From Terriglobia bacterium (lineage in GTDB: Bacteria; Acidobacteriota; Terriglobia; Bryobacterales; Bryobacteraceae), in NCBI GenBank assembly GCA_020073345.1, contig JAIQFI010000012.1, positions 62,001-126,000 of the forward strand: a stretch of 64,000 bases of DNA, in the 5' to 3' direction. Position numbers and translations under genes: made by a program. Each line of letters opens with the position of its first letter. Position 1 is the first letter of the stretch. The notes under the pieces were generated by a model that saw only the letters and a program-made list of their open reading frames with translations, did no database searches and was not told the DNA's origin. Below are positions 1 to 64,000 of the stretch, piece by piece.

Positions 1-171
1 GGAGGCGTGCGCGCCATGGTGCACTATGCCGGATTGGCTCCGGGAATGATCGGGTTGTACCAGTTCCATGTGGTGGTGCCCGATACGGCTGCCGGAGATG
101 CTGTGCCTGTGACCTTCTCCATAGGTGGCAGCACGGGACAGCAGGTCCTGTACACTGCGGTTCAGCAATAA
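1..171 (+). CDS. C-terminal end of a TIGR03437-type secreted protein (partial)
   Basis: The reading frame is open from the first base to a TAA at 169-171, giving 56 residues; the rest lies outside the window. The tail has the pattern of the TIGR03437 C-terminal domain (YAGLAPGMIGLYQFHVVVP, then a V-P-V-x-F-S-I-G-G stretch). This domain sits at the end of large secreted proteins in Solibacter relatives and is probably an extracellular beta-sandwich. The function of the full protein cannot be inferred from this piece. Confidence 0.75.
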   Translation, partial: GGVRAMVHYAGLAPGMIGLYQFHVVVPDTAAGDAVPVTFSIGGSTGQQVLYTAVQQ

Positions 172-201
172 CGCCGTGTTATCCTGAACCGTAGATCCAG
201 T

Positions 202-277
202 GGGCGGCTAGCTCAGTTGGGAGAGCACCGCGTTCGCAATGCGGGGGTCGTGGGTTCAAGTCCCACGCCGTCCACCA
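202..277 (+). tRNA. tRNA-Ala (anticodon CGC)
   Basis: A complete cloverleaf is visible. The acceptor stem is GGGCGGC at 202-208 with GCCGTCC at 267-273, followed by A and an encoded CCA. The anticodon loop at 233-239 is TTCGCAA, so the anticodon is CGC and it reads GCG. The acceptor stem has the G3:U70 pair (204/271) that marks alanine tRNAs. It lies 10 bases before msrB on the same strand. Confidence 0.95.
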
Positions 278-287
278 GTCTTTCCAG

Positions 288-749
288 ATGCAACCCCAGC
301 CGGCGCTGTCAAAATCGGGCTATAAGCTGGACGCGCTCAGCGCCGCGGAGCGCGATGTTCTCGCCAAGCGGTTGAGCCCCGAAGAGCGCCGGGTTCTGCT
401 CGATCACGGGACGGAGCCGCCCTTTTGCGGCGGCCTACTCGACAACAAGATGGATGGTGTTTACGGCTGCCGGCTGTGCGGCTTGCCGTTGTTTCGATCC
501 AGCGCCAAGTTCGAATCCGGCACCGGATGGCCCAGCTTTTTCGAGCCCTTCGACCCGGACCATATCCGCTACATCCAGGACGTGAGCTACGGGATGGTTC
601 GCACCGAGATTCGTTGCAAGCGCTGCGATGGCCACCTGGGTCACGTTTTCCCCGACGGACCCCCGCCCAGCCACCAACGCTACTGCCTGAACTCCGCCTC
701 GATGGAGTTCTTTCCCGTGGGATCCGAGCCGCCCCGCGATCGCATTTGA
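288..749 (+). CDS. msrB: peptide-methionine (R)-S-oxide reductase MsrB
   Basis: This 153-residue protein reduces methionine-R-sulfoxide in oxidised proteins with thioredoxin as usual donor. The whole MsrB core is present: zinc Cys pairs C61/C64 and C110/C113, the GTGWPSF motif near residue 78, [11 protein letters not shown] near 115, and the catalytic Cys in RYCLNS at about 133. A further Cys at 47 may act as resolving residue. There is no signal peptide, so it is probably cytoplasmic. The ATG lies just after tRNA-Ala without a clear Shine-Dalgarno sequence. It is monocistronic here; msrA is not in the window. Confidence 0.95.
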
Positions 750-1241
750 GGGGGCAAGGCCGTAATCTCCCCCGGCTTTCTCTACGAACCCGGAGAATGA
801 GCCAGGTCCTTTTGGAATTGGCGACAGGATATCCCCGTCCGCAGCGCCAGGGAAGGTCTTGCCACATGCGTAGCGCTATGGAATATCCATGCGTAGCGGT
901 ACGATAAGAATCCCATGTTCCCCAAGAGGTTGCACGATGGTTCCGGACGGCCCGCCGTCCCGACAATCGCTAAACCCGGAACGTCCGGGGAATGAAGGGC
1001 CATCCGCACATTTCTGCGGACAAGTTTGGCACATTTCTGCGGACAAGTTTGGCGCAGACTGTCGTGGTAGACGCCCCTCACGGTCGCGACCTTGACAACT
1101 GGAAAGCGGTGATGAGCGGTTCTACTGGAGCGCTAGAGCTACAAGTCGAAGGTGATTGACCCAATCCGGGGGTTGCTTCACAATTCACGTCACAATGGCA
1201 GACTCAGAGGCTAACCGTTTGATGTATGTGATTGAAAGAAG
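750..1241. other. Non-coding interval with a 23-bp tandem repeat
   Basis: About 490 bases between msrB and tRNA-Pro carry no frame resembling a known protein. The only clear structure is the tandem repeat at 1006-1051, described separately. The small open frames here (for example 782-1081 minus) have arginine- and cysteine-rich translations without recognisable motifs and look accidental. Confidence 0.5.
1006..1051. repeat. Two perfect tandem copies of a 23-bp unit
   Basis: Positions 1006-1028 and 1029-1051 are identical 23-bp units beginning gcacatttctgcggacaag. Tandem copies of about 20 bp in non-coding DNA resemble the repeated transposase-binding sites at the ends of IS21-family elements, but no transposase frame is nearby. 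The IS-remnant reading is inference only. Confidence 0.55.
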
Positions 1242-1318
1242 TGGTCGGGGCGAGTGGATTCGAACCACCGGCCTCCTGGTCCCGAACCAGGCGCTCTACC
1301 AGGCTGAGCCACGCCCCG
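1242..1318 (-). tRNA. tRNA-Pro (anticodon CGG)
   Basis: Read on the minus strand, the acceptor stem CGGGGCG pairs with CGCCCCG and is followed by A and an encoded CCA (complement of 1242-1245). The anticodon stem is CCTGG/CCAGG around loop TTCGGGA, giving anticodon CGG, which reads CCG. The T arm contains GGTTCGAATCC. It is transcribed away from the acyltransferase gene at 1449. Confidence 0.95.
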
Positions 1319-1340
1319 ACGAATCAGCTATTTAGCGTTA

Positions 1341-1407
1341 CGGACGATGGCTTTGCGCCGCGGCCATGGCAGCTACTGCTGACCGTTTTGTAGTATACCA
1401 TCGTCCG
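1341..1407. repeat. 10-bp perfect inverted repeat with a 47-bp spacer
   Basis: CGGACGATGG at 1341-1350 is repeated as its exact reverse complement at 1398-1407. It lies in the divergent interval between tRNA-Pro and the acyltransferase gene, where both promoters must be. It could be a pair of operator half-sites or chance; no function is claimed. Confidence 0.4.
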
Positions 1408-1448
1408 CTCTTTGTGCTGAGAATACGCCTCCCGGCCCGCCCACTATC

Positions 1449-2477
1449 TTGTTAGTGAGTTCCGCACAGGTTGCAACGCGCATCCCCGACGCGCGCGTCA
1501 GCTTCTGTCGACCCGAGCTGGACATCCTCCGCTTCGGGGCGTTTCTTCTCGTGTTTCTGCACCACGCGCTGCCACACTCTGGCTGGGTGCTCGCCGGCGC
1601 CGCCCGCGCCGGAGCCTTGGGAGTCGATCTGTTCTTCGCTCTCAGTGCCTATCTGATCACCGAGCTGCTCCTGCGCGAGCGCCGTTCCTTCGGCGCCGTC
1701 GACATTCGCGCATTCTACATCCGCCGGATCCTGCGCATCTGGCCGCTTTACTACTTCGCGCTTTTGATCCTGGCTCCCGCGATGTCCATCTTGCCTGGAG
1801 AACACATGCACTGGACCTACTTGGTGGCTTTCGCACTTTTTGGAGGCAATTGGGCGTGCGCCACCTGGGGCTATCCGCCGGGTTCATTCTCCTTGTTGTG
1901 GTCCGTATCGATCGAAGAGCAGTTCTATCTCACCTGGCCGTGGCTGGTTCGATTAGGAGTCCGCCGTCTGCGAATAATCGCCTACGGAATGCTGGCGGCC
2001 GCTACCGCGACCCGCGCCGTCCTGGTGATGCGCGACGTCCATCATCCCGGTATCTGGTGCAACACGCTCGCACGTCTCGATCCCATTGCGGGCGGAGCTC
2101 TACTCGCGTGTTTCCTGAATGGTTCGATGCCCGAGCAATCGCGCCGCGCGCGCGTCTTGTGGACCTGCGGCGGTGGAACGCTGCTCGTCGGCTCTGGAGC
2201 ATTCGGCAACAACACAGGATGGCCGGTGCTGGTCACCTATCCTCTGGCGGCGGCCGCTTCGGTGGCGATCATCTTCGGAACGCTTGGTTCGCGTATGCGG
2301 ACGGGAGGGTATTTGGGAAAGATCAGCTACGGACTGTATGTGTTCCACGTGGCGGTCATTCGTATCACTCCATCACCGATCTTGGCTCTGCCGCTTACGA
2401 TCGGGATCGCCGCACTTTCGTATCGATACCTCGAATCCCCGTTCTTGCGCCTCAAGGACCGCTTCGCGCGTCTCTAG
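1449..2477 (+). CDS. acyltransferase family 3 membrane protein (OafA/YrhL type)
   Basis: A 342-residue multi-spanning membrane protein of the acyltransferase-3 family, whose members move acetyl or other acyl groups onto surface or secreted glycans. The N-terminus has the family pattern RPELDILRFGAFLLVFLHH, with the conserved Arg and His, followed by about ten hydrophobic segments; GVDLFFALSAYLI and SIEEQFYLTWP are also typical. The start is uncertain: TTG at 1449 or GTG at 1455. Its TAG at 2475-2477 shares bases with the stop of the convergent TauE-like gene. The substrate is not predictable. Confidence 0.85.
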   Translation: MLVSSAQVATRIPDARVSFCRPELDILRFGAFLLVFLHHALPHSGWVLAGAARAGALGVDLFFALSAYLITELLLRERRSFGAVDIRAFYIRRILRIWPLYYFALLILAPAMSILPGEHMHWTYLVAFALFGGNWACATWGYPPGSFSLLWSVSIEEQFYLTWPWLVRLGVRRLRIIAYGMLAAATATRAVLVMRDVHHPGIWCNTLARLDPIAGGALLACFLNGSMPEQSRRARVLWTCGGGTLLVGSGAFGNNTGWPVLVTYPLAAAASVAIIFGTLGSRMRTGGYLGKISYGLYVFHVAVIRITPSPILALPLTIGIAALSYRYLESPFLRLKDRFARL

Positions 2478-3199
2478 CGGAACAGAAACAAGCAGGAAAT
2501 AGCGGTGAGCGCGATCACCAGCACCTCGAACACATGCTGCGGCGTGTGCCGGATCAGCCACCGCCCGGCTAGCGCGCCCGCGAGCACGGCCGGAACCATC
2601 AGCAGGTCGAACATCAGCGACGCCCGGCTGTAGAGGTGATACCACGCGTACACTGGAACCTTCAGCAGGTTCACCACGAAGAAGAACCACGCGCCCGTCG
2701 CCACGAATTTCTCTTTCGGCAGCTTCTTGGTCAGCAGATACAAATTCATCACCGGCCCGGACGCGTTGGCCAGCGTGGTCGCGAATCCTGCGAAGACTCC
2801 GTAAAACGCTGGATTGCCGGCCACCTGGGGCGCGGTACTAAATCGACGCCATAGGTACACCAGCAGCATCCCGACAATAATGAGGCCGATGATGCGGCGA
2901 ATCACCAGCTCGTTCAGGCTGAGCGCCACCGCGCCGCCCCCAATCCCCACCAGCACCCACGGAATCAGCGAAAAGAGCTGACGCGCCTCGGCGTGCCTGC
3001 GCCAGTAGGCGACGGCAAAAACATCCGCGGTGGATAAGACCGGCAGCGTCCAGGCGGCCGCCAGACGCGCGTCGCCCACCGTTAATACCATCAGGGGGGA
3101 GATCATGGTGCCCACGCCCGGCGCGCCGGTCTTGGCGACGCCGATCATGAACGCGGAAAAGATCCCGAGCAGCCATTGCCACGGCGCCAGATGCGGCAT
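2474..3199 (-). CDS. TauE/SafE (TSUP) family membrane permease
   Basis: A 241-residue membrane protein with about eight hydrophobic helices arranged as two halves, each opening with a Gly/Pro-rich motif (FMIGVAKTGAPGVGT near residue 17, FATTLANASGPVMN near 140). This is the pattern of the TSUP/TauE family, which exports sulfite, sulfoacetate or related small organic anions. Length is normal for the family. It is convergent with the acyltransferase gene and overlaps its stop by three bases. The substrate is unknown; no sulfur genes lie next to it. Confidence 0.85.
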   Translation of the reverse strand: MPHLAPWQWLLGIFSAFMIGVAKTGAPGVGTMISPLMVLTVGDARLAAAWTLPVLSTADVFAVAYWRRHAEARQLFSLIPWVLVGIGGGAVALSLNELVIRRIIGLIIVGMLLVYLWRRFSTAPQVAGNPAFYGVFAGFATTLANASGPVMNLYLLTKKLPKEKFVATGAWFFFVVNLLKVPVYAWYHLYSRASLMFDLLMVPAVLAGALAGRWLIRHTPQHVFEVLVIALTAISCLFLFR

Positions 3200-3240
3200 G
3201 AGAACCGACTAGAATAGCAGGCTATCTAAAGAATTTAATC

Positions 3241-3304
3241 GCGCACAACACAGCGAGGCTCGATTCCTTAAGCGTTTTGGCCGTTCTCGCCTTGCGCTGT
3301 GCGC
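3241..3304 (-). terminator. Imperfect inverted repeat downstream of rpmB, possible terminator
   Basis: The left arm at 3241-3259 and right arm at 3289-3304 (sharing GCGCACA and a GCC-TGCGCTGTG core) pair with bulges. On the minus strand this lies 23 bases after the rpmB stop and is followed by an AT-rich stretch, fitting a weak intrinsic terminator before the TauE-like gene. The U-tract is poor, so this is tentative. Confidence 0.3.
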
Positions 3305-3326
3305 TCGACCGCAATTTTAAGGAAGG

Positions 3327-3518
3327 TTACGCGGCTTTCTGGACTTTTCCGCTCTTAATGCACGCCGTGCAGACGCGAATGCGCTTGGGTGCGCCCTTGA
3401 CCACCGCGTGCACGGTTTGCAGATTCAGGTTCCAGCGCCGCTTGGTCAGATTGTGGGCGTGGCTGACACGGTTTCCGAACCGTGGGCCGCGCTGACAGAC
3501 TTCACACACTTTCGCCAT
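3327..3518 (-). CDS. rpmB: 50S ribosomal protein L28
   Basis: A 63-residue L28: [16 protein letters not shown] at the start, the [12 protein letters not shown] signature in the middle, and an [14 protein letters not shown]-terminus. Two CxxC pairs make it the zinc-binding C+ form. The ATG at 3518 is preferred over the upstream in-frame TTG at 3524 because the protein then begins MAKVC as in other L28s, with GCAGGAG about 9 bases upstream. It lies 49 bases after the stop of the 3568-5034 gene on the same strand, but is probably independently expressed. Confidence 0.95.
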
Positions 3519-3567
3519 ATACAAGGACTCCTGCTGGGATTGACTCCCATCAGCTTAGCACAGCAGC

Positions 3568-5034
3568 CTACTTCACTGGAACCAGCTTGAACTCACCGTC
3601 TTTAAACTCCACGTCGCGAATCACGCCGTGCGGGCCCAGCGGACCAATGGACTTCCCGTGCGCCCGAACCGTCAGACCGCCTGCATTGCCCGCGCGCAGA
3701 ACCGCGGGCTCGCGAATATCCACGGTCTGGATATTGCCTGCTTCGATCAGGCGCGCCACCTGCGTGGTCCCGTCGCTGCTTCGAATCGACACCCAGGACG
3801 GCTCGGAGGCTTCCAGCTCGATGCGCGTGGCGCCTAAAACGGCGGGCTCGGAAGCTTTCGGAACGGGTTGCGAAGCGGCTGCCGCGGGTTTTTCGCTCAC
3901 CGCAGGGGGCGCTGGCTTCGCGGGAGTCGTTTTGCCGGGCGTGGCGCTCGGCGAAGCCGGGCTCGATACCTGTGGATCCGTGGCTGGCGCGGACACCGAA
4001 GCCGCGGGAGCGGTTACCCGAGCATCGCGGACCGGTTCCTTGGCGGAGGTCACCTGGGTACTGACTGGAGTCGAGCCACTCGGCCAGAACAGTAGGCCCA
4101 GCAGAATCACCGCCGTGCCCAGACCCACCGAAATCACCATCGGGGAACGCCACCACTGTGATGGAGCCAGCGTCGCGGATGGGATCTCGTCGCGTATAGG
4201 GGAGTCGGGCGCGTCGGACGACGCCGGAGTGGGGACCGGTGCCTCCTCCACCGGCGGAGCTGCAAGCGGCGTACGTGCCGCGCCGGCGGCCAGAGCCGGA
4301 GTTGTCACTGTTTCCAGCCGGTTGGCGGCCTGCTCGCAGAATCCTTCCACGGCGGAAAGCAGGCGGCCCATGCTTTGTTCTGCTTCGACCGATTTCGAGC
4401 GCAGATCCTGAATGTGGCCGGAGTGCTCCGCCACTTCCCCTTCCAGGCGGTGGATGCGTTTGGAAAGGCTGGCCTCCATCTCCCGAACGGAGCCCGTCAA
4501 CCTGGCCGCCTCCACGCTGCGGTCGCGCCGTCCGAACAGATACCGGGCGCTGGTGCTTGTGTCCCCAGCTGCCGGCAGATGCGACTCCTGTCCGGTCTGG
4601 CCCGCGCCCAGCAATACCTGGATTTCCTCCGCAATGCGCAGCGCGTCGCGCCGCGATAGACACCGCCACTCGGCGGGGTCGTCGCCCTCGCCGAGATATA
4701 GGCCGAACCCGATCACCTCGTCTTCCTCGATCGCGTCGGCGATATGGGCGAACTGCGCTATGGTCGCGCGCCGCAACGGCGTAGTGCCGTCGAACGCAGC
4801 GTGGAACGCGGCCACCTGTTCCGGGGTGACTGGACCCACGAATTCAGCGGTGAAGTTCAGCGACTCGTGGTCGAAGTCGAATCCCAGCCATTCGCCCTGG
4901 CGCTGGTCGATGTGGACATCGTCACCCAGCATGCGGAAGAAAGATTGGGCCTGCTGGACGACGCTGGCCAACTTGCTCAGCGGAACCCCTACTCCTCCGC
5001 GGTTCAACTCGATGCGAACACGCAATCGCGACAT
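3568..5034 (-). CDS. single-span membrane protein with RodZ-type C-terminal domain (DUF4115-like)
   Basis: A 488-residue protein with an unusual layout. Residues 1-145 form an acidic globular domain I do not recognise. Residues 180-235 contain heptad-like sequence (SVREMEASLSKRIHRLEGE), likely a coiled coil. A transmembrane helix lies at about 297-315. A Pro/Ala/Ser-rich linker runs to about 395, and residues 400-488 match the RodZ C-terminal beta domain (ELEASEPSWVSIRS, LRAGNAGGLTVRAHGKSIGPLGP). In RodZ, which links MreB to the cell-wall machinery, this domain lies outside the membrane behind a cytoplasmic helix-turn-helix. Here no HTH is seen, so it is not RodZ itself. It is last of a three-gene minus-strand unit, 10 bases after the TPR gene. 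Confidence 0.65.
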   Translation of the reverse strand: MSRLRVRIELNRGGVGVPLSKLASVVQQAQSFFRMLGDDVHIDQRQGEWLGFDFDHESLNFTAEFVGPVTPEQVAAFHAAFDGTTPLRRATIAQFAHIADAIEEDEVIGFGLYLGEGDDPAEWRCLSRRDALRIAEEIQVLLGAGQTGQESHLPAAGDTSTSARYLFGRRDRSVEAARLTGSVREMEASLSKRIHRLEGEVAEHSGHIQDLRSKSVEAEQSMGRLLSAVEGFCEQAANRLETVTTPALAAGAARTPLAAPPVEEAPVPTPASSDAPDSPIRDEIPSATLAPSQWWRSPMVISVGLGTAVILLGLLFWPSGSTPVSTQVTSAKEPVRDARVTAPAASVSAPATDPQVSSPASPSATPGKTTPAKPAPPAVSEKPAAAASQPVPKASEPAVLGATRIELEASEPSWVSIRSSDGTTQVARLIEAGNIQTVDIREPAVLRAGNAGGLTVRAHGKSIGPLGPHGVIRDVEFKDGEFKLVPVK

Positions 5035-5044
5035 GTGAATCTCC

Positions 5045-5965
5045 TCAATAACGGCGCGCGGCCGGCCGTGCAGGCTGGCCGAGTATCAATTCTTTCATAC
5101 GGTCAAGGGCTTTGCGGTTCACGCGATACTCAATGATTTCATCCGACGCGCCGATGTCATCCGGTGCGTCGAGGCCGTCGGAGGACCGCGTTGAACGAAG
5201 GACCTCGGGAGCCTGTTCCGCCAGTGTTGCAAAATGACGCGCAGCGGCGCCCATCTCGCCCCGTTCCACCGCCACCAGCGTGAGACCCTGTAAGCCGGGC
5301 ACGGAGCGCGGATTGATCTCCAGCAGGCGGCGCGAATAGCGCTGCACCCGCTCCAGATCGAAGACCTCCAAGCTCATGGCGATCAGGTTGGCCAGCGCCT
5401 CCTCCGCCTTTCCGTCCAGCGCGAGCACGCGCTCGTACGCGATTTCAGCCTCGCCGAAGCGCCGCAATTGTTGCAGGGCGACGCCCTTTCCAAATATAGC
5501 TTGGCGCTGTGCCGCATCCGACCAGCATTGGTCCAAGCAGTTCAGAGCCTGTTCCGGCCGGTTCAGACGCAGGAGACAATCTCCCAGCTCGAGGCGGATC
5601 GCGTCGCGGTGCGGGTCGGCCTGTAACACCGCCTGAAACGCCTGTGAGGCGTCTTCCCAGCGCCCCAGAAGGCGCAAGCAGGAAGCCAGACGGCTCCGTA
5701 CGGACAGGTTGCGTGGCGCCGAGACGGTGGCGGTGTAGTAGCTGCCGGCCGCATCCGCGTACCGCCCTAACTCCGTGAGAAGATCCCCACGCAAAGTGTA
5801 GACGTCGGCTGGAAAATCTCCCGGTCCGGATAAAAGGTCGAGCGCTTCCTCGAACCGGCCCTGGGAACGCAGCGTGAGCGCGGCCTGCAGCAAATCTCCG
5901 GTTGCGGGAGCCGCGGCCGCAGCGGCGCCAAATCCAGATGTTCGGAACCCATGGGGAGCAGTCAT
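5045..5965 (-). CDS. TPR-repeat protein
   Basis: A 306-residue protein made mostly of tetratricopeptide repeats. Successive 34-residue units are visible from about residue 25 to 240 (EALDLLSGPGDFPADVYTLRGDLL, ASQAFQAVLQADPHRDAIRLELGD, AEIAYERVLALDGKAEEALANL). It has no signal peptide or transmembrane helix, so it is probably a cytoplasmic scaffold. It sits between the two single-span membrane proteins of the unit, 10 bases before the RodZ-C-type gene, suggesting it bridges them; that is inference. The final 60 residues are non-repetitive and charged. Confidence 0.75.
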   Translation of the reverse strand: MTAPHGFRTSGFGAAAAAAPATGDLLQAALTLRSQGRFEEALDLLSGPGDFPADVYTLRGDLLTELGRYADAAGSYYTATVSAPRNLSVRSRLASCLRLLGRWEDASQAFQAVLQADPHRDAIRLELGDCLLRLNRPEQALNCLDQCWSDAAQRQAIFGKGVALQQLRRFGEAEIAYERVLALDGKAEEALANLIAMSLEVFDLERVQRYSRRLLEINPRSVPGLQGLTLVAVERGEMGAAARHFATLAEQAPEVLRSTRSSDGLDAPDDIGASDEIIEYRVNRKALDRMKELILGQPARPAARRY

Positions 5966-6005
5966 AGTTTAGAAACCGCCCCTTTCGAAAGGATCTTCGA
6001 AACGA

Positions 6006-7091
6006 TCATTGCAGTGTTGTCACGACGGTCTGAAGACCGCTCTTTCTGAAAAATGTGAACCGGAGCGCCTGGAGAACCGGCCTTTCGCCACGCTCCCCAT
6101 AGAACCCCAAACTGCCTGCCTCGAACCGCACGTCCGTCCAATAATCCGCCGGACTTCCTTGCAGATACAGCGTAAAAGCAGGGCCGTTCGCGTCCATGCG
6201 CACCAGAACCTGGCCACGGGTCCGGCCGAGGGTAATCACTTTGCGCGAGTGCGCGCCCTCCACGCCCTTCACAACGGCGAAATGCTCCGCCGAAATCGAG
6301 GGCGTTGCGCCGGCTTGAATCAGGCGAAGGTTGGCGGCGTAGTAGTTGGCCGAATCGGTTCCCCGAAAGATCCAGCCTACGCCGCTGGTATCCGGAACCC
6401 AGGAGAACTCGATGCGATAGTTCTTCACGTCCTCGGAGCCGCTGTAGACCAGAATGTCACGCGGAGTTTTGGCTCCCACTACGTACGCAGTCCGGCGGCT
6501 CCAGGTGCCGGCAGCGGTGGGAGCAGATCCGCTGGCCGACTCCGCCTCGCCGCCCGGACGCACCAACGCGATCACGCAACCTACAACCACCACTGCGACG
6601 CTGAGGCTGACCACCTTCAAGCGCCGCGGCACGAACGAAGCCTCGCTTCCGGTATAAAAGGAAACTTCCGTAGGGGTCATCACCGCGGCTTCGGTCCCTG
6701 CCGTGTCTGGCCGCGCTGACAGTTGCGTGACGCGTCGTGCGGGCTGCTCGAGAGCCCGTGGCGGGCGTGCCGCATTGGGCCGCGCCATTTTGGGGATCAC
6801 CATTTCCCATGTCGCCTCGGGCCCGGACGCGCGCGGCTCCGAAGACTTCAGGGTCTGTGCCGGTTTCTGCGCCGGCATGAGGACCGGAACCGCACTCGCA
6901 GCCGGCGTCGGCTTAACCGATGTCGGTGGACTCGGCAGCGGCGTCGCCTGGTTTGAATTGACGTGGTCCGAGCCGGGAGTTGGGCGGGCTTGATGGGGCA
7001 CCTCGGTGAGGTACGACCAGGTCACCGGGAACCGAAACGTCGCCCCACACTCCGGGCGGGGATCGAACGTGACTGAATTCTCCACGTCCAT
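6006..7091 (-). CDS. single-span membrane protein with Con-A-like (LamG/DUF1080-type) C-terminal domain
   Basis: A 361-residue protein. The N-terminal half (residues 1-170) is Pro/Ala-rich and low complexity. A transmembrane helix at about 172-195 (VVSLSVAVVVVGCVIALV) precedes a 155-residue beta-rich domain. Phrases such as YRIEFSWVPDTSGVGWIFRG, YYAANLRL and GSLGFYGERGERPVLQALRF resemble concanavalin-like sandwich domains of the DUF1080/LamG type, which bind or cleave glycans. Catalytic residues cannot be assigned. With the N-terminus inside, the sandwich domain would face the periplasm. It is the first gene of the unit with the TPR and RodZ-C-type proteins. Confidence 0.55.
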   Translation of the reverse strand: MDVENSVTFDPRPECGATFRFPVTWSYLTEVPHQARPTPGSDHVNSNQATPLPSPPTSVKPTPAASAVPVLMPAQKPAQTLKSSEPRASGPEATWEMVIPKMARPNAARPPRALEQPARRVTQLSARPDTAGTEAAVMTPTEVSFYTGSEASFVPRRLKVVSLSVAVVVVGCVIALVRPGGEAESASGSAPTAAGTWSRRTAYVVGAKTPRDILVYSGSEDVKNYRIEFSWVPDTSGVGWIFRGTDSANYYAANLRLIQAGATPSISAEHFAVVKGVEGAHSRKVITLGRTRGQVLVRMDANGPAFTLYLQGSPADYWTDVRFEAGSLGFYGERGERPVLQALRFTFFRKSGLQTVVTTLQ

Positions 7092-7170
7092 CTTGTAACA
7101 CCCAATATATGGGGCTAGCTAGAATTGAACTACAGCATATCGTATCATAAGCGGCACTTAATCCAAAGGG

Positions 7171-7176
7171 TATAAT
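7171..7176 (+). promoter_or_regulatory. Putative -10 element (TATAAT)
   Basis: A perfect TATAAT lies 31 bases upstream of the ATG at 7207. No good -35 hexamer is seen 16-18 bases further upstream, so this is a partial promoter match in the divergent interval 7092-7206. Confidence 0.35.
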
Positions 7177-7206
7177 GCCTTACGGGCCTCACACGTTGCC
7201 CATCAA

Positions 7207-7533
7207 ATGAAATCCGAGTCCAAGCTGACCGAAGCAGCCGACAAGGCCACCGCCCTGCTTCAAGGACTCCAATCGCGGTTGAATCGCGATGCCGCGCCCA
7301 GCCCCAGCCGGAGCGAGGAAACACCTGAAGACTTGGATCGGCAGCTTCAGGAATATTTTGTGGCTTCCGACGCGGGCATGCTGGACCAAATCCGCGAACG
7401 TGTGATCGAGGCCGTGGCCGATCGTATTCTGCAAGGTTGGGAGCGCGGTGATCGCCGCGATCTCGGCGCGCTGGAGAAACAGGTGATCGACCGCGTTGCC
7501 GAACGCATTCTCGAACGAATGGCCAAGCGCTAA
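7207..7533 (+). CDS. small helical hypothetical protein
   Basis: A 108-residue soluble, charged, almost wholly helical protein that I do not recognise. Two similar amphipathic segments are repeated: VIEAVADRILQGWERG near residue 61 and VIDRVAERILERMAKR at the C-terminus, suggesting an internal duplication or a helical hairpin for oligomerisation. The first 45 residues are probably disordered. It has no signal peptide or membrane span. Its TAA at 7531-7533 overlaps the stop of the convergent DUF1501 gene by three bases. Confidence 0.6.
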   Translation: MKSESKLTEAADKATALLQGLQSRLNRDAAPSPSRSEETPEDLDRQLQEYFVASDAGMLDQIRERVIEAVADRILQGWERGDRRDLGALEKQVIDRVAERILERMAKR

Positions 7534-8768
7534 CCCCTGACAATCCCACGATACTTAGGCTGCTCGTAACCCGGAAATACGCTCGCGACCTGCGCATTCC
7601 CCAGGTGGCGCACTGCCAGTTCCCCGAGAACATCGCGAAAATCGGTGGTGAGCTGGAGATCCCGTTGCTCGTAGAGCTGCTCCGGCTCGAGGCCCGGCCA
7701 CTCGCCAAGCACCTTGCCTCCGCGGATGCCGCCGCCGAATGCGAACATGACGTTGGCATGGCCATGATCGGTGCCGCGTGAGCCATTTTCGCGCGCGGTG
7801 CGCCCGAACTCACTCATCGTCACAACGCTGACATCGGCCATCTTGTCACCTAGGTCCTGGTAGAAGGCTGCTAGCGCGCTTCCGAACTGCCCCAGCAGAT
7901 TCGCGAGTTGTCCCTGAGTGGGCCGCGCACCCACTTCGTTGAAGTGCGTATCCCAGCCGCGCATTTCAGCAAACGCCACTTCCAGCCCGACATCGGACTT
8001 GATCAGCCGGGCGATTTGCATCAGGTCCTGGCCCAGGGCGGAATTTGGATATTGCACGTCCCCCGCAGGCGCGTACGGCTGCTTCTGGATCGACTGCATT
8101 AGCTTGACTGCCTCGAATGTCTCGCGCCCGGCGCCGTTCAGGACCTGGTCCAGAGTGTTTTCGTACATGCTCTCGAACGTGCCCGCGCCGCGTGTGTCGC
8201 GGATCTGGAAATCATTCAGGTTGGCGATGGCCACGGCTTCGTTCTGCCCACGCATCGCACGCGGCAGCGTCGTACCAAGGCTGACAGCGCGCACAGGGGA
8301 TGAATCTTTCTGGGACGGCAGAGCGCGGTTCAGCCATCCGTCAGCCGTCGCTTTCCGGCCAGGCGTCCCGGATTCCATATAGTCCTGCGCGTCGAAGTGC
8401 GAGCGAGTGGGATCGGGCGAGCCGACCGCGTGCACAATGGCCAGGTGACCGGCATCGTAGATCGGCTTGAGCGGCGCCAGGGCCGGATGCAATCCGAAGA
8501 AGCCGTCGAGATCGACAGCGGAGTTCTCGGTCCGGTCCGGTTTGGGGATCGCTAGGTTCGGGCGCAAGGCGTAGTACTGCTTCTCGCCGAACGGGACCAC
8601 CATGTTGAGCCCGTCGACAGCGCCGCGCTGGAAAATCGCGACCAGAATCTTCTTACGAGGGCTGGGTGCATCCGCCGCATACAACGCGCGCGACAACCAG
8701 GCCGGTGCGGTACCCACTCCAAACATCCCTAGCGCCGAACTCTTTAGAAACAATCGTCGGGACGTCAT
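7530..8768 (-). CDS. DUF1501 family protein (TAT-type exported)
   Basis: A 412-residue DUF1501 protein, a family related to sulfatases and alkaline phosphatases. Family patterns visible include MVVPFGEKQYYALRPNL, GLHPALAPLKPIYDAG, and DVSVVTMSEFGRTARENGSRGTDHGHAN, whose His and Asp residues resemble metal ligands. The N-terminus MTSRRLFLKSSALGMFG looks like a twin-arginine-type signal with an SRR core. The ATG at 8768 is chosen over an 85-codon upstream extension because the signal peptide begins there and AGAGGAG lies 6-7 bases upstream. It is translationally coupled to the DUF1800 gene, whose stop is 2 bases before this ATG. The substrate is unknown. Confidence 0.85.
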   Translation of the reverse strand: MTSRRLFLKSSALGMFGVGTAPAWLSRALYAADAPSPRKKILVAIFQRGAVDGLNMVVPFGEKQYYALRPNLAIPKPDRTENSAVDLDGFFGLHPALAPLKPIYDAGHLAIVHAVGSPDPTRSHFDAQDYMESGTPGRKATADGWLNRALPSQKDSSPVRAVSLGTTLPRAMRGQNEAVAIANLNDFQIRDTRGAGTFESMYENTLDQVLNGAGRETFEAVKLMQSIQKQPYAPAGDVQYPNSALGQDLMQIARLIKSDVGLEVAFAEMRGWDTHFNEVGARPTQGQLANLLGQFGSALAAFYQDLGDKMADVSVVTMSEFGRTARENGSRGTDHGHANVMFAFGGGIRGGKVLGEWPGLEPEQLYEQRDLQLTTDFRDVLGELAVRHLGNAQVASVFPGYEQPKYRGIVRG

Positions 8769-8770
8769 GA

Positions 8771-10468
8771 CTATCTCCTCTGGAAATCTGGCGATCCAAG
8801 AACCAGGCCAGCGATGAGCGCGGGGGTGGGCTCGCGTTGCGCCAGCGCTTTCTCGATGGAATCGAGAGTTTGCCTGGCAGGCTCGTGAAATAGTAGCTGT
8901 CGAGCTACGTTTGTAACGCTGTTTTCGAATGTGTTGGCGTCCACTTTGGACCCGGGCACGCGATTGTCCGCCAGCGCCAGCGCGAAGTTCATGCGGGCGA
9001 GGAGCGCCGCGGAGTTGACCCACTCGGAATTCGCACTGGGATACCCGGTCGGCTCAATCTTGCGATACAGCGGCTCGCCCAGTTTCGCGATCTGCGTGGC
9101 GAGCGGGATCGCGAAGTCCACTTGCGCATCTGTCGCGCGGACAGCGCTCACAATCAGCTCGAGCGGCGTCTTGACCTTGGCTCGAAACGCGCCCTCGGAG
9201 AAGAACTCCTTCGAATCGAGCATGGCCGACATCACCGCGCGGATGTCGCCGTCGGTGTCGTGAAAGGTCTTCGCCATGCGATCGAGCAACATAGGCGGTG
9301 GATCGTCGGCCACGAACTTCTTCGCGAGCTTAGTGGAGATAAAACGCGCCGTCGAAGGATGCCGCGACAGTATATCGAGCACCTTTTCTGCGTCTTCCTT
9401 GCCGCCGCCCGCGGGGATCTTCACGCCCAGCACGATTTTCTCGCCCTTGTCGTGAACGCGGTCGTTGTAGATAAACTCGCCGCCGCGATTCGGCTGGCTG
9501 ATGGTCCACCCGGTGAAACAGCGCGCCACTTCGACAATGTCCTTCTGCGTGTATCCGCCGTCGACGCCCAGCGTGTGTAGCTCCATCAGCTCGCGCGCGT
9601 AGTTTTCGTTCAAGCCGCGAGCCTGCTTGGCTTTTTGTTTCGCAAACCTACGCTCGGGGATTCGATCCGGCGAAACGCTTTGCCAATTGTCGAGATAGAA
9701 CAGCATGGCCGGGCTTTCCGCCGTGGCTTCCAGCAAATCGCGGAATTTACTGAACACGTGCGGGCGGATCGCATCGCGCTCGTACGTGGCAATCAGGATC
9801 CGATCCGCGCCCTTGTCCATGTAGACGTTGAAGTGGTTGAACCAGAAGTCGGCCATCTGCTCTTCGAGCTGCCGGTTGCCGTAAATTGCACGATACAGCT
9901 TGGCTTCGTTCAGATCGTAGGGGAGCACCTGTTGGGGCGTCCGGTCGGCAACGAGTTTGCGGCGCTCAACGGGATCGCTCGTAGCCAGAACCTGCTGGCG
10001 CATGGCTTGCTGAAGCGGATCGCCCCCCTTGCCTTGTTTGTCCTTTACATCGCCCTTGGCTTCTTGTTTGGCTCGCAGACGTTGGGTCTGGAGTTCGACA
10101 CGCGCGCGAGCCTCTGGATCTTTCGGAAGCGGCAGCAATCCTTGGCTCATGGCTCGGATTAGCTGCGGCGGGGGATACTCGGCCGCGATCTGCTCCGGGC
10201 TCATGCGTAGCGAGTCTAACGGCTTCAGCCGCTCGGCAAGCTCCGAGTTTTCGGCGATGCGCTCGGGATGAAGTTGCTGGTCGACCCACTTCTTTACGCC
10301 CATTTTCCGGACGGCTTCGACGTCGCCGGGGCGGGGGCCAAACGTCAACCGGTTTAGAGCGTGGAGGATCTCCTGGTCTTTGTTGAGCGGCTTCTCGAAC
10401 TGGCTGTAGTCGGTGCTATAGGCGGCCAGAACAGCGACCGCTAAAAGCACGATCCCGTACTTCTTCAT
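8771..10468 (-). CDS. DUF1800 family secreted protein
   Basis: A 565-residue DUF1800 protein. The N-terminus has a signal-like hydrophobic segment (MKKYGIVLLAVAVLAAYS), followed by the family opening ILHALNRLTFGPRPGDVEAVRKMGVKKWVDQQL, LRDLLEATAESPAMLFYLDNWQS near residue 245, and NENYARELMELHTLGVDGGYTQKDI with RCFTGWTI near 290-320. The ATG at 10468 is preferred to the one 12 codons upstream because AGAGG sits 5 bases before it and the signal peptide starts there. DUF1800 and DUF1501 proteins are usually encoded together, as here, and probably act as a pair outside the cytoplasm. Their biochemical role is not established. Confidence 0.85.
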   Translation of the reverse strand: MKKYGIVLLAVAVLAAYSTDYSQFEKPLNKDQEILHALNRLTFGPRPGDVEAVRKMGVKKWVDQQLHPERIAENSELAERLKPLDSLRMSPEQIAAEYPPPQLIRAMSQGLLPLPKDPEARARVELQTQRLRAKQEAKGDVKDKQGKGGDPLQQAMRQQVLATSDPVERRKLVADRTPQQVLPYDLNEAKLYRAIYGNRQLEEQMADFWFNHFNVYMDKGADRILIATYERDAIRPHVFSKFRDLLEATAESPAMLFYLDNWQSVSPDRIPERRFAKQKAKQARGLNENYARELMELHTLGVDGGYTQKDIVEVARCFTGWTISQPNRGGEFIYNDRVHDKGEKIVLGVKIPAGGGKEDAEKVLDILSRHPSTARFISTKLAKKFVADDPPPMLLDRMAKTFHDTDGDIRAVMSAMLDSKEFFSEGAFRAKVKTPLELIVSAVRATDAQVDFAIPLATQIAKLGEPLYRKIEPTGYPSANSEWVNSAALLARMNFALALADNRVPGSKVDANTFENSVTNVARQLLFHEPARQTLDSIEKALAQREPTPALIAGLVLGSPDFQRR

Positions 10469-10600
10469 GATGCCTCTGCTACTAATAACGCCGGAAGCGG
10501 CCAAGAGTTGTACACCTGCGACGTGTACAATGGCCGCTGACTTCTCTAGTTCGGTTTGTATCTTGTTCGATATGCAGGTGTTTAGAAAACGGAGATGGGC

Positions 10601-11164
10601 ATGAAGATCTTGACTGGGATCGCTGCTTTGGTGCTGATGACATGGCTCGGTTCGCTGGCGGTTGGAGCGGACAATGATGCGTTAAGGGTCCAGGACCGTA
10701 TTCAGATCGAGGATCTAATGTGGCGGTATGCTCGAGCCTTGGACACGGAAAACGCCGAAGCCTACGCCGCCAGGTATACGCCCGATGGACAATTCGGCGC
10801 CGGCGAAAATGCGATCAAGGGGCGCGAGGCGCTGAAGAAGATGATCAATGATTTTAAGCAACGCACCGCTGAAAACGAAGCGAAAACCAAGGAGAAGAGG
10901 CCGGCCCTGTACCACATGCTGACCAACCACTCCATTGAGTTTGTCGATAAGGATCACGCGCGTGTTAACGCTTACTACATCACAGTATCCGCTTCTGGAG
11001 GTGCCAACGTGCCGGCTCGTGTCGCCGCTGCCGGACGCGAAGTGGACGAGCTCGTGCGCGTGAACGGGCAGTGGCTCATTAAGGTTCGCGACGTCGCACC
11101 GAAAGACTGCCTCTGCGACGGGTTACGGGGCTGCCCGACTGATCCTCAAGGTGCCATGATGTAG
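10601..11164 (+). CDS. secreted NTF2-like (SnoaL-type) protein
   Basis: A 187-residue protein with signal peptide MKILTGIAALVLMTWLGSLAVGA and a SnoaL-like NTF2-fold domain: RIQIEDLMWRYARALDTENAEAYAARYTPDGQF is the typical first-helix and strand pattern, and NHSIEFVDKDHARVNAYYI the central strands. The family includes small-molecule isomerases, dehydratases and simple binding proteins, so activity is unclear. A Cys pair near the end (DCLCDG) could form a disulfide. The start at 10601 fits GGAG six bases upstream better than ATG 10595. It is divergent from the DUF1800 gene. Confidence 0.75.
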   Translation: MKILTGIAALVLMTWLGSLAVGADNDALRVQDRIQIEDLMWRYARALDTENAEAYAARYTPDGQFGAGENAIKGREALKKMINDFKQRTAENEAKTKEKRPALYHMLTNHSIEFVDKDHARVNAYYITVSASGGANVPARVAAAGREVDELVRVNGQWLIKVRDVAPKDCLCDGLRGCPTDPQGAMM

Positions 11165-11176
11165 GCAGCGGAAAAA

Positions 11177-11791
11177 ATGCGACAGCTTGCCCTCTTGTTT
11201 CTCCTGACGGCGGCCGCATTTTGCCAAACGTCTCAAGTCCCGTATGGCCTGGACACCGACGGGCCCGGGCCAACCTTCACAAACGACAATACAAGTCTTT
11301 CGTACGCGCGCTCTTACTCGTCGATTCGGAAGGTGGACTTCCGAAACATCAAAATCCCCTTCTTTGACAAGGCAAGCTTCTCTCTCAAGAACGGGCACTA
11401 CAAGCATGACGAACCCGGTGAACATTGGTCGATCGACTTGGATTCGGTCTATTACCTCAGCACATCCTCGTCATCCAAGGGAAGTTCCGCACTCGTCCTG
11501 TACTCATGGTCCGCAGCAGGAGGCAGCTCTAGCCAGGGGGGGATCGCTGAGGTTCTCACCGTTTCGGACGGCCAGCTTCGATCCGTACAAAAGATCGACT
11601 GGGACACCCACTTCCAAGCAGGTGAACCCACGGATTCATTCGACCCTGGTACGAACACGCTTGTGATTCGCTCGGCTCACTACATCCCTGGAGACGCCCA
11701 CTGTTGCGTCTCAGCGATGGATGTCGTCACCTTCCGATGGGACGGCACTCGCTTTGTCCAATCCAGCATTCAGACCGAACTTTCGGAATAG
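11177..11791 (+). CDS. secreted hypothetical protein
   Basis: A 204-residue protein I do not recognise. MRQLALLFLLTAAAFCQ is a clear signal peptide ending just before a Cys, so it could be a lipoprotein or cleaved after the Cys. The mature part is rich in Ser, Gly and aromatic residues with alternating beta pattern (SYARSYSSIRKVDFRNIKIP, SALVLYSWSA, DVVTFRWDGTRFV), suggesting an all-beta extracellular protein. It follows the NTF2-like gene by 12 bases and may share its transcript. Confidence 0.6.
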   Translation: MRQLALLFLLTAAAFCQTSQVPYGLDTDGPGPTFTNDNTSLSYARSYSSIRKVDFRNIKIPFFDKASFSLKNGHYKHDEPGEHWSIDLDSVYYLSTSSSSKGSSALVLYSWSAAGGSSSQGGIAEVLTVSDGQLRSVQKIDWDTHFQAGEPTDSFDPGTNTLVIRSAHYIPGDAHCCVSAMDVVTFRWDGTRFVQSSIQTELSE

Positions 11792-11861
11792 CAAGAGAGA
11801 AGGAAAGAAGCTTCCTCATTGACCATCTAGCTCAAGCGCGATGGTGTCCGATCGCGCCGGT

Positions 11862-12986
11862 TCAGGAAACGCCTAGCTGCGCGGCGGTACGCAGGAAGAA
11901 CCCGTCCGTCATCCCGGCGATGTAGTCGCATACCTGACGGTGCAGGGGCTGCCCGGCCGACTCTTCGCGGTAAGCGGCCGGCATTTGGTCCGGATGTTCC
12001 AGCAGAAGCTCAAATAGAGCTGCGATCTTCGAAACAGAATCGCTTCGCGCCCGCACCAGTGCGGGAGACTCGTACACGCTCTCGCGCAGGAAACGCTTGA
12101 GCTGAGCACTCGTCTTGGCAGCCTCCGGCGTGAATCGAGCGACTCTTTCAGGATGCAGCCTGACGGCATCGACGTCGGTAAGACCGGCGCAAGCCTTAAC
12201 GGTTCCCTCCATCAGTCCAGAAACCAGCCCGTCGATCAGCCCGCGCACCACTTCTTTCAGCCGCACCCTTTCCGACAGTCCCGGGAATTGAAACTCGGTG
12301 GTTTCATACAGCTCGCCGAATCGATCCACGGCAGCTCGGGCTTCCGCGATGTCTACCATGCCGGCGCTGTAGCCATCATCCAGGTCCGCGGTATTGTAAG
12401 CGATCTCATCGCACAAATCGATTAACTGGGCTTCCAGCGGCGGCCGCAAGCCGGGCACATATTCGTCCAGCTCCGGAATCTCGCCGGGCGCGAAATCCCG
12501 AGAGTGCTTCACGATTCCCTCGCGCACTTCGAAAGTCAGGTTCAGCCCCGCAAATCTCGGATAGGGATTCTCGAACGATTCGATAATCCGCAAGGCATGC
12601 AGGTTGTGATCGAACCGTTCACCGAAGCGGCGCATCATGGAATCGAGCTCGGCTTCGCCCGAATGCCCAAAGGGAGGATGACCGATATCGTGCGCGAGTG
12701 ACAACGCTTCCGTAAGATCCTCGTTCAAACCCAGGATCGATGCGACCGTCCGCGCGATTTGCGAAACCTCGATGGTGTGGGTGAGGCGGTTGCGAAAGTG
12801 GTCGGAAAGCCCGGGCGTGAAGACCTGGGTCTTGTTTTCCAGCCTCCGGAATGCCCGCGCGTGAACTACGCGGTCACGATCCCGGCGAAATTCGTTGCGA
12901 TAGGGATGCGCAAGTTCGGGATAGCGGCGGCCGCGGGAGCGCTCCACCGGAAAGTGCAACCGCGCAAGCTCACCGTCCGCAGGCAT
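11862..12986 (-). CDS. dgt: deoxyguanosinetriphosphate triphosphohydrolase-like HD protein
   Basis: A 374-residue HD-superfamily enzyme of the Dgt family, which hydrolyses dGTP or other dNTPs to nucleoside plus triphosphate and so limits dNTP pools. Metal ligands are visible: His in NRLTHTIEVSQIAR near residue 70, the HD pair in SLAHDIGHPPFGHSGE near 97, and Asp in DLCDEIAYNTADLDDG near 190. The opening RRYPELAHPYRNEFRRDRDRVVHARAFRRL is typical of the family's shorter type-2 proteins. It begins 23 bases after the TPR gene at 13010-13732 and is probably cotranscribed with it. Confidence 0.9.
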   Translation of the reverse strand: MPADGELARLHFPVERSRGRRYPELAHPYRNEFRRDRDRVVHARAFRRLENKTQVFTPGLSDHFRNRLTHTIEVSQIARTVASILGLNEDLTEALSLAHDIGHPPFGHSGEAELDSMMRRFGERFDHNLHALRIIESFENPYPRFAGLNLTFEVREGIVKHSRDFAPGEIPELDEYVPGLRPPLEAQLIDLCDEIAYNTADLDDGYSAGMVDIAEARAAVDRFGELYETTEFQFPGLSERVRLKEVVRGLIDGLVSGLMEGTVKACAGLTDVDAVRLHPERVARFTPEAAKTSAQLKRFLRESVYESPALVRARSDSVSKIAALFELLLEHPDQMPAAYREESAGQPLHRQVCDYIAGMTDGFFLRTAAQLGVS

Positions 12987-13009
12987 TTCTATGCGAGCCG
13001 GCCCGCCTG

Positions 13010-13732
13010 TCAGTTGGACTGTGCCGGAGCCTGGCTGGCCGAGATAGCGCCCAGTTCAGCCACCGCGGCGCGGCTTACCGCGGAGCGCGGGCTGGCGCTC
13101 AGCGGCTCCAGCAGCTTGCGCGCCTCGGCTGGATTCTTCTTGGCTACAGTTTGCGCGAGAGCCAGCGTAGCCTGCTCCTTGGAAACAAACACGCTGGGCT
13201 TGTCGATCAGTTGCCGGAGCAACTTTTCGGCCTCGTCGTTCTTGCCCTGAGAATTGTAGATCTGGGCCATCGACAATTTTGCCACCGAGTCATAGGGATC
13301 CGGTGCTTTGTCAAGGACGTCTTTGAAGGTCTTGAGCGCCTCGTCGATCTTGCCTGAATCCGCCTGTGCTGCGGCCACGGCGAGCTGGGCGATGGCACCT
13401 TCCTGGCTTCCCGGATACTTGACGGCCACGTCGGTGAAAGCCGCGATGCGGGCCTTTTCTTTGTCCTCAGCGGTCGGGAAATTCAGGCGTGGAGGCTGCG
13501 GGGCGCCTATGGTCGCATCGTCTATCTGCATGGCCTTGGCGAGCAGGTCCGCCCGCACGGTCGTCTGATGGCTGCGGTACAGCCAGGAGCCTCCGGCGAT
13601 CACAACTACTGCCACTCCGATGAGACCCCAGCGCATGGCCTGGCCCCGATGTTCGGAAAGAAATTCGAATCCGGATCCGACTCCTTGTGCAAACTTGTCG
13701 GTTTTCAGTTCTTTGCGGGTATGACGATCCAT
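13010..13732 (-). CDS. YfgM-like membrane-anchored TPR protein
   Basis: A 240-residue protein with a cytoplasmic charged N-terminus, one transmembrane helix at about 34-52 (WGLIGVAVVVIAGGSWLYR) and a periplasmic TPR-like domain (EGAIAQLAVAAAQADSGKIDEALKTFKDVL, SVAKLSMAQIYNSQGKNDEAEKLLRQLI). This is the layout of the TPR_21/YfgM family; E. coli YfgM binds SecYEG and periplasmic chaperones. Whether this protein does so is inference. It precedes the Dgt-like gene by 23 bases. The final 25 residues are Ala/Ser-rich. Confidence 0.75.
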   Translation of the reverse strand: MDRHTRKELKTDKFAQGVGSGFEFLSEHRGQAMRWGLIGVAVVVIAGGSWLYRSHQTTVRADLLAKAMQIDDATIGAPQPPRLNFPTAEDKEKARIAAFTDVAVKYPGSQEGAIAQLAVAAAQADSGKIDEALKTFKDVLDKAPDPYDSVAKLSMAQIYNSQGKNDEAEKLLRQLIDKPSVFVSKEQATLALAQTVAKKNPAEARKLLEPLSASPRSAVSRAAVAELGAISASQAPAQSN

Positions 13733-13819
13733 TGGAAAACCCCTTGAACAAACGTGGGTAAGCCTCAGTGTATCAGCTTTTGAGGAAACGCCCTGTGCGC
13801 GCCGTACCTGCAGGTCCGG

Positions 13820-14485
13820 TCATGTAGTGGACGTTAAATCGCGGTTGATCGCGAACTTCACCAGGCCGGCTACATCGTGGATGTCCAGCTTGCGCATAAG
13901 ACTCGCGCGGTACGTGTCGATCGTCTTCGGACTCAATTCCAGCCGCGCGGCAATCTCCTTGGCCCGCACGCCCTCGATCAACAGCGAAAACACTTGATAC
14001 TCGCGGGCACTCAGCAGATCCAGAGGGTCATCCGGAGAGTTTTTCTGGTTGGTACTGAAGATCTTGGTGAGCTCCAGCTGCGGGGAAACGTAGATGCTAC
14101 CTTCCAGAACCTGTTCCATCGCTTCCAGCAGCTCGGTGGAAGGAGCCGATTTCAGCAGAAACCCGCTCACGCCGCAGCGGAGAGCTTCCACCACCGTCTT
14201 CCGGTCCCGCCGCACGGATAGGACCACGATTTTGGTGGGCAGATCGGCTTCCCGGACCCGCCGCACAATCTCCATGGTGAACAAATCCGGCAGGTTCAGG
14301 TCCAGCACGGCCAGATCCGGCCGCTGGCTCTCGATCATGCGCAGCGCCGAGGCCCCATCGGCGCACTGGCCCACCACCTGGTATTGGGAATGCACGGCGC
14401 ACAATGCCGCCAGCCCTTCCCTGACCAGCGTGAGGTCGTCGGCCAGCAGTACCGAATAGGTCTTGTGTTCGCGGATGGGGACCAT
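13820..14485 (-). CDS. NarL/FixJ-type response regulator
   Basis: A 221-residue two-domain regulator. The receiver (about 10-125) has the acidic pair in LLADDLTLVREG, the phospho-acceptor Asp in LAVLDLNLPD and the Lys in FLLKSAPS. The LuxR-type helix-turn-helix (about 155-215) reads LLSAREYQVFSLLIEGVRAKEIAARLELSPKTIDTYRASLMRKL. It is expected to bind DNA as a phosphorylated dimer. No histidine kinase is adjacent; the RsbW-like ATPase at 14970-15413 is of the anti-sigma kind. It lies 110 bases downstream of the STAS gene on the same strand. Confidence 0.9.
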   Translation of the reverse strand: MVPIREHKTYSVLLADDLTLVREGLAALCAVHSQYQVVGQCADGASALRMIESQRPDLAVLDLNLPDLFTMEIVRRVREADLPTKIVVLSVRRDRKTVVEALRCGVSGFLLKSAPSTELLEAMEQVLEGSIYVSPQLELTKIFSTNQKNSPDDPLDLLSAREYQVFSLLIEGVRAKEIAARLELSPKTIDTYRASLMRKLDIHDVAGLVKFAINRDLTSTT

Positions 14486-14595
14486 AAGAGTGTTCCTGCG
14501 GCGACCATGCCGGGAATCTCACTACACAGTGAGTCGCTGCCGCTGGAATTCTCCCCGTTTCTTTGCGGTCCGAAGGGATTTAGCGCTGTCCCGGC

Positions 14596-14940
14596 TTAGG
14601 AATAGCTGCGAACCGCCGCCGCCTCGTCCTCAAATACCTCAAATACGGTGTATAGCTTGGTGATCTGGAGGAGATCCTTCACCCGCTTGGTCAGGTTCAA
14701 CAGCTTCACCTGCCCGCCCTGATTGGTCACGGTGGTAAAGCCGGAGACCATTTCCCCGATCCCCGAGCTGTCGATATACGACACTTCGGCCAGGTTGAGC
14801 AAGAGCTTCTTCTTGCCCCCGGCGGCCAAATCCCGAATTGTATCGCGGAAGGTGCTGGCGCCATCGCCCAGCGTGATCCGGCCCACCGCGTCGACTACGG
14901 TCACGTCACCCACCTGTCGGGTGGTCATTTTCACACTCAC
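14596..14940 (-). CDS. STAS-domain anti-sigma factor antagonist (RsbV/SpoIIAA-like)
   Basis: A 114-residue single STAS domain. The conserved motif LAEVSYIDSSGIGEMVSG holds the Ser that partner kinases phosphorylate in SpoIIAA/RsbV proteins. The GTG at 14940 is chosen because AAGGAGG lies six bases before it; the longer frame starting 10 codons upstream lacks such a site. It follows the RsbW-like kinase gene by 29 bases, and the pair should form a partner switch: the kinase phosphorylates this protein, and the unphosphorylated form releases the kinase's target. Confidence 0.9.
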   Translation of the reverse strand: MSVKMTTRQVGDVTVVDAVGRITLGDGASTFRDTIRDLAAGGKKKLLLNLAEVSYIDSSGIGEMVSGFTTVTNQGGQVKLLNLTKRVKDLLQITKLYTVFEVFEDEAAAVRSYS

Positions 14941-14969
14941 GTCTTGCCTCCTTATTGGCTCGCGGATCA

Positions 14970-15413
14970 CTACCCGGCTTTCGCCAGGTACTTCACCATT
15001 CTGACTTCAGTGCCCAGCGGCTCCCGCGGGCGCACCAAAAATTCGTCCATAAACGCGCGCATCATCAGCAATCCCCGGCCGGACTGCCGGAGCAGATTCT
15101 CCTCAGCCAGCGGATCGGGCAGCTTCGATAGGTCGAAGCTTCCGCCTTCGTCTCCCACGATGATCTCTAGCCGGTCCCCCACACGCGAAACCGTCAGGTG
15201 CACTTTCTTACGCGAGTGATAGCGGTTGCCATGCACCACGGCGTTGACCATGCATTCCCGAACAGCGATGCCGATTCTATGCCGGTCGTCTTCATCGAAC
15301 CCCATCGCCGTTGCTAGCCGCAATACAGTTTCTTCCGCCTGATCCACGCTTTCCAGAGTGGATTCGAGCAGTTCCTCGACGGTTTGTGCCGCTACGCGGT
15401 CGTGTTCCGCCAT
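14970..15413 (-). CDS. RsbW/SpoIIAB-like anti-sigma serine kinase
   Basis: A 147-residue HATPase_c_2 protein. The N box is in VRECMVNAVVHGNRYH (about 52-67), the G1 box in IIVGDEGGSFD (about 84-94), and the G2 region in QSGRGLLMMRAFMDEF. It is the size of RsbW, with no sensor or membrane part. It would phosphorylate the STAS protein encoded next and sequester a sigma factor or another target. No SigB-type gene is adjacent, so the target is unknown; the LuxR-type regulator downstream is one possibility. Confidence 0.88.
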   Translation of the reverse strand: MAEHDRVAAQTVEELLESTLESVDQAEETVLRLATAMGFDEDDRHRIGIAVRECMVNAVVHGNRYHSRKKVHLTVSRVGDRLEIIVGDEGGSFDLSKLPDPLAEENLLRQSGRGLLMMRAFMDEFLVRPREPLGTEVRMVKYLAKAG

Positions 15414-15548
15414 AAAACGAGCGGCCGGATGAGCGGGCCACGTCGAATCGTTAAGTTAATCCAGTGACACCAGTAAAGTCAAGCAAGTTCCCGCCCGCTA
15501 CGTTTTTGGCGCTCCGCGTTTCGTTTTCGGAATGATAGTCTAGCAGCC

Positions 15549-18269
15549 ATGAGAAATCTGGCATCCCTGGCTCTCATTCTGGGCCTGATTCTGGCCCCCA
15601 TGGCTCCCGCCCAAACGAAGGTCACCTCGGTGGAGGGTATCACCGAGTACCACCTGGATAACGGCCTCCAGGTGCTGCTGTTCCCCGATAACTCCAAGCC
15701 GACCGTCACTGTCAACGTGACCTATATGGTCGGATCGCGGCACGAGGGCGCCGGGGAAACCGGCATGGCCCACTTGCTCGAGCACATGCTGTTCAAGGGA
15801 ACCCAGAAGCACAAGGAGATCATGGGCGAGCTGAGCGCCCACGGCAACAACTTTAACGGGAGCACTTCCTGGGATCGCACCAATTATTTCGAGACCGTTC
15901 CCGCCACCGACGCCGATCTGCGCTGGGCGCTGGAAATGGAGTCGGACCGCATGGTGAATTCGCGAGTTGCGAAAAGCGATCTAGATACCGAGATGACGGT
16001 GGTCCGCAACGAATTCGAACGGGGCGAGAATAGCCCCGACCAGGTTCTGGAAGAGCGCGTGCTCTCCACCGCCTATTTGTGGCACTCCTACGGACGCAGC
16101 CCCATCGGCACGCTCAGCGATATCGAAAAAGTTCCCATCGAGAAGCTGCAAGCCTTCTATCGCAATTACTACCAGCCCGACGACGCCATGTTGCTGGTGG
16201 CTGGAAAGTTCGATCCCGCGAAAACGCTGGGCTGGATCACGGAGTTGTTCGGCACTATTCCCAAGCCTACCCGCAAGCTTCAGCCCACCTACACCGAAGA
16301 ACCCACCCAGGACGGCGAGCGCGAAGTGGTTCTGCGTCGCGTGGGCGATCACCAGTCGGTGATGATGGCGTATCACGTCCCGGCGGGGTCGCATCCGGAT
16401 TCACCTGCGTTGGACGTGCTTTCTGGCATCTTGTCCGAAGCGCCTTCGGGTCGCCTCTACAAGGCCCTGGTCGAGAGCAAGAAGGCTGTCTCCGCCGGAG
16501 CGGAAAACTACTCGCTGCACGATCCGGGCGTCGAGATGTTCAGCGCAACCGTGGCCAAGGACAAGTCGCTCGAGGACGCCGAAAAAACCATGCTGGGTGT
16601 GATCGACGGCCTGATCAAGGAACCGCCCAACAAGGAAGAAGTGGATCGCGCCAAAACACGCATTCTGAAAAACATCGATCTCGAATTGAACAACTCGGGG
16701 CGAGTGGGACTAGTCCTCAGCGAATGGGGCTCCATGGGAGACTGGCGCCTTCTCTTCCTGAACCGTGACCAGGTTGAAAAAGTGACACCGGAAGACGTCG
16801 CGCGAGTGGCGAAACTCTACCTGAAACCCGACAATCGCACCGTGGGCCGATATCTTCCCGCCGACAAACCCGACCGCTCGGTAATTCCGCCCAGCCCGGA
16901 TATCGTCGCCGAACTTAAGGACTACAAGGGCAAGGCGGCGATCGAAGAAGGCGAGGTGTTCGATCCATCCCCAGCCAATATCGAATCGCGAGTCACGCGT
17001 GTCACGCTTCCCAGCGGCCTGAAGCTGGTTCTGTTACCCAAGAAGACGCGCGGGGGGACCGTGATCGCGAATCTTCAGCTCCATTTCGGCGATGAGAGAA
17101 GTTTGGCGAATAAAGGCGCGGCGCCCCGCTTGGCCGGCAGCCTGCTGATGCGCGGAACCCAGAAGCACACTCGGCAGCAGTTGCAGGACGAGTTCGACAA
17201 AATCAAGGCGCGCGTGAACGTGACCGGTTCACTTCTCGGCGCCGGAGCTTCTGTCGATACGGTGCGGGCAGGACTGATCCCAGGGCTACGTTTAGCCGCG
17301 GAAATCCTGCGGGAACCCGCTTTCCCGGAGTCCGATTTTGAGCAGATTCGACAGGCAGCCATCGCGCAGCTCGAGTCGGGGCGTAGCGAGCCGCAAAACA
17401 TGGCCAGTATCGCGATGAACCGCTACCTGAACGCGGCTTACCCGCCGGGCGATCCACGCTACACGCCTACCATCGACGAAAACATCGATCAGTTGAAGAA
17501 AGTCACGCTCGAAGAAGCCAAGAAGTTCTACGCGGATTTCTACGGCGCATCCAATGCCGAGCTCGCGGTGGTCGGCGATTTCGATATCGCCGAAGTCCGG
17601 AAGCTGGCCGAGGAACTGTTCAGCTCCTGGAAGAGTCCCAAACCGTATTCCGTGGTCAAAAGGGAGTGGAGGAAGCTGGCGCCAGTTAACACTTCGCTCG
17701 AAGCTCCCGACAAAGCCAACGCCTATTTATACGCAGTGGCCCCGGTCAGTATGGATCAGCAGGATCCAGACTACCCGGCCATGGTTCTGGCCGACCGCAT
17801 CCTCGGCGGCGACGAAAAGAGCCGGCTGTGGGTTCGCATCCGCGAAAAGGACGGGTTAAGCTACGGCGTGAATAGCAACTTCCGCGCCGGTCCACAGGAA
17901 AAGTACGGCGTGTTTGCCGCCGTCGCCTCCGCCAAGAATGAAAACACCGCCAAGGTGGAAGCGGCGTTTAAAGACGAAATCACCAAGGCCACGAGCGCTG
18001 GATTCAACCCGGAGGAAGTCGCTGCGGCCAAGAACGCGCTCATGCAGGAACGGCAGCTAAGCCGCTCGCAGGATGGATCCCTGGCGGGGCTGTTCGTGAG
18101 CCAGGCCGAGCTCGGCCGAACGATGCAACGGGAGAGCGACCTGGAAAAGAAGATCAACGACGCAACCCCCGAGCAGCTTTCCGCGACCTTTAGGAAATGG
18201 ATCGATCCTGCGTCGATTTCTTACTTCAAGGCGGGGGACTTCAAGAAAGCTGCAACAGCCGCGAAGTAA
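15549..18269 (+). CDS. M16 family zinc metallopeptidase (two-unit pitrilysin type), secreted
   Basis: A 906-residue protein with signal peptide MRNLASLALILGLILAPMAPAQ and two M16 units. The N-terminal unit is catalytic: inverted zinc motif HLLEH near residue 77 (GETGMAHLLEHMLFKGT) and the downstream Glu in VVRNEFERGENSPDQV. The second unit (from about residue 475) has no HxxEH and should be the structural half of the substrate chamber. Such periplasmic enzymes degrade peptides in a clamshell cavity. It stops 4 bases before the stop of the convergent ABC ATPase gene. Confidence 0.92.
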   Translation: MRNLASLALILGLILAPMAPAQTKVTSVEGITEYHLDNGLQVLLFPDNSKPTVTVNVTYMVGSRHEGAGETGMAHLLEHMLFKGTQKHKEIMGELSAHGNNFNGSTSWDRTNYFETVPATDADLRWALEMESDRMVNSRVAKSDLDTEMTVVRNEFERGENSPDQVLEERVLSTAYLWHSYGRSPIGTLSDIEKVPIEKLQAFYRNYYQPDDAMLLVAGKFDPAKTLGWITELFGTIPKPTRKLQPTYTEEPTQDGEREVVLRRVGDHQSVMMAYHVPAGSHPDSPALDVLSGILSEAPSGRLYKALVESKKAVSAGAENYSLHDPGVEMFSATVAKDKSLEDAEKTMLGVIDGLIKEPPNKEEVDRAKTRILKNIDLELNNSGRVGLVLSEWGSMGDWRLLFLNRDQVEKVTPEDVARVAKLYLKPDNRTVGRYLPADKPDRSVIPPSPDIVAELKDYKGKAAIEEGEVFDPSPANIESRVTRVTLPSGLKLVLLPKKTRGGTVIANLQLHFGDERSLANKGAAPRLAGSLLMRGTQKHTRQQLQDEFDKIKARVNVTGSLLGAGASVDTVRAGLIPGLRLAAEILREPAFPESDFEQIRQAAIAQLESGRSEPQNMASIAMNRYLNAAYPPGDPRYTPTIDENIDQLKKVTLEEAKKFYADFYGASNAELAVVGDFDIAEVRKLAEELFSSWKSPKPYSVVKREWRKLAPVNTSLEAPDKANAYLYAVAPVSMDQQDPDYPAMVLADRILGGDEKSRLWVRIREKDGLSYGVNSNFRAGPQEKYGVFAAVASAKNENTAKVEAAFKDEITKATSAGFNPEEVAAAKNALMQERQLSRSQDGSLAGLFVSQAELGRTMQRESDLEKKINDATPEQLSATFRKWIDPASISYFKAGDFKKAATAAK

Positions 18270-18273
18270 TGGT

Positions 18274-19017
18274 TTAACCCCGAACCTTCTCGTCCTTTTC
18301 CACTTTTCCGTCGCGGATGTGGATCACGCGGTGCGCGTGCATGGCGATATCGTGCTCATGTGTCACCAGCACGATGGTGTTGCCTTCCGTGTGCAATTTC
18401 GCGAACAGCGCCATGATGTCGTTGCCGGTGGCGGTATCGAGAGCGCCGGTGGGCTCGTCGGCCAGCAGAATCGACGGATTGTTGACCAGCGCCCGGGCGA
18501 TCGCCACACGCTGGCGCTGCCCACCCGATAGCTCGCTGGGCTTGTGCAGCATGCGGTCGGCCAGGTCCACTTCCTTCAGAGCCGCCTTAGCCTGTTCCGC
18601 GCGCTGGTGCGAGGAAACGCCCGCGTAAATCAGCGGAAGCTCCACGTTGTGCAACGCCGTGGCGCGCGCCAGCAGATTGAAAGTCTGGAACACGAATCCG
18701 ATTTCCTTGTTACGGATGCGCGCCAGCTCGTCGTCATCCATGTCACTGACCAGGTTGCCGTTCAGGTAGTACAACCCGGAGGAGGGACTATCCAGGCAGC
18801 CGATCAGGTTCATCAAGGTCGATTTTCCGGAGCCGGAAGGACCCATGATGGCGACGTATTCGCCCTTCTTGATCTCGATATCGATGCCCGCCACGGCATG
18901 GATGGTCTGGTCGCCCATGACGTAGGTCTTCATCAGGTCCCAGGTGCGAATGATAATGCCGTCGCGCCGGAGCTGCTCTCCCCGTTCCGTCTTATCCATC
19001 ACTGCGGCCTGCGTCAT
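18274..19017 (-). CDS. ABC transporter ATPase (MacB/LolD type)
   Basis: A 247-residue ABC ATPase with Walker [11 protein letters not shown]-loop in [16 protein letters not shown], signature LSGGQRQR and Walker [13 protein letters not shown]. The type-VII (MacB/LolD) profile, with [25 protein letters not shown] and the short length, fits export or lipoprotein-release systems. It lies 23 bases after the HlyD/MacA-like gene in the same direction, so the two form an adaptor-ATPase pair. The expected FtsX-like permease is not next to them; the next gene downstream is convergent. Confidence 0.9.
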
Positions 19018-19040
19018 TGCTTCCTTGCCCCGGGGCCCGT

Positions 19041-20477
19041 TTAGCCGCCGGCCCCGATCACAGCGTTGCGGTTGTCAACCTGTACCCGGGATCCAGGCCG
19101 CATGGTGCGAATCGCCTGATAGCTGCCGACCACAATCTGCTCGCCCGGCTGGACGCCGCTCAGAACCTCGATATCCGTGGAGCCGGTGATTCCAGTCTCC
19201 ACTTTCCGGAATTCGGCCTTCTGATTCACGATGACAAACAGTCCGGTGATTTCTTCCCGGCGCTCTTTCTGAGCCGCCAGATCGAGGGGCGCTTGCCCGC
19301 TGTCCTTTTGCTTCTTCTTGGACGCTGCTGCGGCATCGTCTAGCTCGCCTTTTTGCCGAACGGTGAGCGCCTGAATCGGGACGTTGAGCACATCTTTACG
19401 CGTCGCGGTCACAATCTTGGCCGTGCAGGAAAGTCCCGGGCGGATTGCATCGGGCGGATCATCGAGAGCCACGACGACTTTGAAGTCCTTGGCCTCGGTG
19501 GAAGACGTCGCGCTGCTCGAAGCCACTTGTCCCGTGGAACGCAGAATGGCCGTATTCCCGATCTCGGTCACGTGGCCTGAAAACTTGCGGTCGGGGATGG
19601 CGTCGATGGTCACTTCAGCCTTCTGGCCGATTTGCAGGTTGACGATGTCGGTCTCATCCACCTTCACTTCCGCCGTAATCAGCGACATATCCGCCACGGT
19701 CATCACGCTGGATGCGGCCGAGTTCTGGACTCCCGGCACCACGGTCTCGCCGATCTGCACAGGCAAATTTGTGACGATGCCGTCCAGGGGCGCGACTACG
19801 TCATGCTTCTCCAGGATGTCGCTTACACGGGTCAGTCCTGCTTGCGCCTGGGTCACTCGCCGTTGCGCGGATGTAATCTGGGCTAGAGACTGCGCCCGCT
19901 GCGATCTCAACTGGTCCAGCCTCAACTCAGCTTCCCGGAGCCCGGAAATCTGGGAATCGTAAGCGGATTTGCGCTGGTCGAAGTCCGATTTTGGGACGAC
20001 ACCTGCCTTGAAAAGCTGCTCATAGCGCTCAAAATTGATTTTGGCCAGCTCCAGATCCGACTTGGTCCGTTCAATGGTGGCCTGCTGGGTCTTGATGGTA
20101 TCGTCCTGCACCTTCAGGCCGGCTTCGGAGGATGCCGAGTCGGCTTCGGCCGAGGCTACAGAGGCCCGCTGCGCCTGGACATCGGCCGTTGCCTGGATGC
20201 TTTCGATCCGGGCGACCACTTCGCCGCGGCGAACGCGGTCCCCTTCCTTGACTGTTAGCTCTACGATGCGGCCCTGGGCGTTAGCTCCTAAGTTAGTGTA
20301 GGTGCGAGGCTTAACCTCACCAGACGCGGTCACAATGGAGGTCAGGTCTCCGCGGGCCACGGTCGCGGTCTGCACCGTCACTTGAGAGCCCCGGCTCCAC
20401 CGCACGCTGGCTACAGTCCCGCCCACGGCGGCCACCACCACTACCAACCCGATAATGACCTTCCACTTTGTTTTCAC
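19041..20477 (-). CDS. MacA/HlyD-type periplasmic adaptor protein
   Basis: A 478-residue adaptor. A membrane anchor at about 5-25 ([18 protein letters not shown]) is followed by a beta-barrel/lipoyl half-motif ([22 protein letters not shown]), a long alpha-helical hairpin with coiled-coil character (residues 95-210), a second lipoyl half ([22 protein letters not shown]) and a membrane-proximal domain. It would bridge an inner-membrane ABC permease and an outer-membrane channel. It is first of the pair with the ATPase at 18274-19017. Its promoter should lie in 20478-20656, shared divergently with ilvD. Confidence 0.9.
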
Positions 20478-20656
20478 GATGTTGGGGTCTCCCGAAGCAG
20501 GCCTTACTTGCCTTAATTTGTAAAGACGAGTTCCTGGGAGAGAAAGTTCCTCGGCGACCCAGCTGCTCTATCTAGTTTAGACGAACGGAATGAGCAAATC
20601 TTTACCCGCAGGTGCGAAAAAACTTTTGGTTTCGCCCCTTTGGTTCACGAGGTACG

Positions 20657-22321
20657 ATGGAAGTTTCCATGAAACTCCAGAGTTACACCATTACCCAAGG
20701 ACGGGACCGCGCCCCCGCGCGCGCCATGCTCAAGGCCATCGGGTTCACCGATGAGGACCTGAAGAAGCCCATTATCGGCGTCGCCAACACCTGGATTGAG
20801 ACCATGCCGTGCAACTACAACTTGCGCGAGCTCGCGACGCACGTCAAGGCCGGCATTCGCGCGGCCGGCGGCACGCCCATGGAATTCAACACGGTGGCGA
20901 TCAGCGACGGCGTCACCATGGGCACGGAAGGCATGAAAGCATCGCTCGTGAGCCGCGAAGTGATTGCCGATTCCATTGAGCTGGTCGGCCGCGGACACAT
21001 GTTCGATGGTGTGGTCGCGCTGGTGGCCTGCGACAAAACCATTCCGGGGGCGGCGATGGCCCTGCTGCGACTGAATGTGCCCGGCGTGGTGATGTATGGC
21101 GGCACGATCATGCCGGGGCCCAATAATTCCACGGTGCAGACGGTCTTTGAAGCCGTGGGTAAGCACGCCGCGCATTTGATCACCGATCAGCAGCTCCTCG
21201 ATATCGAGAATACGGCGTGTCCCGGCGCCGGCGCGTGCGGCGGACAATACACCGCTAACACCATGGCGACCGTAATGGAGATGATCGGGCTTTCTCCCAT
21301 GAGCACCGCCTCGGTGCCGCAGGTGGATCCGCGCAAGCAGCAGGTGGCGTTCCGCTGCGGCCAGGTGGTGATGGACGCGGTGCGCGCCGAGCGCCGCCCG
21401 CGCGATATTCTCACTCGAAAAGCCTTCGAGAATGCCATCGCGTCGGTGGCCACCACCGGTGGATCCACCAATGCGGTGTTGCACCTGCTGGCGATGGCCC
21501 ACGAAGCGGGCGTTCCGCTGACCATGGACGATTTCCAAACCATCAGTGCGCGGACTCCCCTGCTGGTCGACTTGAAACCAGCCGGACGCTTTGTGGCGTA
21601 CGACGTGGATCAGGCCGGCGGATGGGCGGTTGTGGCGAAACGTTTAAGCGACGGGGGCTACGCGCATAAGGAAACCCTCACCGTCACCGGACGGACCTTC
21701 GCAGAGGAAGCCGCCGACGCCAAGGAGACGCCGGGCCAGGAAGTGATTCGGCCCCTGAGCCAGCCCATCAAGGCGACGGGAGGCCTGGTGATCCTGAAAG
21801 GGAATCTCGCGCCGGAGGGCAGCGTGATCAAAGTGACCGGGATCGATAAGAAGTCGCATCGCGGACCGGCTCGCCTTTTCGCGCGCGAAGAAGATGCCAT
21901 GCACGCCGTGACCGGCGGTCAGATCAAATCAGGCGACGTGGTGGTGGTGCGTTACGAAGGGCCGCGTGGGGGTCCGGGGATGCGCGAAATGCTGGGCGTG
22001 ACCAGCGCGATCGTGGGAGCCGGCCTGGCCGATAGCACCGCCCTGCTGACCGACGGCCGCTTCAGTGGAGCCACGCGCGGTTTCATGGTGGGCCACATCG
22101 CACCCGAGGCTTTCGTGGGAGGTCCCATCGCCGCGGTGCGCGAAGGCGACATGATTACCATCGACCTGGAGAAACGAACGATTGACCTGGAAGTTTCGCC
22201 GGAGGAAATGAAGTCCCGGCTGAGCGCCTGGAAGGCTCCCGAGCTGAAGTACGCCACGGGCGTGTTTCGGAAGTATGTAAATTCAGTCGGGTCGGCCGCG
22301 CAGGGCGCGGTCACGAGCTAG
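20657..22321 (+). CDS. ilvD: dihydroxy-acid dehydratase
   Basis: About 554 residues. IlvD dehydrates 2,3-dihydroxy-isovalerate and its homologue to the 2-keto acids in branched-chain amino-acid synthesis, using an Fe-S cluster. Cluster Cys residues are seen in [17 protein letters not shown] and [15 protein letters not shown]. The opening [16 protein letters not shown] and the late [20 protein letters not shown] are diagnostic. ATG 20657 has GAGG four bases upstream; ATG 20669 also suits family length; an ORF extension further upstream looks spurious. No other ilv or leu genes are in the window. Confidence 0.95.
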
Positions 22322-22324
22322 GTC

Positions 22325-22669
22325 TTAACTACTTACTTTTTCCAGATGCGGCTGGAGCATCTTGAGAACTTCGGGCTTGGGCATCGCGCCCACACGCTGA
22401 TCGACCACCTGGCCGCCCTTGAATAGCAGCAGCGTGGGGATGCCGCGGATTCCGTACCGCATGGCCGTCCCCGGATTGTCGTCCGTATTCAGCTTTCCCA
22501 CCTTCACCTTGCCGGCGTACTCGGTGGCGAGGGCGTCAATCGTAGGGCCCATGGCCTTGCAGGGGCCACACCAGGGAGCCCAGAAATCCACCAACACGGG
22601 CGTGTCGGATTTCAGCACGTCCTGGTCAAAAGCGCCATCGGTAAAGGTTAGCGTGTTTTCAGCAGCCAT
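22325..22669 (-). CDS. trxA: thioredoxin
   Basis: A 114-residue classic thioredoxin with the active site WAPWCGPCK near residue 30, the buried Asp in VLVDFW and the cis-Pro loop GIPTLLLF near 76. It reduces protein disulfides in the cytoplasm and could serve the MsrB encoded at 288. It is convergent with ilvD, with a 3-base gap between the two stop codons. Confidence 0.95.
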
Positions 22670-22796
22670 GTTTTCTTTCTTGCCCCCACAGGGTCCGCTA
22701 CTTATGATGCGGGATTAGGCCCGTAAGATGCAACTCCTGCACGAAACGGTCCGTTAGAAGCGGCTATCCTGTCACCGGCGCTATCCTATACAAAGC

Positions 22797-23321
22797 ATGC
22801 CCGAAATCGAAATTAAGACGGAAGGCGGGGGATCGGACCCCCTCGGACAGAAGGTCGGCGTCCTGGCGGCGGTTCTGGCGGTGTGTCTGGCGGTGGTCTC
22901 CATTGAGTCGCACCGCGCACACACGACGGCCGTCGTCGAGCGCTCCGAGGCCAATGACCAATGGTCGCTGTATCAATCCAACCGCATCAAGTTTCATAGT
23001 CTGGAATTGGGCGTCGACTTGATGAACGTGCTGGGCCACGATAAACCGGATGCGGAGCAGACCATCACCCGCTACGAGACCCAACAGAAAAAGTACGAGA
23101 AGGAAAGCAAGGAAGTAAAAGACGAAGCTACAAAAAAAGAGCAGGAGACTCGCCATACCGAGGATCAAGCTTTGCGCTTCGATCTGGGCGAGGGGATGCT
23201 CGAAATCGGCGTGGTGCTGGCGTCCCTTTACTTCATTGCGCGTAAGAAGCTATTCCCGGTGATCAGCCTGATATTTGGCGTTCTGGGCATCGTGATTGCG
23301 GTATCGGGCGCGCTGTTATAG
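22797..23321 (+). CDS. DUF4337 family membrane protein
   Basis: A 174-residue protein with a transmembrane helix at about 20-38, a charged coiled-coil-like middle (residues 80-125, Lys/Glu-rich) and two C-terminal transmembrane helices (GMLEIGVVLASLYFIARKKLFPVISLIFGVLGIVIAVSG). The phrase VERSEANDQWSLYQSNRIKFH is typical of DUF4337 proteins, whose function is unknown. The last six bases overlap the end of the convergent glgA gene. Confidence 0.8.
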   Translation: MPEIEIKTEGGGSDPLGQKVGVLAAVLAVCLAVVSIESHRAHTTAVVERSEANDQWSLYQSNRIKFHSLELGVDLMNVLGHDKPDAEQTITRYETQQKKYEKESKEVKDEATKKEQETRHTEDQALRFDLGEGMLEIGVVLASLYFIARKKLFPVISLIFGVLGIVIAVSGALL

Positions 23322-24710
23322 CGAGCGGAAAAGACGCTGATACTCCGCGGCGGACGAATCCCAGGAGAAGTCTTTCGCCATCCCCCGCTGCATCCGCACG
23401 ATCCAGGATTCCCGCTGCGCGAAGGTCTGGAGAGCGCGCTCGATCGCCTCCAGCAAAGCCTCCGGAGCATACTCCACGAACTTGAATCCGGTATCCTCAT
23501 CCACAGTATCGGCCAGGCCGCCCGTGGCACGGACAATCGGTACGGTTCCATACCGCAGGCTGTAGATCTGGCTGAGCCCGCACGGTTCATATTGCGACGG
23601 CATCAGGAACATGTCCGCCCCGGCCACGATGCGATGCGACAACGCGTCGTCATAGCCGATACGCACGGCGAACTTCTCGGGCCGCAAAGCCGCGAGCTGG
23701 CGGAACATGTCCTCGAACTTCTTTTGCCCCGAGCCGAGCGCCACCATCCCCACGTCCTGATCCGCCAGCCAGGCGGCGATGCCTTCCACCAGATCGAAGC
23801 CTTTTTGGTCGGCAAAGCGCGACACGACTCCGATGAGCGGCCGCTGGATATTAAGAGGCAAACCCAGCTCCGCGAGCAAAGCTTTTTTCGAGGCGAGCTT
23901 GCCGGAAAGATCGCGCGCGGAATAGTGGGCCACTTGATACGGGCCTGTTTCCGGATTCCATTCCTCGTAGTCCACACCATTGAGAATCCCGCTGAGCTTG
24001 CCGGAACGAACCCGCAACAGGTCATCCATGCCAGACCCGTAGGCGGGAGTCTGAATTTCACGGGCGTAGGTCGGGCTAACGGTATTGATCGCATCGGACC
24101 AGACAATCCCGGCTTTGAGATAACTCACATGATTCCAGAATTCCAGGCCGCCGGGATTATATAGCCCCGGATCCAGGCCCAGATCCGCAAACGCCGCGGC
24201 CGGAAAATTACCCTGGTAGCCCATATTGTGGATGGTCAGCAGCGTGTGCAGTCCGAAAAACGTGGGATCGCCCGCGAAGGTGGTCCGCAGGTACGGCGCG
24301 ACCAAACCGGCCTGCCAATCGTGCGCGTGGAGCACCGCGGGCCGGAAGAGGTGGCGCGCGATGCCCAGCGCGGCCTGGCTCAACAGGGCAAACCGGATGT
24401 GATTGTCGGGATAGGTCCCGTAGATCTCCGGGCGATCGTAAAGCAGCGGGCAATCCACAAAAAAATAATGGGCGCCGCGATGGATGAGACGATGAATGTC
24501 CACGGTGTAACCGTGCGGCCCCACCCACAGCGGCATGGCGAGCCACACTGGCTCTGCGCCGGGTGCTTCCGTCACGCGATACTTCGGAAGGACCACGCCG
24601 ACTTCGTCGCCCAGGCGGACCAACGCCGGCGGCAGCGATCCCAGTACGTCCGCTAGGCCGCCGGTTTTGGCGAAGGGAGTGGCCTCGGAAGCCACCATCA
24701 GTATCTTCAC
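23316..24710 (-). CDS. glgA: glycogen synthase (ADP-glucose type)
   Basis: A 464-residue GT5 enzyme that extends alpha-1,4-glucan from ADP-glucose. The N-terminal ASEATPFAKTGGLADVLGSLP carries the KxGGL nucleotide-sugar motif. HAHDWQAGLVAPYL, LLTIHNMGYQGNF and the C-terminal SQYEPCGLSQIYSLRYGTVPIVRATGGLADTV with its catalytic Glu are diagnostic. The start is GTG 24710, overlapping the stop of the upstream acyl-CoA ligase by four bases (GTGA); the longer frame is a shadow of that gene. No other glycogen genes are in the window. Confidence 0.95.
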   Translation of the reverse strand: MKILMVASEATPFAKTGGLADVLGSLPPALVRLGDEVGVVLPKYRVTEAPGAEPVWLAMPLWVGPHGYTVDIHRLIHRGAHYFFVDCPLLYDRPEIYGTYPDNHIRFALLSQAALGIARHLFRPAVLHAHDWQAGLVAPYLRTTFAGDPTFFGLHTLLTIHNMGYQGNFPAAAFADLGLDPGLYNPGGLEFWNHVSYLKAGIVWSDAINTVSPTYAREIQTPAYGSGMDDLLRVRSGKLSGILNGVDYEEWNPETGPYQVAHYSARDLSGKLASKKALLAELGLPLNIQRPLIGVVSRFADQKGFDLVEGIAAWLADQDVGMVALGSGQKKFEDMFRQLAALRPEKFAVRIGYDDALSHRIVAGADMFLMPSQYEPCGLSQIYSLRYGTVPIVRATGGLADTVDEDTGFKFVEYAPEALLEAIERALQTFAQRESWIVRMQRGMAKDFSWDSSAAEYQRLFRSL

Positions 24711-26128
24711 TGCGCGGCGGCTCCGAGGAGGTGTTTTTGTACTTTGCCAAGCGCGTTGCGGGGAAGCTTTTCGACCACGATAAAGCGCCGCGGGCATTTG
24801 AAGGACGCGAAGTTTTCGCGGCAGCGGGCTTCGAGAGCGGCTGTATCGCAGACTCCGCGCGGGACCACATAAGCCACGGGCACTTCGCCCCGCACACGAT
24901 CGGGCTGGGCAGCCACTGCCGCTTCGGCGACCTCGGGCTGCTCCATGAGGAACTCCTCGATCTCGCGAGGATAGATGTTGAACCCGCCGGAAATGATCAA
25001 GTCGCTGCGGCGTCCGCACAGTGTGTAATAGCCGTCGGGCGATCGCTGGGCCAGGTCGCCTGTCTTGAACCATCCGTCGACGAACGCGGCGCGAGTGGCG
25101 TCGTCGCGACGCCAGTATCCGGGGAACACATTGGGACCCTTCAGGTACAGCTCGCCGGTTTCACCATCGGGGACATCCTGGCCGTCTTGATTGAGAATGC
25201 GCGCCTGCACTCCCGGCAGCGGAAACCCGACGCTTCCCGGCCGCCGTTCGCCATCGTACGGATTGGAGATGTTCATGATCGTTTCGGTCATGCCATAGCG
25301 CTCAAGAATGGTGTGCCCGAACAATTTGCGGAAGTCCTCGAGCACCTGCGCCGGCAGGGGCGCCGAGCCGGACACGAACAGCCGCATTCCCTTTCCGATT
25401 TCGCGCGCGGTCTCCGGTGGCGTGTCGAGAAGCCGCACGTAAACCGTGGGCACTCCGAAAAACAGCGTCGGACGGAAATCCAGAAACTCCGCGGCCGCCT
25501 TTTCATGCTCGAAGCGCTCCAGCAGGCGCATCCGGCATCCCGAGAACAGCCAGCAATGCAGCCCGTTGCCGAGCGCGTGGACGTGAAACAGCGGCAAGGC
25601 CAGCAGGAAGCGATCGGTCGACGTGATGCGCCAGGCGTCCAGGAGATTGGCGGCGTTCACGGCGAAGTTGTTGTGCGTAAGGATTGCGCCTTTGGAAACA
25701 CCGGTGGTCCCGGAGGTATAGACCAGCGCGGCAGGCGCGTCGCCGTCCAAGGTCGTTTCCGGCAGCTCGGCAGAACGCCCAGCAGCTTCCGCGCGCAACA
25801 CCGGAAGCTCCTTTTCGGTGACGAACAGCTTCGGCTCGGCGTCGCTCAGGATGTGTGAAAGCTCGCGCTCGCGATACAGAATGTTGACCGGGACAAAGAT
25901 GACACCGAGCTTGACGCAGGCGAGAAAAAGGTCGATGAAGTCGAGCGAGTTGGCGAGATAAACAGCGAGCCGGTCGCCGCGCTGAAGCCCGCGGGCCGCC
26001 AGGGCACGGGCCATGCGATTGCTGCGGGCGTCGATGTCGCGGAAAGTGTAGGTCTCGCCCTTCCATTCAAGCGCCGGTTCGTGCGGCCGCAGGCGAAAAG
26101 ACGTGTCGAACCAGTTGCGAAGATTCAT
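24707..26128 (-). CDS. acyl-CoA ligase, MatB (malonyl-CoA synthetase)-like
   Basis: A 473-residue ANL-family AMP-forming ligase. Motifs present: P-loop YTSGTTGVSKGAILTHNN, LPLFHVHALGNGLHCWLFSG, RYGMTETIMNISNPYDGERRPGSVGFPLPGV, GWFKTGDLA and GRRSDLIISGGFNIYPREIEE. The NxSNPYDGxRxPGxVG run is typical of malonyl-CoA synthetases (MatB/ACSF3), which activate malonate; other carboxylates remain possible. ATG 26128 is preferred to a TTG four codons upstream. It is translationally coupled to glgA by a GTGA overlap, an odd pairing functionally. Confidence 0.82.
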   Translation of the reverse strand: MNLRNWFDTSFRLRPHEPALEWKGETYTFRDIDARSNRMARALAARGLQRGDRLAVYLANSLDFIDLFLACVKLGVIFVPVNILYRERELSHILSDAEPKLFVTEKELPVLRAEAAGRSAELPETTLDGDAPAALVYTSGTTGVSKGAILTHNNFAVNAANLLDAWRITSTDRFLLALPLFHVHALGNGLHCWLFSGCRMRLLERFEHEKAAAEFLDFRPTLFFGVPTVYVRLLDTPPETAREIGKGMRLFVSGSAPLPAQVLEDFRKLFGHTILERYGMTETIMNISNPYDGERRPGSVGFPLPGVQARILNQDGQDVPDGETGELYLKGPNVFPGYWRRDDATRAAFVDGWFKTGDLAQRSPDGYYTLCGRRSDLIISGGFNIYPREIEEFLMEQPEVAEAAVAAQPDRVRGEVPVAYVVPRGVCDTAALEARCRENFASFKCPRRFIVVEKLPRNALGKVQKHLLGAAAQ

Positions 26129-26188
26129 GGTGGCGCACAAACCAGAATACAGTCTGTCGCCGGTGTCGGGGCGCGCAGGCAGCGCTGG

Positions 26189-27610
26189 TCAGTCGTTGAC
26201 GTCGATGTTGTCGGTGAAGCAACTGTCGAACGCGCGGTCCAGCACGTCCTCCGTCAGTTGCTTCGGCAGTGACTCGAAGTTGATGATGTCGATGGCGTGG
26301 CTGATGACGTCGCGGGGGTGGCAGCGGCGGTAGCGTTTGCCGCCGTCGACATAGTGTTTGTTGACGAAGGTCTCAATGACGCCCGGGGCGCAATCGAGCA
26401 TGCGCGAATCGGTGAAACGCTCGAAAATCTCCACGAACTCGTTTTTCCCGGGGCTGCGCAGGAACATCTTGTACTGAATGCGGCGCAGGAAGGCTTCATC
26501 GCCCAGTTGGTCGGGCCGCAGGTTGGTGGAGAAAATCAGAAACGCCTCGAAGGGCACGGTCATCTTGCCGCCTGCCTGGAAGCTCAGATAATCCACGTGG
26601 CGCTCCATGGGAACGATCCAGCGGTTCAGGATCTCGGCAGGCGAAGCCTTCTGGCGGCCGAAGTCGTCAATCAGATAGATGCCGTTGTTGGCCTTAAGCT
26701 GGAAAGGTGCATCGTAGACTTTCGAGACCTTGTTGAAGCTCAGATCCAGCATATCGAGACTCAGTTCGCCGCCGGTGATGATGAAAGGGCGGCGGCATTT
26801 GAACCAGCGGCGGTCGTAGCCGTGATCGCGATCGATCGCGACGCTGTCGTAGGTGTCATCGTCCAGTTTCTGGTGATAAATCGGGTCGTAAAGCTGCACG
26901 ATGTTGCCCTGGCACTCGATCGCGTAGGGCAGGTAAATGGGCGCCGTCTCCACCCGGAACAGCGATTCGGCCAAGGCGGTCTTGCCGTTGCCGGGCTGGC
27001 CGTAAATCAGGAACGACTTGTTGGAGTTCACCGCGGGTCCGATACGCGCCAGAATGTCCTGCTCGACCACCAGATGCTTGAAGGCGCGGTGGAGCGACGC
27101 CGGCGACAGCCAGTTCTCCGCCAGGCGCTGCCGCCGCACCACCTCCGCGTACTGGTGGAGAGGCACTGGAATCGTCCCGGTATATTGATTGCTCTCCAGG
27201 TATTCCCGCGTCAGATTCCGGCCGGACTCGGTCAGCGCAAAGATTCCCGAGCTGTTGCCCATGCCCAGCGACTTCCTGATCCCCACGTAATGCTGCCGCT
27301 TCAGGGTCTCCAGCAAGTCGTCAATGAGGCTGTACTGCAGTCCCAGGAGGCTGGCTAAATCTCGTCCCATCACCTCGCCGCGGAAATAGAGAAACTTCAG
27401 AATCAGCTGTTCGATCAAGGCCAGGGATATACCGGTGTCTTCCAGAGATTCCGGCATGGGCGGGACGACGCCCAGATCGTCCGGGACAACACCAGACTGA
27501 GCGGGCTCCGCTGCGATCGGCGCCGGCATGGGCGGTGGGACGACGGGGCGGGGAATATTGATTTGAATGCCGCTGCGCAAGGGCGCGCTCGAATCGGTTG
27601 TGGCGCTCAC
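26189..27610 (-). CDS. AAA+ ATPase with N-terminal winged-helix-like region
   Basis: A 473-residue protein. After a Pro-rich leader (residues 12-55), residues 60-150 form a helical region resembling a winged helix (ALIEQLILKFLYFRGEVMGRDLASLLGLQYSLIDDLLETLKRQHYVGI). An AAA+ domain follows: Walker A in IYGQPGNGKTALAESLF, Walker B-like NNGIYLIDDFGRQKASPAEILNRW, sensor-1-like FLIFSTNLRPDQL and a lid with CHPRDVISHAIDI. The GTG start at 27610 has GGAGG eight bases upstream. Annotation pipelines call such proteins predicted ATPases with chaperone activity; the client is unknown. It is transcribed alone, 147 bases from the ABC ATPase gene. Confidence 0.72.
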   Translation of the reverse strand: MSATTDSSAPLRSGIQINIPRPVVPPPMPAPIAAEPAQSGVVPDDLGVVPPMPESLEDTGISLALIEQLILKFLYFRGEVMGRDLASLLGLQYSLIDDLLETLKRQHYVGIRKSLGMGNSSGIFALTESGRNLTREYLESNQYTGTIPVPLHQYAEVVRRQRLAENWLSPASLHRAFKHLVVEQDILARIGPAVNSNKSFLIYGQPGNGKTALAESLFRVETAPIYLPYAIECQGNIVQLYDPIYHQKLDDDTYDSVAIDRDHGYDRRWFKCRRPFIITGGELSLDMLDLSFNKVSKVYDAPFQLKANNGIYLIDDFGRQKASPAEILNRWIVPMERHVDYLSFQAGGKMTVPFEAFLIFSTNLRPDQLGDEAFLRRIQYKMFLRSPGKNEFVEIFERFTDSRMLDCAPGVIETFVNKHYVDGGKRYRRCHPRDVISHAIDIINFESLPKQLTEDVLDRAFDSCFTDNIDVND

Positions 27611-27757
27611 GAATGCATCCTCCAGGTGATCGAGGACCCCGCGAAAATGGGGAACTGAGTTACCTATCGGACATGGGTGAGCGAACCTGCACCTTAGATA
27701 AGGTTCTAGTACGTCGACGCACACGGTACGGGTGCGACCGAAGGAAGCGAGAGAAGA

Positions 27758-28450
27758 TCAGGCCCGCTCTGCGTTTTCTTCCACGATGCGCCCGTCAAAC
27801 AAGTGAATATTGCGGTCGGCGTAACGGGCGTAGCGCGGATCGTGGGTGACCATGCAGATGGTGGCGCCGCCGCGATGCAGATCCCGTAACAACTCCATTA
27901 CAGCCTCGCCGTTAGTGCTGTCCAGGTTGCCGGTGGGCTCGTCGGCCAGCAGAATCGATGGATCGCCGGCCAGCGCGCGAGCTACGGCCACGCGCTGCTG
28001 CTGGCCTCCGGAGAGCTGCGACGGGTAATGCTTCACGCGATGGCTCATGCCGACGCGTTCCAGCGATTCGTGCACGCGCTTCTTGCGCTCCGCGCTGGGC
28101 ATGCCGCGGTAGGTGAGCGGCAGTTCCACGTTCTCGTAGACCGTCAGATCGCCGATCAGGTTGAATGCCTGGAAAATGAAGCCGATTTCGCGGTTGCGGA
28201 TGCGGGCCCGCTCGCTGAGCTTCAATCCTTGTACCGGACGGCCGTTGAGCTCATAGGTTCCGTCGGAAGAGGAATCGAGCAGGCCGAGAATCGCCAGCAG
28301 CGTCGATTTGCCGCAGCCGGAAGGACCGGCGATCGAGACATACTCGCCCTTCTTGATGTCGAGATGAATGCCTGCCAAAGCGTGCGTCTCAACTTCGTCG
28401 GTGACGAACACCTTCTTGACTCCATCCAGGTGAATCAGTACTTCGGCCAT
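27758..28450 (-). CDS. ABC transporter ATPase (MacB/LolD type), second copy
   Basis: A 230-residue ABC ATPase: Walker A GPSGCGKST, Q-loop in IGFIFQAFNLIGDLTV, signature LSGGQQQR, Walker [13 protein letters not shown] and H-loop in MVTHDPRYARYADR. It belongs to the same subfamily as the ATPase at 18274 but is clearly diverged. It follows the adaptor gene at 28483-29733 by 32 bases. No permease gene lies next to the pair; the next gene downstream is the AAA+ ATPase. Confidence 0.9.
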   Translation of the reverse strand: MAEVLIHLDGVKKVFVTDEVETHALAGIHLDIKKGEYVSIAGPSGCGKSTLLAILGLLDSSSDGTYELNGRPVQGLKLSERARIRNREIGFIFQAFNLIGDLTVYENVELPLTYRGMPSAERKKRVHESLERVGMSHRVKHYPSQLSGGQQQRVAVARALAGDPSILLADEPTGNLDSTNGEAVMELLRDLHRGGATICMVTHDPRYARYADRNIHLFDGRIVEENAERA

Positions 28451-28482
28451 GTGTGCTCCTCTCTCGGTTCGCTTCGTGTCCC

Positions 28483-29733
28483 TTAGTCCAAACGGATTCT
28501 TGGATTCTGATCCTGCGCCGACATGTCGGACAGAATCACCTGATCGTCCACCTTCAACCCTTCCACCACCTCGATGGTATTCACTGAGCTGCGCCCCAGC
28601 TTGACTGTGACGCGCGCAGCTCCCTTACCGTCAGGCTCCAATTTGAACAAGCTCACGGAACTGTCGGGTTGGCCGAACACCGGCCGGCCGATGTAAACGA
28701 CGTCCGCCAGTCGCTCGATTTCGACGGTCCCGTCCACACTGAGGTCGGGTACCGCGCCGCTGGGTAAAGGTCCATCCAGTTTGCAATCCACCGTGCGGGT
28801 TCCGTTGATCACGTTAGGATCTATTCGGACTACGTGCCCCGCGATGATTCCGTTCCGCGTATCGATGGACGCTTTCTGTCCCAGCAGGATATCCTTCGCC
28901 TGAGTTTCGGCGATCTGCAGCTCGGCCTGCAGCGTGGCCTGGGCCACCTTCGCGACAACCGTGCCGGAGGTGACGCGCGTGCCGACCTGCAAGGTCAGCT
29001 CCTGGACCACGCCGTCCGTTCCGGCGCGAATCGTAAGGTCGCCCAGTTGCTGTTTCTTGCGCTCCCAGGTCGCCCGCAACTTGTCGATTTGGACTTTTTG
29101 GGATTCCAATTGTGCGTCGATGGAATCCTTCATGATGTCGAGCTTTTGCTGCTCGGTATGAAAGCGGTTGGTGGCCTGTTCCCAATTGGCCTGGGTGAGT
29201 TTTACGTTCAGCTCGGTTTGAAGCTGCAGCTTGAACAGCTGCTCGTCCTTATCCTTGTTAAGCGAAGCCTGCTTCAAGGCGTTCTCGGCACTGGACACTG
29301 CGGCTTGCTGGTCGAATCTCTGGCTCTGCAGCCGGACCTTCAGGTCGGCATAGGTAGCTTCGGCCTGCTTCATCTGCCACTCCAGATCGTTGGCCGCGAG
29401 CTCCATGTCGGGATTGGTTAATACCATCAAGACGGTGTCGGGTTTCACTTTCTGGCCCGATTTTATCGGAACCTTGATCACCTGGCCGTCCTGCAGACTG
29501 GGGATCACAATGATCTCCTCCGGCGCCAGCTTGCCGAGACCCTTCCTTTCGATCACGATCGGGCCGCGCTTCACTGAATCGATCCACACAGTCGCACGCT
29601 CCACGGTTGGGGCAGCTGGCTCGAGTTTCGATACGCGCCAGCCCGCGGCTCCCAGGGCGGCGACCGTTACGATCCCGTAGATGGTGAACTTTATGCGCTT
29701 TTTTCGCGCGACGCCTTCTCGTTTAATATCCAT
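28483..29733 (-). CDS. HlyD-family periplasmic adaptor protein, second copy
   Basis: A 416-residue adaptor with a transmembrane anchor at about 13-31 (KFTIYGIVTVAALGAAGW), a lipoyl half-site (LGKLAPEEIIVIPSLQDGQVIKVPIKSGQKVKPD), a long coiled-coil hairpin at about 105-235 rich in Gln/Lys/Glu, and a barrel region (TIRAGTDGVVQELTLQVGTRVTSG). The overall plan matches adaptors of ABC exporters. With the ATPase 32 bases downstream it forms a second adaptor-ATPase pair. Confidence 0.87.
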   Translation of the reverse strand: MDIKREGVARKKRIKFTIYGIVTVAALGAAGWRVSKLEPAAPTVERATVWIDSVKRGPIVIERKGLGKLAPEEIIVIPSLQDGQVIKVPIKSGQKVKPDTVLMVLTNPDMELAANDLEWQMKQAEATYADLKVRLQSQRFDQQAAVSSAENALKQASLNKDKDEQLFKLQLQTELNVKLTQANWEQATNRFHTEQQKLDIMKDSIDAQLESQKVQIDKLRATWERKKQQLGDLTIRAGTDGVVQELTLQVGTRVTSGTVVAKVAQATLQAELQIAETQAKDILLGQKASIDTRNGIIAGHVVRIDPNVINGTRTVDCKLDGPLPSGAVPDLSVDGTVEIERLADVVYIGRPVFGQPDSSVSLFKLEPDGKGAARVTVKLGRSSVNTIEVVEGLKVDDQVILSDMSAQDQNPRIRLD

Positions 29734-29928
29734 GGTTTCCTATGTGACGTTCTGTGGAAGCCCGCACGCTTCGGGTCGGCCAGTGACTCATCAGGGCACG
29801 CCTTCTGCCATTCCACGGGCTACAAAAACGCCTGTAGTTACAAAGGTTTATAGCACCGTGAGCGATTGTATCATGCTACTGGCTGTCCGTTCCTGGGACG
29901 GCGCTGTGCGAATCGGAGTGGTTGAAAT

Positions 29929-30004
29929 TGGAGCGGGAGACCGGATTCGAACCGGCGACATCGACCTTGGCAAGGTCGCACTCTACCAGCTGAGTTACTC
30001 CCGC
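29929..30004 (-). tRNA. tRNA-Gly (anticodon GCC)
   Basis: On the minus strand the acceptor stem GCGGGAG pairs with CTCCCGC, followed by T and encoded CCA. The anticodon stem GACCT/AGGTC encloses loop TGCCA (seven-base loop TTGCCAA), giving GCC, which reads GGC. The D arm CTCAGCTGGTAGAG and T arm GGTTCGAATCC are standard. It lies in the interval between the adaptor gene and dnaA. Confidence 0.95.
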
Positions 30005-30084
30005 GCCCGCGGAGGGAAGGACCTCAAAGGACAGCCCTTATTGTCGCGCCAGCTGCCAGGAAAGTCAAATAGGAGGGGCTAATG

Positions 30085-30110
30085 GTAGTGGCTCAATTTT
30101 GAGCGACTAC
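30085..30110. repeat. Imperfect palindrome (12-bp arms, 2-bp centre)
   Basis: Arms 30085-30096 and 30099-30110 (GTAGTGGCTCAA and TTGAGCGACTAC) are complementary except at one position. No T-run follows on either strand, so it resembles an operator more than a terminator. Confidence 0.5.
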
Positions 30111-30260
30111 CGGGCTAATGATGGCTCAATTCAGCCGCCTAGGCCCCTTGGCATATCCAGACAAACGGTCTGTCATCGAAATGTTTTACTACTTTTCCCC
30201 AGGTCGGGATGTGCTTGTAAGCCACTGAAACTAAACATGATAAACTACACAAAGTTTTTC

Positions 30261-30288
30261 TTGCCCGCAAAAGTTTTTGTGCTATGCT
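30261..30288 (+). promoter_or_regulatory. Candidate sigma-70 promoter for dnaA
   Basis: TTGCCC at 30261-30266 and TATGCT at 30283-30288 are separated by 16 bases and lie about 175 bases before the dnaA start. Each hexamer differs from consensus at two positions. The match is by eye only. Confidence 0.4.
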
Positions 30289-30462
30289 GAGATCCGTCGG
30301 TAAGCACGGTGGCCGTCGGAAGTCTTCCGTGCTTCACGAGCGAGCGTCGAGAATTTCCCCCGGATCAGCGTAAAGCCAAAGTGACGGATTTCCACAGTCT
30401 GTGGTAATCATGTGGGAAATTTGCGGCCGGGGATCGGATGGCGCCGGAAGGAGAACGACACA

Positions 30463-31824
30463 GTGGGTGGACATTGGGAGTCAGCTGGGGCGGTAGCGGA
30501 AGCGACAGAATTAAATACGTGGGATCTTATCAAAGCAAAACTCGCCGAGAGAATCGCTCCCCAGGAATTCCAGAACTGGGTGATGCGAACTGCACTTGAG
30601 AGCCTCGACCACGGCTCCCTGCGGGTTCAGGTACCCGATCAGGTGACCAAGGATTTTATCGAGCAGGAGTACACCGAACAGATCCGTTCCAGCATCCGGG
30701 AACTGAATCTTCCGGTGGAACAGATTGTGTACCTGCCGAACGCGGAAACGCGCACGGCCACAGTTGACGCTTCTTCTGTTTCGCCGGAGCCGGTGTTTGC
30801 ATCGGCGGCAGGGCAAATGAACGCGCGGTTCCGGTTCGACAACTTCGTAGTTGGCAGCTGCAACCAGTTCGCTCACGCCGCAGCGCGCGCGGTTGCCGAC
30901 AGCCCTTCACGCAGTTACAACCCGTTATTCATTTATGGCGGCACCGGAATGGGGAAGACTCACCTGATGCACGCCATCGGGCGGGAACTGCTGGAGAAGT
31001 ATCCTTCCATCCGTGTGGTGTACACATCCAGCGAACGTTTCATGAATGAGATGATCCTGTGCTTGCGCACCAACCGTATGCCGTCGTTTCAACGGCACTA
31101 CCGTTCCGCGGACGTGCTGCTGGTGGACGATGTGCAAATCCTGGGTGGCAAAGAGCGGATGCAAGAAGAGTTCTTTCACACGTTCAACGAACTCTACGAT
31201 CATCAAAAGCAGATCGTGATCTCGAGCGATTCCGCGCCGAAAAGCACGCCAGGCCTGGTGGAACGTCTGCGCTCGCGCTTCGAATGGGGGCTCATGGTGG
31301 ATGTTCAGCCCCCCGATCTCGAAACAAAGATGGCCATCCTCGACAAAAAGGCGGAGTCGGAGGGTGTTGAGCTTCCCGAGGAAGTCCGGATCTATATCGC
31401 CACGAAGACGAAATCAAATGTGCGCGAGCTGGAAGGTGCGCTGATCAAACTGATTGCCTACTCTTCGATTACCAGTTCACCGGTGACGCTGCAAATGGCG
31501 CAGCAGGTCCTCAAGTACCTGATCTCGGGCGGCGAGCGGCGGATCACCATGGATTCAATCCTTCGTGCGGTGGCGGAAAAGTTCAACATGCAACCTCAGC
31601 AGCTGAAGCAGAAGTCGAATTCTCGTCAGATTGCCTACCCGCGCCAAGTCGCAATGTATCTGATGAAGGATCTGACCCAAGCTTCTTTACCCGAGATCGG
31701 CAGGGTATTTGGCGGCAAGCACCACACCACTGTTCTCCACTCCGTCCAGAAGATTGAAAGGCTGCGCCAGACCGACACGGATCTCAATAGGTTGATCCAC
31801 AGCCTAATCGACTCAGTCCATTAG
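30463..31824 (+). CDS. dnaA: chromosomal replication initiator DnaA
   Basis: A 453-residue DnaA. Domain I (1-75) is the helical interaction domain; domain III (about 120-335) has Walker A GGTGMGKTHL, Walker B VLLVDDVQ and sensor motifs; domain IV ends with the DNA-binding signature VFGGKHHTTVLHSVQKIE. The initiator-specific SSERFMNEM is present. GTG 30463 is chosen because GGAAGGAG lies nine bases upstream; the in-frame GTG at 30412 would add 17 residues unlike DnaA. It binds DnaA boxes and opens oriC, and dnaN follows after a probable origin. Confidence 0.97.
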   Translation: MGGHWESAGAVAEATELNTWDLIKAKLAERIAPQEFQNWVMRTALESLDHGSLRVQVPDQVTKDFIEQEYTEQIRSSIRELNLPVEQIVYLPNAETRTATVDASSVSPEPVFASAAGQMNARFRFDNFVVGSCNQFAHAAARAVADSPSRSYNPLFIYGGTGMGKTHLMHAIGRELLEKYPSIRVVYTSSERFMNEMILCLRTNRMPSFQRHYRSADVLLVDDVQILGGKERMQEEFFHTFNELYDHQKQIVISSDSAPKSTPGLVERLRSRFEWGLMVDVQPPDLETKMAILDKKAESEGVELPEEVRIYIATKTKSNVRELEGALIKLIAYSSITSSPVTLQMAQQVLKYLISGGERRITMDSILRAVAEKFNMQPQQLKQKSNSRQIAYPRQVAMYLMKDLTQASLPEIGRVFGGKHHTTVLHSVQKIERLRQTDTDLNRLIHSLIDSVH

Positions 31825-32055
31825 TTGTTGTTGACGTCATCCACAACGCGGCTTCCGTATGCTCTGTGACAGCCTGTGAATACCTCCCGCCAGGCGGGTT
31901 TTACGCTTTCCCGACGCGCTCCTTTCCGCACAGCTTCTGATGGTTTTAACTCCTCGGTCTTGCTATAATTTAGAAAGAAATCAAGGTTTCCACAGGTACT
32001 ACGACTACGATTACTCTTACTTGATAGAGATCTAGTCAGAAAAACAACCTCCGCT
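31825..32055 (+). other. oriC: Probable oriC (DnaA boxes and DnaA-trio-like tract)
   Basis: The 231-base dnaA-dnaN gap contains three nine-mers one mismatch from TTWTNCACA: TCATCCACA at 31837-31845, GTATTCACA on the minus strand at 31875-31883 and GTTTCCACA at 31986-31994. Directly after the last box and a GG come triplets at 31997-32020 (TAC TAC GAC TAC GAT TAC, then TCT TAC). This is the order of the bacterial basal unwinding element known from Bacillus subtilis: DnaA box, short GC stretch, then DnaA-trios. An AT-rich flank precedes the dnaN start. Confidence 0.75.
31964..31969 (+). promoter_or_regulatory. Putative -10 element (TATAAT) for dnaN
   Basis: A perfect TATAAT lies 87 bases before the dnaN ATG, within the probable origin. 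No convincing -35 hexamer is seen 17 bases upstream (tggttt). If real, transcription would run through the unwinding region. Confidence 0.4.
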
Positions 32056-33168
32056 ATGGAATTCACCGTCAGTAGGGCTGATCTGGTTCGAGAACTGAAT
32101 CTCTCTCAGGGCGTAGTTGAGAAGAAGACCACAATTCCAATTTTGTCCAACATTCTGTTGGAAGCAGATGGTGATCGCTTACTGCTGACAGCGACGGATC
32201 TGGAGTTGGGAGTCCGGTCTTCGTGTGCCGCGAAGGTCAAGAAAAAGGGCGCGGGCACGATTCCGGCGCGGCGCTTATTGGACTACGTCCGGTTACTGCC
32301 GGAAGGCGATGTTCAGGTCAAGATTCTCGAAAACCAGTGGGCGAGCTTGGTATGCGGACGTTCCAAGACGCGCATTGCTGGCATGTCTCGCGAAAGTTTC
32401 CCGGAGCTGCCCGCGATGCCTGCCGTGCTCGCCGAGATACCGATCGGCGTTCTGGGCGGGATGATTGCGAAAACCATTTTTGCGATTTCGAGTGAAGAGT
32501 CCCGCTTCACGCTCAACGGTGCGCTTTTGGTTCTGAAAAAAGGCAGTATGGCAATGGTTGCTACCGATGGGCACCGCCTTGCGATGGTCGAAAGCTCAGG
32601 CGATCTTCCTGGAGTAACAGGAGCATACCGTGCGCTGTTGCCCCGCAAAGCCATGGCCGAACTCCAGAAGCTCGCCGCGGACGCGGCTCCGGATTCCGTG
32701 CTGCGCTTCGCGGGCGATGAGAATCATCTATTTTTCGAGCTGGGTGGCCGGATGCTGCTCAGCCGCAAGCTTACTGGAAACTTTCCGGACTTCGAGCGTG
32801 TGCTTCCCAAAGAGCATGCACACTCGGTTTCGGTGAATCGCGACGAGTTTCGCGGGGCCATCGAACGTGTGGCGCAATTCTCGGATGAAAGATCCCGGGG
32901 CATCCGCGTGGCGGCCGGCTCGGGCGAGCTCAAGGTTCATTCTTCCGTGTCTGAAACTGGCGAGAGCGAGGATAGCATCGCCGCCGCCTACGACGGACCA
33001 GCGGTCGAGATCGGGTTCAACGCGGAGTATCTCCTGGACTTCCTTCGTGCCGTAGCGACGGAAGAAGTCACGTTCCTGTTCAAGGACGCGCATAGCGCTG
33101 GCGAGCTTCGCCCAGGCGGCGAAAAAGCCGACAACTATCGCTACGTGATCATGCCGATGCGCATCTGA
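32056..33168 (+). CDS. dnaN: DNA polymerase III beta subunit (sliding clamp)
   Basis: A 370-residue clamp made of three similar domains; it encircles DNA and tethers the replicase and repair enzymes. Family hallmarks include TTIPILSNILLEADGDRLLLTATDLELGVR near residue 25, SRESFPELP, the central ESRFTLNGALL...MVATDGHRLAM, and the C-terminal RYVIMPMRI, close to the usual MPM(R/K)L ending. Length is normal. It lies in the conserved order dnaA-oriC-dnaN-gyrB with 36 bases before gyrB. Confidence 0.97.
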   Translation: MEFTVSRADLVRELNLSQGVVEKKTTIPILSNILLEADGDRLLLTATDLELGVRSSCAAKVKKKGAGTIPARRLLDYVRLLPEGDVQVKILENQWASLVCGRSKTRIAGMSRESFPELPAMPAVLAEIPIGVLGGMIAKTIFAISSEESRFTLNGALLVLKKGSMAMVATDGHRLAMVESSGDLPGVTGAYRALLPRKAMAELQKLAADAAPDSVLRFAGDENHLFFELGGRMLLSRKLTGNFPDFERVLPKEHAHSVSVNRDEFRGAIERVAQFSDERSRGIRVAAGSGELKVHSSVSETGESEDSIAAAYDGPAVEIGFNAEYLLDFLRAVATEEVTFLFKDAHSAGELRPGGEKADNYRYVIMPMRI

Positions 33169-33180
33169 GGAGTTTCTTGA

Positions 33181-35616
<2,436 letters not shown>

Positions 35617-35636
35617 ATTCGTCAGCGTCCGCAGTT

Positions 35637-35831
35637 CTATTTCGGATGCGGAATTATATCGAGAAACACATAAGTGTCGTCCTCGATCGCGAAGTACATC
35701 CGCCAGGAACCCGTCACGCGAGCCTGCCATATGTCAGCGGATTCGTAAAACTTCTTGGCCCGCAGCGACGGGTGCCTTAAGTCCGTCAGTACAAGGGCCG
35801 CCTGGTTGCCCTCAAGGACGCCATTAGTTCC
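35637..35831 (-). pseudogene. N-terminally deleted RelE/ParE-type toxin remnant
   Basis: An open stretch of about 64 codons with no usable start codon. Its translation from about 35789 reads LTDLRHPSLRAKKFYESADIWQARVTGSWRMYFAIEDDTYVFLDIIPHPK, the C-terminal two thirds of RelE-superfamily toxins usually found after AbrB-type antitoxins. The expected first ~28 residues are missing, and a TGA at 35832-35834 (minus strand) blocks the frame. The 5' part lies inside the antitoxin's coding end, as if a deletion had joined the two genes. It is almost certainly non-functional. Confidence 0.7.
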
Positions 35832-36079
35832 TCATGGGTGCTGAAGGGACCGTAGACACGGCCCTGGCGCACATCTTCCGCGGCTTCGTCCAACCGCTTC
35901 TGGATCGTGCGACGCTGTGCGGGTGTGTATTCGTCATCCTCTAGTTGTCGACTCTTGCGAATCGTGATGACGCCGCGGGCGGCCTCAAACTCCAGACGGT
36001 CCCCAGCCTTGATGCCCGCGCGACGGCGCACACTGGGCGGGACGATGAGTTCTCTGGATGCCCCTGCTCTCACTGCCAT
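35786..36079 (-). CDS. AbrB/MazE-type antitoxin
   Basis: A 97-residue protein with an N-terminal SpoVT-AbrB swapped-hairpin domain (LIVPPSVRRRAGIKAGDRLEFEAARGVITI, residues 10-40). The following DDEYTPAQRRTIQKRLDEAAEDVRQGRVYGPFSTHEELMASL is the usual toxin-binding tail of this antitoxin group. The last nine residues (RATRRPLY) do not fit and end within the truncated toxin, suggesting the gene's 3' end was replaced by a deletion. The DNA-binding part is intact, so it may still act as a repressor. Confidence 0.82.
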   Translation of the reverse strand: MAVRAGASRELIVPPSVRRRAGIKAGDRLEFEAARGVITIRKSRQLEDDEYTPAQRRTIQKRLDEAAEDVRQGRVYGPFSTHEELMASLRATRRPLY

Positions 36080-36140
36080 GCTCCGACCTCAGGATAGCGC
36101 AGGCCCTGGTATGCTGTTTTAGACGAGGAGAAAACCAATC

Positions 36141-36722
36141 ATGCTCAAGAAAATGTTTTATGCAGTTGCGGTGCTTGCGTTCACGGTGACCCTGGCGCTT
36201 CCCCAAGGTAAAGGCGGCGGCAAAGGCGCGCCCAAAGGCCCTGGAATGGCGTTGTCGTCGCCCGATTTCCAAGACGGTGGCATCATCCCCGATAAGTTCA
36301 CCCAGGCCGATCCGATGCCGGTTTCGCCGCGCCTGGAATGGACCAATGTGCCAGCGAACACGGAGAGCTTCGTTCTGATCATGCACGATCCGGATAACGC
36401 GCTGAACGGCGGGACCGACGACGTGTTGCATTGGATGATGTTCAACATCCCGGGAACCGCGCGGAGCCTCGCCGGCGGGCTGGCGCTGGATGCGAAACTG
36501 CCCGATGGCACCATTCAGGCGAAGGGAATTCGCAATGTCGGCTACATGGGCCCCGGCAACGCGGCCATCAATCCCTACCATCACTACACCCTGGAGCTTT
36601 ACGCCTTGAATGCGAAGCTCACGCTGGGCCCCGACGCCACGCGCGCGGACGTGATGAAAGCGATGGACACCCACACTGTGGGGAAGGCTGTTCTGGTCGG
36701 CCGCTTCAAGAGACCGCAGTAA
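36141..36722 (+). CDS. secreted YbhB/YbcL-type PEBP (Raf kinase inhibitor-like) protein
   Basis: A 193-residue protein with signal peptide MLKKMFYAVAVLAFTVTLALPQ, a short Lys/Gly-rich linker (GKGGGKGAPKGPG) and a phosphatidylethanolamine-binding-protein fold: SPRLEWTNVPANTESFVLIMHDPDNALNGGTDDVLHWMMFNIP holds the anion-pocket Asp and His, and GNAAINPYHHYTLELYAL the second motif. Ligands of bacterial PEBPs are mostly unknown. The linker resembles that of the cytochrome at 54077. It sits between the antitoxin and the convergent alr. Confidence 0.88.
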   Translation: MLKKMFYAVAVLAFTVTLALPQGKGGGKGAPKGPGMALSSPDFQDGGIIPDKFTQADPMPVSPRLEWTNVPANTESFVLIMHDPDNALNGGTDDVLHWMMFNIPGTARSLAGGLALDAKLPDGTIQAKGIRNVGYMGPGNAAINPYHHYTLELYALNAKLTLGPDATRADVMKAMDTHTVGKAVLVGRFKRPQ

Positions 36723-36759
36723 CGCAGTCAATTTTGCGCGCGGGTTACTTGTGTACAGA

Positions 36760-37848
36760 TCAGTCGACGTACACTCGCTTGACCCGCGCGCTGATTCCGC
36801 ACAGCACGCTGTAAGAGATCGTCCCCGCCAGGCGCGCCATCTGCTGCGCGTCAATCGATATTTCGCCCTCAGAGCCGAGCAGCGTTACCGCATCCCCCAC
36901 ACGCAAATCGGGGCTGGCAGTGACGTCGATGGTGGTCAAATCCATCGATACCGCTCCTATGATCGGCGCCGGTTTCCCCTTCGCGATCACGTGGCCTCGG
37001 TTCGAGAGCCGGTGCGGAATGCCGTCCGCGTACCCTGCCGCGAGCACCGCGATCCGCATGGGACGAGCTGCGCGATGAATTCCGCCGTATCCAATGAGCG
37101 ATCCGGCGTCCAGATCCTTCACAGCGAGCACCGTGGCTTTCCAGGAGAGCGCGGGCTTGACCACCAACTGTCGTCTCGGCGCCGAGCCTCGCGCCGGCGA
37201 AACGTATCCGTAGATGGCATGTCCCGGTCGGACCAGGTTCCACCAGGCGGTCTTGCGACCATACGCGACGGGTATGGTTCCGGACGCATGAACGTAACGG
37301 GGCGTCAGGCCCGCGGCGCGCAGCCCCGACAGCACGCCCTCGAAGTGCAGTAGCTGGTCTTCCGTCTGCCGGCTTTCATAATTGCCTGAGGAGGCAAAGT
37401 GCGTCATGAGACCTTCCAGATTGGCCGGCACGGCTTGAACGGCTCGCGCGATATCCTCCGCGCAGGCGCGCGTGCCCAGGCGTCCCATGCCACTGTCGAT
37501 CTTCAGGTGATAGGGAACGCGCGCGGCGGGCAGATCCTCCAGCGAATGAATCACTGGCGTCAGATCGAATTCTTCCAGCCCGGCTCGCTCCTCCGGGAGA
37601 AAATCGGCCATTACGAGGATCCGGGCGCGGATCCCCTGGCGGCGCAGGTAGACCCCCTCTTCGACGTTGGATACGGCCAGCCAGGCAGCGCCTTCGGCTT
37701 CGAGCGCCCGCGACACTTCCACAGCCCCGTGGCGATAGGCGTCGGCTTTGACCACAGCCATCACGTCGACCTCGGCGCCGACAACTTTCCGCACCGCGCG
37801 GTAATTTGCGCGAATCTGCCCCAGCGAGACTTCCACCCAACTTCTCAT
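36760..37848 (-). CDS. alr: alanine racemase
   Basis: A 362-residue fold-III PLP enzyme that interconverts L- and D-alanine for peptidoglycan. PLP Lys lies in VMAVVKADAYRHGAVEVSR near residue 33 (ADAY where ANAY is common). AVLAAGYADGIPHRLSNRG and IGAVSMDLTTIDVT are the C-terminal hallmarks, the first with the catalytic Tyr. The start overlaps the stop of the upstream glycosyltransferase by four bases (ATGA), so alr is the last gene of the glycan operon, an unusual position for a cell-wall gene. Confidence 0.95.
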   Translation of the reverse strand: MRSWVEVSLGQIRANYRAVRKVVGAEVDVMAVVKADAYRHGAVEVSRALEAEGAAWLAVSNVEEGVYLRRQGIRARILVMADFLPEERAGLEEFDLTPVIHSLEDLPAARVPYHLKIDSGMGRLGTRACAEDIARAVQAVPANLEGLMTHFASSGNYESRQTEDQLLHFEGVLSGLRAAGLTPRYVHASGTIPVAYGRKTAWWNLVRPGHAIYGYVSPARGSAPRRQLVVKPALSWKATVLAVKDLDAGSLIGYGGIHRAARPMRIAVLAAGYADGIPHRLSNRGHVIAKGKPAPIIGAVSMDLTTIDVTASPDLRVGDAVTLLGSEGEISIDAQQMARLAGTISYSVLCGISARVKRVYVD

Positions 37849-38936
37849 GACCTTCCAGTAGCCAGCCTTGTCAGCAGTTTCTCATACGCGTCGGTGACGG
37901 CGTCCCAACTGTAGCGCGCGCGCACGCGCTCCCTCGCTTGGGTGCGAAGAGTCTCACGCTCCGCCTCCGTCATCGCCAGCGTCCGCTCCAGCACCTGAGC
38001 TAACGTATCCCTCTGGAACGCAAGTCCGGCGCCGCCGGCGACCTCGGCATTTTCCGCAGTGTCGAGATACAAAGTCAGCGCGCCCCGCCCCATGGCCTCG
38101 ATCAGCGCCGGATGCGTACCGCCCACCTCGGTGGCATGGATGTAGCCGAAACAATGTGAGCCGAGCTCGCGGTAGCCTTCGCCATAAATCGCTCCCGGGA
38201 TCACGATGCGCGGATCGCTGGTGGCGCGTACGCGGCCGATGTAGTCCGCTGCGTACGGCGCGTCGCCGATCAGCGCCAGCTTAAACGGTGTCCGCAGCTG
38301 CTCGAACACTTGCCGCACCAGTAATGCGTTATTCTCCGGCTCCATGCGGCTTACGTAGAGAAAATAGCGGCGCCGCTCCAGGCCCAGCCGGTCGAGCACG
38401 GCGGACGTTTCGACCGGACCGACCTCCGCGCCGTAGGGAATCATTTCCGAGGACCGCCCGTACTTCTCGCGATAGTATTGGGCGATACTCTGCGCATCGG
38501 TGACCACCGCGTTCGGCATCCACGTGGCCAGGCGTTCCGAGATGCGGTACCAGGTTTTCGCCAGCGAATTCCATTTCTTGCGATGCCGCTCCAGGCCGTC
38601 GACGTTCAGCGCGACCGGCATGCCCAGTAGGCGCGGGATCCAGGTGAAGACCGCATTGGCCGCGTTGCAGTACAGCACCCCGTCGTATCCGCGTGTTGCC
38701 GCCAGATGCAGCGTCGAAAAAAAAGTGTGCGCGAGCGTATCGAAATATTTGTGACGGATGGTGGGCAGGTACTTCAGGCGTACGCCGCGGTAGGAAGATT
38801 CCGGATACTTTTCGCGACAGTAAACCGTGATGCTGTGGCCGCGTGCGGCGAGCCGCGTCGAAAGTTCCTCGGCGAAGGTCTCAAATCCGCCATAGCGCGC
38901 CGGGATGCCGCGGGTACCGAGGATCGCGAAACGCAC
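37845..38936 (-). CDS. DUF1972-type glycosyltransferase (GT4-like)
   Basis: A 363-residue GT-B glycosyltransferase. The N-terminal GTRGIPARYGGFETFAEELSTRLAARGH is the DUF1972 signature, known from rhamnosyltransferases of exopolysaccharide clusters. The C-terminal donor half has the EGYRELGSHCFGYIHATEVGGTHPALIEAMGRGAL motif in place of the usual EGFG...EAMACG. It is predicted to act at the inner face of the membrane on a lipid-linked glycan. It starts 27 bases after the preceding GT2 gene and overlaps alr by four bases. Confidence 0.88.
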   Translation of the reverse strand: MRFAILGTRGIPARYGGFETFAEELSTRLAARGHSITVYCREKYPESSYRGVRLKYLPTIRHKYFDTLAHTFFSTLHLAATRGYDGVLYCNAANAVFTWIPRLLGMPVALNVDGLERHRKKWNSLAKTWYRISERLATWMPNAVVTDAQSIAQYYREKYGRSSEMIPYGAEVGPVETSAVLDRLGLERRRYFLYVSRMEPENNALLVRQVFEQLRTPFKLALIGDAPYAADYIGRVRATSDPRIVIPGAIYGEGYRELGSHCFGYIHATEVGGTHPALIEAMGRGALTLYLDTAENAEVAGGAGLAFQRDTLAQVLERTLAMTEAERETLRTQARERVRARYSWDAVTDAYEKLLTRLATGRS

Positions 38937-38963
38937 TTCTTGGCTTTCTGAAGCCGGCCTTCT

Positions 38964-40013
38964 TCAGCCGCGGGCGGCGCGGCCCCGGGCCACGGCCCGA
39001 GCCGTCGGACGGGGTGCGGGCCGGCTCACGGGCTGGTAGGAAAACCAACTGGAGATATAGTCGTCCTTGGCCCTGCGGCGCTTCATGATCTCGTGGCGCT
39101 TTTCCAGCACCCGCCTCCAGTTGCGCGCGAGATACCAGAACGCTTTGAGCGAACCGTGCTCGTGGAGAATACACGCGCCTACCACCACGAAATCGCGTGC
39201 CGTGATGGACAACCAGTTGCGCCGGTAGAGATCCGGTGTCATGTTCTTCAGCCGCATCAGGAACCGGTTCTTCACCGAGTGCATATTGATGGCGGACGGA
39301 AGCGCGCGTCGATTCCCAGGCAGTACGTTGCGCACGTGGTACCCGCGCGCCAGCGGCGTATAGATGCACCGCCAGCCCATCAATTGGGCACGCCAGGCCA
39401 CATCGGCGTCTTCGCGGTACACGAAGAAATCCGGGTCGAAAAACTCGCCGAGTATCGCGACGTCCTCGATCATCGAGCGGCGATAGAGCGCCGCTGCCGC
39501 GGTTGCGCCGAACACGTACTCGAAGTTCAGGTAGTGACCGTTATCGATCTCCTGGCTGCCGCGGTCCAGATGCCGCAGCATGGGCGTGAAATAGATGCCG
39601 GTGGAATCCACCAGTTGTTTGTCGGGCAGATCGAAGGTGGCCCGGATGGTGAGAAGCTTTCCGCACACCGTGCCGACCTTGGGATCCACTTGTCCCGCGT
39701 CCACCAGGGCCTGAATGAAGTTTGGCAGCAGCAGCACGTCGGGATTAAGCGTCAAAACCCATTCGCCTTGCGCCCTTCCGATCGCCTGATTCTGGGCCGC
39801 GGCGAATCCCACGTTTTCATCGTTGTAGTAAATGCGGCAGCGGTCGGCGAATTGTTCCAGGATGTCCACGGTGCCGTCGGTCGACGCATTGTCGATCACC
39901 ACGACTTCCATGTTCAGGTACTTCTGTTCTAGAACCGATTCGAGGCAACGCTTGATAAATCTGCCGCTGTTATAAGTAACTAGTGTTACGGAAACCAAAT
40001 CGTTGGAGGCCAT
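38964..40013 (-). CDS. GT2 family glycosyltransferase
   Basis: A 349-residue GT-A enzyme. The N-terminus SVTLVTYNSGRFIKRCLESVLEQ, the VVVIDNASTDGTVDIL nucleotide motif, and the VLTLNPDVLLLPNF DXD-equivalent (NPD) are in place; FFVYREDADVAWRAQ supplies the acceptor-side ED motif. The basic C-terminal tail (KRRRAKDD..., then Arg/Pro/Ala-rich) may bind the membrane. ATG 40013 is chosen because the frame upstream lies in the preceding gene and does not match GT2 proteins. It is part of the minus-strand glycan operon, 11 bases after the preceding GT2 gene. Confidence 0.9.
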   Translation of the reverse strand: MASNDLVSVTLVTYNSGRFIKRCLESVLEQKYLNMEVVVIDNASTDGTVDILEQFADRCRIYYNDENVGFAAAQNQAIGRAQGEWVLTLNPDVLLLPNFIQALVDAGQVDPKVGTVCGKLLTIRATFDLPDKQLVDSTGIYFTPMLRHLDRGSQEIDNGHYLNFEYVFGATAAAALYRRSMIEDVAILGEFFDPDFFVYREDADVAWRAQLMGWRCIYTPLARGYHVRNVLPGNRRALPSAINMHSVKNRFLMRLKNMTPDLYRRNWLSITARDFVVVGACILHEHGSLKAFWYLARNWRRVLEKRHEIMKRRRAKDDYISSWFSYQPVSRPAPRPTARAVARGRAARG

Positions 40014-40024
40014 CGCGTCTGTTT

Positions 40025-40981
40025 TTATGTTTTCCCGGTGCGTCTGGACCACTGTGCCGGCTGCGTGCGGGACACCAGCCGTTTTACTACTAATCCTATT
40101 ATTTTGTAACAACTAACGACAGGGTTCAGGTTCCGCTCACGAACTATCCCCGCGACCGTCCGCGGAACCGTACTTAGCACCGCTGCGATACAAACGCCCC
40201 GGTATGGCCAAGAGCGGAAATGCTTCGAAGCATATGTTAGAAGGCTAGCATACCAGTACTGTTCCATGCGAGCCGTAGGAAGTTTCTTGACCGAATGGCC
40301 ACCCGAATGCTCCGCGCGAACCTGCGGGACGTACTCGATTCGATACCCCGCATCCGACGCCCGGCGGCAAAAATCCACGTCTTCGAACCAGACCGGATGA
40401 AAGTCCTCGTCGAAACCGCCCAAATCTTCCCATACATCGCGCCGCGTCATGAGAAATGCGCCGGCGGGCTGCTCCACGGCGCCCTCGAGGTTCAGATCCC
40501 GATCCAAGTATCGATAGCGCCGGTTCACCGCATTCCCCGGCCACAAGCGGTTGATTCCCAGGAGCTCGAACGCCAGAGACACCGGCGTGGGAAACCGGCG
40601 GACAGTAAACCCGGCTTGCGCACGGCCATCCGGCCCGGTAAGTTGGCCGGCTGCGAGTCCGTGTTCCTGGCACGCCTCGATCATGGCGGATAGGGGAGTC
40701 CGCAGCCGCACATCGGGATTGAGAAGAAGAATCGAATCGGCGCGAGTCTCACGGAAGCCTTGATTCGCGGCCCCGGCGAATCCGCGATTATCCCGATTGG
40801 CGACCAGCGTCACTCGTGGATTCATGACAGGCCGCAGCCGGACCCGTTCTACAGTCCGATCGGTGGACGCATTGTCGACTACGATCACGTCCACACCCGG
40901 AGCCATTTCAGCCAGCGCATCGAGGCAGCTCAAGATCACCTCCTCCGAGTTGTAGGTGACAATTACAGCCCCAGCAGCCAG
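40025..40981 (-). CDS. GT2 family glycosyltransferase without a standard start codon
   Basis: About 312-318 residues, GT-A fold: VIVVDNASTDRTVERV, SILLLNPDVRLRTPL (NPD metal motif) and WFEDVDFCRRASDAGYRIEYVPQ. The first beta strand AVIVTYNSEEVILSCLDALAE is needed for the fold, yet no ATG, GTG or TTG precedes it in frame; the first is a GTG at 40939, inside the motif. Candidates are CTG at 40981, with GGAGGG seven bases upstream, or ATT at 40963, overlapping the stop of the previous gene. I give the CTG coordinate; the C-terminus is not in doubt. Confidence 0.75.
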   Translation of the reverse strand: MAAGAVIVTYNSEEVILSCLDALAEMAPGVDVIVVDNASTDRTVERVRLRPVMNPRVTLVANRDNRGFAGAANQGFRETRADSILLLNPDVRLRTPLSAMIEACQEHGLAAGQLTGPDGRAQAGFTVRRFPTPVSLAFELLGINRLWPGNAVNRRYRYLDRDLNLEGAVEQPAGAFLMTRRDVWEDLGGFDEDFHPVWFEDVDFCRRASDAGYRIEYVPQVRAEHSGGHSVKKLPTARMEQYWYASLLTYASKHFRSWPYRGVCIAAVLSTVPRTVAGIVRERNLNPVVSCYKIIGLVVKRLVSRTQPAQWSRRTGKT

Positions 40982-41967
40982 AAATAGGCCCTCCAGTAAC
41001 GGTCGAACCCGCTCTGCCGCTGGATTTCAAGAATGGTTCGCTCGCTTTCCCTAACGAAAGCCCCGACTTTAACTAAAGCTTCGGTACTTCTGGACGCCAG
41101 CCTCTGCGCCGGGAGGGTTCGGGCGACGCGCATGCCCGCCACTTTACCCTGGAGATAAGCGCCTGCACACCCGTGGCAGAGAGCAACAAAACCCCAGAGC
41201 AATTGTCCGGCCAGGATGGGCCAGCGGGATAAACCGCGGAAGTACTTTGCTGTCAACAAAAGCTGATTGCGAGCGATCAGCCGCACTGAGTATTTATTCC
41301 ACTGTCCCCATGTCGAACTTCCCTGGTGATACGCAATTGCAGCCGGGACGTATAGGCCCCACCGGTCGTGGATCGCGCAGCGTATCCCGAAATCGACATC
41401 CTCCAGATACGACTCGAAGACTTCATCCAGAGGACCTATTTCCTCGAACAGCCGCCGCCGGAAAAGGGCCGCAGTCATGGGAGCCATCCGGATACGGCGC
41501 GGTTGATTCCAGAACGGCCCGTCCGGCTTTCCCGAGCCGCATCGGTATGCGCAAGCGCCGCGCGAGATCGCGTCAAAAGTGCCATCAATGCGCGCGCCAT
41601 CGATGCGGGAGGGATCGCTGGCCATGAGCGTTTTTCCGGTCGCAAACCAGGCCTCTTCCTTCTCGACTGCTGTCAGCAAGGTGGCCAGCCAATCGGGCGT
41701 CAAGGCCACGTCATTATTCAGAATCGCGATCCAATCTGCAGTGGCGGCCTGGATACCGCGGTTCACCGCGGCGGCGAATCCCAGATTGCGTTCCAGCCGG
41801 AGGACCTTCGCGCCGGCGCGCTCGGCCACGGCGATGGAGTCGTCGGCCGAGCCGTTATCCACGACAATGATCTCGTCGAACGGACGCGTCTGCTGGGCAA
41901 GATTCACCAGGAGCGCCTGAAGAAGATCCCTCCGGTTCCAGTGAGGAACTACGGCGGCCACCCTCAT
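40963..41967 (-). CDS. GT2 family glycosyltransferase
   Basis: A 334-residue GT-A enzyme similar in plan to its neighbours: VAAVVPHWNRRDLLQALLVNLAQQ, EIIVVDNGSADDSI, WIAILNNDVALTPDWL (NND metal motif) and SYLEDVDFGIRCAIHDRWGLYVP. The last 90 residues include a hydrophobic stretch (WPILAGQLLWGFVALCHG) that may be a re-entrant or peripheral membrane helix. It overlaps the preceding GT2 gene by four bases (ATGA) and leads directly into the next, so all are expressed together. Confidence 0.9.
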   Translation of the reverse strand: MRVAAVVPHWNRRDLLQALLVNLAQQTRPFDEIIVVDNGSADDSIAVAERAGAKVLRLERNLGFAAAVNRGIQAATADWIAILNNDVALTPDWLATLLTAVEKEEAWFATGKTLMASDPSRIDGARIDGTFDAISRGACAYRCGSGKPDGPFWNQPRRIRMAPMTAALFRRRLFEEIGPLDEVFESYLEDVDFGIRCAIHDRWGLYVPAAIAYHQGSSTWGQWNKYSVRLIARNQLLLTAKYFRGLSRWPILAGQLLWGFVALCHGCAGAYLQGKVAGMRVARTLPAQRLASRSTEALVKVGAFVRESERTILEIQRQSGFDRYWRAYFWLLGL

Positions 41968-42635
41968 GAGAACCGCTTCTTGAGCAGGAACCAGAGATTA
42001 TATAAGCCGTCGCGCCACGGATTGAGCTTGATCTCGCCCAGCCGCGAGCTGTACAGAATCGACAGCTCCGCGAAACGATGCCGGTTCAGCTTCAGTGCCT
42101 CAATCTTGATTTCTTCGGAGAAAGCCATCCCGTCCGATTCCAGCGTCATTTTGCTGAGAATCGACCGGTGAAACACCCACATCCCCGACTGCGAATCGCG
42201 AACCCAGGTTAGGTACAGAACCGACATCGCCAGTGACAGGATCAGATTCCCCACCCAATGCTTGAAGCTCATGGCCGACCCGTCCCTCACCGGGAAACGC
42301 GAAGCGTTCAGAAAATCGACTCGAAGATGGATAAAGGCTTCCAGCAGGTAGGAAATAGCATCTGGCGGATAGCTGTGGTCGCCATCGAGGGTGATGATAA
42401 TGTCGCCGCAAGCCGCGGCGAAGCCGGTTTTGTAACTCCGACCGTAACCGCGCGCGTCTTCCCGGATCACCTGCGCGCCAAACCGGCGGGCCACCTCTGA
42501 CGTCTGGTCCGTCGAGCCGTTATCGACCACCAGCACCTGGTCGACAAATTCCGGCATGCGGGTCAGTACCTGCTCGACTCCCTGTTCTTCGTTCAAGCAC
42601 GGCATGATCACCGTGATTGTTTGTCCCTTATACAT
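41964..42635 (-). CDS. GT2 glycosyltransferase, DPM1-like (polyprenyl-phosphate sugar synthase type)
   Basis: A 223-residue enzyme: TVIMPCLNEEQGVEQVLTRMP, VLVVDNGSTDQTSEVARRFGAQVIRE, and GDIIITLDGDHSYPPDAIS with the DGD metal motif. The compact form without C-terminal membrane spans, and TWVRDSQSGMWVFHRSIL, resemble dolichol-phosphate mannosyltransferase-type synthases that load a sugar onto a polyprenyl phosphate. It is the first gene of the downstream glycan block; its promoter should lie in 42636-42698, shared with the opposite gene. Confidence 0.87.
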   Translation of the reverse strand: MYKGQTITVIMPCLNEEQGVEQVLTRMPEFVDQVLVVDNGSTDQTSEVARRFGAQVIREDARGYGRSYKTGFAAACGDIIITLDGDHSYPPDAISYLLEAFIHLRVDFLNASRFPVRDGSAMSFKHWVGNLILSLAMSVLYLTWVRDSQSGMWVFHRSILSKMTLESDGMAFSEEIKIEALKLNRHRFAELSILYSSRLGEIKLNPWRDGLYNLWFLLKKRFS

Positions 42636-42710
42636 TCGACCGTTTCACCAGCATAGCCTGCTCAAGCTGGTTACGAGGCCAGTCTGGCTCATAGGGGTAT
42701 GATGGGGGAC

Positions 42711-43205
42711 ATGAAGTGGCTTTCCAACATGGTATTGGGCGCGCTCGGCGCCCTGGTCTCGATTTCCGCCGCGCATGCGGAGGTCTTCGGAGTGAAGACC
42801 GTGTACGTGCTTCCCATGACCGGCGGACTCGATCAGTATCTTGCCCTGCAACTCACTTCGGCGGGAGTGCTCCAGGTGGTCACCGATCCGAAGAAGGCGG
42901 ACGCGATTTTGACCGATGGGATCGGCGCGCGTCTGGAGGATAGTCTCAGCGCGCTGTACGGCGAGGTCCAGAAGGATAATGCCGACAAAGATAAGTCCGA
43001 CAAGGCCGGTTCCTCCGATTTCACCCACCCTGCCATGCGGCCGCTTTCCAGCAGCCGAGGCGTCGTTTTCCTGGTGGATCGGACTAGCCGGGATGTTCTG
43101 TGGAGCACCTTCGAGCGGCCGAAAAACACTCAGCCCGGGGAGCTGAAGCATACCGCGCAGAAGATCGTCGAGCGGCTGGCGAAGACACAAAAGATCAAGC
43201 AGTAG
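42711..43205 (+). CDS. secreted hypothetical protein in the glycan cluster
   Basis: A 164-residue exported protein I cannot assign. The signal peptide is MKWLSNMVLGALGALVSISAAHA, followed by a compact alpha/beta domain (VKTVYVLPMTGGLDQYLALQLTSAGVLQVVTDPKKADAILTDGIG). The first strand, the C-terminal half (RGVVFLVDRTSRDVLWSTFERP) and the ADAIL phrase suggest a TolB/CsgG-like small-molecule or adaptor fold. ATGs at 42699 and 42702 are also possible. It stands opposite to all other genes of the glycan block and ends two bases before the stop of the GT2-GT4 gene. Confidence 0.65.
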   Translation: MKWLSNMVLGALGALVSISAAHAEVFGVKTVYVLPMTGGLDQYLALQLTSAGVLQVVTDPKKADAILTDGIGARLEDSLSALYGEVQKDNADKDKSDKAGSSDFTHPAMRPLSSSRGVVFLVDRTSRDVLWSTFERPKNTQPGELKHTAQKIVERLAKTQKIKQ

Positions 43206-43207
43206 TC

Positions 43208-45604
43208 TTACCCGGCGGTGGAGCGGGCCTCCAGGCCCGTCGTCGTTTCCGAGTCGCCCGCCACGTCCCTGCGCATCCTTCTAACCTCCGCGCGGTAACA
43301 CTCCACCAGGCGTTCGGTCATGGCCCGCATATCTCGCGTGGCGACCACGTGGGCCCGGGCGCGCCGGGCTAATGCTTCAGCTTCCTCCGGAAGCCGCAGT
43401 AGGCGAACCACGTGCGCAGCGAATACTTCCGGGTCATCGGCCAGTGCGCAGATCTCACCATCCTTTTCCGCCAGCCCCTCCGCGCCCAAATGCGTCGAAA
43501 CCACCGGAATTCCGGCCGCGAAAGCCTCCAGGAGTTTTACACGAACTCCTGATCCAGCCAGGATCGGGCAGACGAACAGGGAGTAGCGCATGAGCGGCTC
43601 GCGCACATCCTCTACGAAGCCGACCATCTCGATCGCCTCCGGATCCCGCAATGAATGCCGCGGGGGAGGATCGGATCCCACGATCACCAGCCTCGCCCGG
43701 GGCTCGGCTTTGCGAATGCGCGGGAAAACGTCCTGCAGGAACCACTGCAGCGCCTCCACGTTCGGTAAGTGCCGGAAACTGCCCAGAAACAGCAACGTGA
43801 ACGGTTCACGCCCGGCAGGCCGGAATTCGTATCCGGAGGTGTCGATTCCGGCGCGATATCCATCGTCCAGGCGGCCGTTTAGCTGCGGGAGGAAAGACCG
43901 GAGGTATTCAGCGTTGTCGCGGCTGCACACCTGTACGCGGTCGAGCCGGGGCAGCAGCTGAAGTTCGTAGCGGATCGCGCGGAGATACTCCCAGCGCGAA
44001 ACGGTCCTCTCCAGAACGTTGTTCATGTGCGGAAGACGCCGCGCAATGGACTGGAAATATAGGTCGTGCTCGAACAGGATGCTGGGAATGTGGCGGAACC
44101 GGCCGGCGTACTGCCCCATCACCAGATATTCGAGCTGTAAGACGTCGATCGATTGCGTGTAGATCTGGCGGTGTATCAGCCAAGCCAGATCGCGGTTGCG
44201 AAACTCACGGGACGCGTGCGGTTCAGCCGAACCCAGCGCCTTCTGGTGTCCTTGCAAACGCACGATGTACTTCGTAGACGCGCAAATCCTGTCCAGCTCG
44301 CCGTGCGCCTCGCGCTCGCGGTCGTGATCGAGCAAAACGATCAAGTGGAGGTCGCAGAGGCGTGCTAATTCACGCACGGTTTGGTACATGAACACCGCGC
44401 CGCCGTGCACCGGAGGACAGAGCGGGTACGGAGATACGAACAGAACAGCCAGGCGCACGGGATCGCTCCGCAGCGGGAGGAACGTATCGCGAAAGTGGCC
44501 TCCCAGCGGCCTTTTGAATGCTTCCTGGTCGGAGACGGTTGCAAGCTTACGGGCTCGGGCGCGCGAGGCCAGCCCGCGTGGCAGAGCCAGAAACGCTCGC
44601 AGGATTCCTGAAAAATTTGGGCGCTCGGGGGAATCGCCAGCCACCCAGCTCAGCGTTGCGGCCGCCCAGGTGAAGAAAAAGTGCGAACCCAGCCGGCGCC
44701 AGTCGTGGATATTTTTCCAGGTGAACAGCAGGAAGTTTTTCTTGAGCACCGATTGGATGTAGGCTTCCGAAAAACGCTTGCCGATGGTGCCGCGATGTTC
44801 GTGATAGACAACGCTGGCCGGCTGGTAGAGAACCTTCCAGCCGCGTTTCCAGGCGAGATAGCCCAGATCGGTATCTTCCAGGTAAAACGGCTTGAGCAGC
44901 TCGTCAAAGCCGCCCAGCTCCAGAAACTTGTTGCGGTCGAACGCGCACGACCCGCCGCCGCCATAGAAACAGGGATAGATTTGGCGGATTTCAGGCTCGA
45001 TGCGATGCCGCACGCGCAGAGCGCCTTGCAGCCACCAGCCCTCCGTCAGGCCGCTTTCCTCGCGGGGCTTGTCCGGATCGGAAAAAAAGATCTGGCACGA
45101 GACGGCGAAGGTTTTATCATCGGTGAATCCAGCCAGAAGAGGCTGCAAAAAGTTCCGCTCCACGCGCATGTCGCTATTGAGCAACACGACGATGTCATTC
45201 CGCGCCGCCCGGAACCCGGCGTTGGAGCCGCCGCCGAATCCAAGGTTGTGTTCGAGTGCCAGCACTCGAACTTGAGGAAAGTGTTCGCGCACAAACTCAG
45301 CGCTACCGTCCTCGGAACCGTTGTCCACTACGATGATTTCGTTTTGTGAGGAATCGGATAGCGCCGCGATCACCGACGGCAGGTATTTTTCGAGCAGATC
45401 GCGTCCATTCCAGTTGGGAATCACCACGCTCGCTGCGCGCGTGTCTGGGGCCGTATCTTGCGGCAACTTCCTGCGGGGTGTGAGCGAAGATATTACGTCG
45501 GATAAGAACAGCGCCAGCGCGGCGAGAAGCAGCAGAACCGGAGATAGCAGCGCGAGAGGCAGGTACCGGAGCAATTTCCAGGCGCCCGCCAGAAAACGCT
45601 TCAT
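43208..45604 (-). CDS. bifunctional GT2-GT4 glycosyltransferase
   Basis: A 798-residue protein with two complete transferase domains. A transmembrane helix near residues 18-38 (PLALLSPVLLLLAALALFL) leads to a GT2 GT-A domain (SVVIPNWNGRDLLEKYLPSV, EIIVVDNGSEDGS, IVVLLNSDMRVERNF, FYLEDTDLGYLAWKRG). From about 380 a GT4 GT-B domain follows (LFVSPYPLCPPVHGGAVFMYQTVRELARL, LLFLGSFRHLPNVEALQWFL, PILAGSGVRVKLLEAFAAGIPVVSTHLGAEGL). One protein could thus add two successive sugars. ATG 45604 overlaps the methyltransferase stop by four bases. Confidence 0.87.
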   Translation of the reverse strand: MKRFLAGAWKLLRYLPLALLSPVLLLLAALALFLSDVISSLTPRRKLPQDTAPDTRAASVVIPNWNGRDLLEKYLPSVIAALSDSSQNEIIVVDNGSEDGSAEFVREHFPQVRVLALEHNLGFGGGSNAGFRAARNDIVVLLNSDMRVERNFLQPLLAGFTDDKTFAVSCQIFFSDPDKPREESGLTEGWWLQGALRVRHRIEPEIRQIYPCFYGGGGSCAFDRNKFLELGGFDELLKPFYLEDTDLGYLAWKRGWKVLYQPASVVYHEHRGTIGKRFSEAYIQSVLKKNFLLFTWKNIHDWRRLGSHFFFTWAAATLSWVAGDSPERPNFSGILRAFLALPRGLASRARARKLATVSDQEAFKRPLGGHFRDTFLPLRSDPVRLAVLFVSPYPLCPPVHGGAVFMYQTVRELARLCDLHLIVLLDHDREREAHGELDRICASTKYIVRLQGHQKALGSAEPHASREFRNRDLAWLIHRQIYTQSIDVLQLEYLVMGQYAGRFRHIPSILFEHDLYFQSIARRLPHMNNVLERTVSRWEYLRAIRYELQLLPRLDRVQVCSRDNAEYLRSFLPQLNGRLDDGYRAGIDTSGYEFRPAGREPFTLLFLGSFRHLPNVEALQWFLQDVFPRIRKAEPRARLVIVGSDPPPRHSLRDPEAIEMVGFVEDVREPLMRYSLFVCPILAGSGVRVKLLEAFAAGIPVVSTHLGAEGLAEKDGEICALADDPEVFAAHVVRLLRLPEEAEALARRARAHVVATRDMRAMTERLVECYRAEVRRMRRDVAGDSETTTGLEARSTAG

Positions 45605-46764
45605 TCCATTGCTTCCTTGGCAGGCGCTTCCTTGACCCGTGGTCCGAGCCCCAGCTGGCGGCCCAATTTCAACCATCGGGACTGTCGGACCAGGGCGAGC
45701 TGTGCCGCCGTCTCCTGTAGCTGGGTGTCGAGACTTCGCGCCCAGTCGCTGCGCTCGACGATGGTGGCCTCGGCGCGATCAAGCAGGCGGATGGCCTCCG
45801 CGAACTGGGCGGCCCGCTGTTCCAGATCTGCGGTTAGACGCTGCTCGGTTTCGAGCGCCCACTCGGTCTTGCGGCGGTTCTCTTCGTTCAGATCCGTGAT
45901 GATTTGAGCGGCGCGCGTCTGCTCGGATTCGAACTGTTTTTGCAGATTGGAATGCGCCGATAGTAGCTCGTTACGGTCAACCGTAGTTTGATCAAGCCAA
46001 GTCCGGACTTGCGCGAGTTCATGCTCCAGCAGCCGGATGTGTTCCTCGCGCTCCCGCAGAAGATTAGCGGCGCGTGGGACGTAGAGAAAAGCCGGGAGCT
46101 GCGGAAGGGGAGCACAGGAACAAAAACCGATAAAGAAGTTCGCGGTTTCCGGATCACCTGCGGGTCGGGCGAGCTCGGCGGCGGGATCGTTGGACGAAAG
46201 GGCCCCGTTGTAGAAGGCAAAGGCTTCCACGCGGTCTTGAAACACGATCTGCACGTGCGGAAAGAACTCGCCCAGAGCGGTCCGGAATTCACTGAATTCG
46301 AACTCGTGCTCGTGAAAGGGATTCGGACCAGATTTGGCTCGGGCTTCCGCATAGTAGCGCTTGTTGGGCGTGGATACGATCAGAAGGCCGTCCGGTTCTA
46401 GAACCCGGTGCGCTTCGGCTAAAAGGGCCCGCCAGTCGCGAAGATGCTCGATGACTTCGAAGGCCGTCACCAGATCGAAGGAGGCCGGAGGAAACGGCAC
46501 GGCGTTCGCCGAGCTTTCAAGAAACTGTGCGGCCGGGAAATGACCAACGGCATAGGTGATGGCTTCGGGCGCAAGATCCACGCCCACCGCGGAGGACGCG
46601 ACTCCAGCGAGGTGCGCGGTCCCATAGCCCGTGCCGCAGCCCAGGTCCAGCACACGCCGTCCGTGTGCAAAGCGCGCAGCCAGTGCGTAGCGAGCCACGT
46701 GTTCCGACCATAGATCCTCATGGACCTGGCCGGGAATAACGCGCTCTCCGGTGAATTCGCTCAC
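45601..46764 (-). CDS. SAM-dependent methyltransferase with C-terminal coiled coil
   Basis: A 387-residue class I methyltransferase starting at GTG 46764. Motif I is VLDLGCGTGYGTAHLAG near residue 38, the acidic strand-2 residue is in AVGVDLAPEA, and FDLVTAFEVIEHLRDWRALLAEAHRVLEPDGLLIVSTPN follows. The last 150 residues are a long heptad-rich coiled coil (DRNELLSAHSNLQKQFESEQTRAAQIITDLNEENRRKTEWALETEQ), like the chain-length ruler of WbdD-type terminators. It overlaps wzt by four bases (GTGA) and likely caps the glycan, though this is inference. Confidence 0.85.
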   Translation of the reverse strand: MSEFTGERVIPGQVHEDLWSEHVARYALAARFAHGRRVLDLGCGTGYGTAHLAGVASSAVGVDLAPEAITYAVGHFPAAQFLESSANAVPFPPASFDLVTAFEVIEHLRDWRALLAEAHRVLEPDGLLIVSTPNKRYYAEARAKSGPNPFHEHEFEFSEFRTALGEFFPHVQIVFQDRVEAFAFYNGALSSNDPAAELARPAGDPETANFFIGFCSCAPLPQLPAFLYVPRAANLLREREEHIRLLEHELAQVRTWLDQTTVDRNELLSAHSNLQKQFESEQTRAAQIITDLNEENRRKTEWALETEQRLTADLEQRAAQFAEAIRLLDRAEATIVERSDWARSLDTQLQETAAQLALVRQSRWLKLGRQLGLGPRVKEAPAKEAME

Positions 46765-48071
46765 GGCGTGACCACGTTACCACCAACCCCACTACCCAGT
46801 TTCGTATTCACCTTGACTCGGCAATCCAGATGGAACTGCCCGTACATGGGCTGGCCCGATTTCTCCATCTGCAAGACCACCGCGTTGTCAATCCAGTCGC
46901 ACATCGAGTAGCGTTCGAGCGATCCGTTGGCGATCGCGGGCGAGAAAGAGAACGACGACGCGTACAACGCCGGAAGATCCAGATAAAAATCGACGGTGCA
47001 GATATCGCCCGCCACCATCGGCGGCAGATCCTGACGCTCGCGGGCGGTGTTGGTGCCCGCGAAGTCGACACCCAGATGATTGCGGAACATGAACCCGACG
47101 ATGGGCCTGTCAAGATTCTCTTTCGCCCGCACGCTGATTCTTACTACAATTGTAGAATCTGATTTGAGCATGGCGACTCGCCTGCCCTCGGCGTCCAACA
47201 CTGCGATGCCGATGACTTCCGCTTTGCCGTCGCCAAAACGGTGATCGACATTGGGAATTTCCTCGATCACCTCTTCTGGCGCTGGCAGTTTTCGTGCGTC
47301 CTCCAGAGGAAACTCGTGCGCCTGATAGACACGATCCTTCTCCGACATTGCGGCGAGGTATTGGGCGACAACCAGGTCGGTCTGTCCGAGTGCTTTAACC
47401 ACGCCCTTCTCCAGCCACATGGCTCGATCGCCGAGCGCCTTCACGTCACCGGTGGCGTGCGAAACGAACAGTATCGTGACGCCGCGCTGCCGCAACTCTT
47501 GCACTTTGCGCATGCACCGCTGCCGGAAATATACGTCGCCGACGGCGAGTGCCTCGTCGACTAATAGGATTTCCGGATCGACGTGGATCGAAACCGCGAA
47601 AGCCAGGCGGATCACCATGCCACTCGAATAGGTTTTTACCGGCTGATGAATAAAGTCTCCGATCTCGGCGAAGGCTTGGATTTCAGGAAAGCGGCGATCC
47701 ATGTCCTTGGTCGAAAGGCCCAGGATCGCCCCATTCAAATACACGTTATCTTTGCCCGAGAACTCAGGATTGAAACCCGAGCCGAGCTCGAGCAGCGCTG
47801 CCACCCGGCCGTGCGCCACGGCCGTGCCACTGGTGGGTGCGAGGATTCCGGCGCAGATCTGAAGGACGGTGCTCTTGCCCGAACCGTTTTCGCCGATGAC
47901 GCAGAATGTTTCTCCCCGGCGAACGTCGAAGGTCACATCTCGCAAAGCCCAAAACTCCGTGTGGAACCGGCGCGTCTGGAACGTGGCAAGCTCCTTCAAT
48001 CGATCGCGCGGCGCCGCGTAGATCGAGTAACTCTTCGAAACGTTGGAGAACCGGACAGCCAGAGCAGACAC
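46761..48071 (-). CDS. wzt: Wzt-like polysaccharide ABC-transporter ATPase
   Basis: A 436-residue protein: an ABC domain (Walker A GENGSGKST, signature TYSSGMVIRLAFAVS, Walker B EILLVDEALAVGD) and a C-terminal beta sandwich from about residue 285 (DRPIVGFMFRNHLGVDFAGTNT..., PPMVAGDICTVDFYLDLP). That C-terminal domain is typical of Wzt ATPases exporting O-antigen, where it recognises the capped glycan end. It begins the minus-strand glycan block. The partner permease Wzm is not in the window, and upstream lies a tRNA. Confidence 0.9.
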   Translation of the reverse strand: MSALAVRFSNVSKSYSIYAAPRDRLKELATFQTRRFHTEFWALRDVTFDVRRGETFCVIGENGSGKSTVLQICAGILAPTSGTAVAHGRVAALLELGSGFNPEFSGKDNVYLNGAILGLSTKDMDRRFPEIQAFAEIGDFIHQPVKTYSSGMVIRLAFAVSIHVDPEILLVDEALAVGDVYFRQRCMRKVQELRQRGVTILFVSHATGDVKALGDRAMWLEKGVVKALGQTDLVVAQYLAAMSEKDRVYQAHEFPLEDARKLPAPEEVIEEIPNVDHRFGDGKAEVIGIAVLDAEGRRVAMLKSDSTIVVRISVRAKENLDRPIVGFMFRNHLGVDFAGTNTARERQDLPPMVAGDICTVDFYLDLPALYASSFSFSPAIANGSLERYSMCDWIDNAVVLQMEKSGQPMYGQFHLDCRVKVNTKLGSGVGGNVVTP

Positions 48072-48131
48072 TAGAGAAATTGTAGTCCAAACTTGACAGC
48101 TTCCAGCGGCGATCCTACGCTGGTAAGCAGC

Positions 48132-48208
48132 GCCGGCGTAGCTCAGTTGGTTAGAGCGACGGTCTCATAATCCGTAGGTAGCTGGTTCGAATCCAGCCGC
48201 CGGCACCA
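48132..48208 (+). tRNA. tRNA-Met (anticodon CAT)
   Basis: Acceptor stem GCCGGCG at 48132-48138 pairs with CGCCGGC at 48198-48204, then A and encoded CCA. The anticodon loop CTCATAA gives CAT; the anticodon stem ACGGT/TCCGT carries one T-T mismatch at its loop end. Absence of the unpaired first base of an initiator suggests elongator Met, but an Ile tRNA with modified CAT cannot be excluded. It ends one base from the parB stop on the opposite strand. Confidence 0.88.
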
Positions 48209-48209
48209 C

Positions 48210-49130
48210 TTACTTCTGGCCTACGATCTGCTGATACAGCCGGTCTAAATCCGCCTGCGAGTAGTATTCGATTTCGATCCGCCCGCGTTGTTCGCTCAAC
48301 TCGACGATTCGGACACGAGTTCCCAGGACGCGCTCGAGATCGTCCGCAGCGGCGCGTACGTTCGGATCCTGGGCTGAATCCTTGCGCGAACCTGGCGCCG
48401 GTTTGCCGCGGTCGGAGGTCATCTCTTGCACCTGGGCTTCGACCTGACGAACGGAAAGCCCTAATGCGACCGCCTTTTCCGCTATTTGAATTTGCTCCTC
48501 CGCTGTAGGTAGGCCAAGAATCGCCCGCGCATGCCCCATGGAAAGTCGTCTTTCCGCAACCAGGAGCTGAACCTCCTTGGGCAGCTTCAGGAGGCGGACG
48601 ATATTGGCGATCGACGTGCGGTCCTTACCCGTCCGGCGGCCAATTTCTTCCTGCGAGAGCCCCAGATCGCGGCCAAGCCGCTCGAAGGCGTGGGCTGTTT
48701 CGATCGGGTTCAAGTCCTCGCGCTGGATATTCTCAATGAGCGCGATCTCGAGCATGGAGCGGTCCGCAACATCCTGAACTACCACGGGCACTTCCTCCAG
48801 CTCGGCGATTCTGGCGGCTCGCCAGCGGCGCTCTCCCGCGACGATCTGGTAGCCATCGCCCGCACGGCGGACGATCAGCGGCTGAATAATTCCGTTTGCC
48901 CGGATGGAGGCGGCCAGCTCCTCGAGCCCGTCTGAATTGAACGACGTGCGCGGCTGCATGGGATTGGGTTGGATCAGACCGAGGGGAAGGGTTCCAGGCT
49001 TCACGGCGCTGATGGTAGCCGGAGCAGGCGCTGTAGCCGCAGCTGTCGGTCCGGGTTGCCCACGTCCCGGGAGGAGAGCGGAAAGGCCCTTACCCAGCGC
49101 TTTGCGTGTTTTGTCGTTGGCGCTGTTCAT
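48210..49130 (-). CDS. parB: chromosome partitioning protein ParB
   Basis: A 306-residue ParB. The N-terminus KALGKGLSALLPG is the ParA-stimulating motif. The CTPase/nuclease-like core has VVAGERRWRAARIAEL and the GERR box with ENIQREDLNPIETAHAF; the helix-turn-helix (LSQEEIGRRTGKDRTSIANIVRLLKLP) binds parS. The ATG at 49130 lies inside the end of parA with AAGGAG about ten bases upstream, giving a 41-base overlap. Loading at parS and spreading aids origin segregation. Confidence 0.95.
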   Translation of the reverse strand: MNSANDKTRKALGKGLSALLPGRGQPGPTAAATAPAPATISAVKPGTLPLGLIQPNPMQPRTSFNSDGLEELAASIRANGIIQPLIVRRAGDGYQIVAGERRWRAARIAELEEVPVVVQDVADRSMLEIALIENIQREDLNPIETAHAFERLGRDLGLSQEEIGRRTGKDRTSIANIVRLLKLPKEVQLLVAERRLSMGHARAILGLPTAEEQIQIAEKAVALGLSVRQVEAQVQEMTSDRGKPAPGSRKDSAQDPNVRAAADDLERVLGTRVRIVELSEQRGRIEIEYYSQADLDRLYQQIVGQK

Positions 49131-49884
49131 TCGCCAGTATCTCCTTCGCGAGTTTGATGTAGCTCTCGGCTCCGCGTGAACGAGGGTCGTACATGAGGAT
49201 CGGTTTGCCGTAGCTGGGAGCCTCTGCAAGCCGAATGCTGCGGGGGATTACCGTTGTAAGTACTTGATCGCTAAAGAATTCCTTCAGATCTTCGGCTACC
49301 TGCCGCGCGAGATTCGTCCGCTCGTCGTACATCGTCAGCAGAATTCCCTCGATCTTGAGCGGTCGGGAAAAGGACTCTCGCACGCGGTCCACGGTATCCA
49401 TCAGCTGCGAGATTCCCTCCAGGGCGAAGAATTCGCATTGGATCGGGATGAGGACGGAATCGGCCGCCACCAAGGCGTTCAGCGTGAGCAAATCCAACGC
49501 AGGCGGGCAGTCCAGCAGGATGTAGTCATAGCGCGGCCGGATCTGCTGAATGATCTGCTGAAGCCGGTACTCGCGATTTGGAAGATCGACCAGGTCTAGA
49601 TTCGCGGCCACCAAGTTCTTGTCGGCGGGGATGAGATCGAGACCGTCGCAGTCCGTCGGCCGAATTGTTTCTGAGATATCCACTCCACCCAATAGTGCAT
49701 CGTAGAGCGTCTTCATCTCGGGCGTCTTCTCAACCCCCAATCCGCTGGTGGAGTTGCCCTGCGGATCGCAATCGAGCAAGAGGACCCGGAGATCGTTGGC
49801 AGCTAAAGATGCGGCCAAGTTCACGGCTGTAGTCGTCTTGCCGACGCCGCCCTTTTGATTCGAGATGGCGATTATCTTAGCCAC
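49090..49884 (-). CDS. parA: chromosome partitioning ATPase ParA (Soj)
   Basis: A 264-residue deviant-Walker ATPase: AISNQKGGVGKTTTAVNLAASLA near residue 5, LLLDCDPQGNSTSGLG and YDYILLDCPPALDLLTLNAL. It binds DNA non-specifically as an ATP dimer and moves ParB-parS complexes. It follows rsmG by 25 bases in the order mnmG-rsmG-parA-parB, conserved near origins in many bacteria. Its 3' end overlaps parB by 41 bases. Confidence 0.95.
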   Translation of the reverse strand: MAKIIAISNQKGGVGKTTTAVNLAASLAANDLRVLLLDCDPQGNSTSGLGVEKTPEMKTLYDALLGGVDISETIRPTDCDGLDLIPADKNLVAANLDLVDLPNREYRLQQIIQQIRPRYDYILLDCPPALDLLTLNALVAADSVLIPIQCEFFALEGISQLMDTVDRVRESFSRPLKIEGILLTMYDERTNLARQVAEDLKEFFSDQVLTTVIPRSIRLAEAPSYGKPILMYDPRSRGAESYIKLAKEILANEQRQRQNTQSAG

Positions 49885-49909
49885 ATTGATTACCAGCGCC
49901 TCCAGAATC

Positions 49910-50473
49910 TTAGCACGGGTGTTTCACGTGGAACACGAGGTAGCGGCCAGTTCCCCAGGGCATCGGCTCTCTTCTCTCGAAACCCGGGATTTCTTCGCTC
50001 CCGATCAGGATTGCAAAGTTGTTTGCCAGCTTTAACTTACGGACCTCATGCGGGGAAACGGCCCTCGAAACCAACCAGTCATACTCGGCCCTAAGATTTT
50101 CTGCGCGGTCTGTGACCACCCTAACGTTCTTCAGATTTCGGCTCGCCTCGCGAAGAAAAACACCCTTTCGTTGATGGGACTCAACCACGGTAACCGTGCA
50201 TTCTGGCCGCAGAATCGCAATCGGGATCCCCGGAAATCCCGCGCCCGAACCAACATCCACGATACGAAGAGGCTGGGGTGGGAGTTTGGCCCCCACAAAC
50301 AACGATTCGCAGTAGTGCAGCCGGACCGCCTCCTCGACCGATTCGATTCGTGTGAGGTTGAGCCGGGCGTTCCACTGCGTGAGCAGATTGTAGTGAGCCT
50401 CTAAGGCATCGATCTGTTGGGCCGTAAGCGAACCATACGGCGCAAACTCGCGAACGAGAAGCTCACGGAACAT
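49910..50473 (-). CDS. rsmG: 16S rRNA (guanine527-N7)-methyltransferase RsmG
   Basis: A 187-residue class I methyltransferase that modifies G527 of 16S rRNA. NLTRIESVEEAVRLHYCESL near residue 39 and LRIVDVGSGAGFPGIPIAIL near 68, then VVESHQRKGVFLREASRNL, are diagnostic. The C-terminal YLVFHVKHPC encodes a parS site in its DNA, as is common for rsmG. It lies five bases after mnmG on the same transcript. Confidence 0.96.
   Translation of the reverse strand: MFRELLVREFAPYGSLTAQQIDALEAHYNLLTQWNARLNLTRIESVEEAVRLHYCESLFVGAKLPPQPLRIVDVGSGAGFPGIPIAILRPECTVTVVESHQRKGVFLREASRNLKNVRVVTDRAENLRAEYDWLVSRAVSPHEVRKLKLANNFAILIGSEEIPGFERREPMPWGTGRYLVFHVKHPC
49920..49935. promoter_or_regulatory. parS: parS site (one mismatch to consensus)
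   Basis: TGTTTCACGTGGAACA differs from the bacterial parS palindrome TGTTTCACGTGAAACA at one position. It lies within the 3' end of rsmG, 36 bases before parA, the usual place. The match strongly suggests ParB loading here. Confidence 0.9.
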
Positions 50474-50478
50474 TGCTA

Positions 50479-52269
50479 CTATTGGAGGCTTAGGTACACG
50501 TCGAGAACCGCGATCGCCGCGGGCGTGATTCCCGGGATGCGGCTGGCCTGCCCCAATGTTTCCGGCCGAACCCGCCCCAGCTTCTCGGATGCTTCATTCG
50601 AGAGCCCAGGCACACCCCGATAGGTGAACTCCGCGGGAATCCGCCGCGATTCCGCGTCGCGAAGCCGAGCGACGAGTTTCTGTTGCTGCGCAATGTAGCC
50701 AGCGTACTTAAACTCCGTCTCTACGGTTTGCAGAACACCGTGGACCCAGTCGTTCGCCGGAAGGCCGGAAACATTGGCGATTCGGCTATCCGGCCGGCGC
50801 AACCAGTCTGCAAGTACGGGACGAGCCTCGAAAAGATCGCGCAACTGCTGCTTCTGAACTTGCTTCTTGTTGTAGAGATCCCAGCGCTCGTCAGTCACCA
50901 ATCCCGCGCGGCGCCCGATCGGCGTCAACCGCTCGTCCGCGTTGTCGATTCGTAGATGCAACCGAAACTCCGCACGCGATGTGAACATGCGGTAAGGCTC
51001 GTCGGCCCCCTTGGTGATCAGGTCGCTGACGAGGATGCCCGTGTATCCCTCAGTTCGCTCTACGATCACCGGATCAGATGAACCGACATGCGCAGCAGCA
51101 TTCAAACCCGCAATCAAGCCTTGACAGGCGGCCTCTTCGTAACCCGAAGTTCCATTGATCTGCCCGGCGAGAAAGAGGCCCTCGATATTCTTGAGCTCCA
51201 GACTGTGCTTCAATTCGCGCGGATCGATCGCGTCGTACTCGATCGCATACCCCGGCCGAATCATTTCGGCGTCTTCCAGTCCTGGCACGGAAGCAAGCAT
51301 CCTGGTCTGAACGTCTATGGGCATGCTGGTCGACATACCGTTGACGTAGATTTCGTATGTGTCCAAGCCTTCGGGCTCGAGGAACAACTGGTGGCGAGTC
51401 TTATCCGGGAACTTGACAACTTTGTCCTCGATAGACGGGCAATAGCGTGGACCGATACCCTCGATCTGTCCGCTGTAGAGAGGTGATCTATGGATGCTAT
51501 CTCTAAGAATCGAATGAGTTTCTTCTGTCGTAAAGGCAATATGACAAGGGACCTGTTCACATACTATTTTTGTAGTAAGAAATGAAAACGGGGTTGGCTC
51601 TGAATCGCCATGCTGCGGCTCGAACCGGGACCAATCGATGGTCCGGCCGTCCAAGCGCGGAGGAGTCCCCGTCTTCAATCGTTTCCACTCGAGCCCAAGA
51701 CCGCGAAGCTGATCGCCCAGCAGGTTCGACGGAGCTTCGCCACTGCGCCCGCAACTGTACGTCTGCTCACCGACGTGCGCCAAGCCGTTGAGGAACGTTC
51801 CCGTCGTGATCACAACCGCTTCGGTAACGAGCACGCGGCCGTCGCGAAGTTCGACGCCCGTCACACGCCGTGGTGAACCATCGGTGATCACCAAGCAAGC
51901 CACCTCGGCCTGGATGATTCGCAGATTCGGCTCATTCTCCAGCACCGCGCGCATTTTGAGGCGATATTGCTTCTTGTCGCACTGAGCGCGCGGCGACCAG
52001 ACCGCCGGCCCGCGGCTGGTGTTGAGCAGCCGAAACTGAATGCCGACTGCGTCGGTAACCTCGCCCATCACGCCGCCGAGCGCGTCGATCTCGCGCACTA
52101 AGTGTCCCTTGGCGATGCCGCCGACTGCCGGATTGCACGACATCTGCGCGATAAGGTCGAGATTCATCGTGATCATCGCGGTGCGCAGGCCCAGCCGTGC
52201 GCAGGCGCGTGCTGCCTCGCAGCCTGCGTGCCCGGCTCCCACTACGATCACCTGATACGGCTTGGACAT
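50479..52269 (-). CDS. mnmG: tRNA uridine-5-carboxymethylaminomethyl modification enzyme MnmG (GidA)
   Basis: A 596-residue FAD enzyme that, with MnmE, installs the (carboxymethyl)aminomethyl group on wobble U34 of tRNAs. FAD-binding [21 protein letters not shown], the [23 protein letters not shown] signature, [22 protein letters not shown] and the insertion-domain [32 protein letters not shown] are all present. It heads the mnmG-rsmG-parA-parB operon; mnmE is not in the window. Its promoter should lie in 52270-52338, shared with the divergent purD. Confidence 0.97.
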
Positions 52270-52338
52270 GTTCGTTACAAACGTTAGCTACATTCTAACT
52301 TGCCGCGGTAAACTGGCACTTCTGGAAGTGTTCTCCCT

Positions 52339-53568
52339 GTGAAGATTCTCATCATCGGTAGCGGCGGCCGCGAGCACGCCATCGCTTGGCGCCTGGCGCA
52401 GGAAGGTCATCACATCTACGGCGCGCCGGGCAATCCTGGCATCGCCGAACTCGGCCAGATTCTGGCGACCACGGAATACCTGGCTGCGGCAGACTCCGTC
52501 AACCCCGACCTCACGGTTGTCGGACCCGAAGTGCCATTGGTTGCCGGCGTAGTCGACGAATTCCGCGCCGCAAAACGAAAGATCGTCGGGCCGGCGCGTG
52601 ACGCCGCGCAACTCGAGGGCAGCAAGATCCACTCCAAAGAGTTCATGCGACACCTTGGAATCCCCACTGCTCGCTACACTCGCGTGGAGTCGGCGGAAGC
52701 GGGGATCCTCGCGCTCGCTGAGTTCGACACTCCTGTTGTGATCAAGGCCGACGGCCTCGCCGCCGGCAAAGGCGTGATCATCGCGCAAGATCGTGCGGAG
52801 GCGGAAGCAGCCGTTCGCTCGCTTGGTCCCCGCCTGGTGATCGAAGAGTTCCTGCGAGGTGAGGAAGTTAGTTTCATCGCTCTCTGCGACGGAAAAAACA
52901 TCGTTCCGCTTGAGGCCACGCAAGATCACAAGGCGGTGGGCGATGGCGATACTGGTCCCAACACCGGCGGTATGGGGGCCTACTGCGACGGACGAATTCT
53001 TTCGGCGGCCGACGCGCGACACGTGCTTAACAGCGTGATCGGTCCCGTTGTGGAGGCGACGCGTTTCACCGGATTCCTCTACGCCGGCTTGATGATGACG
53101 GCGGACGGACCGAAAGTGCTCGAGTTCAACGTTCGCCTGGGCGATCCGGAAACACAACCCTTGATGCATCGTGTCGATTCTCCATTTGGAGAAGTTCTGA
53201 TGGCCTCCGCCACTGGAAACCTGGCGGACGCTTCGCTGCGCTGGAAGCCGCAGCCTTCTGTATGCGTAGTGCTGGCCGCAGCAGGCTATCCCGGGCAGAT
53301 CCGAACGGGCGATCTTATCACCGGAATCGACCGTTGCGGCACGCAAGTTTTCCAAGGGGGAACCAAACAGGGTCCGAAGGGGCTCGAAACCGCGGGAGGC
53401 CGCGTCTTGGGAGTCACCGCCTCCGGTCCCGACCTCGCTGCGGCCGCGGCCAATGCCTATGCCGCGATCGAGAAGATTCACTTCGACGGCATGCACTACC
53501 GGCACGACATTGCAGCGAAAGGACTAAAGCGATGGGGTCCTGCTACAATCAGAACGATTGCTCCTTGA
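52339..53568 (+). CDS. purD: phosphoribosylamine-glycine ligase PurD
   Basis: A 409-residue ATP-grasp enzyme forming GAR in purine synthesis. MKILIIGSGGREHAIAWRLAQEG at the start, VVIKADGLAAGKGVIIAQDR, the ATP-grasp strand VIEEFLRGEEVSFIALCDG, the DHKAVGDGDTGPNTGGMGAYC motif and the metal site LEFNVRLGDPETQPLM are all visible. The start codon is GTG at 52339 (cctGTGAAGATT). It is divergent from mnmG and ends six bases before tRNA-Arg. No other pur genes are seen. Confidence 0.97.
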   Translation: MKILIIGSGGREHAIAWRLAQEGHHIYGAPGNPGIAELGQILATTEYLAAADSVNPDLTVVGPEVPLVAGVVDEFRAAKRKIVGPARDAAQLEGSKIHSKEFMRHLGIPTARYTRVESAEAGILALAEFDTPVVIKADGLAAGKGVIIAQDRAEAEAAVRSLGPRLVIEEFLRGEEVSFIALCDGKNIVPLEATQDHKAVGDGDTGPNTGGMGAYCDGRILSAADARHVLNSVIGPVVEATRFTGFLYAGLMMTADGPKVLEFNVRLGDPETQPLMHRVDSPFGEVLMASATGNLADASLRWKPQPSVCVVLAAAGYPGQIRTGDLITGIDRCGTQVFQGGTKQGPKGLETAGGRVLGVTASGPDLAAAAANAYAAIEKIHFDGMHYRHDIAAKGLKRWGPATIRTIAP

Positions 53569-53573
53569 AGTGC

Positions 53574-53650
53574 GGGGACGTAGCTCAGTTGGATAGAGCG
53601 GTCGCCTCCTAAGCGACAGGTCGGCAGTTCGAATCTGCCCGTCCCCACCA
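53574..53650 (+). tRNA. tRNA-Arg (anticodon CCT)
   Basis: Acceptor stem GGGGACG at 53574-53580 pairs with CGTCCCC at 53640-53646, then A and an encoded CCA. The anticodon stem GTCGC/GCGAC encloses loop CTCCTAA, giving anticodon CCT, which reads AGG. The T arm holds GTTCGAATC. It begins five bases after the purD stop. Confidence 0.95.
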
Positions 53651-53732
53651 GAAAAATTGCACTGGCGCGGCGGGCTGTGGTATGAAGGTAGTTCCCTTTC
53701 ACCAGGAAGTTTTGAGGTGATCTGACCCCTGT

Positions 53733-53993
53733 ATGGCTTACGTAATCGCAGAACCCTGCATCGGCACCAAAGACGCGGCATGTGTGGACGCTTGTCCGGT
53801 GGATTGCATCCATCCGAAAAAAGACGATCCCAAGTTTGCCACGGAAGAGTTGATCTACATCGATCCAGTCGAATGTATCGACTGCGGTGCTTGCGTTCCG
53901 GTGTGTCCGGTGTCGGCGATCTTCGCCCTCGACGATCTTCCCGAAAAGTGGTCCGACTTCGCCGGCAAGAACGCCGCCTACTTTGGTAGGTAA
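53733..53993 (+). CDS. fdxA: 7Fe ferredoxin (FdxA-type)
   Basis: An 86-residue ferredoxin. The first motif is CIGTKDAACVDACPVDCIH (C9, C17, C21, C25), where the second Cys of a classical motif is Thr12, as expected of a 3Fe-4S site; the second, CIDCGACVPVCPVSAIF (C48, C51, C54, C58), binds 4Fe-4S. Length and the AYVIAEPCIGTKDAACVDACPVD opening match the FdxA group. It carries electrons in the cytoplasm; partners are not adjacent. Confidence 0.95.
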   Translation: MAYVIAEPCIGTKDAACVDACPVDCIHPKKDDPKFATEELIYIDPVECIDCGACVPVCPVSAIFALDDLPEKWSDFAGKNAAYFGR

Positions 53994-54076
53994 AACCAGG
54001 CCGATAATGAAGCTTCGTTAACGCGCCCATTCGACCTCAAGCTTGCTTTGTGCAAGATCCTGAGTATAATAGCCCC

Positions 54077-54451
54077 ATGCGCAAAATCCTCCTGATGGTC
54101 GCTGTTGCCTCTCTTGCTGCTCTCGTGATGTTCGCCCAGGATAAAGGTGGGGGCGGAAAGGGCGGCGGAAAAGGCAAGGCCCCTCGCGTGAACCTTAAGG
54201 TTCTGCCGGACGACGCTAACCTGATTCCTACAATGCAAAGTTTCGTCGCCGGACTGGGTGTTATGGACAAGGGCGGCTGCAACTTCTGCCACGAGATGGA
54301 CCGGTCCTCCGATGCGAAGCAGGAAAAAGTGATGGCGCGGATGATGATCTCCATGGTGAAGGACATCAACTCCAAATTCCCGGACGGCAAGGAACACGTC
54401 ACCTGTTTCACCTGCCATCGCGGCAGCACTGCTCCGGCCACGGCCCCGTAG
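54077..54451 (+). CDS. periplasmic diheme c-type cytochrome (reaction-centre cytochrome-like)
   Basis: A 124-residue exported cytochrome. Signal peptide MRKILLMVAVASLAALVMFAQ is followed by a Gly/Lys linker (DKGGGGKGGGKGKAPR). Two CxxCH heme sites are seen: C68-C71-H72 in GGCNFCHEMD and C110-C113-H114 in VTCFTCHRG; the MMISMVKDIN helix between them can supply a Met ligand. The spacing and phrases match the short CytoC_RC-like proteins of Acidobacteria, which are not tied to photosynthesis. ATG 54077 is preferred to one nine codons upstream because the signal peptide starts there. Confidence 0.85.
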   Translation: MRKILLMVAVASLAALVMFAQDKGGGGKGGGKGKAPRVNLKVLPDDANLIPTMQSFVAGLGVMDKGGCNFCHEMDRSSDAKQEKVMARMMISMVKDINSKFPDGKEHVTCFTCHRGSTAPATAP

Positions 54452-54485
54452 TCTGGGCGTCACGCTCAACAAAAGGTAGCTCGCA

Positions 54486-55304
54486 ATGCTGTTTGACGGG
54501 CTACGTGTCTTATCCCTCGAGAGCCGGCGCTCAGCCGAGATCGAGAAGCTCATTCGCGCGCGTGGTGGCGATCCCTTCGTGGCTCCTTCTATGCGCGAAA
54601 TCCCACTTCAAGACAATCCCGAAGCATTCGCATTCGCTGCCCGCCTGTTCGCGGACGAATTCGATATGGTGATCCTGCTCACCGGTGTCGGGGCTCGTCT
54701 ACTCAACCAAATCCTGGAAACGCGCTACGAGCCAGGATCCTTCGTTGACGCGCTGCGCAAGCTGGCGGTTGTCGTCCGTGGATCGAAGCCCGCCGCAGTG
54801 ATGCGCGAGTGGAGCGTGCCCGTGGCGGTGACCGTGCCTGAGCCGAACACCTGGCGCGAGATCCTGGCCGCTACGGAAGCGCGGCCCGAGCGAAGGATCG
54901 CCGTCCAGGAATACGGGCGTTCCAGCCCCGAACTGCTCGAAGGCCTGCGAGCCCGCGGTGCGCAGGTGACCACTGTTCCGGTCTATCAGTGGGACCTTCC
55001 AGAGGACACCGGTCCCCTGCGCGAAGCCGTGAAGCGCCTCGCGGCCGGCCAGTTCGATGTCGCCCTGTTCACGACCTCCGTCCAGATTCCGCACCTGCTG
55101 CGTATCGCCGCCGAAGAGGGCGTTGAGGAACAGGTACGGGCGGCATTCCACCGCATGGTGGTGGCGTCCGTCGGGCCCAGCACCAGCGAAACGCTGCGCG
55201 AACACGACCTGCCCGTCGATTTCGAACCCTCGCACCCCAAGATGGGCTTCCTGGTTAACGAAGCCTCGCAGCACGCCCACGAGATTCTACAATCTAAGCA
55301 GTGA
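54486..55304 (+). CDS. hemD: uroporphyrinogen-III synthase
   Basis: A 272-residue two-domain HemD-fold protein that cyclises hydroxymethylbilane to uroporphyrinogen III. The family has weak sequence conservation; recognisable elements are LRVLSLESRRSAEIEKLIRARGGDP at the start, FDMVILLTGVGARLLNQI, VVRGSKPAAVMREWSVP, and FDVALFTTSVQIPHLLRIA with VVASVGPSTSETLREHDLPVDFEPSHPKMGFLV. The stop overlaps the GTG start of atpZ by four bases (GTGA), coupling heme synthesis to the ATP synthase F0 genes. Confidence 0.85.
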   Translation: MLFDGLRVLSLESRRSAEIEKLIRARGGDPFVAPSMREIPLQDNPEAFAFAARLFADEFDMVILLTGVGARLLNQILETRYEPGSFVDALRKLAVVVRGSKPAAVMREWSVPVAVTVPEPNTWREILAATEARPERRIAVQEYGRSSPELLEGLRARGAQVTTVPVYQWDLPEDTGPLREAVKRLAAGQFDVALFTTSVQIPHLLRIAAEEGVEEQVRAAFHRMVVASVGPSTSETLREHDLPVDFEPSHPKMGFLVNEASQHAHEILQSKQ

Positions 55305-55513
55305 ATCCGAAGCAGGAGAACGAATTCTTTCGCCTGATGGCGCGATACTCGCCCGTCATCATGTTGATGCCGGCCAGCGCCCTAGCCGGCTACTTCATCG
55401 GCTACGGTCTGGACTACCTGTTCTCGACCATGTTCCTGCGCTTTGTTTTCCTAATCCTCGGAGTGGTTTCGGGCATCGTGCAGCTGATCCGCATCCTGGG
55501 CCGCGATGCATGA
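55301..55513 (+). CDS. atpZ: AtpZ/AtpI-type ATP synthase accessory membrane protein
   Basis: A 70-residue protein with two transmembrane helices (VIMLMPASALAGYFIGYGLDYLF and MFLRFVFLILGVVSGIVQLI), the size and plan of AtpZ. Such proteins stand at the head of atp operons and help assemble the c-ring or transport Mg2+/Ca2+. The GTG start overlaps hemD, and its stop overlaps the next gene (ATGA at 55510-55513). Confidence 0.8.
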   Translation: MNPKQENEFFRLMARYSPVIMLMPASALAGYFIGYGLDYLFSTMFLRFVFLILGVVSGIVQLIRILGRDA

Positions 55514-55887
55514 GTGCCTTCGATTACGATCGCGCCCTGACCCGAATCAAGTACCTCACGCTGGTGGTCGGTTCTGTGGGTACGGTAGCTATGTTTTTTG
55601 CACGCGGCCGTGGAGCCGCGGCCGGATTCCTGGCAGGCGCCGGCCTCTCTTACGTGAACTTTGAACTACTCTCCGGTTTAGCTCACGTGCTGGGAGGATC
55701 TTCCCCGAAGGCGGCGGGTTGGGGCGTGTTGATCGCCCTGCGCTATGCCATCGTCGGGATCGCCGCCTATGTTATAGTGAGGGTTCTTGGAGTCACGCCA
55801 GTGGCCGTGTTAGCGGGTCTTTTGGCGGTTTTCGCGGCGGTGATCCTCGAGATTCTCTACGAGTTAATTTTGCATGCCAGAACATGA
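55510..55887 (+). CDS. atpI: ATP synthase subunit I-like membrane protein
   Basis: A 125-residue protein with four hydrophobic segments (LTLVVGSVGTVAMFFARG; AAAGFLAGAGLSYVNFELLSGLA; WGVLIALRYAIVGIAAYVIV; VAVLAGLLAVFAAVILEILYEL). This matches the ATP-synthase I family, an assembly factor for the c-ring. ATG 55510 overlaps atpZ by four bases; the C-terminus overlaps atpB by 14 bases. The longer frame opening at 55057 is a shadow of hemD. Confidence 0.82.
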   Translation: MSAFDYDRALTRIKYLTLVVGSVGTVAMFFARGRGAAAGFLAGAGLSYVNFELLSGLAHVLGGSSPKAAGWGVLIALRYAIVGIAAYVIVRVLGVTPVAVLAGLLAVFAAVILEILYELILHART

Positions 55888-56611
55888 ACTGTGGCTGACC
55901 GCCCTGTTTAACGATTACTTGGCCGGTGTGGCCACCGCGATCCTGGGGATCTTCAATATTCACGCCGAGAACCAGTCCCGGCCATGGGAAAACTGGCTCG
56001 TCATGGAGCTGCTAGTGGTGGCCATCCTGATGGTCCTGGCCGCCGTGGTCAAGTCGAGTCTTTCGCCCGACAAGCCCGGAAAGCTTCAACACGTTTTCGA
56101 GTTGATATACGGCTTCATCAAGACACAGGCCTCCGAGGTGGGGATTCATCACCCCGAAAAGTACTCCGCATTCTTTGGGACGCTGTTTGTATTCGTCGCC
56201 GCCATGAACCTGATTGGAATTATCCCCATTTTCGAATCGCCTACGATGAGCGTGTATGTGCCCGTTGGTCTGGCGATCTCGACGTGGGTCTACTATCACG
56301 CACAAGGATTTCGCGAATTAGGTTTTGGGAAATACCTGGCGCATTTTGCCGGTCCAATGCTCGCGCTCGCTTGGTTGATGATTCCCATTGAAATCATCGG
56401 CCACTTCGCGCGCATGCTTTCGCTGACGGTTCGTCTGTATGCGAATATGTTCGCCGGCGAGCAAATCACGAACGTATTCATCAGTTTGACCTATTTGATC
56501 GCGCCTGTAGTTTTTATGGGCCTGCACGTGTTTGTTTCGATCTTGCAGGCTTACGTTTTTTCTTTGCTCACGATGATCTACGTGAGTATGGCAACTGCGC
56601 ACGAGCACTAA
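55874..56611 (+). CDS. atpB: ATP synthase F0 subunit a
   Basis: A 245-residue multi-spanning subunit a, which forms the ion half-channels beside the c-ring. The essential Arg lies in IEIIGHFARMLSLTVRLYANMFAGEQI near residue 190, the most conserved helix. Other family parts are AVVKSSLSPDKPGKLQHVFELIYGFIKTQ and AMNLIGIIPIFESPTMSV. It overlaps atpI by 14 bases and precedes atpE by 105 bases. The remaining ATP synthase genes are absent. Confidence 0.95.
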   Translation: MPEHELWLTALFNDYLAGVATAILGIFNIHAENQSRPWENWLVMELLVVAILMVLAAVVKSSLSPDKPGKLQHVFELIYGFIKTQASEVGIHHPEKYSAFFGTLFVFVAAMNLIGIIPIFESPTMSVYVPVGLAISTWVYYHAQGFRELGFGKYLAHFAGPMLALAWLMIPIEIIGHFARMLSLTVRLYANMFAGEQITNVFISLTYLIAPVVFMGLHVFVSILQAYVFSLLTMIYVSMATAHEH

Positions 56612-56716
56612 CTTTTCATACGGCATCATCGCGTTGAGTGTGAGCCACTGATCCCCCAGGACAGCCCGGAACCACCTCCTCGGCGCAATTTAATACGAAA
56701 GAGAAGGTACACACGA

Positions 56717-57022
56717 ATGGTTAACAAGAAGACGCTGCTTCTGGCAGCATTATTTTTGCTGGTGGCTTGCCCGATGTTCGCGCAGGCTCCCGGCGGGTCG
56801 GGCATCGCGCCCGGAGAACTCAAGTTCCTCGGCGGCATGATGGGGCTGGGCATCGCCGGCGGCCTGTGCGGCATCGGACAGGGCAAGGCAGTCGCGGGAG
56901 CTGCGGAAGCCATGGCGCGCAACCCGGGAGCCGCTGCCAACATCCGGTTTGCACTGATTCTTGGTCTGGTGTTTATTGAAACCCTGACCATCTACGCGCT
57001 GTTCATCATCCTAAAGGGCTAG
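56717..57022 (+). CDS. atpE: ATP synthase F0 subunit c with N-terminal signal-like extension
   Basis: A 101-residue c subunit; the usual length is about 70-90. Residues 1-23 (MVNKKTLLLAALFLLVACPMFAQ) look like a signal peptide. The hairpin follows: helix 1 GIAGGLCGIGQGKAVAGAAEAMARNPG with the RxP loop, helix 2 ALILGLVFIETLTIYALFII with ion-binding Glu88. Gln55 in helix 1 and Thr89 after the Glu, with Tyr93, resemble the Na+ site of Ilyobacter (Q32, E65, S66, Y70), though Na+ use is not proven. It ends 15 bases before a strong terminator. Confidence 0.93.
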   Translation: MVNKKTLLLAALFLLVACPMFAQAPGGSGIAPGELKFLGGMMGLGIAGGLCGIGQGKAVAGAAEAMARNPGAAANIRFALILGLVFIETLTIYALFIILKG

Positions 57023-57037
57023 TCAATTAGAATCGCG

Positions 57038-57074
57038 AGTAGGCAGGCCCTCAAAGCCTGCCTACTTTGTTTTT
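57038..57074 (+). terminator. Strong intrinsic terminator after atpE
   Basis: AGTAGGCAGGC at 57038-57048 pairs perfectly with GCCTGCCTACT at 57056-57066 (11 bp, 7-base loop) and is followed by a T-rich tract to 57074. It should end the hemD-atp transcript. The T-tract stops two bases before the ATG of the next gene. Confidence 0.9.
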
Positions 57075-57076
57075 GT

Positions 57077-57961
57077 ATGAAGCTGCAAGGCATTTTCCCC
57101 GCCATCACGACTCCCTTCGATCACAACGGCGACCTCTACAAGGTCAAAGTCCAGCACAACATCGAGAAGTGGAATCGCACCGGTCTGGCGGGATACTTGG
57201 TCGCGGGATCAACGGGCGAAACCCCCTATCTCACAATGGAGGAGAAGCTCCAGGTGTGGGAGTGGTCGGCGCAGTACGCGGCGTCCGATAAAATCCTGAT
57301 TGCGGGCTCCGGAGCAGAGAGCGTCCGCGAATCGGTTCGGCTCACGAATCGCGCCGCCGAGCTGGGCTATAAAGCCGGGCTGATACTGGCGCCGCACTAT
57401 TACCGCTCCATGATGAGCCGCATGGAGACGCAGATCTTATTCTTTCGCACGGTGGCGGATCAGGCGAAGATCCCCATCCTGCTGTATCATTTCCCGCAGG
57501 TGACCGGCATCGATCTCACGCCCGAAGCCGTCGCCACACTTTCCGACCATCCCAATATCATCGGGATGAAAGACAGCTCGGGTAACCTCGAAGGGACCAA
57601 GCGATTCCTCGCGGCTGCGAAACCAGGGTTCCAGGTGCTCACAGGCTCGGCCAGCGTGCTGGCGGAGTCGCTTGCGGCCGGATGCCCGGGGGCCATCCTC
57701 GCGCTCGCCAACGCCGTCCCGTACGCCTGCATCAGTATCTACGAGGCTCATCGCACTCGCGAACCCGAGGCCGCCATGGACTGGCAGAATCGGATCGCCT
57801 GTGCTTCAAAGCTGTGCGCGACGGCCTACGGGATTCCCGGATTGAAGTACGCGATGGATCTGAAGGGCTACTACGGCGGCCCCACGCGCTTACCGCTGAC
57901 CGTGATCACGCCGGACGCGAAACGCGAGCTGGAGCAGGCGTTTGACGGGATCAAGAGCTAG
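57077..57961 (+). CDS. 4-hydroxy-2-oxoglutarate aldolase-like DapA-family lyase
   Basis: A 294-residue class I aldolase of the DapA family. Schiff-base Lys lies in IIGMKDSSGNLEGTKRF near residue 166, the GSTGETPYLT loop near 44, and Tyr in LLYHFPQVTGIDLTPEAV near 136. That motif lacks the Arg of true DapA (YNVPxRTG), and the C-terminal AYGIPGLKYAMDLKGYYGGPTRLPL closely resembles HOGA1-type aldolases, which split 4-hydroxy-2-oxoglutarate. Lysine synthesis is therefore unlikely. The ATG follows a terminator with no Shine-Dalgarno sequence. Confidence 0.82.
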   Translation: MKLQGIFPAITTPFDHNGDLYKVKVQHNIEKWNRTGLAGYLVAGSTGETPYLTMEEKLQVWEWSAQYAASDKILIAGSGAESVRESVRLTNRAAELGYKAGLILAPHYYRSMMSRMETQILFFRTVADQAKIPILLYHFPQVTGIDLTPEAVATLSDHPNIIGMKDSSGNLEGTKRFLAAAKPGFQVLTGSASVLAESLAAGCPGAILALANAVPYACISIYEAHRTREPEAAMDWQNRIACASKLCATAYGIPGLKYAMDLKGYYGGPTRLPLTVITPDAKRELEQAFDGIKS

Positions 57962-58293
57962 ACCTTGATCAACAGCGAGTCTGGATCCAATACCCATTTC
58001 GGGCGGCCCCGAGCGCGCAACTTTCCGCCCCGGCAACGCTCCGGAGATTCGTTGATCACATCCGAGACGTAGTCCGCGGCGAAACCTGCCAAACCCGCTT
58101 CACACGCCTCGGTCCGCAGTATCACCATGACCGGCCGGCGGCCGTAGAAGACTGGTGGCAAGCCGAGTCTCTGTCTCAGATCGACTACCGGAACCGGGTG
58201 GTGATCAGGTCCCTCGAACGGAACGATGGCGTGCACGCGGGATGCATCCACGACGAAATCCCGGCCTGCGATGCGAAACGGCAGATACTCCAC
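57958..58293 (-). CDS. short CheW-like protein
   Basis: A 111-residue protein resembling a CheW domain: YLPFRIAGRDFVVDASRVHAIVPF at the start, PVPVVDLRQRLGLPPVFYGRRPVMVILRTEACEAGLAGFAADYVSDVINESPE in the middle. CheW proteins link chemoreceptors to CheA; this one is shorter than the usual 150 residues and lacks the second barrel's full length. No che genes are nearby. It overlaps the convergent aldolase gene by four bases and follows the O-antigen ligase gene in the same direction by eight bases. Confidence 0.65.
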   Translation of the reverse strand: MEYLPFRIAGRDFVVDASRVHAIVPFEGPDHHPVPVVDLRQRLGLPPVFYGRRPVMVILRTEACEAGLAGFAADYVSDVINESPERCRGGKLRARGRPKWVLDPDSLLIKV

Positions 58294-58300
58294 GCCTTTC

Positions 58301-59536
58301 TCATCGGTTCACCTTTTGCAAGTATGAGCGCGACGTATCTACGGCGATATACCCGCACGCTACTACGGCTAAGAACATCTCCAGCACCTGGCTATGGCCC
58401 AGAGTCAGCTCGGTCCAGCCCGAGATCATCACCGCGATGATCACGGCGATAGCGCCGTGCAGTACCCAGCGGGCTTCCGACTGTGCCGGCAGGCGGCGCA
58501 ACGCGCTCCAAAAATCAAATAGCGCGCGGCCCAACAGCCACAGCAAGATGGCCAGCGCCGGCAGGCCTCGCTCCGCCGCATAGTGGATGTAGATGTTGTG
58601 CAGGTGTTCCTTGTACCATTCAGCGGGGAACGGATGAGGGAGGTCGGCGGGAAGATACTGCAGGAACTGCTTGCCCACCTGTTCCGGCCCGACTCCCACG
58701 ATCGGGTGAGCCCGGATCATTTCCCAACCCACGCGGCGCAACGCGGCGCGGTGAGCGCGGGAGTCTAGAACACCAGTTTGCGCGCTGATCGCCGAATACG
58801 CCCGCTCGCGCACCTCCAGGGGATTCACCAGCAAGATGATCCCGATCAATAGGGGTACCGCCGCGACCAGCCACTTATTTTTCCACCACAGCAACCACAA
58901 TGCGCCCGCCACGGTTCCCACCCACATGCTCCGGGTGAAGGCGAGCAGGATCCCGGCAGCGATGATCGCGAGCGCTGGGGTCACCCACGGGATGAGCCAG
59001 CCGGAGAGCCGCCGGTCGGCGGAGAACAGCAGCATTGCGCCCGCCATCAGCAGCGCCATCATGAGGAGTGCGCTGAACGTCATCCAGTGATCGACGAAGC
59101 CGGTGATGCGAGTGCCGTTGACGTAGGCGAAATAGAAATATGTCGGTGTGGAGCGATACATTTGCACGAACTGTCCGAACCCCCATAACGCGGACAGCGT
59201 CGCCCCGGCTGCCCATGCCAGCGTGACCACGCGAATCTGCGGTAGCGTGCGGAGAGCGGAATACACCACGAACAGCATCAGCCATACGTAGAATTTCTTC
59301 ACCTGCGGAAGGCCGTCGCCCGGATGACCCGAAGCCGCGAGCGACACCAGCGTCCACGCCATCCAGGCGGCTACCGGCCATACAATCGGTGGCCATCGCC
59401 ACTTATCACGGGCGATTAGAAGCGAGGCGATTGCCAATCCCAGCAGGATCTGGCTGGGCGCGATCTTGATAACCGACGCAACCGCCGCGGCGCCCGCCAG
59501 GTACAGCGGAGCTTGTTCCTGCCATGGCGAACGCAT
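58301..59536 (-). CDS. O-antigen ligase/polymerase family membrane protein
   Basis: A 411-residue protein with about ten to twelve transmembrane segments and a large external loop (residues 250-330) containing RVGWEMIRAHPIVGVGPEQVGKQFLQYLP and HLHNIYIHYAAERGLPALAILLWLL. The GVGPxxF and HxHNxY motifs are typical of the WaaL/Wzy O-antigen ligase family. It is expected to join or polymerise polysaccharide in the periplasm. The start 59536 is preferred to an extension inside the rhodanese gene, from which it is separated by one base. Confidence 0.87.
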   Translation of the reverse strand: MRSPWQEQAPLYLAGAAAVASVIKIAPSQILLGLAIASLLIARDKWRWPPIVWPVAAWMAWTLVSLAASGHPGDGLPQVKKFYVWLMLFVVYSALRTLPQIRVVTLAWAAGATLSALWGFGQFVQMYRSTPTYFYFAYVNGTRITGFVDHWMTFSALLMMALLMAGAMLLFSADRRLSGWLIPWVTPALAIIAAGILLAFTRSMWVGTVAGALWLLWWKNKWLVAAVPLLIGIILLVNPLEVRERAYSAISAQTGVLDSRAHRAALRRVGWEMIRAHPIVGVGPEQVGKQFLQYLPADLPHPFPAEWYKEHLHNIYIHYAAERGLPALAILLWLLGRALFDFWSALRRLPAQSEARWVLHGAIAVIIAVMISGWTELTLGHSQVLEMFLAVVACGYIAVDTSRSYLQKVNR

Positions 59537-59537
59537 T

Positions 59538-59873
59538 TTAGTAGCGAGGTACGGAGGGATCGACCCGCAAGCTCCAGGCGTCGATGCCGCCGGCCATGCT
59601 CTGGCAGGCCTCGACACCTTGCTCGCGGAGCCAATTCACCACATTGAGGCTGCGGACGCCGTGATGGCAATAAACGATAAGGGGTCCCTCATCGGCGCGG
59701 GCGTCCAGATCCTGCAACTCGCCCGGCACGGAACGCATCGGAATCAGCGTAGCGCCCTCGATTTTCGCTTGTGCGAACTCGTGCGGCTCGCGTACGTCGA
59801 TCAGATGAAGTTTTTCACCGGAGTCCAGACGCCGTTTGACGTCCTGGGGATCCACCTCTAGTGGTGCGGCCAT
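59538..59873 (-). CDS. single-domain rhodanese-like protein
   Basis: A 111-residue rhodanese domain: KLHLIDVREPHEFAQAKIEGATLIPM near residue 21, the active-site Cys loop VYCHHGVRSLNVVNWLREQG near 68, and MAGGIDAWS at the C-terminus. The Cys allows persulfide transfer; substrate and partner are unknown. ATG 59873 or GTG 59876 are both possible starts. It heads the small operon with the O-antigen ligase gene, a pairing without evident logic. Confidence 0.9.
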   Translation of the reverse strand: MAAPLEVDPQDVKRRLDSGEKLHLIDVREPHEFAQAKIEGATLIPMRSVPGELQDLDARADEGPLIVYCHHGVRSLNVVNWLREQGVEACQSMAGGIDAWSLRVDPSVPRY

Positions 59874-59910
59874 CACACCCCATCATACGTGGGTGCAAAG
59901 CGGCGTGGCG

Positions 59911-60993
59911 CTAGAATTTCTTCAGCTCGTCGATCAGAGCCTGCAGGCCCTTCCTGGTATAGATCTGGGAAAGCCGCTGTTCTTCAGGCGACGGGGCGAC
60001 CAGCTGGCGGAGTTGGGGCTGATCCAGCGCGCTTCGGCTGGGAATCCACTGTGAGCCGTCGGCGAATTCGACACTCGAAACAAAGCCCGACATGCTCTGG
60101 ATCGAGATGGGCCGGTCGAAGCGCAAGGCCGCATCCTGAGCCACCTGGCCGCTCTGATTCGGCGCCAGCTTCATATCGGCGGGCATGGAAGCCGCCAGAA
60201 ACTCACGGCCCTGCTGGTCTTTGACGATCCAACCGATCTCGAGATGCTGCACCGCCCGATTCGAGCGGTTCCGCACCTCAAAGCGTGGCGCACCGGCCAG
60301 GCTTGCCCCGATCCGCGCCATACCGCTGGAAGCCGCCACCGGAGATTCCGGGATGTCCAGGAAAGCGAACTGAGCCTCATGCTCCGCGTCTATGTTGGTC
60401 GCGCGGCCGCGCACCATCTGCACACCGCGCTGGGAACGGTCCGCTTGACGGGCCAGGCTCGAAAGCATCTCATTGCGGAGCCCTTCCGCGCCGGCGCTCG
60501 CGAGCAGGCTCTTGAAGTATTTGCGGTCGCGTTGCGCCTCTAGTTCCCACCGGGTCATGGTGCGCTGCGAATGCAGCAAATCGGGCCCGTAAAAACTCAA
60601 ATCGTCGAACAGGACGCCGTCCAGCGTCACCTCGACCACGGGGCTTCCGGCGGCCAGCGGCCGGACCAGGCGCGTTCCGATGTGGACGGAAAATGTTTCG
60701 CCCGGACCCGCGTCAAGCGTTGGCACGGAGACCGATCCTTTTCCAGCCGCATCTTGAGTGCTCACCATCAGGGTTATGCTGCGGATCCGCTTCTGGCCGG
60801 AGTTGCGCAACGACAGCGCGGCGTTGACCTCGATAACATTGGCGCCGCGAGCAGTGGCGTTGGAATTGCCGAAATCTTCCGAAAGCAGGCTGACCGGAGA
60901 GTCCTTAGGAAAATCGATTTTGTGATTTAGCGCCTGCGCGTGTAGGGACAACCCACTTGCCACCGCGAGAGCTGCACAAGTCTTACTGAACAT
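59911..60993 (-). CDS. secreted hypothetical protein under ECF sigma operon
   Basis: A 360-residue protein with signal peptide MFSKTCAALAVASGLSLHAQA. The mature part contains at least two beta-rich segments of FxxD/immunoglobulin-like character (NVIEVNAALSLRNSGQKRIRSITLMVSTQD and RFEVRNRSNRAVQHLEIGWIVKDQQGREFLAASMP), which look like a duplicated fold, separated by a helical stretch (residues 140-195). I do not recognise the family. It overlaps the anti-sigma gene by 11 bases and so is cotranscribed with the sigma factor. Confidence 0.65.
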   Translation of the reverse strand: MFSKTCAALAVASGLSLHAQALNHKIDFPKDSPVSLLSEDFGNSNATARGANVIEVNAALSLRNSGQKRIRSITLMVSTQDAAGKGSVSVPTLDAGPGETFSVHIGTRLVRPLAAGSPVVEVTLDGVLFDDLSFYGPDLLHSQRTMTRWELEAQRDRKYFKSLLASAGAEGLRNEMLSSLARQADRSQRGVQMVRGRATNIDAEHEAQFAFLDIPESPVAASSGMARIGASLAGAPRFEVRNRSNRAVQHLEIGWIVKDQQGREFLAASMPADMKLAPNQSGQVAQDAALRFDRPISIQSMSGFVSSVEFADGSQWIPSRSALDQPQLRQLVAPSPEEQRLSQIYTRKGLQALIDELKKF

Positions 60994-61609
60994 AGGTCGC
61001 CGTAATGGTCACTTGCCCGGTGTCTTCTATATAGCGCGCGCTGGCCGAGCCTTGCGTGCTCACCGAGAACATCACCGGCTCCAACCCGCTCTGCCCGATC
61101 CCCAGCCGCCCGCCGTTTTCGAGCAGCTCGACTCCGGATGAAGATGCTCCCACCACCGGATCACGTTCTTCCTGGGGTGAAGCGCTCCGTTCTCCAGTAG
61201 CCATGCTGCGGAGCGCGCGGCCAATGGTTTCCGTGTCCGTGCGCGGGACATTCAGCCACCAGGCTCCGCCTAGTAACACCACCACTCCCACCGCGATGGC
61301 CGCGGGATGCCAGGAAATCGCCGCGACTTTGCGTTCGCGAGGTGTGACGCATTCACCGGCAGCCAAGCCGACGCGAATATTCGCCGTCATTTCTGCTGCA
61401 AGCTGGTCCCAATCCAACCCCGCAGGCATGTCATCGGCCGACCCGCGGAGTTCTTCCCGATCCGCACGCAACGCTTCCACCAGCCCCCGGCATTCGTCGC
61501 ATCGCCGCAGGTGCAGGCGAACTCGCAGGTGAACAAGTGCACTGCGCCAGAAAGGCAGATCACCCGCTGCGTACAGCGCGAGATCGGTTTCCATCACATG
61601 GCGGCTCAT
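60983..61609 (-). CDS. membrane anti-sigma factor with zinc-binding (ZAS) domain
   Basis: A 208-residue protein. The N-terminal domain has HxxxCxxC in HLRRCDECRGLV near residue 35, the anti-sigma zinc motif; a transmembrane helix lies at about 105-122 (PAAIAVGVVVLLGGAWWL), followed by a periplasmic part of about 80 residues. It should hold the ECF sigma factor of the same operon until a signal releases it. The ATG at 61609 overlaps the sigma stop by four bases (ATGA), and the 3' end overlaps the next gene by 11 bases. Confidence 0.85.
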   Translation of the reverse strand: MSRHVMETDLALYAAGDLPFWRSALVHLRVRLHLRRCDECRGLVEALRADREELRGSADDMPAGLDWDQLAAEMTANIRVGLAAGECVTPRERKVAAISWHPAAIAVGVVVLLGGAWWLNVPRTDTETIGRALRSMATGERSASPQEERDPVVGASSSGVELLENGGRLGIGQSGLEPVMFSVSTQGSASARYIEDTGQVTITATYVQ

Positions 61610-62199
61610 ATTTTCTTCCGCTCCATGTAACGCCGCAGCTTCACTCGCGCATTGGCGATATGCGAACGCACGGTGGCTTTCGAGCACTTCAGCCGCAGGG
61701 CGACTTCCTCGGCCGGCAGATCCTCGACGTCGCGCAGCAACAGAGCCATTCTTTCGCGAGCGGTCAATACTTCCAGACCCGCTTCCAGGCGTTCCCGGTG
61801 TTCGGTCCGCAACACCGTCTGCTCGGGACTTTCCTGGTGCGATCGCAATACCGGCTCGGGCAGACTTTCCAGATCGGCGAAATTCACGCGCCCCGCACGG
61901 CGCAGGAAATCGATCGCGGTATTCGTCGCGATGCGCGAAAGCCAGTGCGCGGCTTTCTCCAAATCCTTGAGTTGATCCTGACGTTGCAGTGCTTTGATAA
62001 AAGCTTCCTGGGTGAGATCTTGCGCATCGGCGACGTTTCCCACCACGCGATAGATCAGCAGGAACACGCGGCGCATGTTCTCGGTCACAAATCGGTTCTG
62101 CTGCTCCGAAGAGAGCGGAGCCGCGTCATACCGGGTGGATCCGGGCGTTTCGCTCATCACGCGTTCAGTGGCCAATAACAGACTGGACATCGCCGTCAT
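61606..62199 (-). CDS. ECF-family RNA polymerase sigma factor
   Basis: A 197-residue sigma-70 ECF protein: sigma2 (about 35-100) with NVADAQDLTQEAFIKALQR and HWLSRIATNTAIDFLRR, and sigma4 (about 140-190) with LTARERMALLLRDVEDLPAEEVALRLKCSKATVRSHIANARVKLRRYM. It directs RNA polymerase to stress-type promoters and probably its own operon. The order sigma, anti-sigma and secreted protein suggests an envelope signal. The start may be ATG 62199 or ATG 62157 (MSETPG). Confidence 0.92.
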   Translation of the reverse strand: MTAMSSLLLATERVMSETPGSTRYDAAPLSSEQQNRFVTENMRRVFLLIYRVVGNVADAQDLTQEAFIKALQRQDQLKDLEKAAHWLSRIATNTAIDFLRRAGRVNFADLESLPEPVLRSHQESPEQTVLRTEHRERLEAGLEVLTARERMALLLRDVEDLPAEEVALRLKCSKATVRSHIANARVKLRRYMERKKI

Positions 62200-62312
62200 C
62201 GCATCCCCGGGGACAATTCACCCCGCATACGGTTGACGCGGAAGCACGCCCAAACGTGCAGTCTGGCCCGCCAGTCTATAGTCTATCGGCAGTCAAGATA
62301 TCCTAATGATAT

Positions 62313-63473
62313 ATGAGGCCGGTTGCGATTGTGGGGATTGGCAAGACGGCGTTCGGCGCGTTCCCGGACCGCACGCTTCGCTCGCTGGCGGTGGAAGCGG
62401 GTGAGAAGTGTCTAGAAGACGCTGGCGTAAGTCCTTCACAAATCGAGGCTTTCTACCTCGGCAACTTCGCCGGCCCGTCGTTCGTGGGCCAGAATCACCT
62501 GGCCCCCTACATTGCGGGCAGCCTGGGGCTCACCGGCGTTCCCTGTACCCGATTTGAGGCTGCCTGCGCCTCCGGCGGCTCGGCCTTCTTCCACGCGGTT
62601 TCCAGCGTGGCCGCCGGGCTGAACGATATCGTCCTGGTGGCGGGCGTCGAGAAGATGACCTCGCAGACCACTCCTAAGGTCACCGAAATCCTGGCCGGGG
62701 CGGGGGACATGGCCGGCGAGGGGCGCGCGGGAGCGACGTTTCCGGCGCTTTTCGCGATGATCGCGAAGCGCCACATGTATCAGTACGGCACCACGCGCGA
62801 GCAGCTCGCCGCGGTGGCCGTGAAAAACCACGCCAATGGCGCGAAAAATCCGTTGGCGCATATGCGCAAAGTCATCACCATGGAACAGGCTCTGGCGGGC
62901 AAGATGATCTCGGAGCCGCTCACCGTGTTCGATTGCTCGCTGATCAGCGACGGCGCGGCGGCGGTGGTCATCGTACCCCTGGAACGCGCCTCCGAATTCA
63001 CCGATCAGCCCGTGCGGATTCTGGGCATCGCACAGACCTCCGATTACGTCGCACTGGATGCGAAGGCCGACATCACCACGTTCTGGGCAGTACAAGAGGC
63101 GGCGGAGAAAGCCTACAAGATGGCGCACGTCAGTGCCCGCGACATCGAGTTCGCCGAAGTGCACGACTGCTTCACCATTGCCGAGATCGTGGCGACCGAA
63201 GACCTCGGGTTTATCAAGAAAGGCGAGGGCGGACCGTACGTGCTCGAAGGTCGCACCTGTTTGCGCGCCGAGCGCCCAATCAACGCCAGTGGAGGGCTGA
63301 AGGCCAAGGGTCACCCGGTCGGCGCGACCGGAGTCGGACAGATCTGCGACGTGGCGCTGCAGATCCGCGGCGAGGCAGGCGAGCTTCAACTAGATCGCCA
63401 CTCCATCGGCTTGGCGCAGAACTTGGGCGGTTCGGGTGCGACGGCGGTTGTGACAGTGCTGGGTGGAATATGA
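62313..63473 (+). CDS. thiolase-family acyl-CoA transferase (SCP2/acetyl-CoA acetyltransferase type)
   Basis: A 386-residue thiolase. The nucleophile Cys is in TRFEAACASGGSAFFHA near residue 88. HDCF in FAEVHDCFTIAEIVATEDLG and GLKAKGHPVGATGVGQICDV carry the catalytic His residues. The HDCF motif and short C-terminus fit the SCP2-type thiolases that often pair with DUF35 proteins, and one follows directly. It may perform thiolytic cleavage or condensation of acyl-CoA. Its stop overlaps the next start (ATGA). Confidence 0.9.
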   Translation: MRPVAIVGIGKTAFGAFPDRTLRSLAVEAGEKCLEDAGVSPSQIEAFYLGNFAGPSFVGQNHLAPYIAGSLGLTGVPCTRFEAACASGGSAFFHAVSSVAAGLNDIVLVAGVEKMTSQTTPKVTEILAGAGDMAGEGRAGATFPALFAMIAKRHMYQYGTTREQLAAVAVKNHANGAKNPLAHMRKVITMEQALAGKMISEPLTVFDCSLISDGAAAVVIVPLERASEFTDQPVRILGIAQTSDYVALDAKADITTFWAVQEAAEKAYKMAHVSARDIEFAEVHDCFTIAEIVATEDLGFIKKGEGGPYVLEGRTCLRAERPINASGGLKAKGHPVGATGVGQICDVALQIRGEAGELQLDRHSIGLAQNLGGSGATAVVTVLGGI

Positions 63474-63676
63474 GCACAGGCGTGATCTACACCGAGACCG
63501 TGGTGCACGCCGCGCCGGCGGAATTCGTGGCGGATGCGCCGTATCAACTGGCGATCGTCTCGCTCGATAGCGGAGGGCGCTTGACCGCGCGGATCACCGG
63601 GGAGCGCGTGAAGATCGGCGACAAGGTGGAGCTCGCCGAGACGCGCGGCGGCGTCGAGTTCTTCCGCAAACAGTGA
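63470..63676 (+). CDS. short DUF35 OB-fold partner of the thiolase
   Basis: A 68-residue protein (MSTGVIYTETVVHAAPAEF..., GRLTARITGERVKIGDKVELAETRGGVEFFRK) resembling the OB-fold half of DUF35 proteins. The usual N-terminal rubredoxin-like zinc ribbon, with four Cys, is missing. DUF35 proteins form complexes with SCP2-type thiolases and channel acyl-CoA. It is coupled to the thiolase (ATGA) and to rlmH (GTGA). Confidence 0.75.
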   Translation: MSTGVIYTETVVHAAPAEFVADAPYQLAIVSLDSGGRLTARITGERVKIGDKVELAETRGGVEFFRKQ

Positions 63677-64000
63677 AGATCTTCCTCTACTACGTCGGCA
63701 AGGCGCGCGATACGCACGCCAACGCCATGGCGGAAGAGTACATTAAGCGCTCGGGGCGATTCGCGACGTGCGAGATGCGTGAAATCCAGCCGGGGCGTTT
63801 TGATCCCTGGGCGAAGCATCCGTCGGCACGCAAGATTCTGCTGGATCCCGCGGGCAAGGCGCTCGACTCGAAGAAGCTGACTGCTCTGTTTGACCGCGAT
63901 CTGGTATTCGCCATTGGAGGCGCCGACGGCCTGCCGGAAGCTTGGAGGCCGAAGGCGGATCTTCTCGTCTCTTTGTCGGCGCTAACCATGCCGCACGAAC
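63673..64000 (+). CDS. rlmH: 23S rRNA pseudouridine-1915 N3-methyltransferase RlmH (partial)
   Basis: The start of a SPOUT methyltransferase; the 3' end is beyond the window. It begins at GTG 63673 (VKIFLYYVGKARDTHANAMAEEYIKR), overlapping the DUF35 stop by four bases. The C-terminal visible part FAIGGADGLPEAWRPKADLLVSLSALTMPHE is the SAM-binding knot motif of RlmH. About 109 of roughly 150 residues are in the window. RlmH methylates pseudouridine 1915 in helix 69 of the 23S rRNA. Confidence 0.93.
   Translation, partial: MKIFLYYVGKARDTHANAMAEEYIKRSGRFATCEMREIQPGRFDPWAKHPSARKILLDPAGKALDSKKLTALFDRDLVFAIGGADGLPEAWRPKADLLVSLSALTMPHE

Follow-up and report, generated by a model that had tools for sequence, protein, structure and literature searches.

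A probable chromosome origin between dnaA and dnaN in a Terriglobia bacterium, with DnaA-trios that appear to use adenine or cytosine as the middle base

Results

The dnaA-dnaN gap and its DnaA boxes

The window analysed here is the whole 64-kb stretch of DNA under study, from a genome of 6.23 Mb in 98 contigs; dnaA, dnaN, and gyrB are consecutive genes in it, all on the plus strand (Table 1). The dnaA ORF begins with GTG, and homology is found only from near residue 34; the real start is probably downstream of the annotated GTG. The gap between dnaA and dnaN (31825-32055) is 231 bp long, with a GC content of 47.6% versus 60.1% for the window. An Rfam scan of the window at the gathering threshold returned five tRNAs only and no Rfam family in the gap; a snoRNA match at chance level, located inside dnaN, was discarded. 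A plus-strand ORF (29681-30082) that shares bases with a tRNA-Gly on the minus strand (29929-30004) is unlikely to be a real gene.

Table 1. Genes and sequence features at the dnaA-dnaN locus (positions in the window)
Feature	Position	Strand	Remarks
dnaA	30412..31824	+	TIGR00362, 541 bits; B. subtilis DnaA chain 8btg, 425 bits
DnaA box TCATCCACA, dnaA-proximal	31837..31845	+	1 mismatch to TTATCCACA
DnaA box GTATTCACA, inverted	31875..31883	-	2 mismatches
Weak box TTCCGCACA	31924..31932	+	3 mismatches
-10-like TATAAT, putative dnaN promoter	31964..31969	+	TGC before it; conserved
Upstream tandem box position	31978..31986	+	degenerate in window: AAATCAAGG, 5 mismatches
DnaA box GTTTCCACA adjoining the trios (box B)	31986..31994	+	2 mismatches
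Spacer GGTA, 4 nt	31995..31998	+	family GNCC
DnaA-trio tract	31999..32022	-	bound strand 3'-GAT GCT GAT GCT AAT GAG AAT GAA-5'; register and exchange tests
AT-rich stretch, trio 1 to dnaN, candidate unwinding region	31999..32055		40.4% GC
dnaN	32056..33168	+	TIGR00663, 284 bits
gyrB	33205..35616	+	NF011501, 1145 bits

The gap holds a cluster of DnaA boxes, as expected of oriC: it has 3 boxes at ≤2 mismatches against 0.34 expected (126.9-kb contig), and only 7 of 2534 sliding windows along the contig are as box-dense, four of those 7 overlapping the gap. At ≤1 mismatch there is one box versus 0.02 expected, a number equalled by 53/2534 windows. The first-pass annotation had placed three nonamers at 31837-31845, 31875-31883 (minus strand), and 31986-31994, each one mismatch from consensus; all three lie there, and the count is right for the first, while the other two have 2 mismatches to TTATCCACA and only one when compared with TTWTNCACA.

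Relatives support several of these positions. The dnaA-proximal box is TTATCCACA in 5 of the 18 aligned sequences of the genus (L004, L005, L006, L008, and L010), inverted TGTG-type sites lie near the position of the inverted box in the genus alignment, and at the columns of the weak box CACA is conserved family-wide (C 79, A 85, C 85, and A 72%). The family consensus has two tandem box positions that share one base; at the upstream one it reads AAATCAACA, with 3 mismatches, and the box is a perfect TTATCCACA in L086, L090, L112, and L125.

Strand and register of the trios

The lower strand is the one bound by DnaA in the basal unwinding system (BUS), and the perfect trio 3'-GAT-5' is seen as 5'-CTA-3' on the other strand (PMC8235120). 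The published search rule asks for a box with ≤2 mismatches, a spacer of 0-16 nt, and at least three trios with a middle A (PMC8287927). The box beside the tract, GTTTCCACA, is within this limit, as is the 4-nt spacer; for the optional second tandem box, which may have up to 4 mismatches, the window's AAATCAAGG fails. On the box strand the tract reads CTA CGA CTA CGA TTA CTC TTA CTT, and alternate trios in the window have cytosine as the middle base of the bound strand. The trios lie opposite the box strand and run away from the box, as BUS polarity demands, a placement that comes from the register in the family and from the order and class loci described below. The only tract in the window that the strict published rule finds is TTACTCTTACTT, from trio 5 at the maximal spacer of 16 nt, and the rule is also passed by 13.7% of 300 shuffled gaps. 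By itself, the window would be weak evidence for a BUS, and it is the comparison with relatives that, in our view, makes the case convincing.

Family comparison and exchange of A and C

The comparison set for the window's family (labelled f1) comprises 110 stretches before dnaN, namely 108 dnaA-dnaN gaps plus L104 and L132, in which dnaA lies elsewhere; 90 are distinct. The promoter anchor described below is present in 88 of the 90 (L105 and L132 are without it), and 86 have a box score of at least 7/10, L104 included and L026 and L030 dropped. The two closest relatives are MAGs with DnaN identities of 98 and 97%. The record L058 (CALQCC020000004.1), titled Bordetella parapertussis, has a dnaN 82% identical to that of the window and is probably a mislabelled MAG.

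The family consensus is TATAATTTAGAGAGAAATCAACATTTCCACAGNCCCTACGAATACGGTTC. The middle base of trios 1-5 is T or G on the box strand (A or C on the bound strand) in 82, 77, 76, 81, and 79 of the 86 stretches (88-95%), and frames shifted by 1 or 2 nt either way average 22, 35, 25, and 48% in the same stretches. At trios 6, 7, and 8 the counts are lower (53, 34, and 55 of 86), so beyond about the fifth trio the pattern is lost. Trio 1 is CTA in 70/86. Within the first five trios, a run of three with A only is found in 32/86 members and a run with A or C in 76/86; the remaining 10 are without any run of three A/C-middle trios.

Changes at these columns were inferred by Fitch parsimony on a FastTree tree of the 86 DnaN proteins. 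The five middle columns have 71 inferred changes, of which 37 are T/G transversions and 15 transitions, compared with a T/G share of 14/144 at the ten other trio columns (Fisher p 2.5e-11), 96/659 downstream, and 55/354 upstream; these counts carry the caveats of a protein tree, of parsimony with ties resolved one way, and of near-identical members among the 86. T/G exchange on the box strand is A/C exchange on the bound strand, and A and C appear to have been traded over many lineages at exactly the trio middle.

Order, class, and phylum

A further 20 loci, drawn from the order and the class and including two of the window's own genus, were compared at sites picked by box score alone (threshold 14/17). 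Sixteen reach the score, and CTA stands at the fixed offset in 13 of these; L031, L037, L040, and L043 fall below it (L037 and L043 being those of the own genus), and L037 shows CTA despite its low score, giving CTA in 14 of all 20. At the offset CTA is replaced by CAC in L032, CCT in L034, and CTC in L041; by eye, L032 has CTACTACTA nine bases on and L034 has CTACTA one base on. Contrary to the A/C rule, trio 2 is CAA (T on the bound strand) in 4 of the 8 members seen of genus g17. The same genus has two adjacent dnaN-like genes (G042, G043, G045, G046, G051, G052, G055, and G056), with 34-41% and 30-36% identity to the window's dnaN.

Across the phylum, 60 loci were sampled, 52 of which have a dnaA tail upstream. 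A first scan by box alone gave 6/60 sites of at least 15/17 with dnaA upstream, and a looser scan was adopted after that result; the looser box-trio criterion picks out 28/52 gaps on the dnaN-ward strand, with 8.3 expected from shuffles; 24/52 gaps fail it, and its false rate is sizeable (11/52 in reverse). Plain trio tracts (CTA five times) are found in L246, L260, L268, and L299, and L286, from family f50, reads CGA CGA CGA TGA TGA.

This distant Acidobacteriota family (19 loci, with a dnaN match in 19/20 genomes) has mostly cytosine trios, CGA CGA YGA YGA, and f64, its sister family, has a mixture of CGA and CTA (16 of 17 loci read). Middle G is present at trios 1-5 of f50 in 19, 19, 17, 18, and 12 of 19 loci, where trio 1 in f50 and f64 is fixed by the choice of the TCGAC anchor and the evidence is that of trios 2-5 only. 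In both families (L305-L341), 17 bp separate TCGACN from a TATAAT-like hexamer downstream (mean 4.2/6 matches); trios 1-2 overlap a possible -35, which trio 2 touches, and trios 3-5 lie in the promoter spacer. Promoter and unwinding element may therefore share bases in f50 and f64, where trios 1-2 may be doubly constrained and their C may be partly promoter-driven.

The dnaN promoter and leader

The TGC before the -10-like TATAAT makes it what we take to be an extended -10 form. A TATAATTTA-type anchor is found in 88/90 distinct stretches, and in 78 of these 88 it is 22 bp upstream of box B; inside the promoter spacer, an AA pair 16 and 15 bp before TATAAT (31948-31949 in the window) is 96 and 100% conserved in the 88 stretches. 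A pattern scan of the window found no promoter with a -35 here, where the window has TTGCTATAAT. Since the -10 is only 22 bp before box B, occupation of the -10 by polymerase and of the boxes by DnaA would probably be mutually exclusive. In L026 and L030, both of f1, the TATAATTTAGAG promoter is kept between dnaA and dnaN and the tandem boxes are unrecognisable, possibly reflecting a change of origin. Outside the family, no TATAAT-like hexamer was found 18-26 bp before box B in the 17 class loci examined; 12 of the 17 (L032, L033, L038, L039, L042, and L044-L050, five of the twelve being close kin) have TATAAT or TATACT close to where the gap begins, at a nearly constant distance of 154-157 bp upstream of box B.

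The dnaN leader of the window contains an imperfect hairpin, GACTA...TAGTC (32003-32037), and in the window and its two closest relatives the leader folds better than shuffles (z -2.3 to -3.5). As a family feature the hairpin was rejected: the mean z is -0.47 versus -0.67 for an upstream control (n = 88), and z is below -2 in 13/88 leaders versus 16/88 controls.

The DnaA pocket

DnaA was extracted from 67/100 loci plus the window (n = 68), and from 32/36 f50/f64 loci. Asn187, Glu228, and Arg264 are invariant in 68/68, and Asn187 and Glu228 are also kept in 32/32 from f50/f64. At the positions of the B. subtilis pocket (Asn187, Ile190, Ile193, Arg202, and Glu228) the window has N, I, L, Q, and E: three identical residues, one conservative change, and Gln for Arg at 202. 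Residue 202 makes contact with the first trio base; of the 68 sequences, 57 have His there, 9 (that of the window included) Gln, and 2 Arg. In f50/f64 it is Arg in 32/32, and residue 196 is Lys, Gln, or Arg instead of Asn. The identity of pocket residues is described as not universal, their properties being generally kept (PMC10721633).

In the same work Asn187 is contacted by the middle base through its amino group. With C in the middle of trio 1, opening in vitro is about as fast as with A in B. subtilis, and slower with G, T, and U; in vivo, colonies grow faster and initiation is more frequent when trios 1-3 carry C than when they carry G or T (PMC10721633). The T/G exchange at the middle columns fits these data. 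Ten DnaA positions compared in f50/f64 gave no covariation with the middle cytosine, and Asn187 is kept throughout. That C is used as freely as A in the trios suggests that DnaA reads a chemical group, not one letter; the cytosine substitution is known from the B. subtilis experiments, and here evolution appears to make natural use of it.

Skew, and relatives with separated dnaA and dnaN

Skew was tested in two relatives, KBS 96 (a 6.69-Mb scaffold, 60 samples of 20 kb) and F-183. The GC skew of KBS 96 has no significant split (p 0.073), and its T-A skew splits significantly, with 0/1000 permutations as strong. The best T-A split is at 3.75 Mb for fourfold sites and at 3.60 Mb for all sites, and dnaN is at 3.81 Mb, 0.2 Mb away from the all-site split; an initial sampling at 40 places had put it at 3.85 and 3.35 Mb. 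In KBS 96, no signal at dnaN is seen in gene strand bias, and counts of GGGNAGGG there give no clear signal. GC skew is thus unusable in KBS 96, and T-A skew favours the dnaA-dnaN neighbourhood.

No skew splits significantly in F-183 (AP025252.1; L132, L205, and L207-L244). In this record dnaA and dnaN are 1.2 Mb apart, and the 20-kb samples alternate between about +0.2 and -0.2 GC skew round the whole record, as if it were heavily inverted or mis-oriented in assembly; by eye, nothing BUS-like was found beside its dnaA or dnaN. In L104 (G062:C157) the two genes are on different contigs, the promoter block is kept, and both boxes look decayed. The use of such separated pairs as a natural BUS knock-out was considered and set aside, L104 being a MAG in which a trio-like tract remains and the cases being too few and too unsure.

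Discussion

Very probably, oriC and a BUS lie in the gap between dnaA and dnaN, and replication of the chromosome in this soil bacterium probably begins with opening at a start site of known type adjoining dnaA. We put a probability of about 0.86 on the whole explanation, in which the gap is the chromosome origin and DnaA is predicted to step from the tandem boxes onto A/C-middle trios and to melt the AT-rich stretch. An origin at this place had been proposed in the first-pass annotation and is supported by the excess of boxes and by a module recognisable in 86/90 stretches; the proposed box and trio element pointing to dnaN also stands, at 31986-32022, once strand and register are corrected. 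That annotation was without the upstream box position (31978-31986), the -10-like element (31964-31969), and the cytosine in alternate trios.

The position of the element, its polarity and register, its conservation, the T/G exchange, and the residues of the pocket are all shown computationally. On the predicted mechanism, DnaA would bind the tandem box positions (31978-31994), and its AAA+ domains would cross the 4-nt spacer and engage the minus strand from 31999. The run of DnaA would head for dnaN, with bases one and two of every trio held in a pocket, and the AT-rich stretch before dnaN would melt for helicase loading. The amino group common to A and C would be the reason why the pocket takes either of them as the second base, and a pocket of such tolerance would allow the family to mix 3'-GAT-5' with 3'-GCT-5' trios. 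DnaA binding, strand opening, and initiation of replication in the gap are predictions from these comparisons.

Three other readings of the locus were weighed. That the trios are read as TAC on the box strand from 31997, as originally annotated, is hardly credible: GG and the run TAC TAC GAC TAC GAT TAC do follow the last box, nearly identical in the two closest relatives, but the published polarity places trios on the opposite strand, and the register is kept in those two relatives only. In the other 15 aligned members of the genus (DnaN identity 77-82%) the TAC reading is lost, and most have CCCTATGAATC or something near it. Box-plus-trio order in close relatives, which had been named as the test of the element, is accordingly absent for TAC, and for the CTA frame it is kept family-wide and beyond. 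It is also very unlikely that the true origin lies elsewhere and the locus is a decayed or regulatory cluster of DnaA boxes. The weakness of the window's boxes would suit such a cluster, as would the two relatives with dnaA and dnaN on separate stretches, in neither of which inspection by eye showed a BUS directly after dnaA; against it stand the persistence of the module before dnaN across the family and the switch of T-A skew near dnaA-dnaN in KBS 96.

A further reading, which we regard as improbable, holds that the conserved block is a dnaN promoter with a 5'-leader element, acting in control of transcription or RNA, and that its likeness to boxes and trios is incidental. The -10 is indeed the most conserved part, at a constant distance from box B in most stretches, and it persists where the boxes are lost (L026, L030, and L104); the leaders of the window and its two closest relatives also fold well. 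However, leader folding across the family is no better than in the upstream control, the gap has no Rfam family at gathering score, and RNA structure fails to explain the T/G exchange, since U and G share no common pairing partner. The order of box, spacer, and CTA is moreover kept in other families, although 17/17 class loci have no TATAAT-like hexamer at the corresponding distance before box B.

Having preferred an origin with a BUS, we think it somewhat better than an even bet that the DnaA-trio is an amine code and not an adenine code, with natural trios that would be mostly 3'-[G/A][A/C]N-5': the window's family would alternate A and C, and the f50 origin would open mainly at cytosine trios (3'-GCT GCT [G/A]CT [G/A]CT-5'). 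In B. subtilis, the structure and mutants of 2023 showed C to be nearly as good as the central A, and that work considered it possible that the DnaAs of other species recognise other sequences (PMC10721633). How DnaA chooses its single-stranded site is a live question, which evolution appears to answer here. If the amine code is right, searches for trios need a wider rule: 15% of origins are without a called BUS (PMC8287927), some of these may have one, and some of the origins missed by a strict NAN search may be of the amine-code type. The DnaA of f50 with its DNA would then be a natural test of pocket chemistry. Natural cytosine trios were not found in the main texts of the literature searched, nor was a mention of Acidobacteriota together with DnaA-trios, and the search returned no experiments on the origin of this lineage; an unwinding element is here proposed for Acidobacteriota.

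Among known systems, oriC2 of Clostridioides difficile is alike in having a printed trio tract, CACCTACTACTATTACTACTATGA, downstream of dnaA; its six central trios all have A on the bound strand, TGA at the end of the printed stretch would be the one C-middle triplet, and unlike here a bipartite origin is proposed (PMC7561715). Helicobacter pylori oriC2 has the same polarity as the window, with trios that adjoin the box (PMC8235120), and unlike the window its sequence as given in PMC10316083 contains no trio with a middle C. The closest comparison is the BUS of B. subtilis oriC (DnaA-box 6/7, GC spacer, and DnaA-trios), which like the window's is downstream of dnaA, has a short GC-containing spacer, and has its trios opposite the box strand. 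The box-strand trios are CTA CTA TTA CTT CTA CTA in B. subtilis (complement of the PMC10316083 sequence) and CTA CGA CTA CGA TTA CTC in the window, where, unlike in B. subtilis, alternate trios have a middle C. In the window's family the boxes are weaker than those of B. subtilis and overlap by one base, whereas the published rule allows ≤3 bp between boxes (PMC8287927), and, again unlike B. subtilis, box B is preceded by a -10 at a distance of 22 bp. At residue 202 of DnaA, B. subtilis has Arg, the window Gln, and most relatives His. Its place, polarity, and spacer would make the gap a BUS-type oriC of known kind, with a trio code that would be a variant.
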